Made by a program: the position numbers and the translations under genes. Positions 1 to 43,509 of a stretch of 43,509 bases of DNA are shown in pieces. Origin of the DNA: Sharpea porci (GTDB lineage: Bacteria > Bacillota_I > Bacilli_A > Erysipelotrichales > Coprobacillaceae); the NCBI RefSeq assembly GCF_009695655.1, contig NZ_VUNM01000023.1:1-43509 (forward strand), written 5' to 3'. Numbering within the stretch: the first letter of the stretch is position 1; each line of letters starts with the position of its first letter. Under the pieces are notes generated by a model, which was not told the origin of the DNA, ran no database searches, and saw only the letters and a program-made list of their open reading frames with translations.

Positions 1-40
1 GTCCGTAAAAATATAGATACAAATCCACAGTGCTTATAAA

Positions 41-70
41 TGATATCATCAATGGCCGTAGATGATATCA
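41..70. repeat. 10-bp perfect inverted repeat upstream of tmcAL
   Basis: TGATATCATC (41-50) and GATGATATCA (61-70) are perfect reverse complements around a 10-nt loop. Each arm also contains the 8-bp palindrome TGATATCA. It is followed by only a weak T-rich stretch, so it may be the terminator of a gene left of the window or an operator for tmcAL. I cannot choose between these. Confidence 0.5.
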
Positions 71-84
71 TTCTTAATTCGGCT

Positions 85-124
85 AGAAAGGAAAAATACT
101 CAATTCTAACCTTAAATTGAGTAT
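85..124 (+). promoter_or_regulatory. Shine-Dalgarno plus spacer hairpin before tmcAL GTG start
   Basis: AGAAAGGA (85-92) is a good ribosome binding site but lies 34 nt from the GTG at 127, far too distant for normal initiation. The gap contains a perfect 10-bp hairpin: ATACTCAATT (96-105) pairs with AATTGAGTAT (115-124) around a 9-nt loop. Folding it away leaves 5 nt between SD and GTG, which is a normal spacing. The structure is therefore well placed to bring SD and start together. The function is inferred. Confidence 0.6.
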
Positions 125-126
125 AC

Positions 127-1281
127 GTGAAAAGCATGAGAATTCTAGGAATTGTTGCTGAATATAATCCATTTCATAAGGGTCATCTCTATCATTTAAA
201 ACAAGCCCAAGCCCTTATCAAACCCGATGTGACTATTGTAGTCATGAGTGGAAGCTTTGTGCAAAGAGGAGAGGTTGCTATTGTTGATAAATGGATCAGA
301 AGTCAGATTGCTGTAGAATGTGGGGTGGATCTTGTTGTGGAATTGCCTACGGTCTATGCTCTTGAATCAGCCGACTATTTTGCCAAAAGCAGTATTGAGC
401 TTCTTCATTTATTAGGTGTAACTGATATTGTCTTTGGCAGCGAGACTGCCAATATGGATCAATTCATCGAGATTGCAAAGACGATTCAGACAAATAGTGA
501 CACCTACAACAAGCTTGTCAAAGAGGCTATGCAAAAAGGGCTGCGTTATCCCGATGCATGTAATCAGGCCTTAAGCACACTCATGAATCAAGAAGTCAAA
601 ACACCTAACGACTTACTTGGACTTGCCTATACGAAAGAAGTGATCACCAACAATTATCCTATTCATCTCCATGCCATTAAACGCACAAGTCATTATCACA
701 GCGAGACAATCGAAACCTTCGCAAGTGCGACAGCTTTAAGAAAAGCTCTCAAAGAAAACAAAGATGTCTCAAATCAGCTTCCTGGCTATATATATTATAA
801 GGATAAGGCCTTACTTGATTCCAACGCCTTCTTTCCCTATCTTAAATACAATATTCTCATGAATGATCAGCTTGCCAACATTCATTTAGTTGATGAAGGT
901 ATTGAGAACTTGCTTAAAGAAACAATAAATAAAACTCAGAACATAAACGAACTCATCAGCCTTCTTTCTAGCAAGCGTTATACAAGATCGCGTATAGCAA
1001 GGATGTTAGCCCATATTCTTCTCAACAACTCGAAAGAAGAAGTGATTCAAGCAATGCATTTCTCACAGATTCGTCCCCTTGCCTTCTCACAAGATGGCGC
1101 TAATTATCTAAGACAGATTAAAAAGAGCTGCCCACTTCCTATTACAACAAAGATCCTTAACAAAAAAGATCCAATGTATCACATTGAAGCTAAGGCCACC
1201 AACCTGATTGGTTTAGTTGACCAGGAATTATTGGTAAAAGAAAAGAAAAGCATTCCCTATATAAAAAGGACTCAAGAGTGA
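127..1281 (+). CDS. tmcAL: tRNA(Met) cytidine acetate ligase TmcAL
   Basis: This 384-residue protein matches the YlbM/TmcAL family, which acetylates the wobble cytidine (ac4C34) of elongator tRNA-Met using acetate and ATP in the cytoplasm. The N-terminus carries the nucleotidyltransferase signature EYNPFHKGH (residues 12-20, with H17 and H20 of the HxGH motif) and SGSFVQRGE (41-49), both typical of the family. The length is also typical. The start is taken as GTG 127; an in-frame ATG at 136 is the alternative, but it has no better ribosome site. The stop codon lies inside a bidirectional terminator shared with the convergent EamA gene. No clear promoter was found; a hairpin sits between SD and start. 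Confidence 0.93.
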   Translation: MKSMRILGIVAEYNPFHKGHLYHLKQAQALIKPDVTIVVMSGSFVQRGEVAIVDKWIRSQIAVECGVDLVVELPTVYALESADYFAKSSIELLHLLGVTDIVFGSETANMDQFIEIAKTIQTNSDTYNKLVKEAMQKGLRYPDACNQALSTLMNQEVKTPNDLLGLAYTKEVITNNYPIHLHAIKRTSHYHSETIETFASATALRKALKENKDVSNQLPGYIYYKDKALLDSNAFFPYLKYNILMNDQLANIHLVDEGIENLLKETINKTQNINELISLLSSKRYTRSRIARMLAHILLNNSKEEVIQAMHFSQIRPLAFSQDGANYLRQIKKSCPLPITTKILNKKDPMYHIEAKATNLIGLVDQELLVKEKKSIPYIKRTQE

Positions 1282-1290
1282 GTCCTTTTT
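1263..1290. terminator. Bidirectional terminator shared by tmcAL and eamA
   Basis: A perfect 12-bp stem (1263-1274 with 1279-1290) and a 4-nt loop is flanked by A5 and T5, so it works on both strands. The TGA of tmcAL (1279-1281) and the TGA of the convergent gene (complement of 1272-1274) both lie in the stem and pair with each other's neighbourhood. The last codons of both proteins are therefore encoded by the terminator. Confidence 0.9.
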
Positions 1291-2159
1291 GGTGCGGATA
1301 AGAGAAATACAGTAATCATGATCATCATAAAGCCAACACCATCAATACAGGTTAATGGTGTATGCAGCCAGACAAGACCAAGAATAGCAGCTGTTAAGGG
1401 TTCTAGCGAGCCAATAATACTGCCATAGACGGGACCAATCTCCTTCACACCCGTTAAGAAGAATGTAAAAGCAAAGGCCGTCCCAACAACAACCATCAAG
1501 GCCACACCAAGCCAGCCAGCAAAATCAAGAGGCACATAGAGCTTCCATGACTGGACAAGTAGAGTCATGATGATTCCACCTACAAGCATGCCAATACCAA
1601 TCACGGGCATTGAGCCAAATTTCTTCATAAGCTGAACTGGTAAAATCGTATAGACACAACAAGCAAAAGCTGTCAATAAGCCAAAGAAAAGTGCATTTGG
1701 TGAAATAGAAAGTGATGTCAAAGAACCATGTGTTGCAACAATAAAAGTACCAGCAACAGCGAGAATAATACAAACAAATTCCATCCCTGTTGGAAGTTGA
1801 CGATGCATAAGACAGACAAAGATCATAATCATCACTGGATTAAGATTCTGAAGAACTGTTGCTGTGGCAGCATTGGAAAGACGGATGGTTGTCAGATAGG
1901 CAAGCTGTACAAAGGCTAAGCCAGCCAAGGCAAAGACAATTTCCACAGCCATATCTTTCTTGCTTTTAAGCAAGCTTCTTGTCGCATGAGGCATGGTGAT
2001 TAATGAAACAATACATAAAATAATCCCTGCAAAGATCATACGAACACTTACTAGCCATGGTGCATTGACATGATAAGCCTCAAAGAGATGCTGGCCCATG
2101 GAACCAGAAAAGCCCCAGCTTACAGCCCCGATGATTGTATAAAGAAATCCCTTTTTCAT
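1272..2159 (-). CDS. EamA/DMT-family transporter
   Basis: This 295-residue, very hydrophobic protein has about ten membrane segments arranged as two EamA halves (roughly residues 5-140 and 150-290), the pattern of the drug/metabolite transporter superfamily. The first segment ends in a SWGFSGSMGQ stretch common at EamA N-termini. Members export metabolites or amino acids; the substrate cannot be read from the sequence. It is a single-gene unit between the pheST terminator and the convergent tmcAL. Its stop codon is inside their shared terminator hairpin. Confidence 0.88.
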   Translation of the reverse strand: MKKGFLYTIIGAVSWGFSGSMGQHLFEAYHVNAPWLVSVRMIFAGIILCIVSLITMPHATRSLLKSKKDMAVEIVFALAGLAFVQLAYLTTIRLSNAATATVLQNLNPVMIMIFVCLMHRQLPTGMEFVCIILAVAGTFIVATHGSLTSLSISPNALFFGLLTAFACCVYTILPVQLMKKFGSMPVIGIGMLVGGIIMTLLVQSWKLYVPLDFAGWLGVALMVVVGTAFAFTFFLTGVKEIGPVYGSIIGSLEPLTAAILGLVWLHTPLTCIDGVGFMMIMITVFLLSAPKRTHS

Positions 2160-2234
2160 TTCAACAAATCCCCCATTGACATTAAATTATACATAAGCTT
2201 CTTTAAAATACTAGATGAAAATATGAGAAATCAC

Positions 2235-2262
2235 AAAAAAGACTAGCATGTTTGTGCTAGTC
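2235..2262 (-). terminator. Terminator of the pheST operon
   Basis: GACTAGCA (2241-2248) and TGCTAGTC (2255-2262) form an 8-bp stem with a 6-nt loop. On the minus strand it is followed by a run of six T (2240-2235). It lies 10 nt beyond the pheT stop. Confidence 0.88.
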
Positions 2263-2272
2263 CTTCATTCTA

Positions 2273-4663
2273 TTATTGTCTAATAACTGCATTGAATTCT
2301 TTCTTGACTCTTTCAAGAATCGCATGCATAGCTTTAGTGATGGATTCTTCATCAAGGGTCTTCGTAGGATCCTGGAAACGTAATGAAATCGCAATAGATT
2401 TCTTGCCTTCTTCAACATGTTCCCCTTCATAGACATCAAAGATCTTCGCATCAACAAGAATCTTTGCAGACTTGAGGATGGTTGTTAAGATATCCTGAGC
2501 TGGTGTTGTAGCATCAACGACAAGGGCTAAATCACGACTTACTTCAGGATATGTAGGAATAGCTGTGAATTTAAGTGCACTTGTACGTAAGTTCAAGACT
2601 TCAGTTAAGTTCAATTCAGCGACGTAAACTTCATCAACGCCATAGGCTTTAGCCTTAGCTGGATGTACTTCACCAATCACACCAACAATTTTCTTGCCAA
2701 AACGAATATATCCACTTCTGCCTGGATGGAAATCTTTATTGTCTCTTTCAACCTTTGTAAATGTATAACGCTTGTTAGAAATACCAAGCTTATCAAACAA
2801 CGTTTCTACAAAGCCTTTGACAAGATAGAAATCAACCTGTTTGCTTTCATTAAGCCATGGAATATCGACATAGCGTCCTGTACATGCAATCGCTAAGTTA
2901 GAGATTTCCTTATCCTGACGTGAATATGTATTGGCTAATTCGAAGATATTAACATCTTTGTTTGAATGATCAAGATTGTATTTGATTGTTGTTAAAAGGG
3001 CAGGTAATAATGACTTTCTAACAACAGCACGTTCTTCATTCAATGGTGACATAAGAGTAACAGTTTCATCATTATCATGGAATAGATTGAAATCATTAAC
3101 TGTTTCAGCACTTGTAAGTGTATAGGTTAATACTTCATGCAAGCCTAAATCAGCTAATGTTTTTCTGATCATCTTTTCCTTGGCCTGTTTATCTGACAAG
3201 ATACCTTCTGTCATACTCATGAATGGTAATGTATTAGGTAAGTTATCATAGCCATAAAGTCTAGCTACTTCTTCTGTTAAATCAGCATCCATCGAGATAT
3301 CATTACGGTATGTTGGAATAGTGACCTTGAAGTTTTCACCATCACTTTCATATGAGAAATGTAAACGTTCAAAGACATCAGCAATTTCCTGAGCTGTGAA
3401 CGATGTGCCAAGAAGACCATTTGTTCTAGCAACAGAAGTTTCAACAACCTTTGGTTCAATATGGAGTGGTGTATGGACAGTCTTATAGACTTCCTTAGCA
3501 TCAGCAAGCTGAACAAGCAAGTCAGCACAACGATCTAAGACATGTAAACTATTAGCTGTATCAATAGCACCCTTGATATAATGCTGGGAAGCATCTGTCA
3601 AGAGATTAAGACGTCTTGCTGTAGCACGAAGTGTAGCACCATCAAAGGTTGCTGCTTCAATGATGATATTTGTTGTTGTATCATCAATCTTTGTACTTTC
3701 TGCACCCATGACACCTGCTATACAGCCAATACCATCATCTGTTGAAACAATGATATCGCTTGGTTCAATCTTATATTTTTCTCCATCAAGCATTGTTTCT
3801 TCTGTGTCAAAGCCAGTCTTGATTGTGAAAGCTTTCTTAGTAAGCTTGTCATAATCATACATATGAATAGGCTGACCTGTTTCCACCATCACGAAGTTAG
3901 AAATATCAACAATATTGTTGATCGGCTTAATGCCTGAAGCAAGCAGGAAGTTTCTAAGCCAGGCAGGTGATTCATGTGTACTTACACCCTTAACAAGCTT
4001 GGCCCCAAAGAAAGGGCAAAGATCAGTTTCCACATTAACCTGAATTTCACTTTCTTTCTCATCATACTTCTTGACTTCTGGATAAGTCACATCTCTCTTC
4101 AATAAAGCAGCTACTTCATGCGCTAAGCTTGTCATCGCCATACAGTCACTACGGTTAGGTGTTAAGCCAATATCCATAATAAAGTCATCAAGGCCTAAAT
4201 AGCTTAATGCTTCAACACCTACTGGAGCATCCTGATCTAATACATGAATGCCAGCCTTATCTTCTTCTCTTAAGAGTCTTTGATCTTCTATTAATTCAGC
4301 AATTGAACAGATCATTCCATTTGATTCAGCGCCACGGATCTTGCCTGCAGAAATCTTACCGGCATGAAGTTCACAGCCAGGCAATGCCACAATGACCTTT
4401 TCCCCAGCAGCAACATTAGGTGCACCACAGACAATTTGTGTCACTTCACCAGGGGCAACTTCAACCTGACAGATATGTAAATGGTCACTATCAGGATGAT
4501 CAATACATTCCTTGACATAACCAACAACTAGCTTTGTACCTAGTGCTAAAGGATGATGTCCTTCTACTTCATGACCAATTCGAGTAATCTTTTCAGCTAA
4601 TTCTTCAGGATTCTGATCATCAACCTTAACATATTGATTCAATAATTTATAACTTGCTAACAT
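2273..4663 (-). CDS. pheT: Phenylalanine-tRNA ligase beta subunit
   Basis: This is the beta subunit of the alpha2-beta2 phenylalanyl-tRNA synthetase, 796 residues and the normal bacterial length. Domain order: N-terminal tRNA-binding OB fold (about 40-150), B3/B4 editing domain (about 205-385), B5 (about 405-475), synthetase-like core (about 485-695) and the C-terminal ferredoxin-fold anticodon-binding domain (from about 705, PTYPEVSRDLALVV). I take the ATG at 4663 (MLASYKLLNQYV), preceded by GGGGAGGAAT, rather than an upstream in-frame GTG at 4678 that lies before this SD. The start is 1 nt beyond the pheS stop, so the two are translationally coupled. Expression is set by the T-box leader upstream of pheS. 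Confidence 0.97.
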   Translation of the reverse strand: MLASYKLLNQYVKVDDQNPEELAEKITRIGHEVEGHHPLALGTKLVVGYVKECIDHPDSDHLHICQVEVAPGEVTQIVCGAPNVAAGEKVIVALPGCELHAGKISAGKIRGAESNGMICSIAELIEDQRLLREEDKAGIHVLDQDAPVGVEALSYLGLDDFIMDIGLTPNRSDCMAMTSLAHEVAALLKRDVTYPEVKKYDEKESEIQVNVETDLCPFFGAKLVKGVSTHESPAWLRNFLLASGIKPINNIVDISNFVMVETGQPIHMYDYDKLTKKAFTIKTGFDTEETMLDGEKYKIEPSDIIVSTDDGIGCIAGVMGAESTKIDDTTTNIIIEAATFDGATLRATARRLNLLTDASQHYIKGAIDTANSLHVLDRCADLLVQLADAKEVYKTVHTPLHIEPKVVETSVARTNGLLGTSFTAQEIADVFERLHFSYESDGENFKVTIPTYRNDISMDADLTEEVARLYGYDNLPNTLPFMSMTEGILSDKQAKEKMIRKTLADLGLHEVLTYTLTSAETVNDFNLFHDNDETVTLMSPLNEERAVVRKSLLPALLTTIKYNLDHSNKDVNIFELANTYSRQDKEISNLAIACTGRYVDIPWLNESKQVDFYLVKGFVETLFDKLGISNKRYTFTKVERDNKDFHPGRSGYIRFGKKIVGVIGEVHPAKAKAYGVDEVYVAELNLTEVLNLRTSALKFTAIPTYPEVSRDLALVVDATTPAQDILTTILKSAKILVDAKIFDVYEGEHVEEGKKSIAISLRFQDPTKTLDEESITKAMHAILERVKKEFNAVIRQ

Positions 4664-4664
4664 G

Positions 4665-5708
4665 TTATTCCTCCCCACTAAACTGATTCAAGAATCTCAG
4701 ATCATCATTATAGAAGTCTCTAATATTATCAATGTCATATTTCAACATAGCAACTCTTTCAAGACCAATACCAAAGGCAAAGCCCTGCCAAACTTGAGGA
4801 TCATACCCACACATTTCAAGCACATGTGGGTTAACCATACCAGCACCTAAAATTTCAATCCAACCAGTACCCTTGCACATTGAACAGCCCTTGCCACCAC
4901 AGTTACCACAGCTAATATCAACTTCAACTGATGGTTCAGTAAATGGGAAATAAGAAGGTCTTAAACGAATTTCACGCTTTTCTCCAAACATCTTCTTTAC
5001 AAACAATTCCAAAGTACCTTTTAAATCCGCCATTGTAATATTCTTATCAACAACTAAACCTTCACATTGCGCAAACTGATGAGAATGTGTTGCATCATCA
5101 TCATCACGACGATAAGTCTTACCAGGACAGATGACCTTAATTGGCTGTGCTCCACCATTTGCAATCTTATCCAACATAACATGAGCCTGTACAGGTGATG
5201 TATGTGTACGCATAAGCGTGTTTTCATCAATATAGAATGTATCCTGCATGTCTCTAGCTGGATGACCCTTAGGGAGATTCATTAACTCAAAGTTATAATG
5301 ATCAGTTTCTACTTCAGGTCCTTCAGCTACTTCATAACCCATTCCTAGGAATAAGTTTTCAAGATCATTCTTAACAATAGTAATAGGATGCAATGAGCCA
5401 GCAGGTAATCTTCTTGCTGGTAATGAAATATCAATATCTTCACTTTCAATCTTTGCTTCAAGAGCTAAAGCTTCAAGTTCAGCTTTCTTTGCTTCAACCT
5501 TCTTTGCAATAGATTGCTTGACTTCATTAGAAATCTTACCAAAGTTTGCTCTTTCTTCCTTGCTCATGTCACGCATTTGTTTCATTGCTGCCTGAATTGG
5601 TGATTTCTTACCAAGATAGGAAACACGTGCATCATTCAGTTCTTTCAGATCAGTTGCTTCCTGAATCTTCTTCAGGGCTTCTTCACCGATACGTTTCAAC
5701 TCGTCCAT
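4665..5708 (-). CDS. pheS: Phenylalanine-tRNA ligase alpha subunit
   Basis: This 347-residue protein is the catalytic alpha subunit. It has an N-terminal coiled-coil tRNA-binding arm (about 1-100) and a class II aminoacyl-tRNA synthetase core with motif 2 ([19 protein letters not shown]) and motif 3 ([14 protein letters not shown]). A Cys-rich loop ([17 protein letters not shown]) sits between them, as in other Firmicutes PheS. The ATG at 5708 is used because AGGAGG ends 6 nt upstream; an in-frame TTG at 5726 lies upstream of that SD and is rejected. Its last codons (GEE and stop) contain the SD of pheT. The gene is the first of the T-box-controlled operon. Confidence 0.97.
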
Positions 5709-5730
5709 ATTCTTCCTCCTAGACAAAATA

Positions 5731-5941
5731 AAAAAGTCGCTCCAGCTAGGAACGACTCATATCGCGGTACCATCCTAATTCATGTCAATAGACATGCTCT
5801 TGATTCACTTTAACGCAGTTTCACGGCGAGGATTGGTCGCTCTCCAAGATGAATTCAGTAATCTATCTCATAGAAGATTTCCACCAGCCTCTTCCTCTCT
5901 ATATGCCTTCAATCACTTACTACTTCTCTTCATCGATTTAT
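5731..5941 (-). promoter_or_regulatory. T-box riboswitch (tRNA-Phe) controlling pheST
   Basis: On the minus strand the leader carries the T-box AGGATGGTACCGCG (5776 to 5763), whose UGGU bulge can pair with the ACCA end of uncharged tRNA-Phe. It is followed by a terminator, a 9-10 bp stem around 5735-5756 and a U run. The upstream arm has the usual stem I opening (GATGAAGAG near 5935-5925) and an AGAGAGG/GGTGGAA block. A UUC triplet at 5853-5851 just before ATCTTGGAG is the likely Phe specifier codon. Uncharged tRNA-Phe should favour the antiterminator and read-through. The motif is unmistakable; the specifier assignment is an inference from position. Confidence 0.95.
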
Positions 5942-5947
5942 GTGACT

Positions 5948-5976
5948 ATTATAATCAAAAGTTTAGGCATTATCAA
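5948..5976 (-). promoter_or_regulatory. Promoter of the pheST T-box transcript
   Basis: On the minus strand TTGATA (5976-5971) and TATAAT (5953-5948) are separated by 17 nt. Transcription would start near 5941, directly at the 5' end of the T-box leader. Confidence 0.85.
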
Positions 5977-6006
5977 GCCATTATTTCATGCTTTAAACAC
6001 ACATAC

Positions 6007-6035
6007 AAAAGGGAATGGCATCTAAGACACCATTC
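6007..6035 (-). terminator. Weak terminator behind the surface-protein gene
   Basis: GACACCATTC (6026-6035) and GAATGGCATC (6013-6022) form a 10-bp stem with two G-U pairs and a 3-nt loop when read on the minus strand. It is followed by CCCTTTTG. It lies about 20 nt after the stop of the large surface protein and just upstream of the pheS promoter. The U run is short, so leakage into the T-box leader is possible. Confidence 0.55.
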
Positions 6036-6055
6036 ACCTCTCAATAATCTTACGA

Positions 6056-9000
6056 TTAAGAATTTTCTTTTTTCTTTCTAAGCATGACTACTGCACCAGC
6101 AGAAGCAATAAGTGTCAGCATCCAGCCTTCCATGACAACTGGATCACCAGTCTGAACAGCTTTCTTCTTTGTAGCATTCGCCTTTGATGTAGGCTTCACG
6201 CTCTTAGCTTGACTATTCTTAGCAGCAGCCGTGTTGTTAGTAGAAGTGCTAGTCTTTGTATCAATATGCTTTTCAGCAACACTGTAGCCTAACAAGAAGG
6301 CAGAATACTTGTCGCTTGTAAAGCTAATCTCATCGCCATGTACTTCAACAGGAAGATCCTCAATCACATCATCATGCAAGCGAACAACATGATACGTTCT
6401 ACCCTCAACAGCCTTCACATGCATTGTATACGTAATAGGTTGAGAAAGCTGTGAAAGAGTACCACTGCTTGTTTCAACACCTAATGCAAAATAGTCAATA
6501 GGTACAATCTTATGTGCCTTTGCATAAGCACCAAGAACATCAACATCTTCCTTAGAAGCATCATCCTGATGAATCAGACGTCCCTCAACACTTTCACCAT
6601 GACTTAATTTTGCAAGCACATCATCACGATCAAAGCTCTTTCTAATTGCATCTTCATATAACTTAGCTTCAATCTCAACATCTGCATCATCAACAGTCGC
6701 ATTATGCTCATCCTGACGCACAATAGATATACCAGCAACAATCTTATCCATAGCTTCATTATAAGCCTTCTTAGCTGCTTCCAGCTCAGAAGAAGCATTT
6801 GCTAGGGCTGCAGCACTACGTTCCTGCTCTTTCTTAGCCTCAGCAAGCTTAGCATTTGTAGCATTAACATCAACAATAGCCTGACTCAAGCTAGCATAGG
6901 CACTTTCTTCGCCATCAAGAGCTTTCTTATATTCTGCATCAGCCTTATTAGCCTCATCTTTAAGATAATCAACCTTATTATTCTTTACAGCATCCTGAAG
7001 CTTGCTCAAAGAAGCAGTAAGATCATTAACTTTCTTTGTACTATCTTGAAGTTCCTTTTCAATTTGTTCTTTCTTATTGAGAGCTTTATCTAAGATATCA
7101 TACTGTTTCTTTGCATCATCGAGATTATTTCTTGCAATTGTATATGCTGTACTAGCATCATTCAATTTTTCATTAGCCTGAATAAAATTATAATTCTTAG
7201 AAAGATGGAATTGAGCAGCCTTATCTGCCTTTTCAGCAGCATCCTGAGCAGCTTTCTGAGCTTTGTCATAAGCAGTTTTAGCATTATTGAGTTTCTCTAT
7301 TGCAGCTGCAAGCGCATCATCAGCTGCTTTCTGTCCTTTTGTGACATTTGCAAGCTTCTCTTTTGCAGCATTTAACTTCTCCGCAGCCTTCTTAGCATCA
7401 CTTGCAGCCTGTGCACTTAATGCATCCTGTTCCTCTTTTGCCTTTTTAGCATCATCGAGATTCTTTTTAGCCTGACTGATAGATTCTTCTATCTTTGTAC
7501 GTTCAGATTTCTTTTGCGCAAGTACATTTTCAGCATCAGTTACTTCCTGATGAGCAGATTTTGCCTCTGCCTTCTTCGCTTCGGCTTCAGTCCTTGCGGA
7601 ATCCTCAGCCTTCTGAGCGTCATTCAGTGCTGTTTTTGCCTTGTCAAGGGCATTCTTTGCCTCTTCCGCCGCCGTTCCTGCAAGAAGGGCATCTGCCTGC
7701 TGCTCGCGCGACTGCTTTTCGGCCTTCAGTGCATCAATCTGCTGTGAGAGCTTCTTCGTGTCAAGGGTATCAAGATACTGGTTAAGAAGCTTTTCATAGT
7801 CTTCAAGAGACATAACACCTCTTGTTGCAAAATCAGAGACCTTTAACTCGGCCGGATCGGCATCAGATATAATATAGGTTTCTGATTCGTCCCCCCACGT
7901 AATTTCCATGCCACTTGTATTTGACGATGGGGCCCCTGAATAATCGTTATAAGCCGCTGCACCAATTACATCGTTTTCACCTTTCGGAGCGCCATTTGTG
8001 GTAAAGAGTATGTTATAATAATGTCCTGTTGAAAATTCGTAATTGCCGTAATCGTCTTTTGCTTTTGCAAGCTCTTTAGCTTTGTTGTCAACATCTTTCT
8101 TTGTTTTGATGTCTGGCCCCCAATTAGCTATAATATATTTGTAGTCGTCTTCAGTCAGTTTAATGCCATCTCTAACCGATGCAACCATTTTTTCTTCGTA
8201 GTACCAACCGAATACCGTGTATTTTGCACCATAGCCCCAGGCCAGATTTTCTGCAGCACTAGGTCCATTGTATCCGTGACGCCCAATGTGTGCCTGATGA
8301 TATGCTGACCAGTTCGTATGAATAATCGCCGTTGCTACCGCAGGAAGACTGACCTTCATGTCATCAAGTCCTTCTGATCTTCTGACACGGTTGATTTCCT
8401 TCATGATTGCGATGCCGTTCTTCAGGTTCTCGATACTTGAAGCGTCGCCTTCCTGCCCATCGCGGGTGTACTTATGAACCGGTTCGCGCACGCCTGTCCC
8501 AGCACTTTTTCCGTCCACTGTCGTCTCATATACCGTTGCCGGTGTGTTATATGAGTGAATGGCCGCCTCGTCTCCTGCCCATTCAGCAAACCCGATGAAG
8601 CCCTTGTTGTACTGGTTCTGTGCGTTGTCCATCTGCTTCTGGATCTTGTTGATTTCTTCTTGTTTTGCTTGTACCTGTTTTCGCAACTCTTCAGCTTTTT
8701 GTTTTTTCTCTGCAACTTTATCTAATGCATCATCATAAGCCTTCTGTTTTGCATTGACATCTGCCTGCGCTTCTGCAGTCTTTTTTTGTGCATCAGCATA
8801 CTTGTTGTCAGCTTTAGCTTTTTCTGCATCTTGGGATGAAGCCGTATTTATCTTATTAGAGAGGTTGTCTTCAGCTTGCTTGATTTCATTGTTTTTGTTT
8901 GTTTCATCATTTTGTAGTTGATCAAGAGCTTTGTTAGCAGTATTGGCATCATTAGCTTTTTGAGAAGCTTTCTGTGCTTCTTCACTTGCTTTTGCATCAG

Positions 9001-9826
9001 CACTTTCTTGAGCCTTCTTTGCATCTTCTACTGCTTTTTGAGCTTCATCAGCTACTTGTTTTTGAGTTCCATTCTTATATGAGTCACTTAGTTTTTGTGC
9101 ATCATCTTTTTGTTGTGTTGCTTCATTAAGTTTCTTTTTAGCATCACTGCTTGCATTATATGCATCAACATACTGTTGTTGTGCTTTGCTTGATTCAATC
9201 GCAGCACTATTCTTTTCCTCTTCAGCTTGTTTCTTGTTGTTATTCGCATTATTTAATGCTGTTTTAGCTTGAGATTCTTCTTGAGACTTAGCATCAACAT
9301 CAGCTTTAGCTTTTTCAACATCTTCTTTTTTTACTGTTTCTGCAGCTTTTAAAGCTGCTTCTGCTTGTTCTTTCTCTTTTTGTGCTGCAAAAAGATCTTT
9401 TTGATTTTGATCAATTTGATTATTGATATCCGCAAGTTCTTTTTGTGCTTTGCTTAGTGCATCTTTCTTTGCATTAAGATCATCAAGAGCCTTACTTAAT
9501 TCCTGTTCCTTGTGTGTTAATGCCACATTTACACTTTCCTGTGCTTGTGCTTTATTCTGAGTAGATTGGTCATATTCTTTTTGTTTTTGAGAAACATTAG
9601 TTGTTTGTTGATCTACTGTTTCTTTTAATTGTGCTGCATCCTGAATAACAGATTCTTGTGTAGCTTGGGGCTTTGCTTTTGAATTGTCTTCTTTCTGCTT
9701 TTCTTCAACCTTGACTTCTTTAGGCTTAACGGTTACATTTTCAGCATGAACTGCAGCTACTTGTGCTGTGTTCGCAATAGAACTCATTGCCACAATTCCT
9801 GCTAACATCTTTTTGTTTGTCTTCAT
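6056..9826 (-). CDS. Sortase-anchored PrgA/Sec10-like coiled-coil CAP surface protein
   Basis: This is a 1256-residue cell-wall protein. Residues 1-30 are a Sec signal peptide (MKTNKKMLAGIVAMSS, cleavage near AVHA). Residues about 45-400 are Ala/Lys/Glu/Gln heptad coiled coil. About 410-660 is a CAP domain (GRHGYNGPSAAENLAWGYG; later GHYYNILF). About 680-1020 is a second coiled coil, and 1027-1182 a beta-rich domain ending YSAFLLGY. The tail has a sortase signal AVQTGD, a hydrophobic segment and RKKKENS. The order coil-CAP-coil-anchor is that of enterococcal PrgA/Sec10, where the coils form a stalk with CAP at the tip. The ATG at 9826 follows GGAGGG by 8 nt; the longer frame from 9910 merely translates the promoter TA repeat. 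GC content rises sharply around the CAP module. The ligand is unknown. Confidence 0.9.
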   Translation of the reverse strand: MKTNKKMLAGIVAMSSIANTAQVAAVHAENVTVKPKEVKVEEKQKEDNSKAKPQATQESVIQDAAQLKETVDQQTTNVSQKQKEYDQSTQNKAQAQESVNVALTHKEQELSKALDDLNAKKDALSKAQKELADINNQIDQNQKDLFAAQKEKEQAEAALKAAETVKKEDVEKAKADVDAKSQEESQAKTALNNANNNKKQAEEEKNSAAIESSKAQQQYVDAYNASSDAKKKLNEATQQKDDAQKLSDSYKNGTQKQVADEAQKAVEDAKKAQESADAKASEEAQKASQKANDANTANKALDQLQNDETNKNNEIKQAEDNLSNKINTASSQDAEKAKADNKYADAQKKTAEAQADVNAKQKAYDDALDKVAEKKQKAEELRKQVQAKQEEINKIQKQMDNAQNQYNKGFIGFAEWAGDEAAIHSYNTPATVYETTVDGKSAGTGVREPVHKYTRDGQEGDASSIENLKNGIAIMKEINRVRRSEGLDDMKVSLPAVATAIIHTNWSAYHQAHIGRHGYNGPSAAENLAWGYGAKYTVFGWYYEEKMVASVRDGIKLTEDDYKYIIANWGPDIKTKKDVDNKAKELAKAKDDYGNYEFSTGHYYNILFTTNGAPKGENDVIGAAAYNDYSGAPSSNTSGMEITWGDESETYIISDADPAELKVSDFATRGVMSLEDYEKLLNQYLDTLDTKKLSQQIDALKAEKQSREQQADALLAGTAAEEAKNALDKAKTALNDAQKAEDSARTEAEAKKAEAKSAHQEVTDAENVLAQKKSERTKIEESISQAKKNLDDAKKAKEEQDALSAQAASDAKKAAEKLNAAKEKLANVTKGQKAADDALAAAIEKLNNAKTAYDKAQKAAQDAAEKADKAAQFHLSKNYNFIQANEKLNDASTAYTIARNNLDDAKKQYDILDKALNKKEQIEKELQDSTKKVNDLTASLSKLQDAVKNNKVDYLKDEANKADAEYKKALDGEESAYASLSQAIVDVNATNAKLAEAKKEQERSAAALANASSELEAAKKAYNEAMDKIVAGISIVRQDEHNATVDDADVEIEAKLYEDAIRKSFDRDDVLAKLSHGESVEGRLIHQDDASKEDVDVLGAYAKAHKIVPIDYFALGVETSSGTLSQLSQPITYTMHVKAVEGRTYHVVRLHDDVIEDLPVEVHGDEISFTSDKYSAFLLGYSVAEKHIDTKTSTSTNNTAAAKNSQAKSVKPTSKANATKKKAVQTGDPVVMEGWMLTLIASAGAVVMLRKKKENS

Positions 9827-9881
9827 TTTAACTTCCCTCCTGTCAACTCTATTGCATAAATAGAAGATCGACCATATAAGA

Positions 9882-9910
9882 AAAGTATATATATATATAT
9901 ATATTGTCAA
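9882..9910 (-). promoter_or_regulatory. Promoter of the surface-protein gene with TA-repeat spacer
   Basis: On the minus strand a consensus -35 TTGACA (9910-9905) is followed immediately by a TA dinucleotide tract and then TATACT (9889-9884) or the shifted TACTTT (9887-9882). The spacer is 15 nt to TATACT and 17 nt to TACTTT. Repeat slippage would change the spacing in 2-nt steps, so promoter strength should depend on the repeat number. Confidence 0.7.
9886..9904. repeat. (TA)9.5 dinucleotide repeat
   Basis: This is an uninterrupted 19-nt alternating TA tract abutting the -35 hexamer of the surface-protein promoter. Its position inside the spacer, rather than in random intergenic DNA, is what makes it notable. 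Confidence 0.95.
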
Positions 9911-9968
9911 TTTATATCAGGATAAAATCCTCATCCTTTTTGCTATAATATGATGTACTAATGATGAC

Positions 9969-9996
9969 AAAAAAAGAAGAAGTCCATGACTTCTTC
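9969..9996 (-). terminator. Terminator of the permease-to-hypothetical gene run
   Basis: A perfect 9-bp stem (GAAGAAGTC 9976-9984 with GACTTCTTC 9988-9996) and a 3-nt loop is followed on the minus strand by seven T. It separates the 10018 gene from the surface-protein promoter. Confidence 0.9.
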
Positions 9997-10017
9997 AATT
10001 ATAATTGTATTATGTTA

Positions 10018-10728
10018 TTAACGCTTGATAGCTTCATCCTTCTTAAAATAGTGTCCTCTAAATTCAGCATTGATCTGAGAGAGTTCTTTAAGCCCCTCAA
10101 CATAATCATCATACATATCTGCCAAACCACCATCAAAGCCTTCACAATCAACATCAACACCTAGTGATTCTTTGACAATTCTAAGACGTTCTTCACGTGT
10201 TGTATTCTTGATAAGATAGCGATCAGCACTTGTTGGTGTGACGAAGGTTGTTTCTTCGTGAATAGCGACATCTTCAACATGTGGTTCTTCTCTTGGGGCT
10301 ACTGGCTGATTAACAGCTACACTCTCCCCTTCTGTATCATAGATCATATGACCTGTATGAACAATGGAGAGCACAAATTCTCTTTCCTTATCACCTTTAT
10401 GATAGATACCTTTATAAAGAGAAAGATAGTCATTATATGTTTCTTCAATAATCTCTAAGTCAAATGATTCATGTTTCTTGATAAACTTCACTAAATCATG
10501 ACGTTTACCTTTAATTTTATCACCATCAATCTTATAGATTGTAAGCTCGCTTGCGTCTAAGTCAACATCTTCAAAAAAGACTTTACCTTCAAGCTTCTCT
10601 TCTCCTTTATAATATCCATTTTCAAATAAGATTCTTAAACGATTTCCCACAAGATCCATATGTACCATATGGGCTTTTTCTAATGTATAAGGTAATTGAT
10701 AATGAATTTTATTTCTTATTGTCTGCAT
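10018..10728 (-). CDS. Conserved hypothetical protein
   Basis: I do not recognise this 236-residue soluble protein. The first 130 residues alternate short beta-type stretches with charged turns (LRILFENGYYKGEEKLEGKV, ELTIYKIDGDKIKG). A Pro/Glu-rich acidic linker follows at about 140-165 (APREEPHVEDVAIHEE), then a helical C-terminus (TREERLRIVKESLGVDVDC). It has no signal peptide or membrane segment. It is the last gene of the minus-strand run behind dgkA, 13 nt away, with a good SD (GGAGG) before the ATG at 10728. Its position next to a sortase and undecaprenol-type kinase hints at an envelope-related role, but this is only context. Confidence 0.75.
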   Translation of the reverse strand: MQTIRNKIHYQLPYTLEKAHMVHMDLVGNRLRILFENGYYKGEEKLEGKVFFEDVDLDASELTIYKIDGDKIKGKRHDLVKFIKKHESFDLEIIEETYNDYLSLYKGIYHKGDKEREFVLSIVHTGHMIYDTEGESVAVNQPVAPREEPHVEDVAIHEETTFVTPTSADRYLIKNTTREERLRIVKESLGVDVDCEGFDGGLADMYDDYVEGLKELSQINAEFRGHYFKKDEAIKR

Positions 10729-10741
10729 TGTTTTTCCTCCA

Positions 10742-11101
10742 TTATAGTCTTGACATTAAATGTGGTATGAATATCGATAAACCGATGATTGCAGCAACTA
10801 TGGCACTGACTAAGACTGCTCCAGCTGCAGCGTCTTTTGCTAGTTTCGCAAGTTCATGATAGTCAGGTGAAGCTAAGTCAACAACTGCTTCTATTGCTGT
10901 ATTGACAAGCTCTAATGAAATCACTAAGCCAAATAATACCATACAGATAAGCCATTCTGTCTTTGTCAGCTGGAAATAGAAGCCACATAGAATAACTGCC
11001 ATCATGAATCCTAGATGAATCTTAATATTACGTTCCTTTTTGATTGTTGCCACAATACCCATAAAAGCATGATAGAAGCTCTTTCTTAATGGCTGTCTCA
11101 T
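10742..11101 (-). CDS. dgkA: Diacylglycerol/undecaprenol kinase (DgkA family)
   Basis: This 119-residue membrane protein has three predicted transmembrane helices and the family signature ELVNTAIEAVVDL followed by AKDAAAGAVLVSA. In Gram-positive bacteria the family mostly phosphorylates undecaprenol, recycling the lipid carrier of wall synthesis, so that is the likely activity. Its ATG overlaps the sortase stop in an ATGA, indicating translational coupling. The coupling to a sortase gene fits a cell-envelope theme. Confidence 0.92.
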   Translation of the reverse strand: MRQPLRKSFYHAFMGIVATIKKERNIKIHLGFMMAVILCGFYFQLTKTEWLICMVLFGLVISLELVNTAIEAVVDLASPDYHELAKLAKDAAAGAVLVSAIVAAIIGLSIFIPHLMSRL

Positions 11102-11826
11102 GAAATCACCACATTTCTCTCTAATCTTGCTCCTAAGACATAACGTCTTGGGTCATCATGAGTGAGGCATGTAGAAAGCATGAGCAATGGTGCTTCTTCT
11201 TGACTGACTTCACTGACCTGGGCAGCCTTCTTCTGCATGGCTGAAATGACTTCCTGATAGCTTGCATTGTTGTAGTACAGTGAACTATTGGCATTCAAGA
11301 CACGTGCAACATAAGTTGTATAGACATTGACACTGCCATCTGGTAAATATAGATAGACTTTGTTATATTTTTTATATGTATCACTTTCGACAAAGTATCT
11401 TAAGTCATGAAAACGTGAGCCATTTTTCATATTATGTCCATAGATGACTGTCTGTACATCTTTGAAGTTGGCATTATTGACATTTTCCACAAATAACTCT
11501 CCGGCAAATGAATATTGCTTATCAATATTATGATGTAGGTAAGTATCATTATTTGCGCCTTTAAGAACAACTTCATCAATCTTTGTTCCTGGGATATAAA
11601 GCCAGCCTACGACATCTGCATTCTTTTGTTTTAAGGCTGTAAAATCAATTTTACGCTTTAAGGGATCATTGGAATCATCAATTTGTTTCACATAGGTCTC
11701 TTTAACAGCCTTTGTATCTTTGTCCACCTTATAGTATTTATAGCCAATTGTACCAAGATTATAAGCGGCATAGAGAAAAATCCCTAAAAATACAACAAGC
11801 AAGACTTTTCTTATAACTTCTTTCAT
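11098..11826 (-). CDS. srtB: Class B sortase
   Basis: This 242-residue membrane-bound transpeptidase has one N-terminal transmembrane segment (about residues 7-25). The catalytic triad is visible: His131 in YGHNM, Cys220 in LSTC, and Arg228 in DPRRYVLGARL. The extra N-terminal helices and the spacing after LSTC match class B. Sortases cleave a C-terminal signal of secreted proteins and attach them to peptidoglycan. The only sortase substrate visible in the window is the coiled-coil CAP protein two genes downstream, whose signal is AVQTGD. The pairing is inference. ATG 11826 is preceded by AAAGG; the stop overlaps dgkA. Confidence 0.93.
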   Translation of the reverse strand: MKEVIRKVLLVVFLGIFLYAAYNLGTIGYKYYKVDKDTKAVKETYVKQIDDSNDPLKRKIDFTALKQKNADVVGWLYIPGTKIDEVVLKGANNDTYLHHNIDKQYSFAGELFVENVNNANFKDVQTVIYGHNMKNGSRFHDLRYFVESDTYKKYNKVYLYLPDGSVNVYTTYVARVLNANSSLYYNNASYQEVISAMQKKAAQVSEVSQEEAPLLMLSTCLTHDDPRRYVLGARLERNVVIS

Positions 11827-11845
11827 ATATTCAACCTTTCATGCT

Positions 11846-12115
11846 CTAATAAGTAATATTAAAGCTCTTTTCTCTTTGATCCACAGGTATTTCATGTCTT
11901 TCAATACTCGTGATATCAATCCAGCGTTCATTACGAATACGGACAATAAAACGGTTGATGACGGACTGCTCACCCTGGAGTTCACACTCAACACGGCCAT
12001 CATAGAGATTGCGGCACCAACCAGTTAGTCCTAGCTCATTGGCAATCATGCTGGCACGAAAACGAAAGCCAACACCCTGTACTTCGCCACTAAAATAAAT
12101 ATGTTCTCTTACCAT
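11846..12115 (-). CDS. acyP: Acylphosphatase
   Basis: This 89-residue protein is a standard acylphosphatase, a small cytoplasmic alpha/beta enzyme that hydrolyses carboxyl-phosphate bonds such as acetyl phosphate. The signature GEVQGVGFRFR supplies the catalytic Arg18 and GWCRNLYDGRVE the catalytic Asn36. The length is typical. The start lies 2 nt after the preceding methyltransferase stop, whose last codons carry the SD GGGAGG. Confidence 0.95.
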   Translation of the reverse strand: MVREHIYFSGEVQGVGFRFRASMIANELGLTGWCRNLYDGRVECELQGEQSVINRFIVRIRNERWIDITSIERHEIPVDQREKSFNITY

Positions 12116-12117
12116 TA

Positions 12118-12840
12118 TTATTCCTCCCGAAATGTATACATGACGATTGCTGCGGCAATGCCGACATTCAGTGATTCCATATTGCTGATAGGGATATAGA
12201 GACGTTCATCACATAGATCTGCAATATCCTCATGCATACCATTACCTTCATTTCCCATCACAAAAGCCATATAATCTCTTTTCTTGATATCATGAATATC
12301 TTTCGCATTTCTGAGTGCTGTACCAACAACCTGAATACCATCTTGTTTGAGCTGAGGGATGATTGTCTTCAAGTCTTCAACGATGATTGGAAGACGGAAG
12401 ATAGCTCCCTGGGTTGCTCTTAGGACTTTTTCATTATAAAGGTCAACAGTATCAGGAGAAAGAATAACCTGATCATAACCCAAGGCAAGTGCTGTTCTTA
12501 ATATCGTGCCTAGATTGCCTGGATCTTGAATACAGTCTAAAAGAAGTGAGCGTTGTTGTTTTTGATAACTGTAAGCGAGTTTCTTGCAGACAGCCATATA
12601 AGGCTGTGGTGTCTTCGTCGTAGCAATTTTATGCATAACTGCATCACTCACATAAAGCAGCTCACAGTCAGCATGATAGTCTTGATCAGTCGTGATGATG
12701 GTTAGAGCGAGATCATGCTTGATTGCCTCCTCAACCATATGTTTACCTTCAACAAGAAAAAGCCCTTTTTCATCACGTTGTTTTTTCTTATGCAAGGCAT
12801 TAATTTCCTTAATGCGTGGATTATTAACTGAAGTAATCAT
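12118..12840 (-). CDS. TrmH/SpoU-family rRNA 2'-O-methyltransferase
   Basis: This 240-residue SPOUT-fold methyltransferase has an N-terminal substrate-binding domain (about 1-90, VEGKHMVEEA) and the three SpoU motifs: DCIQDPGNLGTILRTA, FVMGNEGNGM and IPISNMESLNVGIAAAI. These form the knotted SAM site. The family 2'-O-methylates rRNA (RlmB/TsnR type); which nucleotide cannot be told. It is upstream of and coupled to acyP, a common Firmicutes neighbourhood. Its terminal FREE codons contain the acyP ribosome binding site. Confidence 0.92.
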   Translation of the reverse strand: MITSVNNPRIKEINALHKKKQRDEKGLFLVEGKHMVEEAIKHDLALTIITTDQDYHADCELLYVSDAVMHKIATTKTPQPYMAVCKKLAYSYQKQQRSLLLDCIQDPGNLGTILRTALALGYDQVILSPDTVDLYNEKVLRATQGAIFRLPIIVEDLKTIIPQLKQDGIQVVGTALRNAKDIHDIKKRDYMAFVMGNEGNGMHEDIADLCDERLYIPISNMESLNVGIAAAIVMYTFREE

Positions 12841-12842
12841 AT

Positions 12843-13499
12843 TTATAAAGCTCCCCTTAATTGTTCATGCCAGTAATCATAATCAGGCATCCGTTTATAG
12901 ACTTCATGATAGAAGGCCTTGGAATGATTAGAAACAAGAAAATGACATAATTCATGTATAATCACACTATCAATCACTCTTGTATCAAAATGTATCAGCA
13001 TGCTATTAAAAGTCACTTCCTGCCGTTCATAATAACAGCTCCCCCACCGTGATCGATAAGGTTTGACAATAATATGTGGCATGCTTAAATCAAAGCTATG
13101 CTGGAGATAATAACCCATTCTTGCTTGAAGATAAGTATATAGCTTTTTGCCTAGATAACGACTTATGATCTTTTCAAAATCATAAGAATGCACCTCAAGA
13201 CAGTTACCATGTTCTTCAACAGCATCGGATTGATCAATAATATGTTTTAGTCCATAGCGCTTACCAAAGACATAGACAAAGCCCCCATCACGAAAATCAT
13301 AGAGTGGCTTGAATTCTTCAATTGCTTTTACAAACTTCTCTTCATGTTTCTTTAAAAATGCTTCCACCATAGAAGTCTCAACATGGTAAGGCGCATGAAC
13401 TTCGATGACACCACCACGTACTGTGGCACTCATTGATCGCATTTTACGCCTGCTTAAATAATATGGATATTGTTTCCCTTTTAATTCTATATAGCTCAT
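12843..13499 (-). CDS. YgjP-like zinc metallopeptidase (DUF45)
   Basis: This 218-residue protein resembles the YgjP/M48-like metallopeptidases. It has the C-terminal zinc motif HELCHFLVSNHSKAF (HExxH) after a RSRWGSC block, and the N-terminus runs IELKGKQYPYYLSRRK as in the family. The function is unknown beyond a predicted cytoplasmic protease. Start choice is awkward: ATG 13499 fits the family N-terminus, but the GGGGG before it is only 1 nt away. A GTG at 13541 would add 14 hydrophobic residues. A TATAAT at 13509-13504 makes a leaderless transcript possible. The stop lies 3 nt upstream of the methylase start. Confidence 0.85.
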   Translation of the reverse strand: MSYIELKGKQYPYYLSRRKMRSMSATVRGGVIEVHAPYHVETSMVEAFLKKHEEKFVKAIEEFKPLYDFRDGGFVYVFGKRYGLKHIIDQSDAVEEHGNCLEVHSYDFEKIISRYLGKKLYTYLQARMGYYLQHSFDLSMPHIIVKPYRSRWGSCYYERQEVTFNSMLIHFDTRVIDSVIIHELCHFLVSNHSKAFYHEVYKRMPDYDYWHEQLRGAL

Positions 13500-13544
13500 A
13501 CCCCCATTATAAAGAAAAATAAGATAAAAAGAAAGAGACACACA

Positions 13545-14324
13545 TCATTGCATCTCTTTCATAAAATAGCTTTGTGCTTCATTAGAATTGATATCAACAA
13601 TCCGATAGAAATAATCTCTCTGTTCAAGTGCTTCTTTATGAATGGTATGTTCAATCATTCCATCCTTGATATAAAGCAACTTGCTTGAATAAGATGCAAT
13701 AAGAGGATCATGTGTCACCATTAAGATTGTAACACCTTCCTCAGTATTCAGTTTACTAAAGAAGTCTAATACTTCATGACTATTGGCACTATCAAGATTA
13801 CCGGTTGGTTCATCAGCAACAATAATCTTTGGATGATTGATAAGAGCTCGTGCTATCGCAATACGCTGTCTTTGTCCCCCGCTACACTCATAGGGATATT
13901 TCTCTAAAAGCTTTTCAATATTAAGCTTGCTTGTAATACTAATAATACGCTCATCAATCTCTTGCCTATTAACTGAGGCAAGTGATAATGGTACAGCAAT
14001 ATTTTCTTTAACCGTCAAAGCATCAAGCAAGTTGAAATTTTGAAAAATAAAACCTAATAGTTCATAACATAATTGGCCAACTTGATGACTAGAGAGCGTT
14101 CTGGTTTCTTCTCCATCAATAAAGACCTTACCCTTTGTGGGAAAGTCAATGGTCGTCAGCACATTCAGCAACGTGCTCTTGCCTGCCCCACTTGGCCCCA
14201 TAATACAGACAAACTCCCCCTCATTTATTGTCAATGTAATATCATTTAAAGCCTGATAGGGATGCTTCGAGCCAAGCCCATAGATTTTTGAAACATGTTC
14301 TGCTTTAATCATTTCCTTACTCAT
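13545..14324 (-). CDS. ABC transporter ATP-binding protein (MacB/BceA type)
   Basis: This 259-residue ATPase has Walker A GPSGAGKST (residues 43-51), the ABC signature CSGGQRQR, Walker B IIVADEP and the H-loop MVTHD. It belongs to the LolD/MacB/BceA group that pairs with FtsX-type permeases. It forms an operon with the permease upstream; its ATG at 14324 overlaps the permease end by 8 nt. A longer frame starts at a TTG (14351) without an SD and is not used. No two-component system is adjacent, so a bacitracin-resistance role is not supported by context. Confidence 0.93.
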   Translation of the reverse strand: MSKEMIKAEHVSKIYGLGSKHPYQALNDITLTINEGEFVCIMGPSGAGKSTLLNVLTTIDFPTKGKVFIDGEETRTLSSHQVGQLCYELLGFIFQNFNLLDALTVKENIAVPLSLASVNRQEIDERIISITSKLNIEKLLEKYPYECSGGQRQRIAIARALINHPKIIVADEPTGNLDSANSHEVLDFFSKLNTEEGVTILMVTHDPLIASYSSKLLYIKDGMIEHTIHKEALEQRDYFYRIVDINSNEAQSYFMKEMQ

Positions 14325-15600
14325 CTTTGACACCTTCTTCAAGTTCAGCAATAATAGACTGACGATAATATCTCCATGTCATCAACGCCATAATAACAGG
14401 AGGTAGGATATTTGTAACCATCACAATCATTACAAATGACAAAGAAATAGTATGATTCATTAACAGCAATAACAGCATAATAATGATATAAAGACCCGGT
14501 AAAGCAATCAGCAGCCCAAAAAAGCCCACAACTTCCTGCTTAATGATTTTCTTGAACTGATCAAGCATATAGCCAACCTTATATAAATTGATAATAGCCA
14601 TCTTTCTCTTTAAAATCAAACTGCGATAAAGATACATCAATGAGACAGACAACAATAAAGAAGCAACAACATAGGCATGAGCTGCAACAAGGCTTTCACG
14701 AAGCGCATCCTTCATAGAAATCATCATATGAATCATCATCAAGGTCGTTATACAATAAATTGTAATGATATGTTTGGCCTTTGTTAAGGCATCACTTAAA
14801 AAGCTCATACTCACTAAGGCAATCTTATGATTGATCATGCGTTGAGACGTCAGTTTCTTTAAAAGATGGGGAATTGTTTTGACAAGCAAGCCAGCACAAC
14901 CAAGCGCTCCAATCAAGCATGGCATAGCATAGTTCTCGATGGATATAGGCATTGTTAGAAACATGATGATGGCAAGCAGGGCAACAATGATATAAGCCGT
15001 ACTTGGTAAATGCAGCATGACAACAGTAGTATCTTTCTTAATATGGTCCTGATGCAATAAATCGGCAATATTATGGCGATATACAAAGCCCGCATCCAAC
15101 AAGAGAATAACAGGAATAAGAATAAGAAAGAATAAACCAGTATAAAGAAAACAATGCAAAGGTTGAAAGAACGGTGAGGCAGGAATATGCAAGAAAAGAT
15201 ACATGATCTTATTCACTCCAACAGCAAGAAAATAGCCTACACATAATCCCAACGGTAAAAAAATCATCAATAGCATCATGATTTGTAACCAAAGATAGGA
15301 TGTAATAGCTAGAAAGCCTTGTCCACTCATTCCCATGATGAGCAGTTCTTCTGATTTAAATTGCAAAAAGGCATCATTCGCAAAATAAAGCATGAATGAT
15401 GAAAAACATAGGACAATAAACACAATAAGGGTGATAAGAAAATGACTTGAAAAAGCTTCTTTGTATCCAATATAGGGGTTATCGACAACATCACTTAATA
15501 CAACAGTCGTCATGGTAAGAAAAAGCAACATAAAGCCATATGCCCATGATTCTTGCTTCTTCCTTATAAGCATTATATAAGCAAAATGTACTAAACCCAT
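14317..15600 (-). CDS. FtsX-like ABC transporter permease
   Basis: This 427-residue integral membrane protein has about eight to ten transmembrane segments and no large extracellular domain, which makes it smaller than BceB (about 640). The second half (SLVAAHAYVVASLLLS, followed by VGFFGLLIALPGLYII) resembles FtsX domains. It is co-transcribed with the ATPase. ATG 15600 has a strong SD, AAGGAGGG with 8-nt spacing. TATAAT at 15634-15629 is a likely -10. The substrate is unknown; peptide or lipid export or signalling are the usual roles. Confidence 0.85.
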   Translation of the reverse strand: MGLVHFAYIMLIRKKQESWAYGFMLLFLTMTTVVLSDVVDNPYIGYKEAFSSHFLITLIVFIVLCFSSFMLYFANDAFLQFKSEELLIMGMSGQGFLAITSYLWLQIMMLLMIFLPLGLCVGYFLAVGVNKIMYLFLHIPASPFFQPLHCFLYTGLFFLILIPVILLLDAGFVYRHNIADLLHQDHIKKDTTVVMLHLPSTAYIIVALLAIIMFLTMPISIENYAMPCLIGALGCAGLLVKTIPHLLKKLTSQRMINHKIALVSMSFLSDALTKAKHIITIYCITTLMMIHMMISMKDALRESLVAAHAYVVASLLLSVSLMYLYRSLILKRKMAIINLYKVGYMLDQFKKIIKQEVVGFFGLLIALPGLYIIIMLLLLLMNHTISLSFVMIVMVTNILPPVIMALMTWRYYRQSIIAELEEGVKDE

Positions 15601-15628
15601 AATATGCGCCCTCCTTGTAAACTCTTAC

Positions 15629-15696
15629 ATTATACCACTTCCCGTTTTTTTACAAAAGAGCCAATCGAATTGCTTCTTTCTCTAAACTACGATTGG
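15629..15696 (-). promoter_or_regulatory. Promoter -10 and inverted repeat before the ABC permease gene
   Basis: TATAAT (15634-15629 on the minus strand) lies 28 nt upstream of the permease ATG; the -35 is poor (TTTTGT at 17 nt). Upstream of it CCAATCG (15661-15667) and CGATTGG (15690-15696) form a 7-bp inverted repeat with a 22-nt gap. A weak promoter with a dyad just upstream suggests activator control, which is inferred. Confidence 0.45.
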
Positions 15697-15744
15697 AAGG
15701 CTTGAGAGGATTATTATATTGAAGATAAGACGTTATTATATATC

Positions 15745-15767
15745 AAAAAAGATGCCCTAGGCATCTT
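15745..15767 (-). terminator. Terminator overlapping the end of the 15757 gene
   Basis: AAGATGCC (15749-15756) and GGCATCTT (15760-15767) form a perfect 8-bp stem. The 3-nt loop is the TAG stop codon itself. On the minus strand the stem is followed by a T run. Confidence 0.88.
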
Positions 15768-16356
15768 GAGGTTGCATCAAATAGCAAGTGAGAGTAGTTA
15801 AGATAGAAAAAACAAAACTGCCAAGAGGAATACTCAGCGCTAAGAAATAACTTAACGGCATAAGCACGTTGTATACATTAATGGCATTGGTAAGCGTGAG
15901 AAGTGTTAAGGCAAGCTCGCCAAGAAACATATAGAAATAATACTGTTCAAACTGATGGTTATGATAACCATAAAAGATAATAATATATAATATCAATCTT
16001 GATAATGCGAGTGTAATCATCATGCCATGACTCATAAAGGAAGAGGCCTGAATATGATAAATAGCATTGATCACTGTATAAAGAAATTCAAGTAAACTTG
16101 CTGTTCCACTAGCCAAGATGGCAGTACGAAATTTCGCATTTTGTTTCTCTTTCAGGTAGTCATTTAAGCCATAAAAGAGAATAATGAATGACATGATTTC
16201 TAAAAGTGCAATAAATACAGTCAGTTCTGTTGTCATATACTTACCAACCAAAATGCCACTATAAGTCACTTTGATGACATAAAAGCATCCTGCTAATGCA
16301 AAGACGAGTAGAAGATACTTGAAAATATCCACAACTTTCATGAGATTCTTATGCAT
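15757..16356 (-). CDS. Hypothetical six-helix membrane protein
   Basis: I do not recognise this 199-residue protein. It is strongly hydrophobic with about six transmembrane segments and short loops. A cytoplasmic basic N-terminus (MHKNLMKVVDIFK) and a charged loop (NDYLKEKQNAKFR, about 65-77) fit inside-positive topology. It has no catalytic motif. It is a single-gene unit between the BTAD regulator gene and the ABC operon, with its own terminator that includes the stop codon. ATG 16356 follows GAGGTGGAAATGTT. Possible roles are a sensor or accessory subunit for the neighbouring regulator or transporter; this is context only. Confidence 0.75.
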   Translation of the reverse strand: MHKNLMKVVDIFKYLLLVFALAGCFYVIKVTYSGILVGKYMTTELTVFIALLEIMSFIILFYGLNDYLKEKQNAKFRTAILASGTASLLEFLYTVINAIYHIQASSFMSHGMMITLALSRLILYIIIFYGYHNHQFEQYYFYMFLGELALTLLTLTNAINVYNVLMPLSYFLALSIPLGSFVFSILTTLTCYLMQPQDA

Positions 16357-16414
16357 AACATTTCCACCTCGATATGCTCATTCTATCACATTTAAGGATG
16401 AATATGAAGTTTAC

Positions 16415-16439
16415 AAAAAAGAAAGCCTATTCGGCTTTC
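16415..16439 (-). terminator. Terminator overlapping the end of the BTAD regulator
   Basis: GAAAGCC (16421-16427) and GGCTTTC (16433-16439) form a 7-bp stem around a 5-nt loop, followed on the minus strand by six T. The TAG stop (16429-16427) is partly in the loop and partly in the stem. Confidence 0.88.
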
Positions 16440-17536
16440 CTTCTTGTTCTTATTTTCTTATTTGTAAGACTTGCGAGATTACGATATTCATAGGTTAAAT
16501 TAGGATCATAGACCTTTAAACGTTTCATGATTTTCTTGATATTTTTCTCTTTAATATTCAATAAGAGAAAATATTCTTTATCATTGAAACGAGATATACA
16601 ATCTCCTGAACGTAAATTATAAATAAAATCATCCAACAATAAATCAGATGACTGTGAACTACTTATCCTAACCACAAAGCCTTTCCACTTTCCACGACGC
16701 ATTTGACGAACACGAAGCTGGCACAAATGGGCAAATTCTTTTGGCGTACAGACAAAGGCATAAACACCAAAATCATTATCAATAGCTTGCATATAGTTAT
16801 CGAATAATTGATGTTGTGTCTGTATCATTTCATCAATCTTGAGTTGTGCAACTTTAGAAAGATGAGATTCAAAACTGCTATGAACAACATCGAAGTAATG
16901 TTTTGCTAAATCATTTTCATGATGCTCACACATTTGTTGGATGATTTCTACCTGTAATGGATCATTGTTCGCATCATCTAAGAAAAGACTCTTGGCTAAT
17001 TTCGAAAATGCATCATTATTCCCATAAGCATGATTTAATGCATAAATAGCCATTAATGCATGAGCTTGTGTAATTTCATGATGGAGCTTAGTCAGTTCAG
17101 TATCACCTTCGATCATTGGCAGAAGTGGTCCTTTATATGTCGCAATGGACAAATAGGCCTGTTCTAAAGGCTCTATGCCTGCCTTAAATTTCTCATAGGC
17201 GCTTAAAATAACTTGGTAGTCGAACTGATAATCTATGGCATCACTTAAATAGTAATACCCACCTTTTGCATAAATAATCTGCTCAATTCCAAAATATTCT
17301 TTAAATAACATTCTCGTTCGATAAACGAGCGTCTTGATGCCATTATGACGATTTGCTTCAGAGTTCTTAAAAATATATGTGGCGAGTGTATTTTTGTCGG
17401 CGTTAGTGGGGTTGATAGAAAGAAAACAAAATAGTCGCGTTATTTGTAAAGAACGAAAATCGGCAAAGGATAGTTCCTTGCCCTGATATGCAATCGTGAA
17501 GTTCCCAAGCATCCTTATCTTCATGATTGGTTTCAT
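16427..17536 (-). CDS. BTAD-domain (SARP-like) regulator with GGDEF-like C-terminus
   Basis: This 369-residue protein starts with a winged-helix OmpR-type DNA-binding domain (about 1-105: RMLGNFTIAYQGKEL, then SLQITRLFCFL). A BTAD/TPR-like helical domain follows (about 115-245). The C-terminal part (about 255-355) contains LRSGDCISRFNDKEYFLLL, which follows the R-x-G-D-x-x-x-R-[GGDEF]-hydrophobic pattern of diguanylate cyclases, with GGDEF replaced by NDKEY. Catalysis is therefore unlikely; it may be a sensing or dimerisation fold. It is probably a transcription factor for neighbouring membrane genes. ATG 17536 follows AAAGGGATATAAA. A TATAAT at 17569-17564 could be its -10. Confidence 0.8.
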   Translation of the reverse strand: MKPIMKIRMLGNFTIAYQGKELSFADFRSLQITRLFCFLSINPTNADKNTLATYIFKNSEANRHNGIKTLVYRTRMLFKEYFGIEQIIYAKGGYYYLSDAIDYQFDYQVILSAYEKFKAGIEPLEQAYLSIATYKGPLLPMIEGDTELTKLHHEITQAHALMAIYALNHAYGNNDAFSKLAKSLFLDDANNDPLQVEIIQQMCEHHENDLAKHYFDVVHSSFESHLSKVAQLKIDEMIQTQHQLFDNYMQAIDNDFGVYAFVCTPKEFAHLCQLRVRQMRRGKWKGFVVRISSSQSSDLLLDDFIYNLRSGDCISRFNDKEYFLLLNIKEKNIKKIMKRLKVYDPNLTYEYRNLASLTNKKIRTRRKAE

Positions 17537-17644
17537 TTTATATCCCTTTTATCCCTTTGACCATATTATAACCGCCTTTATGAACAATTGCTATATAAAT
17601 GCTATAAAGAAATTGTTTTTAGTCTTGCATTTTTTAGCGAAATG

Positions 17645-17692
<48 letters not shown>

Positions 17693-17723
17693 TTATTAGT
17701 ATATATTATACTTATCAAACAAT

Positions 17724-17754
17724 AAAAAAAATCCAGTTTCTTAGGAAACTGGAT
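17724..17754 (-). terminator. Terminator of the infC-rpmI-rplT operon
   Basis: A perfect 10-bp stem (17731-17740 with 17745-17754) with a TTAG loop is followed on the minus strand by a seven-T run. It lies 6 nt beyond the rplT stop. Confidence 0.93.
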
Positions 17755-17760
17755 CAATCA

Positions 17761-18120
17761 TTACTTATTTAATGCTTCTTTAGCAGTATTGCAGATTGCA
17801 GTGAATCCTTCTGGATCAGCAATTGCAATTTCAGATAACATCTTTCTATTGATGTCAACGTTAGCTAATTTTAAACCATGCATTAATACAGAGTATGATA
17901 AGTCATTCATTCTTGCAGCCGCATTAATACGAGCAATCCATAACTTTCTCATTTCTCTCTTTAAGTTTCTTCTATCTCTATATGCATATTTTAATGAATG
18001 CATTACCTGCTCATGAGCAGTTTTATATAAAGCATGCTTACTTCCAAAATAACCCTTAGCAAGCTTTAATGTTTTCTTTCTTCTACGTCTAGTTGTGTAA
18101 CCGCCTTTTACTCTTGCCAT
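17761..18120 (-). CDS. rplT: 50S ribosomal protein L20
   Basis: This 119-residue basic protein is L20, an early-assembling 23S rRNA binding protein. The start [20 protein letters not shown] and the conserved [15 protein letters not shown] block identify it, and the length is standard. It is the last gene of the infC-rpmI-rplT operon, 13 nt after rpmI. In Bacillus L20 also represses this operon by acting on the leader; the attenuator-type leader upstream of infC here fits that mode. Confidence 0.98.
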
Positions 18121-18133
18121 TTACATGTCCTCC

Positions 18134-18328
18134 TTACTTACCTAATCTAGATTTAATTCTCTTCATATCTGATGGATGCACTAAAGTTGCTTTTGCTAAA
18201 TGCTTCTTCTGTTTGTGAGTCTTGTTGTGTGATAAGTGTGAAACATAAGCATGAGATCTTTTAAACTTACCTGAACCTGTTTTCTTTAAACGTTTCTTTA
18301 GGCCACTGTGTGTTTTCATTTTTGGCAT
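18134..18328 (-). CDS. rpmI: 50S ribosomal protein L35
   Basis: This 64-residue, very basic protein is L35: [20 protein letters not shown] at the N-terminus and [13 protein letters not shown] at the C-terminus. The length is standard. It lies between infC (17-nt gap) and rplT in the conserved operon, with AGGAGG upstream of the ATG. Confidence 0.98.
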
Positions 18329-18345
18329 AACTAAATTCCTCCTAT

Positions 18346-18885
18346 TTATTTCTTCTTAGGGGCAAGAATCGCAATAAGCGTTCTGCCTTCCATTTTAGCT
18401 GGCTTTTCGATAACACAATATTCACTACATTCTTCAACGAAATCATCAAGAATCTTCTGTCCAATTTCAATATGTGCCATCTGTCTTCCTCTAAATCTCA
18501 CTGCAACCTTGACTTTATCGCCATCTTGCAGCCATTTTAAAGTTCTCTTCAGTTTTACATTTTTATCATGGACATCAATAGTTGGAGAAAGCTGAGTTTC
18601 CTTTAGAGAGACAACCTTAGAATTTCTTCTCTGTTCTCTTTCTTTCTTCTGTTTCTCAAAACGATATTTACCATAGTCCATGATTCGACATACAGGTGGT
18701 TTTGCTTTTGGCGCAACACACACTAAGTCTAAATTTGCATCATTTGCCTTGTTCTGGGCATCTCTGCTACTCATAGTTCCAAGCTGATCTCCGTTCTGGT
18801 CAATCACAAGAACTTCTCTAAAGCGAATTTTTCCATTAACTAAATCATCATTTGGTTTTGGTTTAGTTCTATCGTATTTTCTAAT
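18346..18885 (-). CDS. infC: Translation initiation factor IF-3 (AUU start)
   Basis: IF-3 binds the 30S subunit, prevents 50S joining and proofreads the start codon. The protein has the N-terminal domain ([17 protein letters not shown]), linker helix (about 75-90) and C-terminal domain ([18 protein letters not shown]). I place the start at ATT 18885, giving 179 residues. The SD GGAGGT is 7 nt upstream of it, and the reading IRKYDRTKP matches family N-termini. The ATG at 18900 overlaps that SD and cannot use it. An AUU start on infC is the known autoregulatory device by which IF-3 rejects its own mRNA. Confidence 0.95.
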
Positions 18886-18911
18886 AAAAGCCACCTCCAT
18901 TGCTTATCAAT

Positions 18912-19045
18912 AAAAAAGCAGGTGCATAAGCACCCGCATAAATATCCTAAAGAATTAATACATTAATATCTTCAGTGACATTTGCCTACCAACATCCATC
19001 AGTCAGGCGAGAAGCGAGCACTTCTTCTTTCCACTACTTTATTAC
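18912..19045 (-). promoter_or_regulatory. infC-rpmI-rplT leader with attenuator (L20-leader type)
   Basis: The roughly 150-nt leader ends in an intrinsic terminator: GCGGGTGC (937-930) pairs with GCACCTGC (925-918) with one G-U and a 4-nt loop, followed by six U, 27 nt before the AUU start. The upstream part has GC-rich complementary blocks (AGTGCTCGCTTCTCGCCTGACT, 19024-19003) able to fold alternatively. Position and organisation match the L20-controlled leader of Bacillus. L20 binding itself cannot be shown from sequence alone. Confidence 0.8.
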
Positions 19046-19051
19046 TTGCTC

Positions 19052-19080
19052 ATTTTATAAAATTTCCTAATTGATGTCAA
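19052..19080 (-). promoter_or_regulatory. Promoter of the infC operon
   Basis: On the minus strand TTGACA (19080-19075) and TAAAAT (19057-19052) are exactly 17 nt apart. The -35 hexamer contains the TGA stop codon of the upstream pseudouridine synthase gene, so the operon promoter starts inside the previous gene. Confidence 0.85.
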
Positions 19081-19901
19081 TGCTTTTTTACAACTTTCTC
19101 AAACGATTCTGGAATATCTGTCGTAAAAGTCATTTCTTTATGGGTAAAAGGATGAATGAAGCTAAATGTATCAGCATGCAGCGCAAGTCTTTTGAGTGCA
19201 TTGCTTCTCGCCCCATATTTCTTATCCCCCATAATAGGATGATGTAATGAAGCCATATGAACTCGAATCTGATTCTTACGACCTGTATCAAGCAAGACAT
19301 GAACAAGCGAACATTTTTGACTAGAGACTATAGTTTGATAATGTGTAATTGCTCGCTGCCCGCCTTTCTTCGTAATATAGACTTCCTGGCCTCGACTTTC
19401 GGCCAAATAATTATCTATTGTTCCACTCCCATTCATCTTCCCTTCAACAACCGCATAATAACTACGTGTTGTTACACATGCATTCCAGTGATGCGTAAGA
19501 TATTCATAGAGTTTCTTATCTTTTACAAACATCAGGACACCTGACGTATCCTGATCTAAACGATGGACAAGATAGAGTTGTTCATGTTTCTTGTTCACAT
19601 AATTCTTGACCATCATATACGCTGTCCTTTTAGATTCCTTAGCCGTACGTTCCGATAATAATCCACTAGGTTTATTTATAACAATGCATTCATGATCTTC
19701 ATAGATGATATCAAAAGGCAATGAAGAAGGTACTGACTTGCTGATAGTAATATGATCACCTATCTTAAGGTCATAGTCATATTGAGTAATAATCTTGCCA
19801 TTGACTTGAACCTCTTTGTATTTCAAGAGATTCTTTGCTTTCGTACGATTATAATTCTGGAGTAAATAATCCATTAACATTTGTTCTTTAACGATTTTCA
19901 T
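19077..19901 (-). CDS. RluA/RluD-family 23S rRNA pseudouridine synthase
   Basis: This 274-residue protein has an N-terminal S4 RNA-binding domain (about 10-60, NLLKYKEVQVNGKIITQYD). The catalytic domain contains HRLDQDTSGVLMF, with the catalytic Asp in HRLDxxTSG, and a GRKNQIRVHMA block. It isomerises uridine in rRNA; the exact site cannot be assigned. It overlaps the end of the glycerate kinase gene by 14 nt and uses AGAAGG within that gene as SD. Its stop is in the -35 of the infC promoter. Confidence 0.93.
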   Translation of the reverse strand: MKIVKEQMLMDYLLQNYNRTKAKNLLKYKEVQVNGKIITQYDYDLKIGDHITISKSVPSSLPFDIIYEDHECIVINKPSGLLSERTAKESKRTAYMMVKNYVNKKHEQLYLVHRLDQDTSGVLMFVKDKKLYEYLTHHWNACVTTRSYYAVVEGKMNGSGTIDNYLAESRGQEVYITKKGGQRAITHYQTIVSSQKCSLVHVLLDTGRKNQIRVHMASLHHPIMGDKKYGARSNALKRLALHADTFSFIHPFTHKEMTFTTDIPESFEKVVKKH

Positions 19902-20988
19902 GAAAATACCTTCTCACAGCTTTTCCAAGACTTTTTGGGCCTTCTTTCAACATTGTTGCAAGATCCTTAATTTCTTCATTGATGCAAATGACATCTTGAA
20001 AACCCGCCTCTTTAAGCATATGTACATCTTTTACCTTACCCGCAAAGACAACAACCGGCTTATGATATCTATTCGCATGCATTAAAACACCATAAGGTGT
20101 TTTGCCAGAAAGTGTTTGTCTGTCTATGCTGCCTTCTCCAGTCACAATAATATCTGCCTGCTTGATGGCATCATCAAGACACACCATCTCGCTGACAATT
20201 TCAAAGCCCTTTTCTAAACGTCCACCTAGAAAGCTCACAATCGCATAGCCCAGACCACCTGCTGCTCCTGTTCCAGGAATATCATGAAAAGATTGTCCCA
20301 GTGTTTCTTCACTTAAAGAAGCATAATGTGCCATTGCATGATCAACTGTTTCTAAGTTAACCTTCGAAAGACCTTTTTGTGGTCCGAAGACATATGTCGC
20401 GCCATTATTGCCCAATAACGGATTTTCCACATCACAGACAGCTATAAAGCTGACTTCTTCATTTTGAAAAAGATAGTTGTTCCTATCAATAGTCGCAATC
20501 TTACCAAGCCCTTGTGCATTTGGTATGACATCCTGTTCATGTTCGTCAAGAAAACGTATGCCTAAAGCAGAAAGCATGCCAATTCCACCATCATTTGTTG
20601 CTGAGCCTCCAAGTGTAATCATAAAGCGTCTTGCCCCATGATGATAAGCATCAACAATCATCTCACCAACACCTAAGCTTGTTGTCAATAAAGCATTCTT
20701 TTCATTTTCAAGAAGAAGGTCTAAGCCACATGCCTGAGCACATTCAATAACAGCTAGATCCCCTGCAATCATATATCTTGCGCATACATGTTTGAAGTTA
20801 GGTGAGGTTACTTCAACTTGATAATAAGTCCCCTTTAAGCCATCACTCAAAGCCTCAAGCGTCCCTTCGCCCCCATCAGCTAACGGGATAATCTCGACCT
20901 CATCATCTAAAGCGCTTTTTACCGCCTCACCAGCATCCTTTGCACTCATTGATTCTTTAAACGAATCAAAACAAGCCAACACTTTCAT
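19888..20988 (-). CDS. garK: Glycerate 2-kinase
   Basis: This 366-residue protein is a GarK/GlxK-type glycerate kinase, which makes 2-phosphoglycerate from glycerate and ATP. Family blocks are present: FDSFKESMSAKDAGEAV, PLADGGEGTLEAL, TLGGSATNDGGIGMLSALG, GAAGGLGYA and VTGEGSIDRQTLSGKTP. The length is close to the usual 375-380. No glyoxylate or tartrate genes are adjacent, so its supply of glycerate is not clear. ATG 20988 follows GGAGTGAGATGA. Confidence 0.95.
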   Translation of the reverse strand: MKVLACFDSFKESMSAKDAGEAVKSALDDEVEIIPLADGGEGTLEALSDGLKGTYYQVEVTSPNFKHVCARYMIAGDLAVIECAQACGLDLLLENEKNALLTTSLGVGEMIVDAYHHGARRFMITLGGSATNDGGIGMLSALGIRFLDEHEQDVIPNAQGLGKIATIDRNNYLFQNEEVSFIAVCDVENPLLGNNGATYVFGPQKGLSKVNLETVDHAMAHYASLSEETLGQSFHDIPGTGAAGGLGYAIVSFLGGRLEKGFEIVSEMVCLDDAIKQADIIVTGEGSIDRQTLSGKTPYGVLMHANRYHKPVVVFAGKVKDVHMLKEAGFQDVICINEEIKDLATMLKEGPKSLGKAVRRYFHENR

Positions 20989-21026
20989 TCATCTCACTCC
21001 ATTCTTATTCATCATAACATAATTGA

Positions 21027-21054
21027 AAAGGGAGGACTATACGTTCTCTCCCTT
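21027..21054 (-). terminator. Possible terminator overlapping the end of the PAP2-like gene
   Basis: AAAGGGAG (21027-21034) and CTCCCTTT (21047-21054) form an 8-bp stem with a 12-nt loop containing the TAG stop. On the minus strand the following bases are TCAATT, a weak U run, so termination may be inefficient. Confidence 0.5.
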
Positions 21055-21672
21055 TAAGAAATAACAATCTTTTTTATAAACAATAACATACATCACACCC
21101 ACAAGAATGAAGGCTGCTATCGCATCAACAATACCATGCTGTTTCACAAAGAATGTGGCAATGGTAATAAGACAAGCTAGAATGACTGAACCATATTTAA
21201 TATAAGGTTTGACATAATCACTTTTACATAAACCTATTGTCATACCAATTGAATTATAGATATGGATACTTGGGATGACATTGGTTGGTGTATCCGTACG
21301 ATAGATAAGCGAGACAACCCAGGTAGAGAAGCTGTTGACTTCTAAATGCTGGGGTCGGATATCTAGGCCGTTTGGATAGATGACAGATGCGACAATAAAG
21401 ATTGTCATGCCCACATAAAGCACCGTCATCATTTTAAAATATTCTCTCTTGTCATGTAAGAATAAGATCCAGAAAGTCAGGAATATAAATGGAAACCACA
21501 AGATATAGAAAATAATAAATTGGGGAATAAAGGGAATGGCAAAGTCAAAGCTTGTCGAAATAATATGTGCCTTACTTAAAGGTACAAGTCTTTCCACAAT
21601 CGCAAAACCAGCTAAATAAATAGGCCAGTAAAGCAATGTCCACCAGTATTGCCAATTTCTTTTTGTTTTCAT
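21037..21672 (-). CDS. PAP2-superfamily membrane phosphatase-like protein
   Basis: This 211-residue protein has about five to six membrane segments and the two PAP2/inositol-phosphorylceramide-synthase-like motifs: NVIPSIHIYNS and VKQHGIVDAIAA, the latter corresponding to KQHSxxD with Gly for Ser. The His residues expected for phosphoryl transfer are present. It probably acts on a lipid phosphate or phospholipid headgroup at the membrane. Its ATG directly follows the prfC TAA with no gap and only a weak SD, so it is likely translated by coupling. Confidence 0.8.
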   Translation of the reverse strand: MKTKRNWQYWWTLLYWPIYLAGFAIVERLVPLSKAHIISTSFDFAIPFIPQFIIFYILWFPFIFLTFWILFLHDKREYFKMMTVLYVGMTIFIVASVIYPNGLDIRPQHLEVNSFSTWVVSLIYRTDTPTNVIPSIHIYNSIGMTIGLCKSDYVKPYIKYGSVILACLITIATFFVKQHGIVDAIAAFILVGVMYVIVYKKDCYFLKGENV

Positions 21673-23265
21673 TTAGGCATTCTTACTGAACTCAGATAAT
21701 TCTAAGCCCTTATTCCTTTCTGTAGCCCAGTTGATTCCCCACTGATTTGAGAAAAGCAAGAGGTTATTGCCACGTAAGTCCTGGACCTTTCTTGTATCAC
21801 TTGAAAGATTAAGACTATTTAAGTCAATATCTTTGTTGTCAATCCAGCGAATGAACTGATAAGGGAGTGGTGTATTATCAATCTCTACATTGTATTCATT
21901 CTTAAGACGATAAGCAAGTACTTCAAACTGCAGCACCCCAACAACACCAACAACAATATCTTCAAATGAGCCACCAATAGCTGTAAAGATCTGAATCGCA
22001 CCTTCCTGGGCAATCTGGCTGATGCCTTTCACAAACTGTTTACGCTTCATTGTATCTTTATTTCGAATAGAGGCAAAGTGTTCTGGGGCAAAGGTTGGAA
22101 TGCCTTCAAAGGCAAACTTTTCTTTAGATGTTGTCAATGTGTCCCCGATAGAGAAGATACCTGGATCAAAGACACCAATAACATCCCCTGAATAAGCTTC
22201 TGTAATTTCTTCACGATCATCAGCCATGAGCTGTTTACTCTGGTTCAGCTTAATCTTCTTACCACCTTGCACATGATAGACTTCCATGCCCTTTTCAAAC
22301 TTTCCTGAAGTAATACGCATAAAGGCCATGCGGTCACGATGACGGCTATTCATATTAGCTTGAATCTTGAAGACAAAGGCTGAGAAATCTTCACTAAAGG
22401 GATCAATCATACCATGATCGGACATTCTTGGCTGTGGTGGCATGGAGAAATCAAGGAAGTGCTGTAAGAAAGGTTCTACACCAAAGTTTGTCAAGGCCGA
22501 ACCAAAACATACAGGTGACTGCTTACCTTCATGAATCTTTTCGATATCAAACTGTGCGCCTGCTCCATCAAGTAATTCCACATCATCCATCAATGTCGCA
22601 TATTGATCTTCATCGATAACATTCTTGAGTGCTTCATCATCAACATGATAGACATTTTCCGTAACTTCCTTCTTATAGCCATCAACAGCTTCAAAAGTTA
22701 AGACTTTCTTTGTCGCACGTTCATAAACACCTTTAAACTGCTTACCTGCCCCAATAGGCCAGTTAACGGCACATGTTTCCACGCCTAATTCTGCTTCAAT
22801 TTCTTCCATTAATTCATAAGGATCTTTTGCATCACGGTCAAGCTTGTTGATGAAAGTAAAGATTGGGATATGACGCATAGCACAAACTTTAAAGAGCTTT
22901 CTTGTTTGTGCTTCAACACCCTTACTTGCATCAATGACCATGACAGCTGAATCAGCTGCCATTAACGTACGATACGTATCTTCTGAGAAATCCTGGTGAC
23001 CTGGTGTATCCAGAATGTTTATGCAGTAGCCCTGATAATTAAACTGCAGGACTGATGATGTAACAGAGATACCACGCTGCTTTTCAATTTCCATCCAGTC
23101 AGATACAGCATGGCGCATACGCTGTTTGCCCTTGACCATACCAGCTTCCTGAATAGCTCCACCATAAAGCAAGAATTTCTCAGTTAATGTTGTCTTACCA
23201 GCATCCGGGTGAGAAATAATGGCGAAGGTTCTTCTTTTTTCTACTTTATCTTTAAAATCAGACAT
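21673..23265 (-). CDS. prfC: Peptide chain release factor 3
   Basis: RF3 is the translational GTPase that recycles RF1/RF2. The 530-residue length is standard. The G motifs are clear: SHPDAGKTTLTEK (G1), RGISVTSS (G2), DTPGHQDFSEDTYR (G3) and NKLDRDAKDP (G4). The C-terminal region (FVKGISQIAQEGAIQIF, GVVGVLQFEVLAYRLKNEY) is the RF3-specific domain that separates it from EF-G. AGGAGG lies 5 nt before ATG 23265. The gene is coupled to the PAP2-like gene behind it. Confidence 0.97.
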   Translation of the reverse strand: MSDFKDKVEKRRTFAIISHPDAGKTTLTEKFLLYGGAIQEAGMVKGKQRMRHAVSDWMEIEKQRGISVTSSVLQFNYQGYCINILDTPGHQDFSEDTYRTLMAADSAVMVIDASKGVEAQTRKLFKVCAMRHIPIFTFINKLDRDAKDPYELMEEIEAELGVETCAVNWPIGAGKQFKGVYERATKKVLTFEAVDGYKKEVTENVYHVDDEALKNVIDEDQYATLMDDVELLDGAGAQFDIEKIHEGKQSPVCFGSALTNFGVEPFLQHFLDFSMPPQPRMSDHGMIDPFSEDFSAFVFKIQANMNSRHRDRMAFMRITSGKFEKGMEVYHVQGGKKIKLNQSKQLMADDREEITEAYSGDVIGVFDPGIFSIGDTLTTSKEKFAFEGIPTFAPEHFASIRNKDTMKRKQFVKGISQIAQEGAIQIFTAIGGSFEDIVVGVVGVLQFEVLAYRLKNEYNVEIDNTPLPYQFIRWIDNKDIDLNSLNLSSDTRKVQDLRGNNLLLFSNQWGINWATERNKGLELSEFSKNA

Positions 23266-23351
23266 AAATGCCTCCTAAAATCTTTTTTACAACTTCACTA
23301 CTATAACAAATAGTACCGATGAAATCAAAGGTTTTCTCTAAAGAAAGACAT

Positions 23352-24569
23352 CTATAAGACAAAGCAGCCATTTTTAAAGATTTCTACTTCTTCTCCCTGA
23401 TGTGTCTTTGCTGTAATTGAAAGATCAGCTGTACCAATCATAAAGTCTACATGAGTTAAGCTGTCATTGACACCATGTTGATATAATTCCTCTTTGTTCA
23501 TCTCAATACCATTCTTCAGACATTCACTAAAGCCTTTACCAAGTGCTAAGTGACATGCTGCATTCTCATCATAAAGCGTATTATAGAAAAGAATATTCAT
23601 TTCTCTAATTGGTGAATCATAAGGCACAAGGGCAATTTCCCCTAAGTAATGTGAACCTTCATCCGTCTCAATAATACTGCCTAAAACATCCTTACCAACA
23701 CGGGCATCATAAGCTACAGCTCTACCTTCTTTAAAAGTAATCGAAAAGTCTTCAACTAAGGCACCATTATAGTTAAGAGGCATGCTTGAATACACAATAC
23801 CTTCAACCTTTTGATAATGTGGTGAAGTAAAGATTTCTTCTGTAGGGATATTTGGGAAGGAGTAAATGCCATCTTTTGTATAACTGCCTCCTCCAGCAAA
23901 CAAGTAATCATCTGTCAAGCCTACTGTTAAATCTGTACCCAGGCTATTTGTATAATGCAGACTTTCAATATTTAAAGCATTCAATTTATGAACACGTTCT
24001 TCAAAGCTTAGACGATGTTTATTCCATTCTTCAACAGGATCATCACGATCAACATAAGTCACATGATAAATAGCATTCCACAAAGCTTCCATTGCTTCTT
24101 GGTCACTCATTTCAGGAAAGACCTTATTTGCCCATTTCAAGCTAGGTGCTCCAACAATACACCAGCGATCTTCCATCAGATCAAGATGATCATAGAATAA
24201 AGCACAAGCTTCATGAATAGCCTTGCTTCTTGTCTGTAATTTCTTAGGATCAATCCCCTTTAAGCCATCTGGATCCTCACTTGTAATAGTGATAACAGCA
24301 GCATGTTTAAGAGCATATTCATTATGAATTTCACGTACATAATTTGGTACGTTTTCAAAGTATTCTGCATCATTATGATCATAGCGCAGACGTGTTAAAT
24401 CCTCATCAATATAGTAAGGGATGACATCCCTTGCTCCTACTTTATAAGCCTCTTTGGCAATGGCTTTGACAAGCCCTGCATTGCATACATCACTTGTAAT
24501 AACAACATCCTGCCCAGGCTGCACATTCACACCCTGCTTCACAATTAATTCCGCATATTTCTCTAACAT
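23352..24569 (-). CDS. M29-family aminopeptidase (AmpS/PepS-like)
   Basis: This 405-residue protein is a thermophilic-aminopeptidase (M29) family metallopeptidase, cytoplasmic and using two metal ions to remove N-terminal residues. It shows the family N-terminus YAELIVKQGVNVQPGQDVVI, the TNSLGTDLTVGL block, FPNIPTEEIFTSPH, EDFSITFKEGR, ALGKGF and the late VDFMIGTADLSI. I take ATG 24569, with GGAGG 7 nt upstream. The longer frame from 24635 would run through a likely TATAAT promoter element and is not supported. Confidence 0.95.
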   Translation of the reverse strand: MLEKYAELIVKQGVNVQPGQDVVITSDVCNAGLVKAIAKEAYKVGARDVIPYYIDEDLTRLRYDHNDAEYFENVPNYVREIHNEYALKHAAVITITSEDPDGLKGIDPKKLQTRSKAIHEACALFYDHLDLMEDRWCIVGAPSLKWANKVFPEMSDQEAMEALWNAIYHVTYVDRDDPVEEWNKHRLSFEERVHKLNALNIESLHYTNSLGTDLTVGLTDDYLFAGGGSYTKDGIYSFPNIPTEEIFTSPHYQKVEGIVYSSMPLNYNGALVEDFSITFKEGRAVAYDARVGKDVLGSIIETDEGSHYLGEIALVPYDSPIREMNILFYNTLYDENAACHLALGKGFSECLKNGIEMNKEELYQHGVNDSLTHVDFMIGTADLSITAKTHQGEEVEIFKNGCFVL

Positions 24570-24656
24570 AGCATATCCTCCAATAATGCCCTTATTATAA
24601 CAATTTTTTCCATTTCTCAAAAGTATTATAATCAATTGCTTTTATAGTGGTATTTC

Positions 24657-24718
24657 TTGTGTTTTATGGATGAGTATGCTAAAGTAAAGCTAGCAATTCA
24701 AAAAATAGAGGTTGCTAG
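24657..24718 (+). promoter_or_regulatory. cspA promoter and 5'-UTR hairpin
   Basis: TTGTGT (24657-24662) and TAAAGT (24680-24685) are 17 nt apart and would start transcription near 24692. The 5' end of that RNA contains CTAGCAA (24690-24696) and TTGCTAG (24712-24718), a 7-bp hairpin just before the SD at 24725. The hexamers are only moderate matches, and a structured 5' UTR as a temperature sensor is inference. Confidence 0.45.
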
Positions 24719-24740
24719 TATTATAGGAGGTAGTACAATA

Positions 24741-24947
24741 ATGACTACAGGTAAAGTTAAATGGTTTAAAGCTGATAAAGGTTATGGATTTATCACTGTT
24801 GAAGGACAGGGCAAAGATATTTTTGTTCACTGGTCAGCAATCAATTCTGATGGCTTCAAGACATTAGAAGAAGGTCAGACTGTCAAATTCGATATCGTTG
24901 AAGGCGACAGAGGACCTCAGGCTTCTAACGTAACAGTTGTTGAATAG
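24741..24947 (+). CDS. cspA: Cold shock protein CspA family
   Basis: This 68-residue single cold-shock domain is an RNA/ssDNA-binding OB fold acting as an RNA chaperone. RNP1 is KGYGFIT and RNP2 is DIFVHW; the start MTTGKVKWF is the family standard. ATG 24741 follows AGGAGG by 10 nt; the longer frame from 24657 covers the promoter and leader and is rejected. It is monocistronic and divergent from the aminopeptidase. Confidence 0.97.
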
Positions 24948-24957
24948 GAATAAAAGG

Positions 24958-24981
24958 ACATCTCTTTGAGATGTTTTTTTA
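24958..24981 (+). terminator. cspA terminator
   Basis: ACATCTC (24958-24964) and GAGATGT (24968-24974) form a 7-bp stem with a 3-nt loop followed by T7-8. Confidence 0.88.
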
Positions 24982-24997
24982 TTTTCATGTAAATTGT

Positions 24998-25025
24998 TTG
25001 CTTTGTAAGCGCTTTGATATATAAT
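24998..25025 (+). promoter_or_regulatory. Promoter with cre-like site before the BrxF-like gene
   Basis: TTGCTT (24998-25003) and TATAAT (25020-25025) are 16 nt apart. The interval 25003-25018, TTGTAAGCGCTTTGAT, matches 15 of 16 positions of the CcpA operator consensus WTGNAARCGNWWWCAW; the only mismatch is G for C near the end. A CcpA site between -35 and -10 would normally repress when preferred sugars are present. Confidence 0.7.
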
Positions 25026-25059
25026 AACCATAGTAAATAATTTCTAGGAGGTAATGCCC

Positions 25060-25467
25060 ATGGACGAGTTAGTGAAGGCAATAAACACAGGTAATAAACT
25101 GACATTAATAATTGGTAAACCAGGAAGTGGTAAATCAAAAATCATTCACAAGTATTCAGAAAATTCTGGTATTCCCATTGTTGATTTCAGTAAATTAATA
25201 GCTGGTAATCATGCCGATATTAAGAAGATCATGAGTGATTTTTTAAAGAATTATCGTTTTGATGTACTCTTACTTGATAATAAAAAAGATTTCTATAAAG
25301 CATCAAACGGTACAGATTTAATGGAACTGTTAAAGGATTTAAGTGAAGAGGTTGCAGTTGTTGCAACTTGGAATGGATTTATTGAAGATGGACAATTAAC
25401 TCATATTGTTAATGGTCAGGAAAATATCTATCCTGTAGATGGATCCTATAAATATATCATAGTTTAG
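25060..25467 (+). CDS. BrxF-like P-loop NTPase, orphan
   Basis: This small 135-residue P-loop protein has Walker A GKPGSGKS (residues 19-26), a Walker B-like strand FDVLLLDN (67-74), then LLKDLSEEVAVVATWNG (90-106). The order (P-loop, LLDN followed by a D-L-x-x-L-L-x-x-L-S block, then VxxWNG, then a C-terminal Y-rich end) resembles BrxF, the small NTPase of type 3 BREX phage defence. No PglZ, BrxC, methylase or helicase of BREX lies nearby, so it stands alone. ATG 25060 is chosen because AGGAGGT ends only 1 nt before the ATG at 25054. It has its own cre-like promoter and terminator. The family call is from recalled pattern only. Confidence 0.6.
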   Translation: MDELVKAINTGNKLTLIIGKPGSGKSKIIHKYSENSGIPIVDFSKLIAGNHADIKKIMSDFLKNYRFDVLLLDNKKDFYKASNGTDLMELLKDLSEEVAVVATWNGFIEDGQLTHIVNGQENIYPVDGSYKYIIV

Positions 25468-25472
25468 TATTA

Positions 25473-25499
25473 AAAAGAGATAGCGCTGCTATCTCTTTT
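25473..25499. terminator. Bidirectional terminator between the BrxF-like gene and mnmM
   Basis: A perfect 12-bp stem (25473-25484 with 25488-25499), a 3-nt loop, and A/T flanks allow function on both strands. The mnmM TAG stop (25491-25489) lies in the stem. Confidence 0.92.
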
Positions 25500-26010
25500 G
25501 TATTTCTATAACAAAGGGTGCCTTACCCTTATTAAGCATTTTATAGACAGAAACATTATAAGCAAGATGATCAAGCTGACAGGCGTAATCTTCGATCGCA
25601 CCAGCTTCTTTCTCCCCTTCCTCATGTCCACTATAGCAAACAATAAACAATGCTTTATTCATCAGCTTAACAGCCTTCTTAATAGCTTCAAGACTTGTTG
25701 TCTTTGTTGTGGTGATACTTTTATCACCTTGAGGCAAATAACCAAGATTAAAAATACCCACATCAAAGCTTGTTATATAGTGATCAAAGTTTTCATGAGA
25801 ATCAAGAATGAGCTGAACATGCTTTGCATCACCAATCTTCTTTCTTGTAATGTCAATTGCGATAGGCTGAATGTCAAAGCTCAAGACTTCTTTGGCATGA
25901 TGCATAAGGAAAACAGTATCCGAGCCCCTCCCCATTGTAAAATCTATTGCCGTATAGATATCTTTGTAATCTAATATTCTTCGATGTACATATTCGACCA
26001 TTGATAACAT
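25489..26010 (-). CDS. mnmM: tRNA (mnm5s2U34) methyltransferase MnmM (YtqB)
   Basis: This 173-residue class I SAM-dependent methyltransferase matches YtqB/MnmM, which completes the methylaminomethyl group at wobble uridine 34 of several tRNAs in Gram-positives. Diagnostic blocks are DFTMGRGSDTVFLMH (SAM loop), SFDIQPIAIDITRKK, LILDSHENFDHYI, FNLGYLPQGDKSITT and FIVCYSGHEEGEKE. The ATG at 26010 has AGGAG 7 nt upstream. It follows vanY with only the vanY terminator between, so it may be partly read through from there. Confidence 0.93.
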   Translation of the reverse strand: MLSMVEYVHRRILDYKDIYTAIDFTMGRGSDTVFLMHHAKEVLSFDIQPIAIDITRKKIGDAKHVQLILDSHENFDHYITSFDVGIFNLGYLPQGDKSITTTKTTSLEAIKKAVKLMNKALFIVCYSGHEEGEKEAGAIEDYACQLDHLAYNVSVYKMLNKGKAPFVIEIQKR

Positions 26011-26020
26011 TGTTTTTCTC

Positions 26021-26050
26021 CTAAGAAAAAGCCAAGAAACATCTTGGCTT
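26021..26050 (-). terminator. vanY terminator
   Basis: AAGCCAAGA (26029-26037) and TCTTGGCTT (26042-26050) form a 9-bp stem with a 4-nt loop. On the minus strand the U run TTTTTCTT runs directly into AGGAG, the SD of mnmM. The vanY TAA (26051-26049) overlaps the stem. Confidence 0.85.
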
Positions 26051-27314
26051 AGATTTTTGGAAGATCTCCCGTATGAAGGACATATTCTTCTAATGTCCAG
26101 TTGTTGTCATGCATTTGTTTTGCTGCCTTCTTGCCAACATATCTGAAATGCCATGGTTCTTGTGTAATACCTGTGATATTACTTGTACCATCCGCAAATC
26201 TCAAGACAAAGCCATACTTATAACAATTCTTGACAGCCCATTTATATTCATCTGTATCACCAAAGACAAGTCTCTTACCATCAACAACAGATTGTGAAGT
26301 GACATCAAGTCCAAGACCAGTCTGATGTTCAGAAGTACCAGGCTTAGCTACATGATCAGCAGCATATTTGCCACCCCATTTATTTTCATATTCCTGATAG
26401 ATCTGTTTCTGACGATCATAGCTACGATAAGCCGAATTAATAAGAAGCACATAATTTTCTTTCTTAGCTGCTTTTGCCATTTCTACAAAGGCATTGTAAG
26501 CAGGTTTTCTGACTTTATAATAGCTTAAGTCTGTTTCATTACCCTTCTTTTCATTTGCTGCATATTCATCAGCTGAAGTGACTAAGTCTTTAGGTGTATA
26601 GTTAGATGGTAATTCAAAACCAGGCTTAACTAAGGCTGTTAGACTTGATGGATCTTTCAGTGTATATCGCTTTGTGACTGGATTAGTGGAAATAATGAAT
26701 GGATATGATGTATATAATACAGCATAGTTATAGCTATGGTACTGACCATAGGCTGTTACATATTTATCCATATCCGCAAACTTAAATCCTGTAACTTCCA
26801 TATAAGGCTTAATTGTCTTATATGAGAACTGATGATCAATAAGATATTGTAAATCATCTGTTGAGGCACTCTTGAGAATAGTCCAGATTTCCTTATCTGT
26901 ATAATTAAGCTTCTTTAAATCTGGTACATAGTGATCAAAGATATCAGTAACTGTCTTAACGATATCTTTCTTCTTCATGGATTTATGAAGATTGTAATAT
27001 GTTTCAAAGTCTTTATAATACTTAACATTTTTAGATAAAGCCATCCAATCACTAATATGCTCAATCTTATCTTCTGAAGTAATAATCTTAATTTTATCAG
27101 AAGTTAGCTTTAAGACCTCCGACTGTTCAGAAAAAGAATAGCCCTTTGTCGCAAGTTTAATACGATTGAAATTAAAAGCAATTAAGATAGCAATCACCAC
27201 AATAACAATAGCACCGATTGGTAATATGCGATCCCAGCGTACACCTACTCTTGATTTGCTTTTACCTCCGCCATAACTACTATATGAATAAGAATGTTTA
27301 TTTTTACCTAACAT
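26049..27314 (-). CDS. D-alanyl-D-alanine carboxypeptidase, VanY type (M15B)
   Basis: This 421-residue membrane-anchored protein has a cytoplasmic Ser/Gly/Lys-rich tail (1-28) and one transmembrane segment (about 30-50). A roughly 210-residue extracellular region of unknown fold follows, with repeated helical segments (EIWTILKSASTDDLQYLIDH). The C-terminal M15B peptidase has SAYRSYDRQ, the zinc ligands in SEHQTGLGLDV and EPWHFRYVG. It should trim the terminal D-Ala of peptidoglycan stems. ATG 27314 lies 8-9 nt after AGGAGGG; a GTG frame from 27335 begins before that SD and is not used. Vancomycin resistance is not implied, since no vanHAX genes are present. Confidence 0.93.
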   Translation of the reverse strand: MLGKNKHSYSYSSYGGGKSKSRVGVRWDRILPIGAIVIVVIAILIAFNFNRIKLATKGYSFSEQSEVLKLTSDKIKIITSEDKIEHISDWMALSKNVKYYKDFETYYNLHKSMKKKDIVKTVTDIFDHYVPDLKKLNYTDKEIWTILKSASTDDLQYLIDHQFSYKTIKPYMEVTGFKFADMDKYVTAYGQYHSYNYAVLYTSYPFIISTNPVTKRYTLKDPSSLTALVKPGFELPSNYTPKDLVTSADEYAANEKKGNETDLSYYKVRKPAYNAFVEMAKAAKKENYVLLINSAYRSYDRQKQIYQEYENKWGGKYAADHVAKPGTSEHQTGLGLDVTSQSVVDGKRLVFGDTDEYKWAVKNCYKYGFVLRFADGTSNITGITQEPWHFRYVGKKAAKQMHDNNWTLEEYVLHTGDLPKI

Positions 27315-27471
27315 CTTGTATATACCCTCCTGCACTCTACTTAGTTATATCATAATCACATCACCTTTTCTATAATGATTTATGGAAATTGTCGCCTGCA
27401 AGATTCAAAAAGACAGCTTCTCACATGTCATTTTGCTTTTATGATTAATGAAATGGGCACTGTATTTCTTG

Positions 27472-27500
27472 TTGAAGTCAATCTTAAATTATGATAAATT
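27472..27500 (+). promoter_or_regulatory. Candidate promoter of the 27524 gene
   Basis: TTGAAG (27472-27477) and TAAATT (27495-27500) are 17 nt apart, 24 nt before the ATG at 27524. The rest of the 209-nt gap to vanY holds nothing else I can support. Confidence 0.5.
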
Positions 27501-27523
27501 GAAAAGGCAAAGGAGATGTCTTC

Positions 27524-27805
27524 ATGTACTTCGTTATTTGTGTATTTATGGCTTTATGCGGGCTTGTCACAGAAATTCTATTTACAGAAATGTTCCATAC
27601 ATGGTTTAAGGTCGTGCTTGCGGTTGGAAGTAGTGCTTCAGCAGGTTATGCGATTGCACGTGGCTTACGTTTTGTCGCAAAGCAGACAAAATGGTTTGCT
27701 TCACCAGCTCTCATGACAACATTCTATATTGGCTGGGCATGTGTGCTCGTCATCGTCATTATTGTGACATTGATTTTAAAAGCACGTAAAAAGAAAGCCG
27801 CTTAA
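27524..27805 (+). CDS. Small hypothetical membrane protein
   Basis: I do not recognise this 93-residue protein. It has two strong transmembrane segments (about residues 2-20 and 66-86), a third weaker hydrophobic stretch (about 29-48), and a basic C-terminus KARKKKAA that should be cytoplasmic. The SD AAAGGAG lies 8 nt before ATG 27524. It is monocistronic with its own terminator. Confidence 0.75.
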   Translation: MYFVICVFMALCGLVTEILFTEMFHTWFKVVLAVGSSASAGYAIARGLRFVAKQTKWFASPALMTTFYIGWACVLVIVIIVTLILKARKKKAA

Positions 27806-27807
27806 GT

Positions 27808-27835
27808 AAAACGCTCATATGAGCGTTTTTTCTTA
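27808..27835 (+). terminator. Terminator of the 27524 gene
   Basis: AAAACGCTC (27808-27816) and GAGCGTTTT (27821-27829) form a 9-bp stem with an ATAT loop, followed by T-rich sequence. Confidence 0.88.
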
Positions 27836-27840
27836 TTCTT

Positions 27841-27863
27841 AAAAAGAGGCATTTCTGCCTCTT
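27841..27863 (-). terminator. Terminator of the ornithine carbamoyltransferase gene
   Basis: AAGAGGCA (27844-27851) and TGCCTCTT (27856-27863) form an 8-bp stem with a 4-nt loop, followed on the minus strand by T5 including part of the stem flank. It directly abuts the stop codon at 27864. Confidence 0.88.
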
Positions 27864-28850
27864 CTATTGATGTCCCAATGTTGCCACCATTACTGCTTTA
27901 ATTGTATGCAGTCTATTCTCTGCTTCATCAAAGACCACTGAATGCTTACTTCTAAAGACTTCATCCGTAACTTCTCTAATATCCAAGCCAGCGTCTTTTT
28001 TGCTTTTTGCTGCTTCTGTTTCAAAGTCATGGAAGCTTGGCAAACAATGCATGAAAAGTGTTTCATCTTTACCTGTTTTCGCCATCAGTTCTTTTGTTAC
28101 TTTATAAGGTGAAAGCATTTTGACTCTTGGCGCATAGAGACTTTCATCCTCACCCATTGATACCCAGATATCCGTATAAATGACATCTGCACCTGCTACA
28201 TCATCAATATTGGCAGTAATTGTAAACTTGCCCCCGCTCTTTGCTGCTTCTTTTTCACAATAAGCCTTAACCTCAGGGTCCACCTCTAGTGCATCAGGTC
28301 CAAGCAAGACAAAATCCATGCCCACTTTACAAGCACCATAGGCTAAGCCATAGGCAACATTATTACGAATATCTCCTACAAAAACAAATTTCACCTGATT
28401 TAATGGCTTATCAAGATGTTCCTGTATTGTCAAGAAATCAGCCAATGTCTGGGTAGGATGATCCACATCCGTTAGTCCATTCCAGACAACAGCACCAGAA
28501 TATTTTGCAAGATCTTCAACCGTCTTCTGTTTAAAGCCTCTGAATTCAATGCCTTCAAACATTCTGCCAAGTACTTTGGCTGAATCTTCAATCGATTCTT
28601 TATAACCAAATTGTGAATTGGATAAGAATGTGACATGTGCCCCTTCATCCTTGGCAGCTACTTCAAAAGCACAGCGTGTACGTGTTGATGTCTTTTCAAA
28701 AAGCAAGCAAATATTCTTGCCCTCTAGACTATGACCAAATTGTCCAGCTTTTTTCTTTGCCTTCAATGATTTTGCTAAATCTAATAAATAATAAATTTCT
28801 TCAGCTGAATAATCCTTCAGTGTAAGAAAATGTCTTCCATACAAATCCAT
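27864..28850 (-). CDS. argF: Ornithine carbamoyltransferase
   Basis: This 328-residue enzyme joins carbamoyl phosphate and ornithine to citrulline, or works in reverse in the arginine deiminase pathway. The carbamoyl-phosphate motif STRTR, the HPTQ motif, the SMGE ornithine loop and MHCLPSFHD are present. The blocks FGYKESIEDSAKVLGRMF and MHCLPSFHDFETE look like the ArcB (catabolic) group. No arcA, arcC or other arginine genes are in the window, so its direction of use is not settled. ATG 28850 follows GAGGAGG. Its promoter is embedded in the upstream hemerythrin terminator. Confidence 0.95.
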   Translation of the reverse strand: MDLYGRHFLTLKDYSAEEIYYLLDLAKSLKAKKKAGQFGHSLEGKNICLLFEKTSTRTRCAFEVAAKDEGAHVTFLSNSQFGYKESIEDSAKVLGRMFEGIEFRGFKQKTVEDLAKYSGAVVWNGLTDVDHPTQTLADFLTIQEHLDKPLNQVKFVFVGDIRNNVAYGLAYGACKVGMDFVLLGPDALEVDPEVKAYCEKEAAKSGGKFTITANIDDVAGADVIYTDIWVSMGEDESLYAPRVKMLSPYKVTKELMAKTGKDETLFMHCLPSFHDFETEAAKSKKDAGLDIREVTDEVFRSKHSVVFDEAENRLHTIKAVMVATLGHQ

Positions 28851-28875
28851 ATCTCAACCTCCTCATAATGTCCTT

Positions 28876-28904
28876 ATTATAAAGAAAAAGCTAAAAACAG
28901 ACAA
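28876..28904 (-). promoter_or_regulatory. Promoter of the ornithine carbamoyltransferase gene
   Basis: On the minus strand TTGTCT (28904-28899) and TATAAT (28881-28876) are 17 nt apart. The -35 sits in the loop, and the spacer in the stem, of the terminator that ends the preceding gene. Confidence 0.7.
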
Positions 28905-28918
28905 CTATTTTTAGCTTT
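28882..28918 (-). terminator. Terminator of the degV-hemerythrin unit
   Basis: AAAGCTAAAAA (28887-28897) and TTTTTAGCTTT (28908-28918) form an 11-bp stem with a 10-nt loop, followed on the minus strand by TTCTTT. It shares bases with the argF promoter. Confidence 0.75.
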
Positions 28919-28925
28919 ATAATAT

Positions 28926-29483
28926 TTATTGATACTTATTTTCTAGTTTTTCTAAAATATATAAGTACTTCTTTATCACGCCTTGATCTTCCATACGCTT
29001 TTCAAAGCTCTTTGTCATCTCATCAAGCATTGTTTGACTTGATTCAGGTAAATCTTTGTTAGCGTAGGGGAAGAGCACATTATTCTCTTTTAAGATATGT
29101 GATTCCAAGACATCAACATAGCCCATTGCCTGGGTTAGGATGAGCAGTTTATTGTAGGATGTTGGCTCTTCTTGATAGTCGTTGAGAGCATTTCGTAGGC
29201 TCATGATATGGGCACGTCCCAAATTATGATCGACAAGCATTCCTTTTTCAATCATCATTTCAGCATGCCCCTTAAGCTTGGCAATCATTTCTGGAAAAAG
29301 AAAATTTTCTTCTTTCATATGGTGATATTGATCACCATATGAGCTTGCGAAATCACAAAAAGCTACAAAATCCTCAACATCAACCTCTTTCCCTTCTATA
29401 ATCCCCACACACATTTTCTTAACAACAGCTGTCATGCGCATGATATTTTTATGATTTTTTTCTAATATTTCTGTTGTATACAT
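28926..29483 (-). CDS. Hemerythrin domain protein
   Basis: This 185-residue four-helix protein has hemerythrin-type iron ligands: HKN near the N-terminus, HHMKEEN with FLFPEM, DHNLGRAH, and SHILKENNVLFPYA. Such proteins bind a di-iron centre and handle O2, NO or peroxide, or iron repair in anaerobes. ATG 29483 is preceded by GGAAGG and lies 1 nt after the degV stop; a longer frame begins inside degV and is rejected. The tight coupling to degV implies co-translation. Confidence 0.9.
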   Translation of the reverse strand: MYTTEILEKNHKNIMRMTAVVKKMCVGIIEGKEVDVEDFVAFCDFASSYGDQYHHMKEENFLFPEMIAKLKGHAEMMIEKGMLVDHNLGRAHIMSLRNALNDYQEEPTSYNKLLILTQAMGYVDVLESHILKENNVLFPYANKDLPESSQTMLDEMTKSFEKRMEDQGVIKKYLYILEKLENKYQ

Positions 29484-29484
29484 A

Positions 29485-30333
29485 TTATCCTTCCAAATAA
29501 GCGACACCTAGTGCTTGTGGTCCACAGTATGCAGAGACAGCACTACCTGTCTGATTCACATAGATTTTTTCAAAATGATTGAGATTTTTAACAACTTCAA
29601 TCACCTTTTCACGTATTTCATCTTCAATTCCTGAATCCGTAATGAAGATGGCATCACTCTTAGCCTTCAACAAGTCATCCTTCAAATCTTCAATAAAGCT
29701 CATCACCGCTTTATCTAGCTTACCACGATAGCTTTCTTTAGCTTTGAGTTCACCATTTTCAATAACGATTGCAGGATGCTGATTCAAGACGGATTTCGTC
29801 ATTGCCAAAAAAGAACTGCAATAACCATTACGTTGAAGATATCTCAATTGATCAACAATAAAGGTTGTCTTAAGTCGACCGGCATATCCTGCAACAGCAC
29901 CTTCAACTTCTTCCCTGCTTTTGCCTTTATTGATTAGCTTTGTCGCTTTAATAAGAAGCAGCATTATTCCACTTGATACATTTTCGCAATCAATAATCCC
30001 TACACGATCAACCGCCTTTAACTGACTTGTTGCTTCCTTTAATATTTGTGTTGACTTTGAAAGCTTGCTTGAAGTACAAAATGCAAGAATATCATCACCC
30101 TGATCAAGAATAGGCTTCATGATTGCTTTGGCTTCATCAACTGTATAGGGTTTTGTCTTAGGCATCCCCTTGCCTTTATCATAAAAGCGATAGACATCTT
30201 CAGGAGATATATCGACCCCATCAAGATGTTCCTCTTCATTAAACGCAATATGAAAAGGTAATAATGTAATATTATAGCGTTCTCTAAGTTCAAGCGTTAA
30301 ATCACTTGTACTATCACATAGAAATCGAATCAT
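29485..30333 (-). CDS. DegV family protein (fatty-acid binding)
   Basis: This 282-residue protein has the DegV fold: IRFLCDSTSDL at the start, DGVDISPEDVY, FCTSSKLSKSTQ, and the C-terminal GPQALGVAYL. DegV/FakB proteins hold a fatty acid and present it for phosphorylation by FakA. No fakA is in the window. ATG 30333 has GGGAG 8 nt upstream; a GTG at 30342 is a poorer choice. It is first in a two-gene unit with the hemerythrin. Confidence 0.93.
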   Translation of the reverse strand: MIRFLCDSTSDLTLELRERYNITLLPFHIAFNEEEHLDGVDISPEDVYRFYDKGKGMPKTKPYTVDEAKAIMKPILDQGDDILAFCTSSKLSKSTQILKEATSQLKAVDRVGIIDCENVSSGIMLLLIKATKLINKGKSREEVEGAVAGYAGRLKTTFIVDQLRYLQRNGYCSSFLAMTKSVLNQHPAIVIENGELKAKESYRGKLDKAVMSFIEDLKDDLLKAKSDAIFITDSGIEDEIREKVIEVVKNLNHFEKIYVNQTGSAVSAYCGPQALGVAYLEG

Positions 30334-30378
30334 AAGTCTCACTCCCTACATTCTTCTATATGTCTATTTTAACAAACA

Positions 30379-30401
30379 TACCTACCTTCATTCAATAGGT
30401 A
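30379..30401 (-). terminator. Possible weak terminator of the alpha-amylase gene
   Basis: TACCTA (30379-30384) and TAGGTA (30396-30401) form a 6-bp stem with an 11-nt loop that contains the TGA stop. Downstream on the minus strand is TGTTTGTTAAAAT, a broken U run. Confidence 0.4.
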
Positions 30402-31812
30402 CATAGATACTACAATCACCATCATCAACGAGAAATGTCCCAATACCATCATCACTAATGACAACTTCATGCTTGCCATCACTCATATGGCAACCGCGAT
30501 AGCTTTCCCCCATATACATTTGACGAGAACCACCCCTTGCATTGGTCATAATGACCGCAAAGCCATTTTGATGTAAGCCTTCATATGTCCAGCCAATAAC
30601 ATCAGGATTGTTGAAGTAGTCATGACGGGACCCTTCCATCCTGTCTTTTCTTATTTCAAGCATCTCATCAATCATATCTTTTTTTGGAGCAATATGATTA
30701 TGAGCTATACCATAATAATCACCATAGAAGACACATGGATAGCCCTCTTCCCTTAAGAGAATAAGTGCATAGGCCTGCTTTTTAAACCAGTCATCAATAA
30801 AGCTCTGTAAGCCTTCTGCTGGCTGGGTATCATGGTTATCGACAAAAGTGACCGCTCTTGCGGGCGAACAGGCGACAAGGGTATTCTTAAAGATATCACG
30901 CATATCAAAAGCTCCCATTGAGTGGGATGCATGATAGAAGTTGTAATGTAGTGGCACATCAAATAAAGAGAATTGATAATTCACCATCTGGAGATAATGC
31001 AGCAAGCGATTCACATCACCATGCCAGTACTCCCCAACAGTAAATAACTCTTTGTTTGTCTTTTGTCTTAAGTCAGCGATCCATTCTTTATAGAAAGAAG
31101 CTTTGATATGCTTCAAGGCATCAAGACGAAAACCATCATTACCAACAGTTTCAAGATACCATAGCCCCCAACGCTTACATTCCTCAACAACATCAGGATT
31201 AGAGAAATCCAGATCAGCTCCCATCAAGTAATCATAGTTCTCATTTTCATCATCAACCTCATCATCCCATTGCTTGCTCGCAAAAAGATAATCTGCATGA
31301 CGATGAGTCTTGTTGTCATAGTCAATCCCATCAAAATCTTCCCAGTTCCAATGGAATGATGAATACTTGTCTTTTCTTGCTGGGAAGTTGAAGATGGTAG
31401 CAACTTCTATTTCTTCTTCATCACTGACATACTCATCACGCTTGTCACTAGCGACTTCTCTCGCCTTGACTTTTTCAAAGCCATCAGCCCCCATCTTATG
31501 ATCAAGTACAACATCGCTATAAACATCCAAACCTGCTTCATGTAAGCTTTTGACACAAGCCAACAGTTCGTCCTTCGTGCCATATTTCGTCGGAATGCTC
31601 CCTTTAGCATCAAATTCTCCTAGATCATATAAATCATAAGCACCATAGCCCACATCATTCTTTCCACCAATACCTTTATAGCTTGGTGGCATCCAGATAG
31701 CACTGAAGCCTGCTTCTTTAAGCTTCTTTGCATTTTCTTTGAGTTCCACCCATAAATGTGGCTCACTAGGTGTATACCATTCAAAATACTGTAATATGAC
31801 TCCCTTTTCCAT
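30388..31812 (-). CDS. Cytoplasmic alpha-amylase (GH13)
   Basis: This 474-residue GH13 enzyme starts MEKGVILQYFEWYTPSE, as in the cytoplasmic AmyS-like group, and has no signal peptide. The catalytic nucleophile is in GFRLDALKHI (about residue 230), the acid/base in FTVGEYW (about 262) and the stabilising Asp in FVDNHDTQ (about 330). The region-I block DVVLDHKMGADG is also present. It would cleave alpha-1,4-glucans or imported maltodextrins inside the cell. It is monocistronic with GAGGT before ATG 31812. A TATAAT is present in the leader, but I found no convincing cre. Confidence 0.95.
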   Translation of the reverse strand: MEKGVILQYFEWYTPSEPHLWVELKENAKKLKEAGFSAIWMPPSYKGIGGKNDVGYGAYDLYDLGEFDAKGSIPTKYGTKDELLACVKSLHEAGLDVYSDVVLDHKMGADGFEKVKAREVASDKRDEYVSDEEEIEVATIFNFPARKDKYSSFHWNWEDFDGIDYDNKTHRHADYLFASKQWDDEVDDENENYDYLMGADLDFSNPDVVEECKRWGLWYLETVGNDGFRLDALKHIKASFYKEWIADLRQKTNKELFTVGEYWHGDVNRLLHYLQMVNYQFSLFDVPLHYNFYHASHSMGAFDMRDIFKNTLVACSPARAVTFVDNHDTQPAEGLQSFIDDWFKKQAYALILLREEGYPCVFYGDYYGIAHNHIAPKKDMIDEMLEIRKDRMEGSRHDYFNNPDVIGWTYEGLHQNGFAVIMTNARGGSRQMYMGESYRGCHMSDGKHEVVISDDGIGTFLVDDGDCSIYVPIE

Positions 31813-31902
31813 TTTTTACCTCACCAGCTTCATTATATTACAAAATATGAAAAAAGCGTTATAAAACGTATAAGAATGCAACATTTTTGACATTAATGTC
31901 AC

Positions 31903-31934
31903 AAAAAAACATTGATACATTAAGCATCAATGTT
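31903..31934 (-). terminator. Terminator of copA-csoR
   Basis: AACATTGAT (31908-31916) pairs with ATCAATGTT (31926-31934), extendable to 11 bp with one G-U around a 5-nt loop, followed on the minus strand by T7. It is 9 nt past the csoR stop. Confidence 0.9.
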
Positions 31935-31942
31935 CTTTGGGA

Positions 31943-32206
31943 CTACTTCACGAGTTTATCAATAATCTTAACCATCTCTTCAATCTTTTCTTCACGGTTT
32001 TCACCTGTTGTTGCTTCATTGACACAATGACGCATATGTTCAGCTAAGATTTCCTTATTGGCTTTATTAAGTAAAGCCTGTGTTGCCATTAACTGTGTTG
32101 AGATATCAATACAATAACGATCATCTTCAATCATTCTTAAAATACCATCTATTTGACCTCTCGCTGTTTTCAAATAGCGTTCAACCTTCTTATGATCTGC
32201 TTGCAT
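31943..32206 (-). CDS. csoR: Copper-sensing repressor CsoR
   Basis: This 87-residue all-helical repressor has the Cu(I) ligands with exact CsoR spacing: Cys32, His57 (24 residues between) and Cys61 (three between). Copper binding releases the repressor from DNA. Unusually for the order, it is last in the operon behind copA; the copA TAA and the csoR ATG overlap by one base (TAATG). Two CsoR-type boxes flank the copA promoter, so the operon is self-regulated. Confidence 0.95.
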   Translation of the reverse strand: MQADHKKVERYLKTARGQIDGILRMIEDDRYCIDISTQLMATQALLNKANKEILAEHMRHCVNEATTGENREEKIEEMVKIIDKLVK

Positions 32207-32436
32207 TAATGAATCCCCTTCACCTTATATCCTGCATCAACAACAGCCTGTGTCAATGCTTCATCACTTACATTACCAGTCAGCTTAACATTTGCCTGAT
32301 GATGATCAAGTGAAACTGTTGCTTCAACACCATCAATATCATTCAATGCCTGACTTACTCTTGACGCACAATGTTCACACATCATCCCTTCAATATCCAT
32401 TGTCTTTTCGTTCTTTTTCTTACCTAAATGAAACAT
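32206..32436 (-). CDS. Putative CopZ-like chaperone from an internal start in copA
   Basis: Within copA, codons for Lys-Glu-Val form AAGGAGGTC (32451-32443), a perfect anti-SD match, and 8 nt after AGGAGG comes an in-frame ATG (32436, Met927 of CopA). The 76-residue product begins MFHLGKKKNEKTMDIEGM and contains one complete HMA domain with CxxC at residues 20-23. That is the size and fold of the soluble copper chaperone CopZ. No separate copZ is visible in the operon. It may also be a relic of a copZ gene fused to copA by loss of a stop. Translation is predicted, not shown. Confidence 0.6.
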   Translation of the reverse strand: MFHLGKKKNEKTMDIEGMMCEHCASRVSQALNDIDGVEATVSLDHHQANVKLTGNVSDEALTQAVVDAGYKVKGIH

Positions 32437-35214
32437 TTTTCTGACCTCCTTGATTTCTCCTGCTTGATAGCCTGCTTTTGCGATAGCTTCTTTGATAACT
32501 TCATAATTGACTTCTTTTTCACATTTAATATAGGCTTTTCCTTCAAATAATGCAACATCAGCACTGACACCATCAATCGCATTTAATGCCTGTCTGACAT
32601 GATTCTCACAATTCTTACAGAACATACCATTCACCTCAACAACAAGATCATAGTCTTTCTCTTGATATTTCTTATGAACAATAATATCCGTTACCTTATA
32701 TCCAGCTTTTTCAACAGCTTCTTGAATCGAAGCATCAGTAACATCATTACTGAAGACTTCTAGATAAGCTTCTCCTGCCTCTAAATTCACTTCTGCCTCA
32801 ACATTCTTAATCGCATTAAGTGCCTCAGCAACACGTTGTTGGCAATGATCACACATCATACCTTCTATTTTCACAATCTTATCACAGTTTGTTTTTGTGA
32901 TTGGAGGTTGTTTGCTTTCTGGCTTTAATGACATCGTTGCTTCATGTTTTTGGCTCTCTTCAACAGCCTCATGATGAGGATGCTTATCTTTAAAGAAACG
33001 TAATCTCAATGCATTTGATACAACAAAGACTGATGAGAAACTCATCGCAAAACTGCCAAGCATTGGGCTAAGCTTCCAGCCAAATGATGGATAGAAAAGT
33101 CCTGCTGCAACAGGTATACAAATCGCATTATAGAAGAGGGCCCAGAATAAGTTTTCTTTGATATTCTTGATTGTTGCTTTAGAAAGATCAAAAGCAACAA
33201 CAAGATCATGTAAGTCATTCTTCATTAAGACTAAATCAGCTGACTCAATCGCAATATCAAGACCACTTGTAAAGGAAACACCAACATCCGCTCTTGTAAG
33301 AGCTGGCGCATCATTAATACCATCACCAATCATGCCAACTATATAGCCTTCATCCTGTAATTCATGAACGATACGTTCTTTATCCTGTGGTAAGACTTCG
33401 GCACGATAATCCATATCAAGCTGGTTGGCAATAGCTTTGGCTGTTCGTTCATTATCGCCTGTTAGCATCATTGTCTTAATGCCTCTTTGATGTAAGTCAG
33501 CAATAAGTTCTTTAGCCCCTGGCTTGATTTCATCCTGTAAAGCCATCACACCGACATACTGATTGTCGATTGCAAAATAGAGCGGTGTCTTGCCCTCACT
33601 GGCATAATCAACATCATTCTCAATCACAATATGGAAATGATCCATCAATTTCTTGTTGCCAGCAAGAACTTGCTTATGATCAACAATCCCTTTAATACCT
33701 TCACCGGCAATTTCTTCATAGCTTGTGACATTCTTTAAGGCAACATCTTGAGCATTCACAATCGCTTTGGCAAGAGGATGGGAACTCATCGCTTCAAGAG
33801 AGATGGCATAAGCTTTGTCTTCTTCATTTTTAAACATGGCATCAGTGACTTCAGGTGTGCCTCTTGTAAGCGTTCCTGTTTTATCGAAGACCATCATATT
33901 AATCTTGCTGGCAGTTTCTAAAGCTTCGGCATTTTTGATTAATAAGCCCATTTTGGCTGCTCTTCCTGTTCCTACCATGATAGCTGTTGGAGTGGCTAAG
34001 CCCAAGGCACAAGGACAGCTGATGACCAGTACGGAGATGGCCATTGTTAAGGCAAAGTGGAAGGACTGCCCTAAGATCAGCCACGCCAATAATGTCACTA
34101 AAGCAATACCAATCACAGCTGGAACAAAGTAACCTGAGATAATATCTGCCAATCTCGCAATAGGTGCCTTTGAATTTCCTGCTTCTTCAACAAGAGCAAT
34201 AATCTGAGAGAGTGTTGACTGGGCATTGGTTTTCATAGTTTCAACAACAATACGACCATTTTGATTTGTCGTTGAACCAATAACCAAGTCCCCAACAGTC
34301 TTATCAACAGGAATGGATTCCCCAGTAATCATCGATTCATCAACACTTGTACTTCCTTCAACAATCTTACCATCTACAGCAATACTTTCACCTGATTTCA
34401 CAACAACAAGATCACCAACCTGAATATCATTGATGCCAACAATCTTTTCTACACCATTATCTAGCACCGTTGCCCGATCAGGGGCTAATTCCATCAAGCT
34501 GTTGATAGCCTCACTCGTACGTTTTTTGCTTCTTGCCTCAAAGTACTTGCCTAATGAAATCAGCGTCAAAATCATTGCTGCTGTTTCAAAATAGAGATCC
34601 ATATGGAAACTATGAGCCAGTTCAAGCTGTCCTCTTCCCATATAGTATGCCATCATATACATCGCATAAAGCGAATAAACAACCGATGCCCCAGAACCTA
34701 TGGCAATCAAGGAATCCATATTAGGTGCTAAATGGAAAAGCGACTTAAAGCCTCCTTTGAAATAATGACCATTGATGAATAATACCGGCAAACAAAGCAA
34801 TAATTCCGTCAACGCAAAGATCATCATATTGTGATGTCCTAAAAAGATTGATGGAATTCCTGGCCAGTTCATCATTGAACCCATTGACAGATAGAAAAGT
34901 GGAATCGTAAAGATGAATGAGGCAATCAAGTCCTGCTTGCGCTTTTTCAAATCTTCATCCTTACGTTTATTTGTTGAAACAATAGCATTCTCCTGCTTTG
35001 TTGCTTGTTGCAGCTTGGCATCATAGCCACCTTTTTGAACAGCAGCGATGATTTCTTGAGGATTTGTCTTTGTTTCATCATATTCGACTTCCATATTTTC
35101 GCTTAACAAGTTGACATTGCAGTCTTTTACGCCATCAACCTTGCGTACACTTTTATCAACATGAGCCTGACATGATGCACATGTCATTCCCATAACATCG
35201 AATTTCTCTTTCAT
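32206..35214 (-). CDS. copA: Copper-exporting P1B-type ATPase with 1+3 HMA domains
   Basis: This 1002-residue CopA exports Cu(I) across the membrane. It has an N-terminal heavy-metal domain (CxxC at 12-15), eight transmembrane helices, the CPC motif in SCPCALGLATP (about residue 400), the phosphorylation motif DKTGTLT (about 443), and GDGINDAPAL in the hinge. After the last helices (about 760) comes a linker, then three more HMA domains with CxxC at 788-791, 866-869 and 946-949. Three C-terminal domains are uncommon; most CopA have them N-terminally. An internal SD and ATG before the last domain could yield a separate chaperone. AGGAGGT lies 7 nt before ATG 35214. Confidence 0.95.
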   Translation of the reverse strand: MKEKFDVMGMTCASCQAHVDKSVRKVDGVKDCNVNLLSENMEVEYDETKTNPQEIIAAVQKGGYDAKLQQATKQENAIVSTNKRKDEDLKKRKQDLIASFIFTIPLFYLSMGSMMNWPGIPSIFLGHHNMMIFALTELLLCLPVLFINGHYFKGGFKSLFHLAPNMDSLIAIGSGASVVYSLYAMYMMAYYMGRGQLELAHSFHMDLYFETAAMILTLISLGKYFEARSKKRTSEAINSLMELAPDRATVLDNGVEKIVGINDIQVGDLVVVKSGESIAVDGKIVEGSTSVDESMITGESIPVDKTVGDLVIGSTTNQNGRIVVETMKTNAQSTLSQIIALVEEAGNSKAPIARLADIISGYFVPAVIGIALVTLLAWLILGQSFHFALTMAISVLVISCPCALGLATPTAIMVGTGRAAKMGLLIKNAEALETASKINMMVFDKTGTLTRGTPEVTDAMFKNEEDKAYAISLEAMSSHPLAKAIVNAQDVALKNVTSYEEIAGEGIKGIVDHKQVLAGNKKLMDHFHIVIENDVDYASEGKTPLYFAIDNQYVGVMALQDEIKPGAKELIADLHQRGIKTMMLTGDNERTAKAIANQLDMDYRAEVLPQDKERIVHELQDEGYIVGMIGDGINDAPALTRADVGVSFTSGLDIAIESADLVLMKNDLHDLVVAFDLSKATIKNIKENLFWALFYNAICIPVAAGLFYPSFGWKLSPMLGSFAMSFSSVFVVSNALRLRFFKDKHPHHEAVEESQKHEATMSLKPESKQPPITKTNCDKIVKIEGMMCDHCQQRVAEALNAIKNVEAEVNLEAGEAYLEVFSNDVTDASIQEAVEKAGYKVTDIIVHKKYQEKDYDLVVEVNGMFCKNCENHVRQALNAIDGVSADVALFEGKAYIKCEKEVNYEVIKEAIAKAGYQAGEIKEVRKMFHLGKKKNEKTMDIEGMMCEHCASRVSQALNDIDGVEATVSLDHHQANVKLTGNVSDEALTQAVVDAGYKVKGIH

Positions 35215-35230
35215 ATAGTATACCTCCTAC

Positions 35231-35306
35231 ACCCCCTATAGGGGTTACATAGTTATTATAGCTTTCCCTGTAATACTTGTCAAGAAATAATACCCCCTAT
35301 GGGTAT
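35231..35306 (-). promoter_or_regulatory. copA-csoR promoter flanked by two CsoR-type operators
   Basis: TTGACA (35283-35278) and TATAAT (35260-35255) are 17 nt apart on the minus strand. Upstream is ATACCCCCTATGGGTAT (35290-35306). Downstream of the likely start is ACCCCCTATAGGGGT (35231-35245). Both fit the CsoR pattern of G/C-tract half-sites around an AT centre. Two sites, one on each side of the promoter, suggest tight repression without copper. Confidence 0.88.
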
Positions 35307-35307
35307 G

Positions 35308-35331
35308 AAAAAAGAAGACTATTCGTCTTCT
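35308..35331 (-). terminator. Terminator overlapping the end of lysC
   Basis: AGAAGAC (35313-35319) and GTCTTCT (35325-35331) form a 7-bp stem with a 5-nt loop, then T6 on the minus strand. The lysC TAG stop lies mainly in the loop. Confidence 0.88.
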
Positions 35332-36647
35332 CTTAAAATAAATTCGTCATAAATAGCTTTGATAGCACGATTGAAATAATGATTTCTCACACCAATAATA
35401 ATATTCAATTCGGATGATCCCTGATCAATCATCTTGACATTGATATTGGCATCAGCAAGAGCCTTGAAGATTCTTGCAGCATTACCATGGCCATCCTTCA
35501 TGCCTCTACCAACAACAGCAATTAAGCCAATATCACTTTCGAGTTCAATGTGATCAGGATCTACGGCACGATGCAAGCCAGCTAAAATAGACTGTTCATG
35601 CTTAATGAATTCATTTTGATCAACAACGATTGTCATTGTATCGATGCCTGAAGGCATATGTTCAAACGAGAGTCCTTCTTCTTCAAAGACCTGCAGAACC
35701 TTGCGACCAAAGCCAATCTCAGCATTCATCATATCCTTTTCAATTGTTATTGTTGCAAAGCCCTTCTTGCCAGCAATACCTGTAATGACATGTTCTGGCT
35801 TATGAGCTGTTGTTTCAACAATTAATGTGCCTGGATCACTTGGATCATTGGTATTCTTGATGTTAATAGGAATACCTTGTGATCGTACAGGGAAAATAGA
35901 GTTTTCATGAAGGACGGATGCACCCATATAAGATAATTCGCGCAATTCTTTATAAGTAATGATACGAATAGATTCTGGATCATCAACAATACGTGGATCA
36001 GTCACCAAGAAGCCATTGACATCTGTCCAGTTTTCATAAAGGTTGGCATGTCCGCATTTCGCTACGATTGAACCTGTGACATCACTGCCCCCTCTACTAA
36101 AAGCCTGAATCGTGTGGGAATGGTCATTCTTATAACCATAAAAGCCTGGAATAACGACATATTCATGACTGCTTAGGGCATTTCTTAATAATGGATCAGT
36201 ACGATAGCTATCATAGTTACCATGAGCATCAATGCGAATAACTTCTGTTGGGTCAATAAAATCAAATCCAAGATAATATGCTAAGAGCAAGCCGTTCAAA
36301 TACTCCCCTCTACTGACTGCATAATCAATACCAGGATCTTTTGGAAAATCCTCACGAATCTTCTTAAATTCTTCATCAAGCGAAAAATCAAGTTCGAGAT
36401 CAACAATAATTTCATTAAAGCGATTTTCAATTTTCTTGAAGACCTTATCAAACTCCTTAGCATCATGACGATTACTATAGGCTAAAATAAGTAAATCTGT
36501 AACTTTTGTATCTTCTTTATATCTTTTACCTGGTGCTGAATCAACAACATAGTGACGATCAGGATCAGCTGTAATGATGGCTTTCACTTTTCTAAAGTGT
36601 TCTGCATCAGCAAGTGATGAACCACCAAACTTAGCAACTTTTATCAT
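35319..36647 (-). CDS. lysC: Aspartate kinase
   Basis: This 442-residue aspartokinase phosphorylates aspartate, the first step to lysine, threonine, methionine and diaminopimelate. It has KFGGSSLADAEHF at the start, FSRGGSDVTGS for ATP/aspartate binding, ENWTDVNGFLVTDPR and two C-terminal ACT domains (about 300-442). The ACT domains suggest feedback inhibition by an end product. AGGAGG lies 8 nt before ATG 36647. No lysine riboswitch is visible in the short leader, and no other pathway genes are adjacent. Confidence 0.95.
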   Translation of the reverse strand: MIKVAKFGGSSLADAEHFRKVKAIITADPDRHYVVDSAPGKRYKEDTKVTDLLILAYSNRHDAKEFDKVFKKIENRFNEIIVDLELDFSLDEEFKKIREDFPKDPGIDYAVSRGEYLNGLLLAYYLGFDFIDPTEVIRIDAHGNYDSYRTDPLLRNALSSHEYVVIPGFYGYKNDHSHTIQAFSRGGSDVTGSIVAKCGHANLYENWTDVNGFLVTDPRIVDDPESIRIITYKELRELSYMGASVLHENSIFPVRSQGIPINIKNTNDPSDPGTLIVETTAHKPEHVITGIAGKKGFATITIEKDMMNAEIGFGRKVLQVFEEEGLSFEHMPSGIDTMTIVVDQNEFIKHEQSILAGLHRAVDPDHIELESDIGLIAVVGRGMKDGHGNAARIFKALADANINVKMIDQGSSELNIIIGVRNHYFNRAIKAIYDEFILREDE

Positions 36648-36738
36648 TTGGAATCCTCCTCTATAATGGTTGTTATTAGGATATATGATTAATTCTAAAA
36701 ATTCAACTTAAAATCATAATTTTACTGAATATCCAAAT

Positions 36739-36768
36739 AAAAAAAGGATTTCCTTAGAAAATCCCTTA
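36739..36768 (-). terminator. Terminator of ribU
   Basis: On the minus strand AAGGGATTT and AAATCCTTT pair over 9 bp with one G-U and a 7-nt loop, followed by more T. The ribU TAA (36768-36766) overlaps the stem base. Confidence 0.82.
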
Positions 36769-37374
36769 TTTCAGCATATATTTCTTTAAAATTACACTGA
36801 TCTTCTTATAGATGAAGAAGGTGATGAGTGAAATCACACCATATTTAAACATATTAAATGGTAATAATGAATAAATAAACATTGTAAAGACACTATGAAC
36901 AGCAGGATTAACAGCTGTGACCATTTTTACAATACTTTCCATAGTCATACCAAAGAGTTTTGCATACATTGGGAAAATGAAGAAATAATTTGAAAGCAAG
37001 GCAATGGCTGAAGTAGCGATTGTCGCAATCAACATCCCAATTACTGCTCCTTTGCGTGTCTTATGTTGACGATAGAAGATTGCAGCGACAAGCATGAACG
37101 TAATAGAGAGAATGAGATTGGATAATTCTCCTACAAACATTGTGCTTGTTGGTTTAATGAGAAGCTTTAATAAAATTTTAATGACAGCGGTCAAACTTCC
37201 AAGTGCGGGCCCAAATAGGAAGCCGGCAAGAAGTACAGGTAAATCTGATAAGTCAAACTTAACAAATGGTGGTGCAAAAGGCACGCTGAATTCGACAAAC
37301 ATCAGCACGCTAGCAATCGCTCCAAGCATTGCTGCCATAACAATAGTACGTGTGTTTAATTTTTTTCTTTCCAT
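36766..37374 (-). CDS. ribU: ECF transporter S component for riboflavin, RibU
   Basis: This 202-residue protein with six membrane segments binds riboflavin and works with a shared ECF energy-coupling module encoded elsewhere. The N-terminal block RTIVMAAMLGAIASVLMF and the PPFVKFDLSDLPVLLAGFLFGP stretch are characteristic of RibU. Its assignment is supported by the FMN riboswitch directly upstream on the same strand. GAGGA lies 5-6 nt before ATG 37374. Confidence 0.95.
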   Translation of the reverse strand: MERKKLNTRTIVMAAMLGAIASVLMFVEFSVPFAPPFVKFDLSDLPVLLAGFLFGPALGSLTAVIKILLKLLIKPTSTMFVGELSNLILSITFMLVAAIFYRQHKTRKGAVIGMLIATIATSAIALLSNYFFIFPMYAKLFGMTMESIVKMVTAVNPAVHSVFTMFIYSLLPFNMFKYGVISLITFFIYKKISVILKKYMLK

Positions 37375-37402
37375 AAATGTCCTCTTTCTATGGTGTAAAA
37401 AA

Positions 37403-37430
37403 AATACCCCAATTCTATGATTGGGGTATT
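37403..37430 (-). terminator. Terminator of the FMN-riboswitch expression platform
   Basis: AATACCCCAAT (37403-37413) and ATTGGGGTATT (37420-37430) form a perfect 11-bp stem with a 6-nt loop, followed on the minus strand by a long T run. It lies between the aptamer and the ribU start, so FMN binding should promote premature termination. Confidence 0.92.
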
Positions 37431-37456
37431 GAAAAAGTTATTTACACGAAAACACC

Positions 37457-37560
37457 ATCTTTTTCCATCCGGACTATACCGTCGGTATCGGAATTACACC
37501 GATTCTGCTTACGCTCGCGGACTGTCACCGCCGATCAGGAATCTCACCTGCCCCAAAGAT
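37457..37560 (-). promoter_or_regulatory. FMN riboswitch (RFN element)
   Basis: On the minus strand the conserved RFN blocks appear in order: GGGGCAGGTGAGATTCC, GGCGGTGACAGTCCGCGAGC, a short variable arm, then ATAGTCCGGATGG. ATCTTT at the 5' end and AAAGAT at the 3' end close P1. With the terminator downstream it represses ribU when FMN is high. Confidence 0.97.
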
Positions 37561-37582
37561 ATGTAGTTGTACTACATGTTTT

Positions 37583-37610
37583 ATTCTACTCTCTTTTTCA
37601 CATATGTAAA
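37583..37610 (-). promoter_or_regulatory. Promoter of the ribU transcript
   Basis: TTTACA (37610-37605) and TAGAAT (37588-37583) are 16 nt apart on the minus strand. The leader begins with a small hairpin (ATGTAG 37561-37566 with CTACAT 37572-37577) before the aptamer. Confidence 0.6.
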
Positions 37611-37690
37611 GGCATATGATGTTGTACTTTATTCGTCATAGACAAGTCATGAAGAATGGATTATACTTATGTTACTAAAGGAGTAAGCTG

Positions 37691-38164
37691 ATGGATAATG
37701 CTAAAAAGACGCATGATGAAGAGGAATTTCATTGGACCAAGGGCTTAATTTTTACTGCTATAGTCCTGTTCCCATTAATTCCTTTCGTGCTTATATATCG
37801 TCATAAATTCACACGAAAAACTAAAATCATCCTCATGATGGCCTATTTTCTATTCTTAACAGCGATTTACCAAATTGCCTGTATGGCACAAGGCGCATCA
37901 ATCCATAGTGTCGCTATTGCGGATCGCTATGTCACAATGCGTCAGGGTGATACTTACCAGATTCATTACACAACATCCCCTCAAAAAGACAAACTGACAA
38001 TCACAAATGTCAATTATCATTCTTCTAATCGTGCAGTTGCCTCTGTTAATAGCCAGGGACTTGTGACATGCCTGAGTGATGGCAATGCGACTATTACAGT
38101 AAGTGTCACGGATAATCATTATACAACGAAAGAAAAGACGTTACATTTTGTCATTGTTGAGTAA
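37691..38164 (+). CDS. Membrane protein with bacterial Ig-like (Big_2-type) domain
   Basis: This 157-residue protein has a charged cytoplasmic N-terminus (1-15), two transmembrane segments (about 17-35 and 44-66) and an extracellular C-terminal domain (about 72-157). That domain has the Big_2 pattern: a TMRQGDTYQIHYTTSP strand, then SSNRAVASVNSQGLVTCLSDGNATITVSV. Such domains are adhesive or structural modules on surface proteins. The function is unknown. AAAGGAG lies 7 nt before ATG 37691. Its stop is inside the terminator. Confidence 0.82.
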   Translation: MDNAKKTHDEEEFHWTKGLIFTAIVLFPLIPFVLIYRHKFTRKTKIILMMAYFLFLTAIYQIACMAQGASIHSVAIADRYVTMRQGDTYQIHYTTSPQKDKLTITNVNYHSSNRAVASVNSQGLVTCLSDGNATITVSVTDNHYTTKEKTLHFVIVE

Positions 38165-38187
38165 GCAAATTTTTTTGCTTACTTTTC
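38161..38187 (+). terminator. Terminator overlapping the stop of the Ig-like protein gene
   Basis: GTAAGCAA (38161-38168) and TTGCTTAC (38175-38182) form an 8-bp stem followed by T4. The TAA stop (38162-38164) is in the first arm. Confidence 0.82.
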
Positions 38188-38241
38188 TTTTGCTTAAATC
38201 TTTTTCATCTTCGTCTTATAATAAATAAGGGAGGTTGTCCT

Positions 38242-39480
38242 ATGAGTCATTATGAAATCATTCCAATGCAATGCCCTAAATGTGGCAGCACGAATCATTT
38301 TAAGAATTATAACAGTATCAATATTACGACAACACCTGAATTAAAAAAGGCTATTATGAATGATGATATTTTTAAGTTTGAATGCCAATATTGTCATCAT
38401 GTCGAATATTTTCGTCATCCCTTATTCTATCATGACACTAAAAACAAGATGATGCTGCAATATGCGAAAGATCCTGAAGAAATTGAACAGACACTTGCAG
38501 CCTTAAAAGCTGAGGGTCTTGATCTTGCTGACTATACAATACGTTGGACATCAAACTGGTATGTTTTTAAAGAGAAAATACAAATCTTTGATCATCATCG
38601 TGATGATCGTATTCTTGCTATTTATAAAGAGAATATGTTGAAGAAATTCTATGAGGAATATCCTGAAGCAGGTCATGCTGTTGTCTTCTATCATGCTGAT
38701 CAAGGCGAAAAGCTGGTGGTAGTGAGTGAACATATGAAAGCCAAATTCTACTACTTTCCTGAGCAATGGTATGCCAATATGATGATGAATCCACATGTCC
38801 ATAAGCTCCTCAAGTATGACACTTCGATCGATGTTAATGAAGACTATGTCAAACGTGTTTATAATCTCGACATCAGTGTTGTCATAGCCAAAATACAAAC
38901 AGATAGCTTTGTCGATATCTATGCATTACATCATCTTGACTTTGCGAAAACAGGTGACCACGTCCTTCTTGAAGACAAAGGCAAGGAAATAGAAGGTGTT
39001 ATTTTGAAGCTTGAAGTGATGGATGCGCGTGATGTGCCTGCTCATGTGCGTTTTATCAAGCACATTATCAAACGTCGCAGTGTCGATGATATTGAAGTCA
39101 GCAACCACTTAGAACAAATCGCTAAAGCGCTTTATCATGAAAATGAAGTGCAATTACTCTCACAGCTCCTCCATGTTCTTTCTGAAGTTAAAATCTATTT
39201 GCCACTAATAAAAGATGACAAAACAGGAGAACTCAATCGTGAAGTCATCCGCACAAACAACCATGAACCCGTTATGCCCATCTTCACGAAAGAAGAAGAA
39301 GCCAAACTCTTTGCCCCAGAAAGTATTGTCTATGAGACTTATTTTACTGATCTTATCGATGAATTTCCTAAAATGAGCTTTGTGCTTAATCCACAATGCA
39401 AAGAATTATTATTTATTGATGAAAAAATGACAGCTATTCTCAAGCGTTATGTACAAGAAGAATTATCCCATGTGAATTAA
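38242..39480 (+). CDS. CpXC zinc-domain protein with SseB-like C-terminus
   Basis: This 412-residue cytoplasmic protein starts with a CpXC domain: two zinc knuckles, CPKC (11-14) and CQYC (about 49-52), separated by a beta-rich segment (NYNSINITTTPELKKAIM), as in other CpXC proteins. The middle (about 85-280) is not recognised. The end (about 300-405) resembles SseB: YLPLIKDDKT, VMPIFTKEEEAKLF, FTDLIDEFP and MSFVLNPQCKELLF. The combination suggests a housekeeping or stress protein; no activity can be assigned. GGGAGGT lies 6 nt before ATG 38242. Confidence 0.8.
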   Translation: MSHYEIIPMQCPKCGSTNHFKNYNSINITTTPELKKAIMNDDIFKFECQYCHHVEYFRHPLFYHDTKNKMMLQYAKDPEEIEQTLAALKAEGLDLADYTIRWTSNWYVFKEKIQIFDHHRDDRILAIYKENMLKKFYEEYPEAGHAVVFYHADQGEKLVVVSEHMKAKFYYFPEQWYANMMMNPHVHKLLKYDTSIDVNEDYVKRVYNLDISVVIAKIQTDSFVDIYALHHLDFAKTGDHVLLEDKGKEIEGVILKLEVMDARDVPAHVRFIKHIIKRRSVDDIEVSNHLEQIAKALYHENEVQLLSQLLHVLSEVKIYLPLIKDDKTGELNREVIRTNNHEPVMPIFTKEEEAKLFAPESIVYETYFTDLIDEFPKMSFVLNPQCKELLFIDEKMTAILKRYVQEELSHVN

Positions 39481-39527
39481 AAACCAGAAGTTATGATGCT
39501 AAAGCATCACTTCTTCTGGTTTTTTGA
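39479..39527. terminator. Bidirectional terminator between the CpXC gene and the 39499 gene
   Basis: AAACCAGAAG (39481-39490) pairs with CTTCTGGTTT (39513-39522), and an inner TGATGC/GCATCA stem follows a 3x3 internal loop. A and T runs flank it on both sides. The minus-strand gene's TAG stop is at the apical loop. Confidence 0.88.
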
Positions 39528-39984
39528 TATGTCTTCTTCCCGTTACATGGGTGAGATCAACCTTATAGAAAATCATCGATTCAAGCATTGCTGGATCATA
39601 GGAAAATCCCTCAAAGCCATAATGTGTTTGAATAAGATCCATCGCATACTCATAATCTTGGCGATCAAGACGAGTAACGACTCCTTCACCAATGGCTGAT
39701 GCATAGGAACAGCTGATATTTTCTCCAGGCTTTTCATTATATTCATAAACAATATCAACACTGCATGTGACATGAGGATTCTTTTTGAAAAGCTCATCCT
39801 TCATGCCTTCCTCAACGCCATGGAAGTAGAGAACAATATGATGATCGACATACTCTACCCCATAGGAAAGCGGTACGAGATAGGGATATTGTCCATTATT
39901 AATAGCAAGATGCAATGTATCACAGACCTTAAAAATCTCCAGCAATTCATCATGATTGCTTACTTCTTCTGCCATCCATTCCAT
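39499..39984 (-). CDS. FMN-binding split-barrel protein (NimA/pyridoxamine oxidase-like)
   Basis: This 161-residue protein matches the pyridoxamine-5'-phosphate-oxidase-like flavin-binding family. It has DTLHLAINNGQYPYLVPLSYG near the N-terminus, the DHHIVLYFHGVEEGMKDELFKKNP block, CSYASAIGEG, and the C-terminal FYKVDLTHVTGRRH. It is probably an FMN-dependent reductase of unknown substrate; the group includes nitroimidazole reductases (NimA). ATG 39984 follows GGAGGG by 9 nt; the longer frame is not supported. The stop is in the shared terminator. Confidence 0.88.
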   Translation of the reverse strand: MEWMAEEVSNHDELLEIFKVCDTLHLAINNGQYPYLVPLSYGVEYVDHHIVLYFHGVEEGMKDELFKKNPHVTCSVDIVYEYNEKPGENISCSYASAIGEGVVTRLDRQDYEYAMDLIQTHYGFEGFSYDPAMLESMIFYKVDLTHVTGRRHIKKPEEVML

Positions 39985-40004
39985 AAATAACTTCCCTCCA
40001 AAAC

Positions 40005-40031
40005 TAAAAAGCATAGTCCGACTATGCTTTT
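40005..40031 (-). terminator. Terminator of the NifX-like gene
   Basis: AAAAGCATAGT (40007-40017) and ACTATGCTTTT (40021-40031) form an 11-bp stem with a 3-nt loop; T-rich on the minus strand. It lies between the NifX-like gene and the start of the split-barrel gene. Confidence 0.88.
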
Positions 40032-40042
40032 ACTTTATCACT

Positions 40043-40345
40043 TTATTCTTCTCGTGACAAATATTCTTTGACACATGAATCACAATTTCCTGTTACATGC
40101 TCTACATATTGAATGCCATTTGTTTTCAGTGCCGAAGCACTGCCCTTAGACACTTCATCCAATAAAACAAGATCAACATCATGTTCATTTAGTAAGACAG
40201 CTAATGCCCCAAACTTAATCCCCTTAGTATCAATGAGTTGTGTTGATTGGACCGATTGACCTTCAATGTTATACACCTTAAATTGTTTTGCTGAACCAAA
40301 ATCAGAATAAACATTTTCATTTTCAAATGGTACTGCAATTTTCAT
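40043..40345 (-). CDS. NifX/NafY-type (dinitrogenase iron-molybdenum cofactor) domain protein
   Basis: This 100-residue small domain starts MKIAVPFENENVYSDFGSAK and has the family core FKVYNIEG, then GALAVLLNEHDVDLVLL, followed by GIQYVEHVTGNCDSC. In non-nitrogen-fixing anaerobes such proteins are found near Fe-S or Mrp-type genes, with unknown roles. The CDSC near the end is worth noting as a possible metal site. It has its own promoter and terminator, so it forms a single-gene unit. AAAGGAG precedes ATG 40345. Confidence 0.88.
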   Translation of the reverse strand: MKIAVPFENENVYSDFGSAKQFKVYNIEGQSVQSTQLIDTKGIKFGALAVLLNEHDVDLVLLDEVSKGSASALKTNGIQYVEHVTGNCDSCVKEYLSREE

Positions 40346-40368
40346 AATACCACTCCTTTAACGTAATA

Positions 40369-40397
40369 ATTTTAATCCATTCAAATTCTAAGTTCAA
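40369..40397 (-). promoter_or_regulatory. Promoter of the NifX-like gene
   Basis: TTGAAC (40397-40392) and TAAAAT (40374-40369) are 17 nt apart on the minus strand, 23 nt before the start codon. Confidence 0.65.
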
Positions 40398-40420
40398 TAA
40401 CTTTTTTCTTAAGCTGTAAT

Positions 40421-41014
40421 TTATTTTACACCAACAACACTAATATACTGTCCTTGGCCATGATGGACAACAACATCTTGAAAATGAGCTTGAACTAATA
40501 ATGCCTGTAATTCACTTGGGCGATAAATTTTAAAGAAGCCATCAATCTTAGGCCAGTCAATAGCATCAGGATCACTGCCCTCACAAATAATATTGAGGCG
40601 TCCACCTTTCTTCAAGACACGATGGATTTCTTCAAGACCTTTGGTGATATCGGGCCAGAAATAAACTGTCTCAACAGCTGTGACTAAGTCAAACATATTC
40701 TCTTCATATGGCAGATGAGCAACATCGCCCTTTTTTAAGAAGACACGTTTGTTGAGTTCCTCTTTGTTATTAAGCGAAGACATTTCAATACTCTTTGAGG
40801 CATAATCAAGACCATAGACAACACTCTCTTTACTTAGCTTAAGTAGGTCTTTGATTGTGGCACCACCCCCACAGCCAACATCAAGAATGGTCATATGAGG
40901 CTGGTATTCTATTGTATGTAAGCCAAAAGCACGTAATGGAGCATGGCTGATATTCATGCGTTCAAGCATTTTTGCCCCGATATCGCCTACTGGCTTTGCT
41001 GGATTTTCTTTCAT
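40421..41014 (-). CDS. Class I SAM-dependent methyltransferase
   Basis: This 197-residue methyltransferase has the SAM loop LDVGCGGGATIKDLL (about 44-58), GLDYASKSIEMS, KGDVAHLPYEENMFDLV and LEEIHRVLKKGGRL, typical of the UbiE/Methyltransf_11 group that modifies small molecules. Its substrate is unknown. It ends in VVVHHGQGQYISVVGVK. AGGAGG lies 8 nt before ATG 41014. No terminator was found behind it, so it may read into the NifX-like gene, although that gene has its own promoter. Confidence 0.9.
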   Translation of the reverse strand: MKENPAKPVGDIGAKMLERMNISHAPLRAFGLHTIEYQPHMTILDVGCGGGATIKDLLKLSKESVVYGLDYASKSIEMSSLNNKEELNKRVFLKKGDVAHLPYEENMFDLVTAVETVYFWPDITKGLEEIHRVLKKGGRLNIICEGSDPDAIDWPKIDGFFKIYRPSELQALLVQAHFQDVVVHHGQGQYISVVGVK

Positions 41015-41163
41015 AGTAATTTCCTCCTGAAGGCATTATAGCACATGTGACAAAAGAAGAAACGTTTCTTGCAACCTGAAATACAAAGGTATATGATTGT
41101 TGGGAATTCATCTAGAATTCATAATTAAGCAATACGATACGCACAATAAATGAGGTGATTTTA

Positions 41164-41805
41164 ATGCAGAAATTTACATTCAATGATGACAACACTGAAG
41201 AGAAAATTGAAGATCATGTTGATCATTATGCTTATAAAGAAGAAGAAATGAGCCGCAAGGTTGGTAAACGCACACAGCATGAAACCATCCAGCAAGAACA
41301 AATCGAAGAAGAAAAGATACAGGATGACAACGAAGAACAGGAAACAAGAACGTCACGTAACTTTGGTCGTCGTGGTTCTAAAGGCTCCAAAGGCTTTAAA
41401 GGGAGCAAGGGAGCAAGAGGTAAGCGTGGTAAAGCCGGTAAAGTCAAGAAATCTCGCAGTATTTTTTCAACGCTTTTCTTACTTCTGCTTATTCTCATAC
41501 TAGCTGGTGCTATTGCTGTTGGTGGCTATTATGCTTATGAATATTATTTATCCAATGAAGCAAAAGTAACCAATCTTGAAAACAAAGTCAAAGACTTAGG
41601 CAATCAGGCTAAAGACAAGGTTGTTGAAAAGAAAAATGAAGTGACACAAAAAGAAACAACCAATACCAACACAGATGCTTCAACAAACAAATCTGATTCA
41701 TCTAAAAGCAATGACCAAGCTAACACAACAACAAATAAGTCAACAGACGATACTGAAAATAGTTCATCAAATACCAATACAAACACTTCAACAGATCAGC
41801 AATGA
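41164..41805 (+). CDS. Single-pass membrane protein with collagen-like Gly-X-Lys/Arg repeats
   Basis: I do not recognise this 213-residue protein as a family. Residues 1-65 are acidic and Gln/Glu-rich. About 70-97 is a collagen-like tract of nine G-x-y triplets, nearly all ending in Lys or Arg (GSKGFKGSKGARGKRGKAGK). One transmembrane helix (about 104-127) follows, then a short heptad segment (VTNLENKVKDLGNQAKDKV), then a Thr/Asn/Ser-rich tail. The positive-inside rule puts the basic collagen-like segment in the cytoplasm and the Ser/Thr tail outside. ATG 41164 follows GAGGTGAT; the GTG at 41155 is inside that SD. The stop codon is in the terminator. Confidence 0.8.
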   Translation: MQKFTFNDDNTEEKIEDHVDHYAYKEEEMSRKVGKRTQHETIQQEQIEEEKIQDDNEEQETRTSRNFGRRGSKGSKGFKGSKGARGKRGKAGKVKKSRSIFSTLFLLLLILILAGAIAVGGYYAYEYYLSNEAKVTNLENKVKDLGNQAKDKVVEKKNEVTQKETTNTNTDASTNKSDSSKSNDQANTTTNKSTDDTENSSSNTNTNTSTDQQ

Positions 41806-41817
41806 TCTGTTTTTTTC
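41790..41817 (+). terminator. Terminator overlapping the stop of the collagen-like gene
   Basis: AACAGATCA (41790-41798) and TGATCTGTT (41803-41811) form a 9-bp stem with a 4-nt loop, then T6. The TGA stop (41803-41805) starts the second arm. Confidence 0.9.
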
Positions 41818-41824
41818 TATAGAT

Positions 41825-41852
41825 AAAAAAAGCCAGATTCTAAGATCTGACT
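41825..41852 (-). terminator. Terminator overlapping the stop of the HEAT-methyltransferase gene
   Basis: AGCCAGAT (41831-41838) and ATCTGACT (41845-41852) pair over 8 bp with one G-U and a 6-nt loop holding the TAG stop, followed by T6 on the minus strand. Confidence 0.85.
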
Positions 41853-43303
41853 TGAATAATAAAGAAATAGAACTGATTCTTTCCACGGGGAACATCATAA
41901 TGCTCAATAAGTGAAAGATAGCCCTTATTTATACGTAAATTCTTTTCTACAAGAGCTATTTCACTTGTATAGATAAAGGCATAGCCATCAGGTTTAACGA
42001 GACGATGGATACGTTTGAAGAACGTATCATAAAGCTTTTCTAATTCCTGCTTATTACGCATCTGGGCATAGGTTGGCATGTCAGTAATAATTTCATCAAA
42101 CATCTCCCCATTAACAAAACGTAATGCATCTTTATTGACATAATGGATATTGAGATTAGCTGCTTTTGTGTTGCGCTTAGCGGCTTCTAGTCCCTTAGAG
42201 TAGATATCAAGACCTAGGGCAAAGCTTGTTGGACGCATCAGGCATCTTTCAATCAAAGTAATCCCACTACCGACAAAAGGGTCAAGCACTTTGGCATGAT
42301 CAGTCATATAAGGTTTAGCTAATTCCAGTAATGTTGCTGCAACATAGGGCTGCATGGAATTAGAAATGACTTCTTTACGATAATCGAAACGTGGATTTTC
42401 AAGTGTTGATAGTTTTAAATAAGCTGAGACATACCCTTCTCTTAATTCCTTGAATATAATTTCAATCTCATAATTATTGACTACATTTAAGAGCTTATCT
42501 AGATAGAGATCATATAAGCCTTTGACAACAGCCTGAATAAGCTTTGGATCCTTTTCACGTAAGTGATCGGATAAACGGTAATAGAAGACTTCATTGCTAT
42601 CAAATAAACGATCTAGTAAATCAAGTAAATTACTTTGACGGAAGCATTCAATAATGACCTCAGGATTCTTTGGCATATTAGCACATTTATGAATAGGGAT
42701 AATCATGTCACGATAATTACGTAATGGTAATAAATCGTAAACAGAATTTGTACGCACAAGTACCCCCTGTCCAACTGGTTTATATTTTAAATGCAGGACA
42801 TATTCAAAGAGTGTGAACTGATAATAAGGCAATGTTGTAAGAATGACATCAACATTCTTATGTAAAAGTCTGATCATCTTTTTCTTATGTGTTGTATATG
42901 AAAGAATAATAGGATTGAGGATTTTAAGCTGAGCCTGGATATGCTTGCTGTCCGTATGCTCATCCGCTAGTAATTCTGCCTGGATAGCCTTAAGGTCATT
43001 AATGATACTCTTGACATTCTGTTTGCTTAGGGCTTTCAGATAGCTCTCCTTCACGAAATCCTTTTCTTCTTCACGATATGCATTCAACAACAGACTCTTG
43101 ACTGCTGTTTTTCCATAGCATCCTAGAAGAAGTGCGGCATTCTTTCTAATTTTTGGATCCTGGTCATGAAGTAATACTTTTAATTTACTGTAAAGTTCTT
43201 CAGATACAAGCTGCTCATCATCACGCATATCATTCTTTAAAGCAATCAAGTTCTGACGTATATCTTTATTATTAATTATGTTGTGAATTAATTGTTCCCT
43301 CAT
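41840..43303 (-). CDS. HEAT-repeat/RNA methyltransferase fusion (Trm14/RlmL-like)
   Basis: This 487-residue protein has a helical N-terminal half (about 40-130, DPKIRKNAALLLGCYG) like HEAT repeats, and a middle region about 150-300. The C-terminal Rossmann methyltransferase resembles the Trm14/RlmL group: NPRFDYRKEVISNSMQPYVA, LDPFVGSGITLIERCL (SAM loop), ALGLDIYSKGLEAAKRN and the catalytic block ITDMPTYAQ. The usual N/D-P-P-Y is replaced by DMPT, which is closer to the D-hydrophobic-P-F variant of tRNA guanosine N2-methylases. The likely substrate is RNA. ATG 43303 follows GAGGG; the TTG at 43318 is rejected. Confidence 0.82.
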   Translation of the reverse strand: MREQLIHNIINNKDIRQNLIALKNDMRDDEQLVSEELYSKLKVLLHDQDPKIRKNAALLLGCYGKTAVKSLLLNAYREEEKDFVKESYLKALSKQNVKSIINDLKAIQAELLADEHTDSKHIQAQLKILNPIILSYTTHKKKMIRLLHKNVDVILTTLPYYQFTLFEYVLHLKYKPVGQGVLVRTNSVYDLLPLRNYRDMIIPIHKCANMPKNPEVIIECFRQSNLLDLLDRLFDSNEVFYYRLSDHLREKDPKLIQAVVKGLYDLYLDKLLNVVNNYEIEIIFKELREGYVSAYLKLSTLENPRFDYRKEVISNSMQPYVAATLLELAKPYMTDHAKVLDPFVGSGITLIERCLMRPTSFALGLDIYSKGLEAAKRNTKAANLNIHYVNKDALRFVNGEMFDEIITDMPTYAQMRNKQELEKLYDTFFKRIHRLVKPDGYAFIYTSEIALVEKNLRINKGYLSLIEHYDVPRGKNQFYFFIIQVRS

Positions 43304-43327
43304 AGTTTTCCCTCGCAACTTATTCCT

Positions 43328-43389
43328 ATTATATCATAATTGTATACAACTCACAATCACGAAAAAAACGAGAAGACCTAATTGTGAGT
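43328..43389 (-). promoter_or_regulatory. Promoter of the HEAT-methyltransferase gene with 9-bp dyad
   Basis: TTGTGA (43356-43351) and TATAAT (43333-43328) are 17 nt apart on the minus strand. The -35 lies in ACTCACAAT (43349-43357), which is the exact complement of ATTGTGAGT (43381-43389). This dyad with a 23-nt gap sits between the two divergent genes and could be a shared operator. Confidence 0.6.
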
Positions 43390-43501
43390 CAAACATGATA
43401 TTGTCTTTATGTACCAAGAAAGAAAGTGTCCTGAATGATAGATCTGAAAAAAGCATGTTACAATAATCTCCTAACTATTCTATAAGACTTGGAGGTATTG
43501 C

Positions 43502-43509
43502 ATGAGAAA
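43502..43509 (+). CDS. Start of a gene running off the window
   Basis: GGAGGT (43491-43496) followed by 5 nt and ATG (43502), then AGAAA, is a well-formed start. Only the first codons (Met-Arg-Lys) are inside the window, so no product can be assigned. It is divergent from the HEAT-methyltransferase gene. Confidence 0.65.

Follow-up and report, generated by a model that had tools for sequence, protein, structure and literature searches.

Can a single gene supply both a copper pump and a free copper chaperone? The question is raised by copA of Sharpea porci, located in a stretch of DNA of 43,509 nucleotides (the window), in which the last HMA domain is preceded by a Shine-Dalgarno (SD) sequence and an in-frame ATG. 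There is a precedent in Escherichia coli, where programmed ribosomal frameshifting in copA yields CopA(Z) (Meydan 2017, Drees 2017; cited in PMC9548414, PMC10187127). The E. coli chaperone corresponds to the N-terminal domain, released by the frameshift and an early stop. Otherwise, the copper chaperone typically has its own gene (PMC10187127). A reading of the window made without database searches (the sequence-only reading) had cited the E. coli case as a precedent for exporter and chaperone from one gene, which held (PMC9548414, PMC10187127), and had proposed internal initiation for the window. Our analysis indicates that this copA is very likely an in-frame copA-copZ fusion that has kept the copZ start, from which a free CopZ-like protein would be made by internal initiation; this is inferred from sequence alone, in the absence of translation data.

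RESULTS

The window copA contains a strong putative internal start

The features of the locus are as follows.

32206..35214, minus strand: copA, encoding a Cu+-type P1B ATPase with a CPC motif, 1002 aa
35020..35202, minus strand: N-terminal HMA of copA
32695..32874, minus strand: first C-terminal HMA of copA; its linker has an ATG without an SD (-0.6 kcal/mol) and serves as an internal control
32464..32643, minus strand: middle C-terminal HMA of copA; its linker lacks a start codon and serves as an internal control
32443..32451, minus strand: internal SD AAGGAGGTC, in the linker ahead of the last HMA
32434..32436, minus strand: internal in-frame ATG, codon 927 of copA (Met927)
32206..32436, minus strand: nested copZ-like ORF, predicted 76-aa HMA protein with MxCxxC (GMMCEHC)
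31943..32206, minus strand: csoR/ricR-type copper-sensing repressor gene, whose ATG overlaps the copA stop (TAATG, 32206)
35255..35283, minus strand: promoter before copA, consensus TTGACA-17-TATAAT

In CopA, the ATPase core is flanked by one HMA domain on its N-terminal side and three on its C-terminal side. It passes the test for a P1B-1 Cu+-exporting ATPase (TIGR01511 605 bits, cut-off 397), with further support from matches to PF00122 (E1-E2 ATPase) and PF00702 (HAD) and from the presence of CPC. The repressor gene matches PF02583 with 98 bits and the RicR model with 64 bits, the latter being under its cut-off of 175. With this CsoR-family gene, the operon meets the test for a CsoR-controlled copper operon, of which the operator part is a prediction only. 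GC-rich inverted elements, ACCCATAGGGGGTAT and ACCCCTATAGGGGGT, flank the copA promoter on both sides (window 35255-35306), and these are probably CsoR operators, again as judged from the sequence. No close copy of the locus was found among plasmid records.

The sequence-only reading had placed AAGGAGGTC (32451-32443) 8 nt ahead of the in-frame ATG at 32436, and this held: (35214-32436)/3 equals 926, which makes the ATG codon 927, and the end of AGGAGG is 8 nt from it. The linker before the last HMA reads GGA GAA ATC AAG GAG GTC AGA AAA ATG TTT; GAG accounts for a minority of the Glu codons here (19%). The computed SD:anti-SD energy at Met927 is -11.6 kcal/mol, the strongest among the 324 internal in-frame ATGs of window ORFs of at least 150 aa. 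All SD energies were calculated with a generic bacterial anti-SD tail (CACCUCCUUU), not taken from the 16S rRNA of this genome. mRNA folding around the internal start is weak (z +1.3). The test for an internal in-frame start, namely an SD and a start codon conserved beyond protein-level need, is met, and initiation itself is inferred. The first C-terminal HMA was also considered as a place for the start and rejected, the ATG there having an SD energy of merely -0.6 kcal/mol.

The predicted nested product is CopZ-like and no stand-alone CopZ was found in the genome

The 76-aa product matches Pfam HMA (PF00403) with 52 bits over residues 12-71, above the cut-off, and resembles solved CopZ chains. 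The feature test for CopZ (approximately 70 aa, one complete HMA fold, MxCxxC) was met on sequence features only. The cut-off of the curated CopZ models was not reached (best, NF047957, 64.6 bits versus 85), nor was it by the nested products of relatives, and we therefore refer to the product as CopZ-like. The claim of a 76-residue product of CopZ size with one complete HMA thus held at the sequence level. The claim that no separate copZ is present also held for this genome at 99% completeness: no stand-alone CopZ was found in it, and four of its seven HMA matches are in CopA. Of the other three, one belongs to a 117-aa protein linked to FeoB, one is a 71-aa HMA encoded next to an ArsR-type gene, and one lies within a P-type ATPase frame of 734 aa.

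The FeoB-linked protein consists of an N-terminal hydrophobic segment and an HMA, and its gene lies between feoB and a gene for a 77-aa Cys-rich protein (L005, 1339-2004). HMA proteins of 120-135 aa occur across many genomes of the family.

The start is conserved within and beyond the order

The linker of the one other genome in the genus reads GGA GAA ATT GTG GAG GTC AAA AGT ATG; three residues ahead of the Met have changed, and GGAGGTCA and the ATG are retained. The comparison was extended to 40 relatives from the family and 60 loci from a second family of the order. Nearly all of these copA genes terminate in one to three fused HMAs, and an SD of the AAGGAG or AGGAGG type stands before the ATG of the last HMA in almost all of them. 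Within the window's family, the SD and a start codon (GTG in one gene, ATG in all others) are kept ahead of the last HMA, or of the last two, in every complete fused copA examined. The nested N-termini of relatives look CopZ-like, for example MKKTIKIEGMMCEHC. In two loci (L106 and L124) the ATG is swapped for GTG and the SD is retained.

A set of 179 distinct fused copA genes with a linker ATG, the presence of which was required, was assembled from Erysipelotrichales, Clostridia, and a few other phyla. An SD core is present 3-12 nt upstream of the ATG in 174 of them, with a mode of 8-9 nt. The encoded 7-residue linker peptide takes 169 different forms in this set, the SD is encoded in all three codon phases, and the bases separating SD and ATG vary among relatives. 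Weak sites also occur: L095 has AAGGAAA, and L183, L203, and L238 have no clear SD.

To look beyond the order, named genomes were scanned, which yielded 80 loci. The pump core was readable in 76 of them; all 76 are fused, and in 73 an ATG at the corresponding position is preceded by an SD of -5.5 kcal/mol or stronger. Carriers include Ruminococcus, Gemmiger, Pseudoflavonifractor, Lachnospiraceae, Eggerthella, Ellagibacter, Spirochaetaceae, and Selenomonadaceae. Two of the carriers, Ruminococcus bromii ATCC 27255 (L198) and Gemmiger formicilis (L252), are culturable. These loci are possibly enriched for the site because the query included the linker, and most loci in this study were retrieved with linker-containing queries, so that a bias toward similar linkers is possible. 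As a check on this bias, a class-wide sample was collected with the pump core alone, and the site was found in 10 of 11 fused copA genes (that of the window counted). Conservation of SD and ATG beyond protein-level need, proposed as a check by the sequence-only reading, is thus seen across the order and into Clostridia and other phyla.

The site exceeds null expectations and is confined to one linker per gene

The mean SD energy at the linker starts is -9.2 kcal/mol, compared with an average of -2.35 kcal/mol for 2304 further in-frame ATGs in these genes. An energy of -8 kcal/mol or better was reached by 82% of the linker starts and by 0.4% of the other in-frame ATGs. Synonymous recoding with local codon usage gave an average of -4.6 kcal/mol (combined p 3e-22; the rows are not independent and no correction for relatedness was made). 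Locus by locus, this test fell below 0.05 in 29 of 87 cases, and p was 0.09 for the window; single genes are often nonsignificant because Lys/Glu-rich linkers yield purines anyway. Shuffled linker codons averaged -2.7 kcal/mol and other positions of the same linkers -2.1 kcal/mol, the threshold of -8 kcal/mol being met by 81% of the sites versus 1.8% of the other linker positions.

In genes with several C-terminal HMAs, the site precedes the last HMA in 12 of 16 rows (two of which are the same locus) and a two-HMA unit in the remaining 4, and none of the other inner linkers in these 16 rows reaches -8 kcal/mol. Since only one linker per gene has it, the site is tied to one terminal chaperone unit and not to HMA linkers in general. 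The internal start lies ahead of an HMA pair in L084, L092, L093, and L100, so that the predicted free product there is a two-domain chaperone.

Split relatives, age of the fusion, and losses of the start

Several sister loci carry copZ as a cistron of its own next to copA, and the copZ SD is then found at the copA 3' end or inside it. In L098 the SD overlaps the copA stop (AAATAGGAGGCAAGAAGATG), in L149 the last copA codons contain it (AAAAAGGAGAAATAGAAATG), and in L254 and L256 the copA end is ATGA. A separate copZ at the corresponding point, which the sequence-only reading had suggested looking for, is thus present in some relatives, often with its SD overlapping the copA stop. Gain or loss of a stop before copZ suffices for the switch between fused and split forms, with the ribosome site unchanged. 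A tree of 207 CopA cores (FastTree, biased sampling) requires at least six fused/split changes, four of them forced by well-supported branches.

The sequence-only reading had offered, as a second possibility, a recent copA-copZ fusion with a retained copZ ribosome site. The fusion is supported; a recent origin was rejected, and the fusion is old, because it is common to nearly every genome of the family and to most copA genes sampled in the order.

Most losses of the start coincide with the presence of another small HMA gene. In G388, the fused HMA has no start, and a separate copZ follows immediately downstream. In genus g57, five species lack the linker Met and the SD, and all five have a free HMA gene of ~57 aa, whereas in the sixth species the start is retained and this gene is absent. 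Within the genus, the ~57-aa gene (L293 2073-2267; L343, L345, L347) is thus found only where CopA has lost the start; it adjoins a purine-nucleoside-phosphorylase-like gene, a neighbor identified by eye. The one clear exception is G393, which has a fused C-terminal HMA and neither a start nor a separate copZ. The condition that the sequence-only reading had set for its own refutation, loss of SD and Met without a separate copZ, was therefore met in this single lineage, whereas the other two start-losing lineages both have a separate small HMA gene.

DISCUSSION

Proposed explanation

We propose that a copZ gene, joined in frame to the pump, makes up the 3' part of copA and has kept its own ribosome-binding site and start codon. 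Initiation at the normal copA ATG would give the long pump, to which the C-terminal HMA domains remain tethered. Ribosome binding at AAGGAGGTC would lead to a start at Met927, so that the same mRNA would also yield a CopZ-like copper chaperone of 76 aa in free form. The nested chaperone would be made in an operon with a copper repressor, and the free domain would pass Cu+ to CopA and/or the repressor.

The sequences show the site and its exceptional strength, its conservation relative to the nulls, its loss mainly in the presence of a further small HMA gene, the fact that only one linker in each gene carries it, and the existence of split relatives with the same site; on this basis they also show selection on the internal start. 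An old fusion in which the copZ start is under selection leads to the prediction of two products, a pump with a tethered chaperone domain and a free chaperone. Initiation at the site, useful amounts of both products, and transfer of Cu+ to CopA or the repressor are inferred from sequence alone. Internal initiation yielding a free CopZ-like protein, as proposed by the sequence-only reading, is hence the best-supported reading, with translation not shown experimentally.

A bolder reading, which we consider likely, is that many gut Bacillota, together with some other phyla, share a widespread nested-gene design that has escaped annotation, in which copZ is hidden as an in-frame internal start in copA. 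There would have been repeated switching between split and fused forms around a constant copZ ribosome site, and both tethered and free chaperone would be made, in a ratio perhaps set by copper-controlled translation of copA.

Alternative explanations

The alternative that survives best, albeit as a very improbable one, is that the site is a fossil copZ start, that only the fused protein matters, and that the C-terminal HMA is an extra regulatory metal-binding domain. In its favor, the split sister loci reveal the origin of the site, and a CopA with a C-terminal HMA can be a regulated pump, as in Archaeoglobus. Against it, the surrounding linker has turned over completely while the site has been maintained throughout the order's genera and in other phyla, GTG has replaced ATG in L106 and L124 without loss of the SD, and most losses of the site are accompanied by a free HMA gene.

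Likewise highly improbable is an action of the SD-like element on elongating ribosomes, either as a pause aiding membrane insertion or domain folding or as a frameshift stimulator. The element is located after the last transmembrane helices, and internal SDs stimulate frameshifting in other genes. However, its spacing to the start codon is fixed as for initiation (mode 8-9 nt), other linker positions score only -2.1 kcal/mol, the SD-ATG interval is variable, and there is no conserved slippery run. In addition, in multi-HMA genes (window, L121, L157, L168) a long distance separates the membrane domain from the site, which precedes the last HMA or pair.

Chance formation of SD-like strings in purine-rich, Lys/Glu-rich linkers is supported by the synonymous-recoding average of -4.6 kcal/mol and is practically ruled out by the shuffled linkers (-2.7 versus -9.2 kcal/mol observed), by the 81% versus 1.8% at the -8 threshold, and by the absence of the site from linkers of non-last HMAs.

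Relation to known systems

The proposed fusion with a retained copZ start shares with E. coli copA that a single mRNA would give an exporter and a free HMA copper chaperone, but here it is the C-terminal domain through internal in-frame initiation, whereas E. coli uses a frameshift. The locus has the same two parts in the same order, along with a copper repressor, as Gram-positive copA-copZ operons; unlike in these, no stop separates the copA and copZ parts, so that each full-length translation includes the chaperone domain. In-frame internal initiation is known in bacteria and phages, as for Cas11b (PMC11899642) and two-product endolysins (PMC9430671), where an internal SD and in-frame start likewise give an N-terminally truncated C-terminal product with a shared stop. 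The present case differs in pairing a metal pump with a soluble chaperone, in its conservation across phyla, and in the interconversion of fused and split forms. Archaeoglobus fulgidus CopA also has a C-terminal metal-binding domain (reference in PMC7558416), similar to the HMA at the C terminus of this Cu+-ATPase; to our knowledge, no internal start has been described for it. We found no report of an internal copZ start in the open-access literature searched, which was restricted to open-licence papers.

If correct, this would be a second, independent route by which one copper gene provides both an exporter and a chaperone; it would rely on the protein end opposite to that used in E. coli and on another decoding event, and many gut bacteria without an annotated copZ could still possess a free chaperone. 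Annotation by the longest ORF would then conceal a conserved protein, and in many gut bacteria the pump genes are annotated as pump only.

Further observations

A second strong SD-like match in the window copA (32625, -9.9 kcal/mol) lies at the Met of the GMFC motif in the middle HMA. A start there would begin within the domain and truncate it, and the match is probably a coincidence. In L258 (G054), the HMA is one base out of frame after the copA core at an A-run (CAAATGAAAAAATTATAAAAGTAG), an offset that may reflect either an assembly indel or a slippage site.
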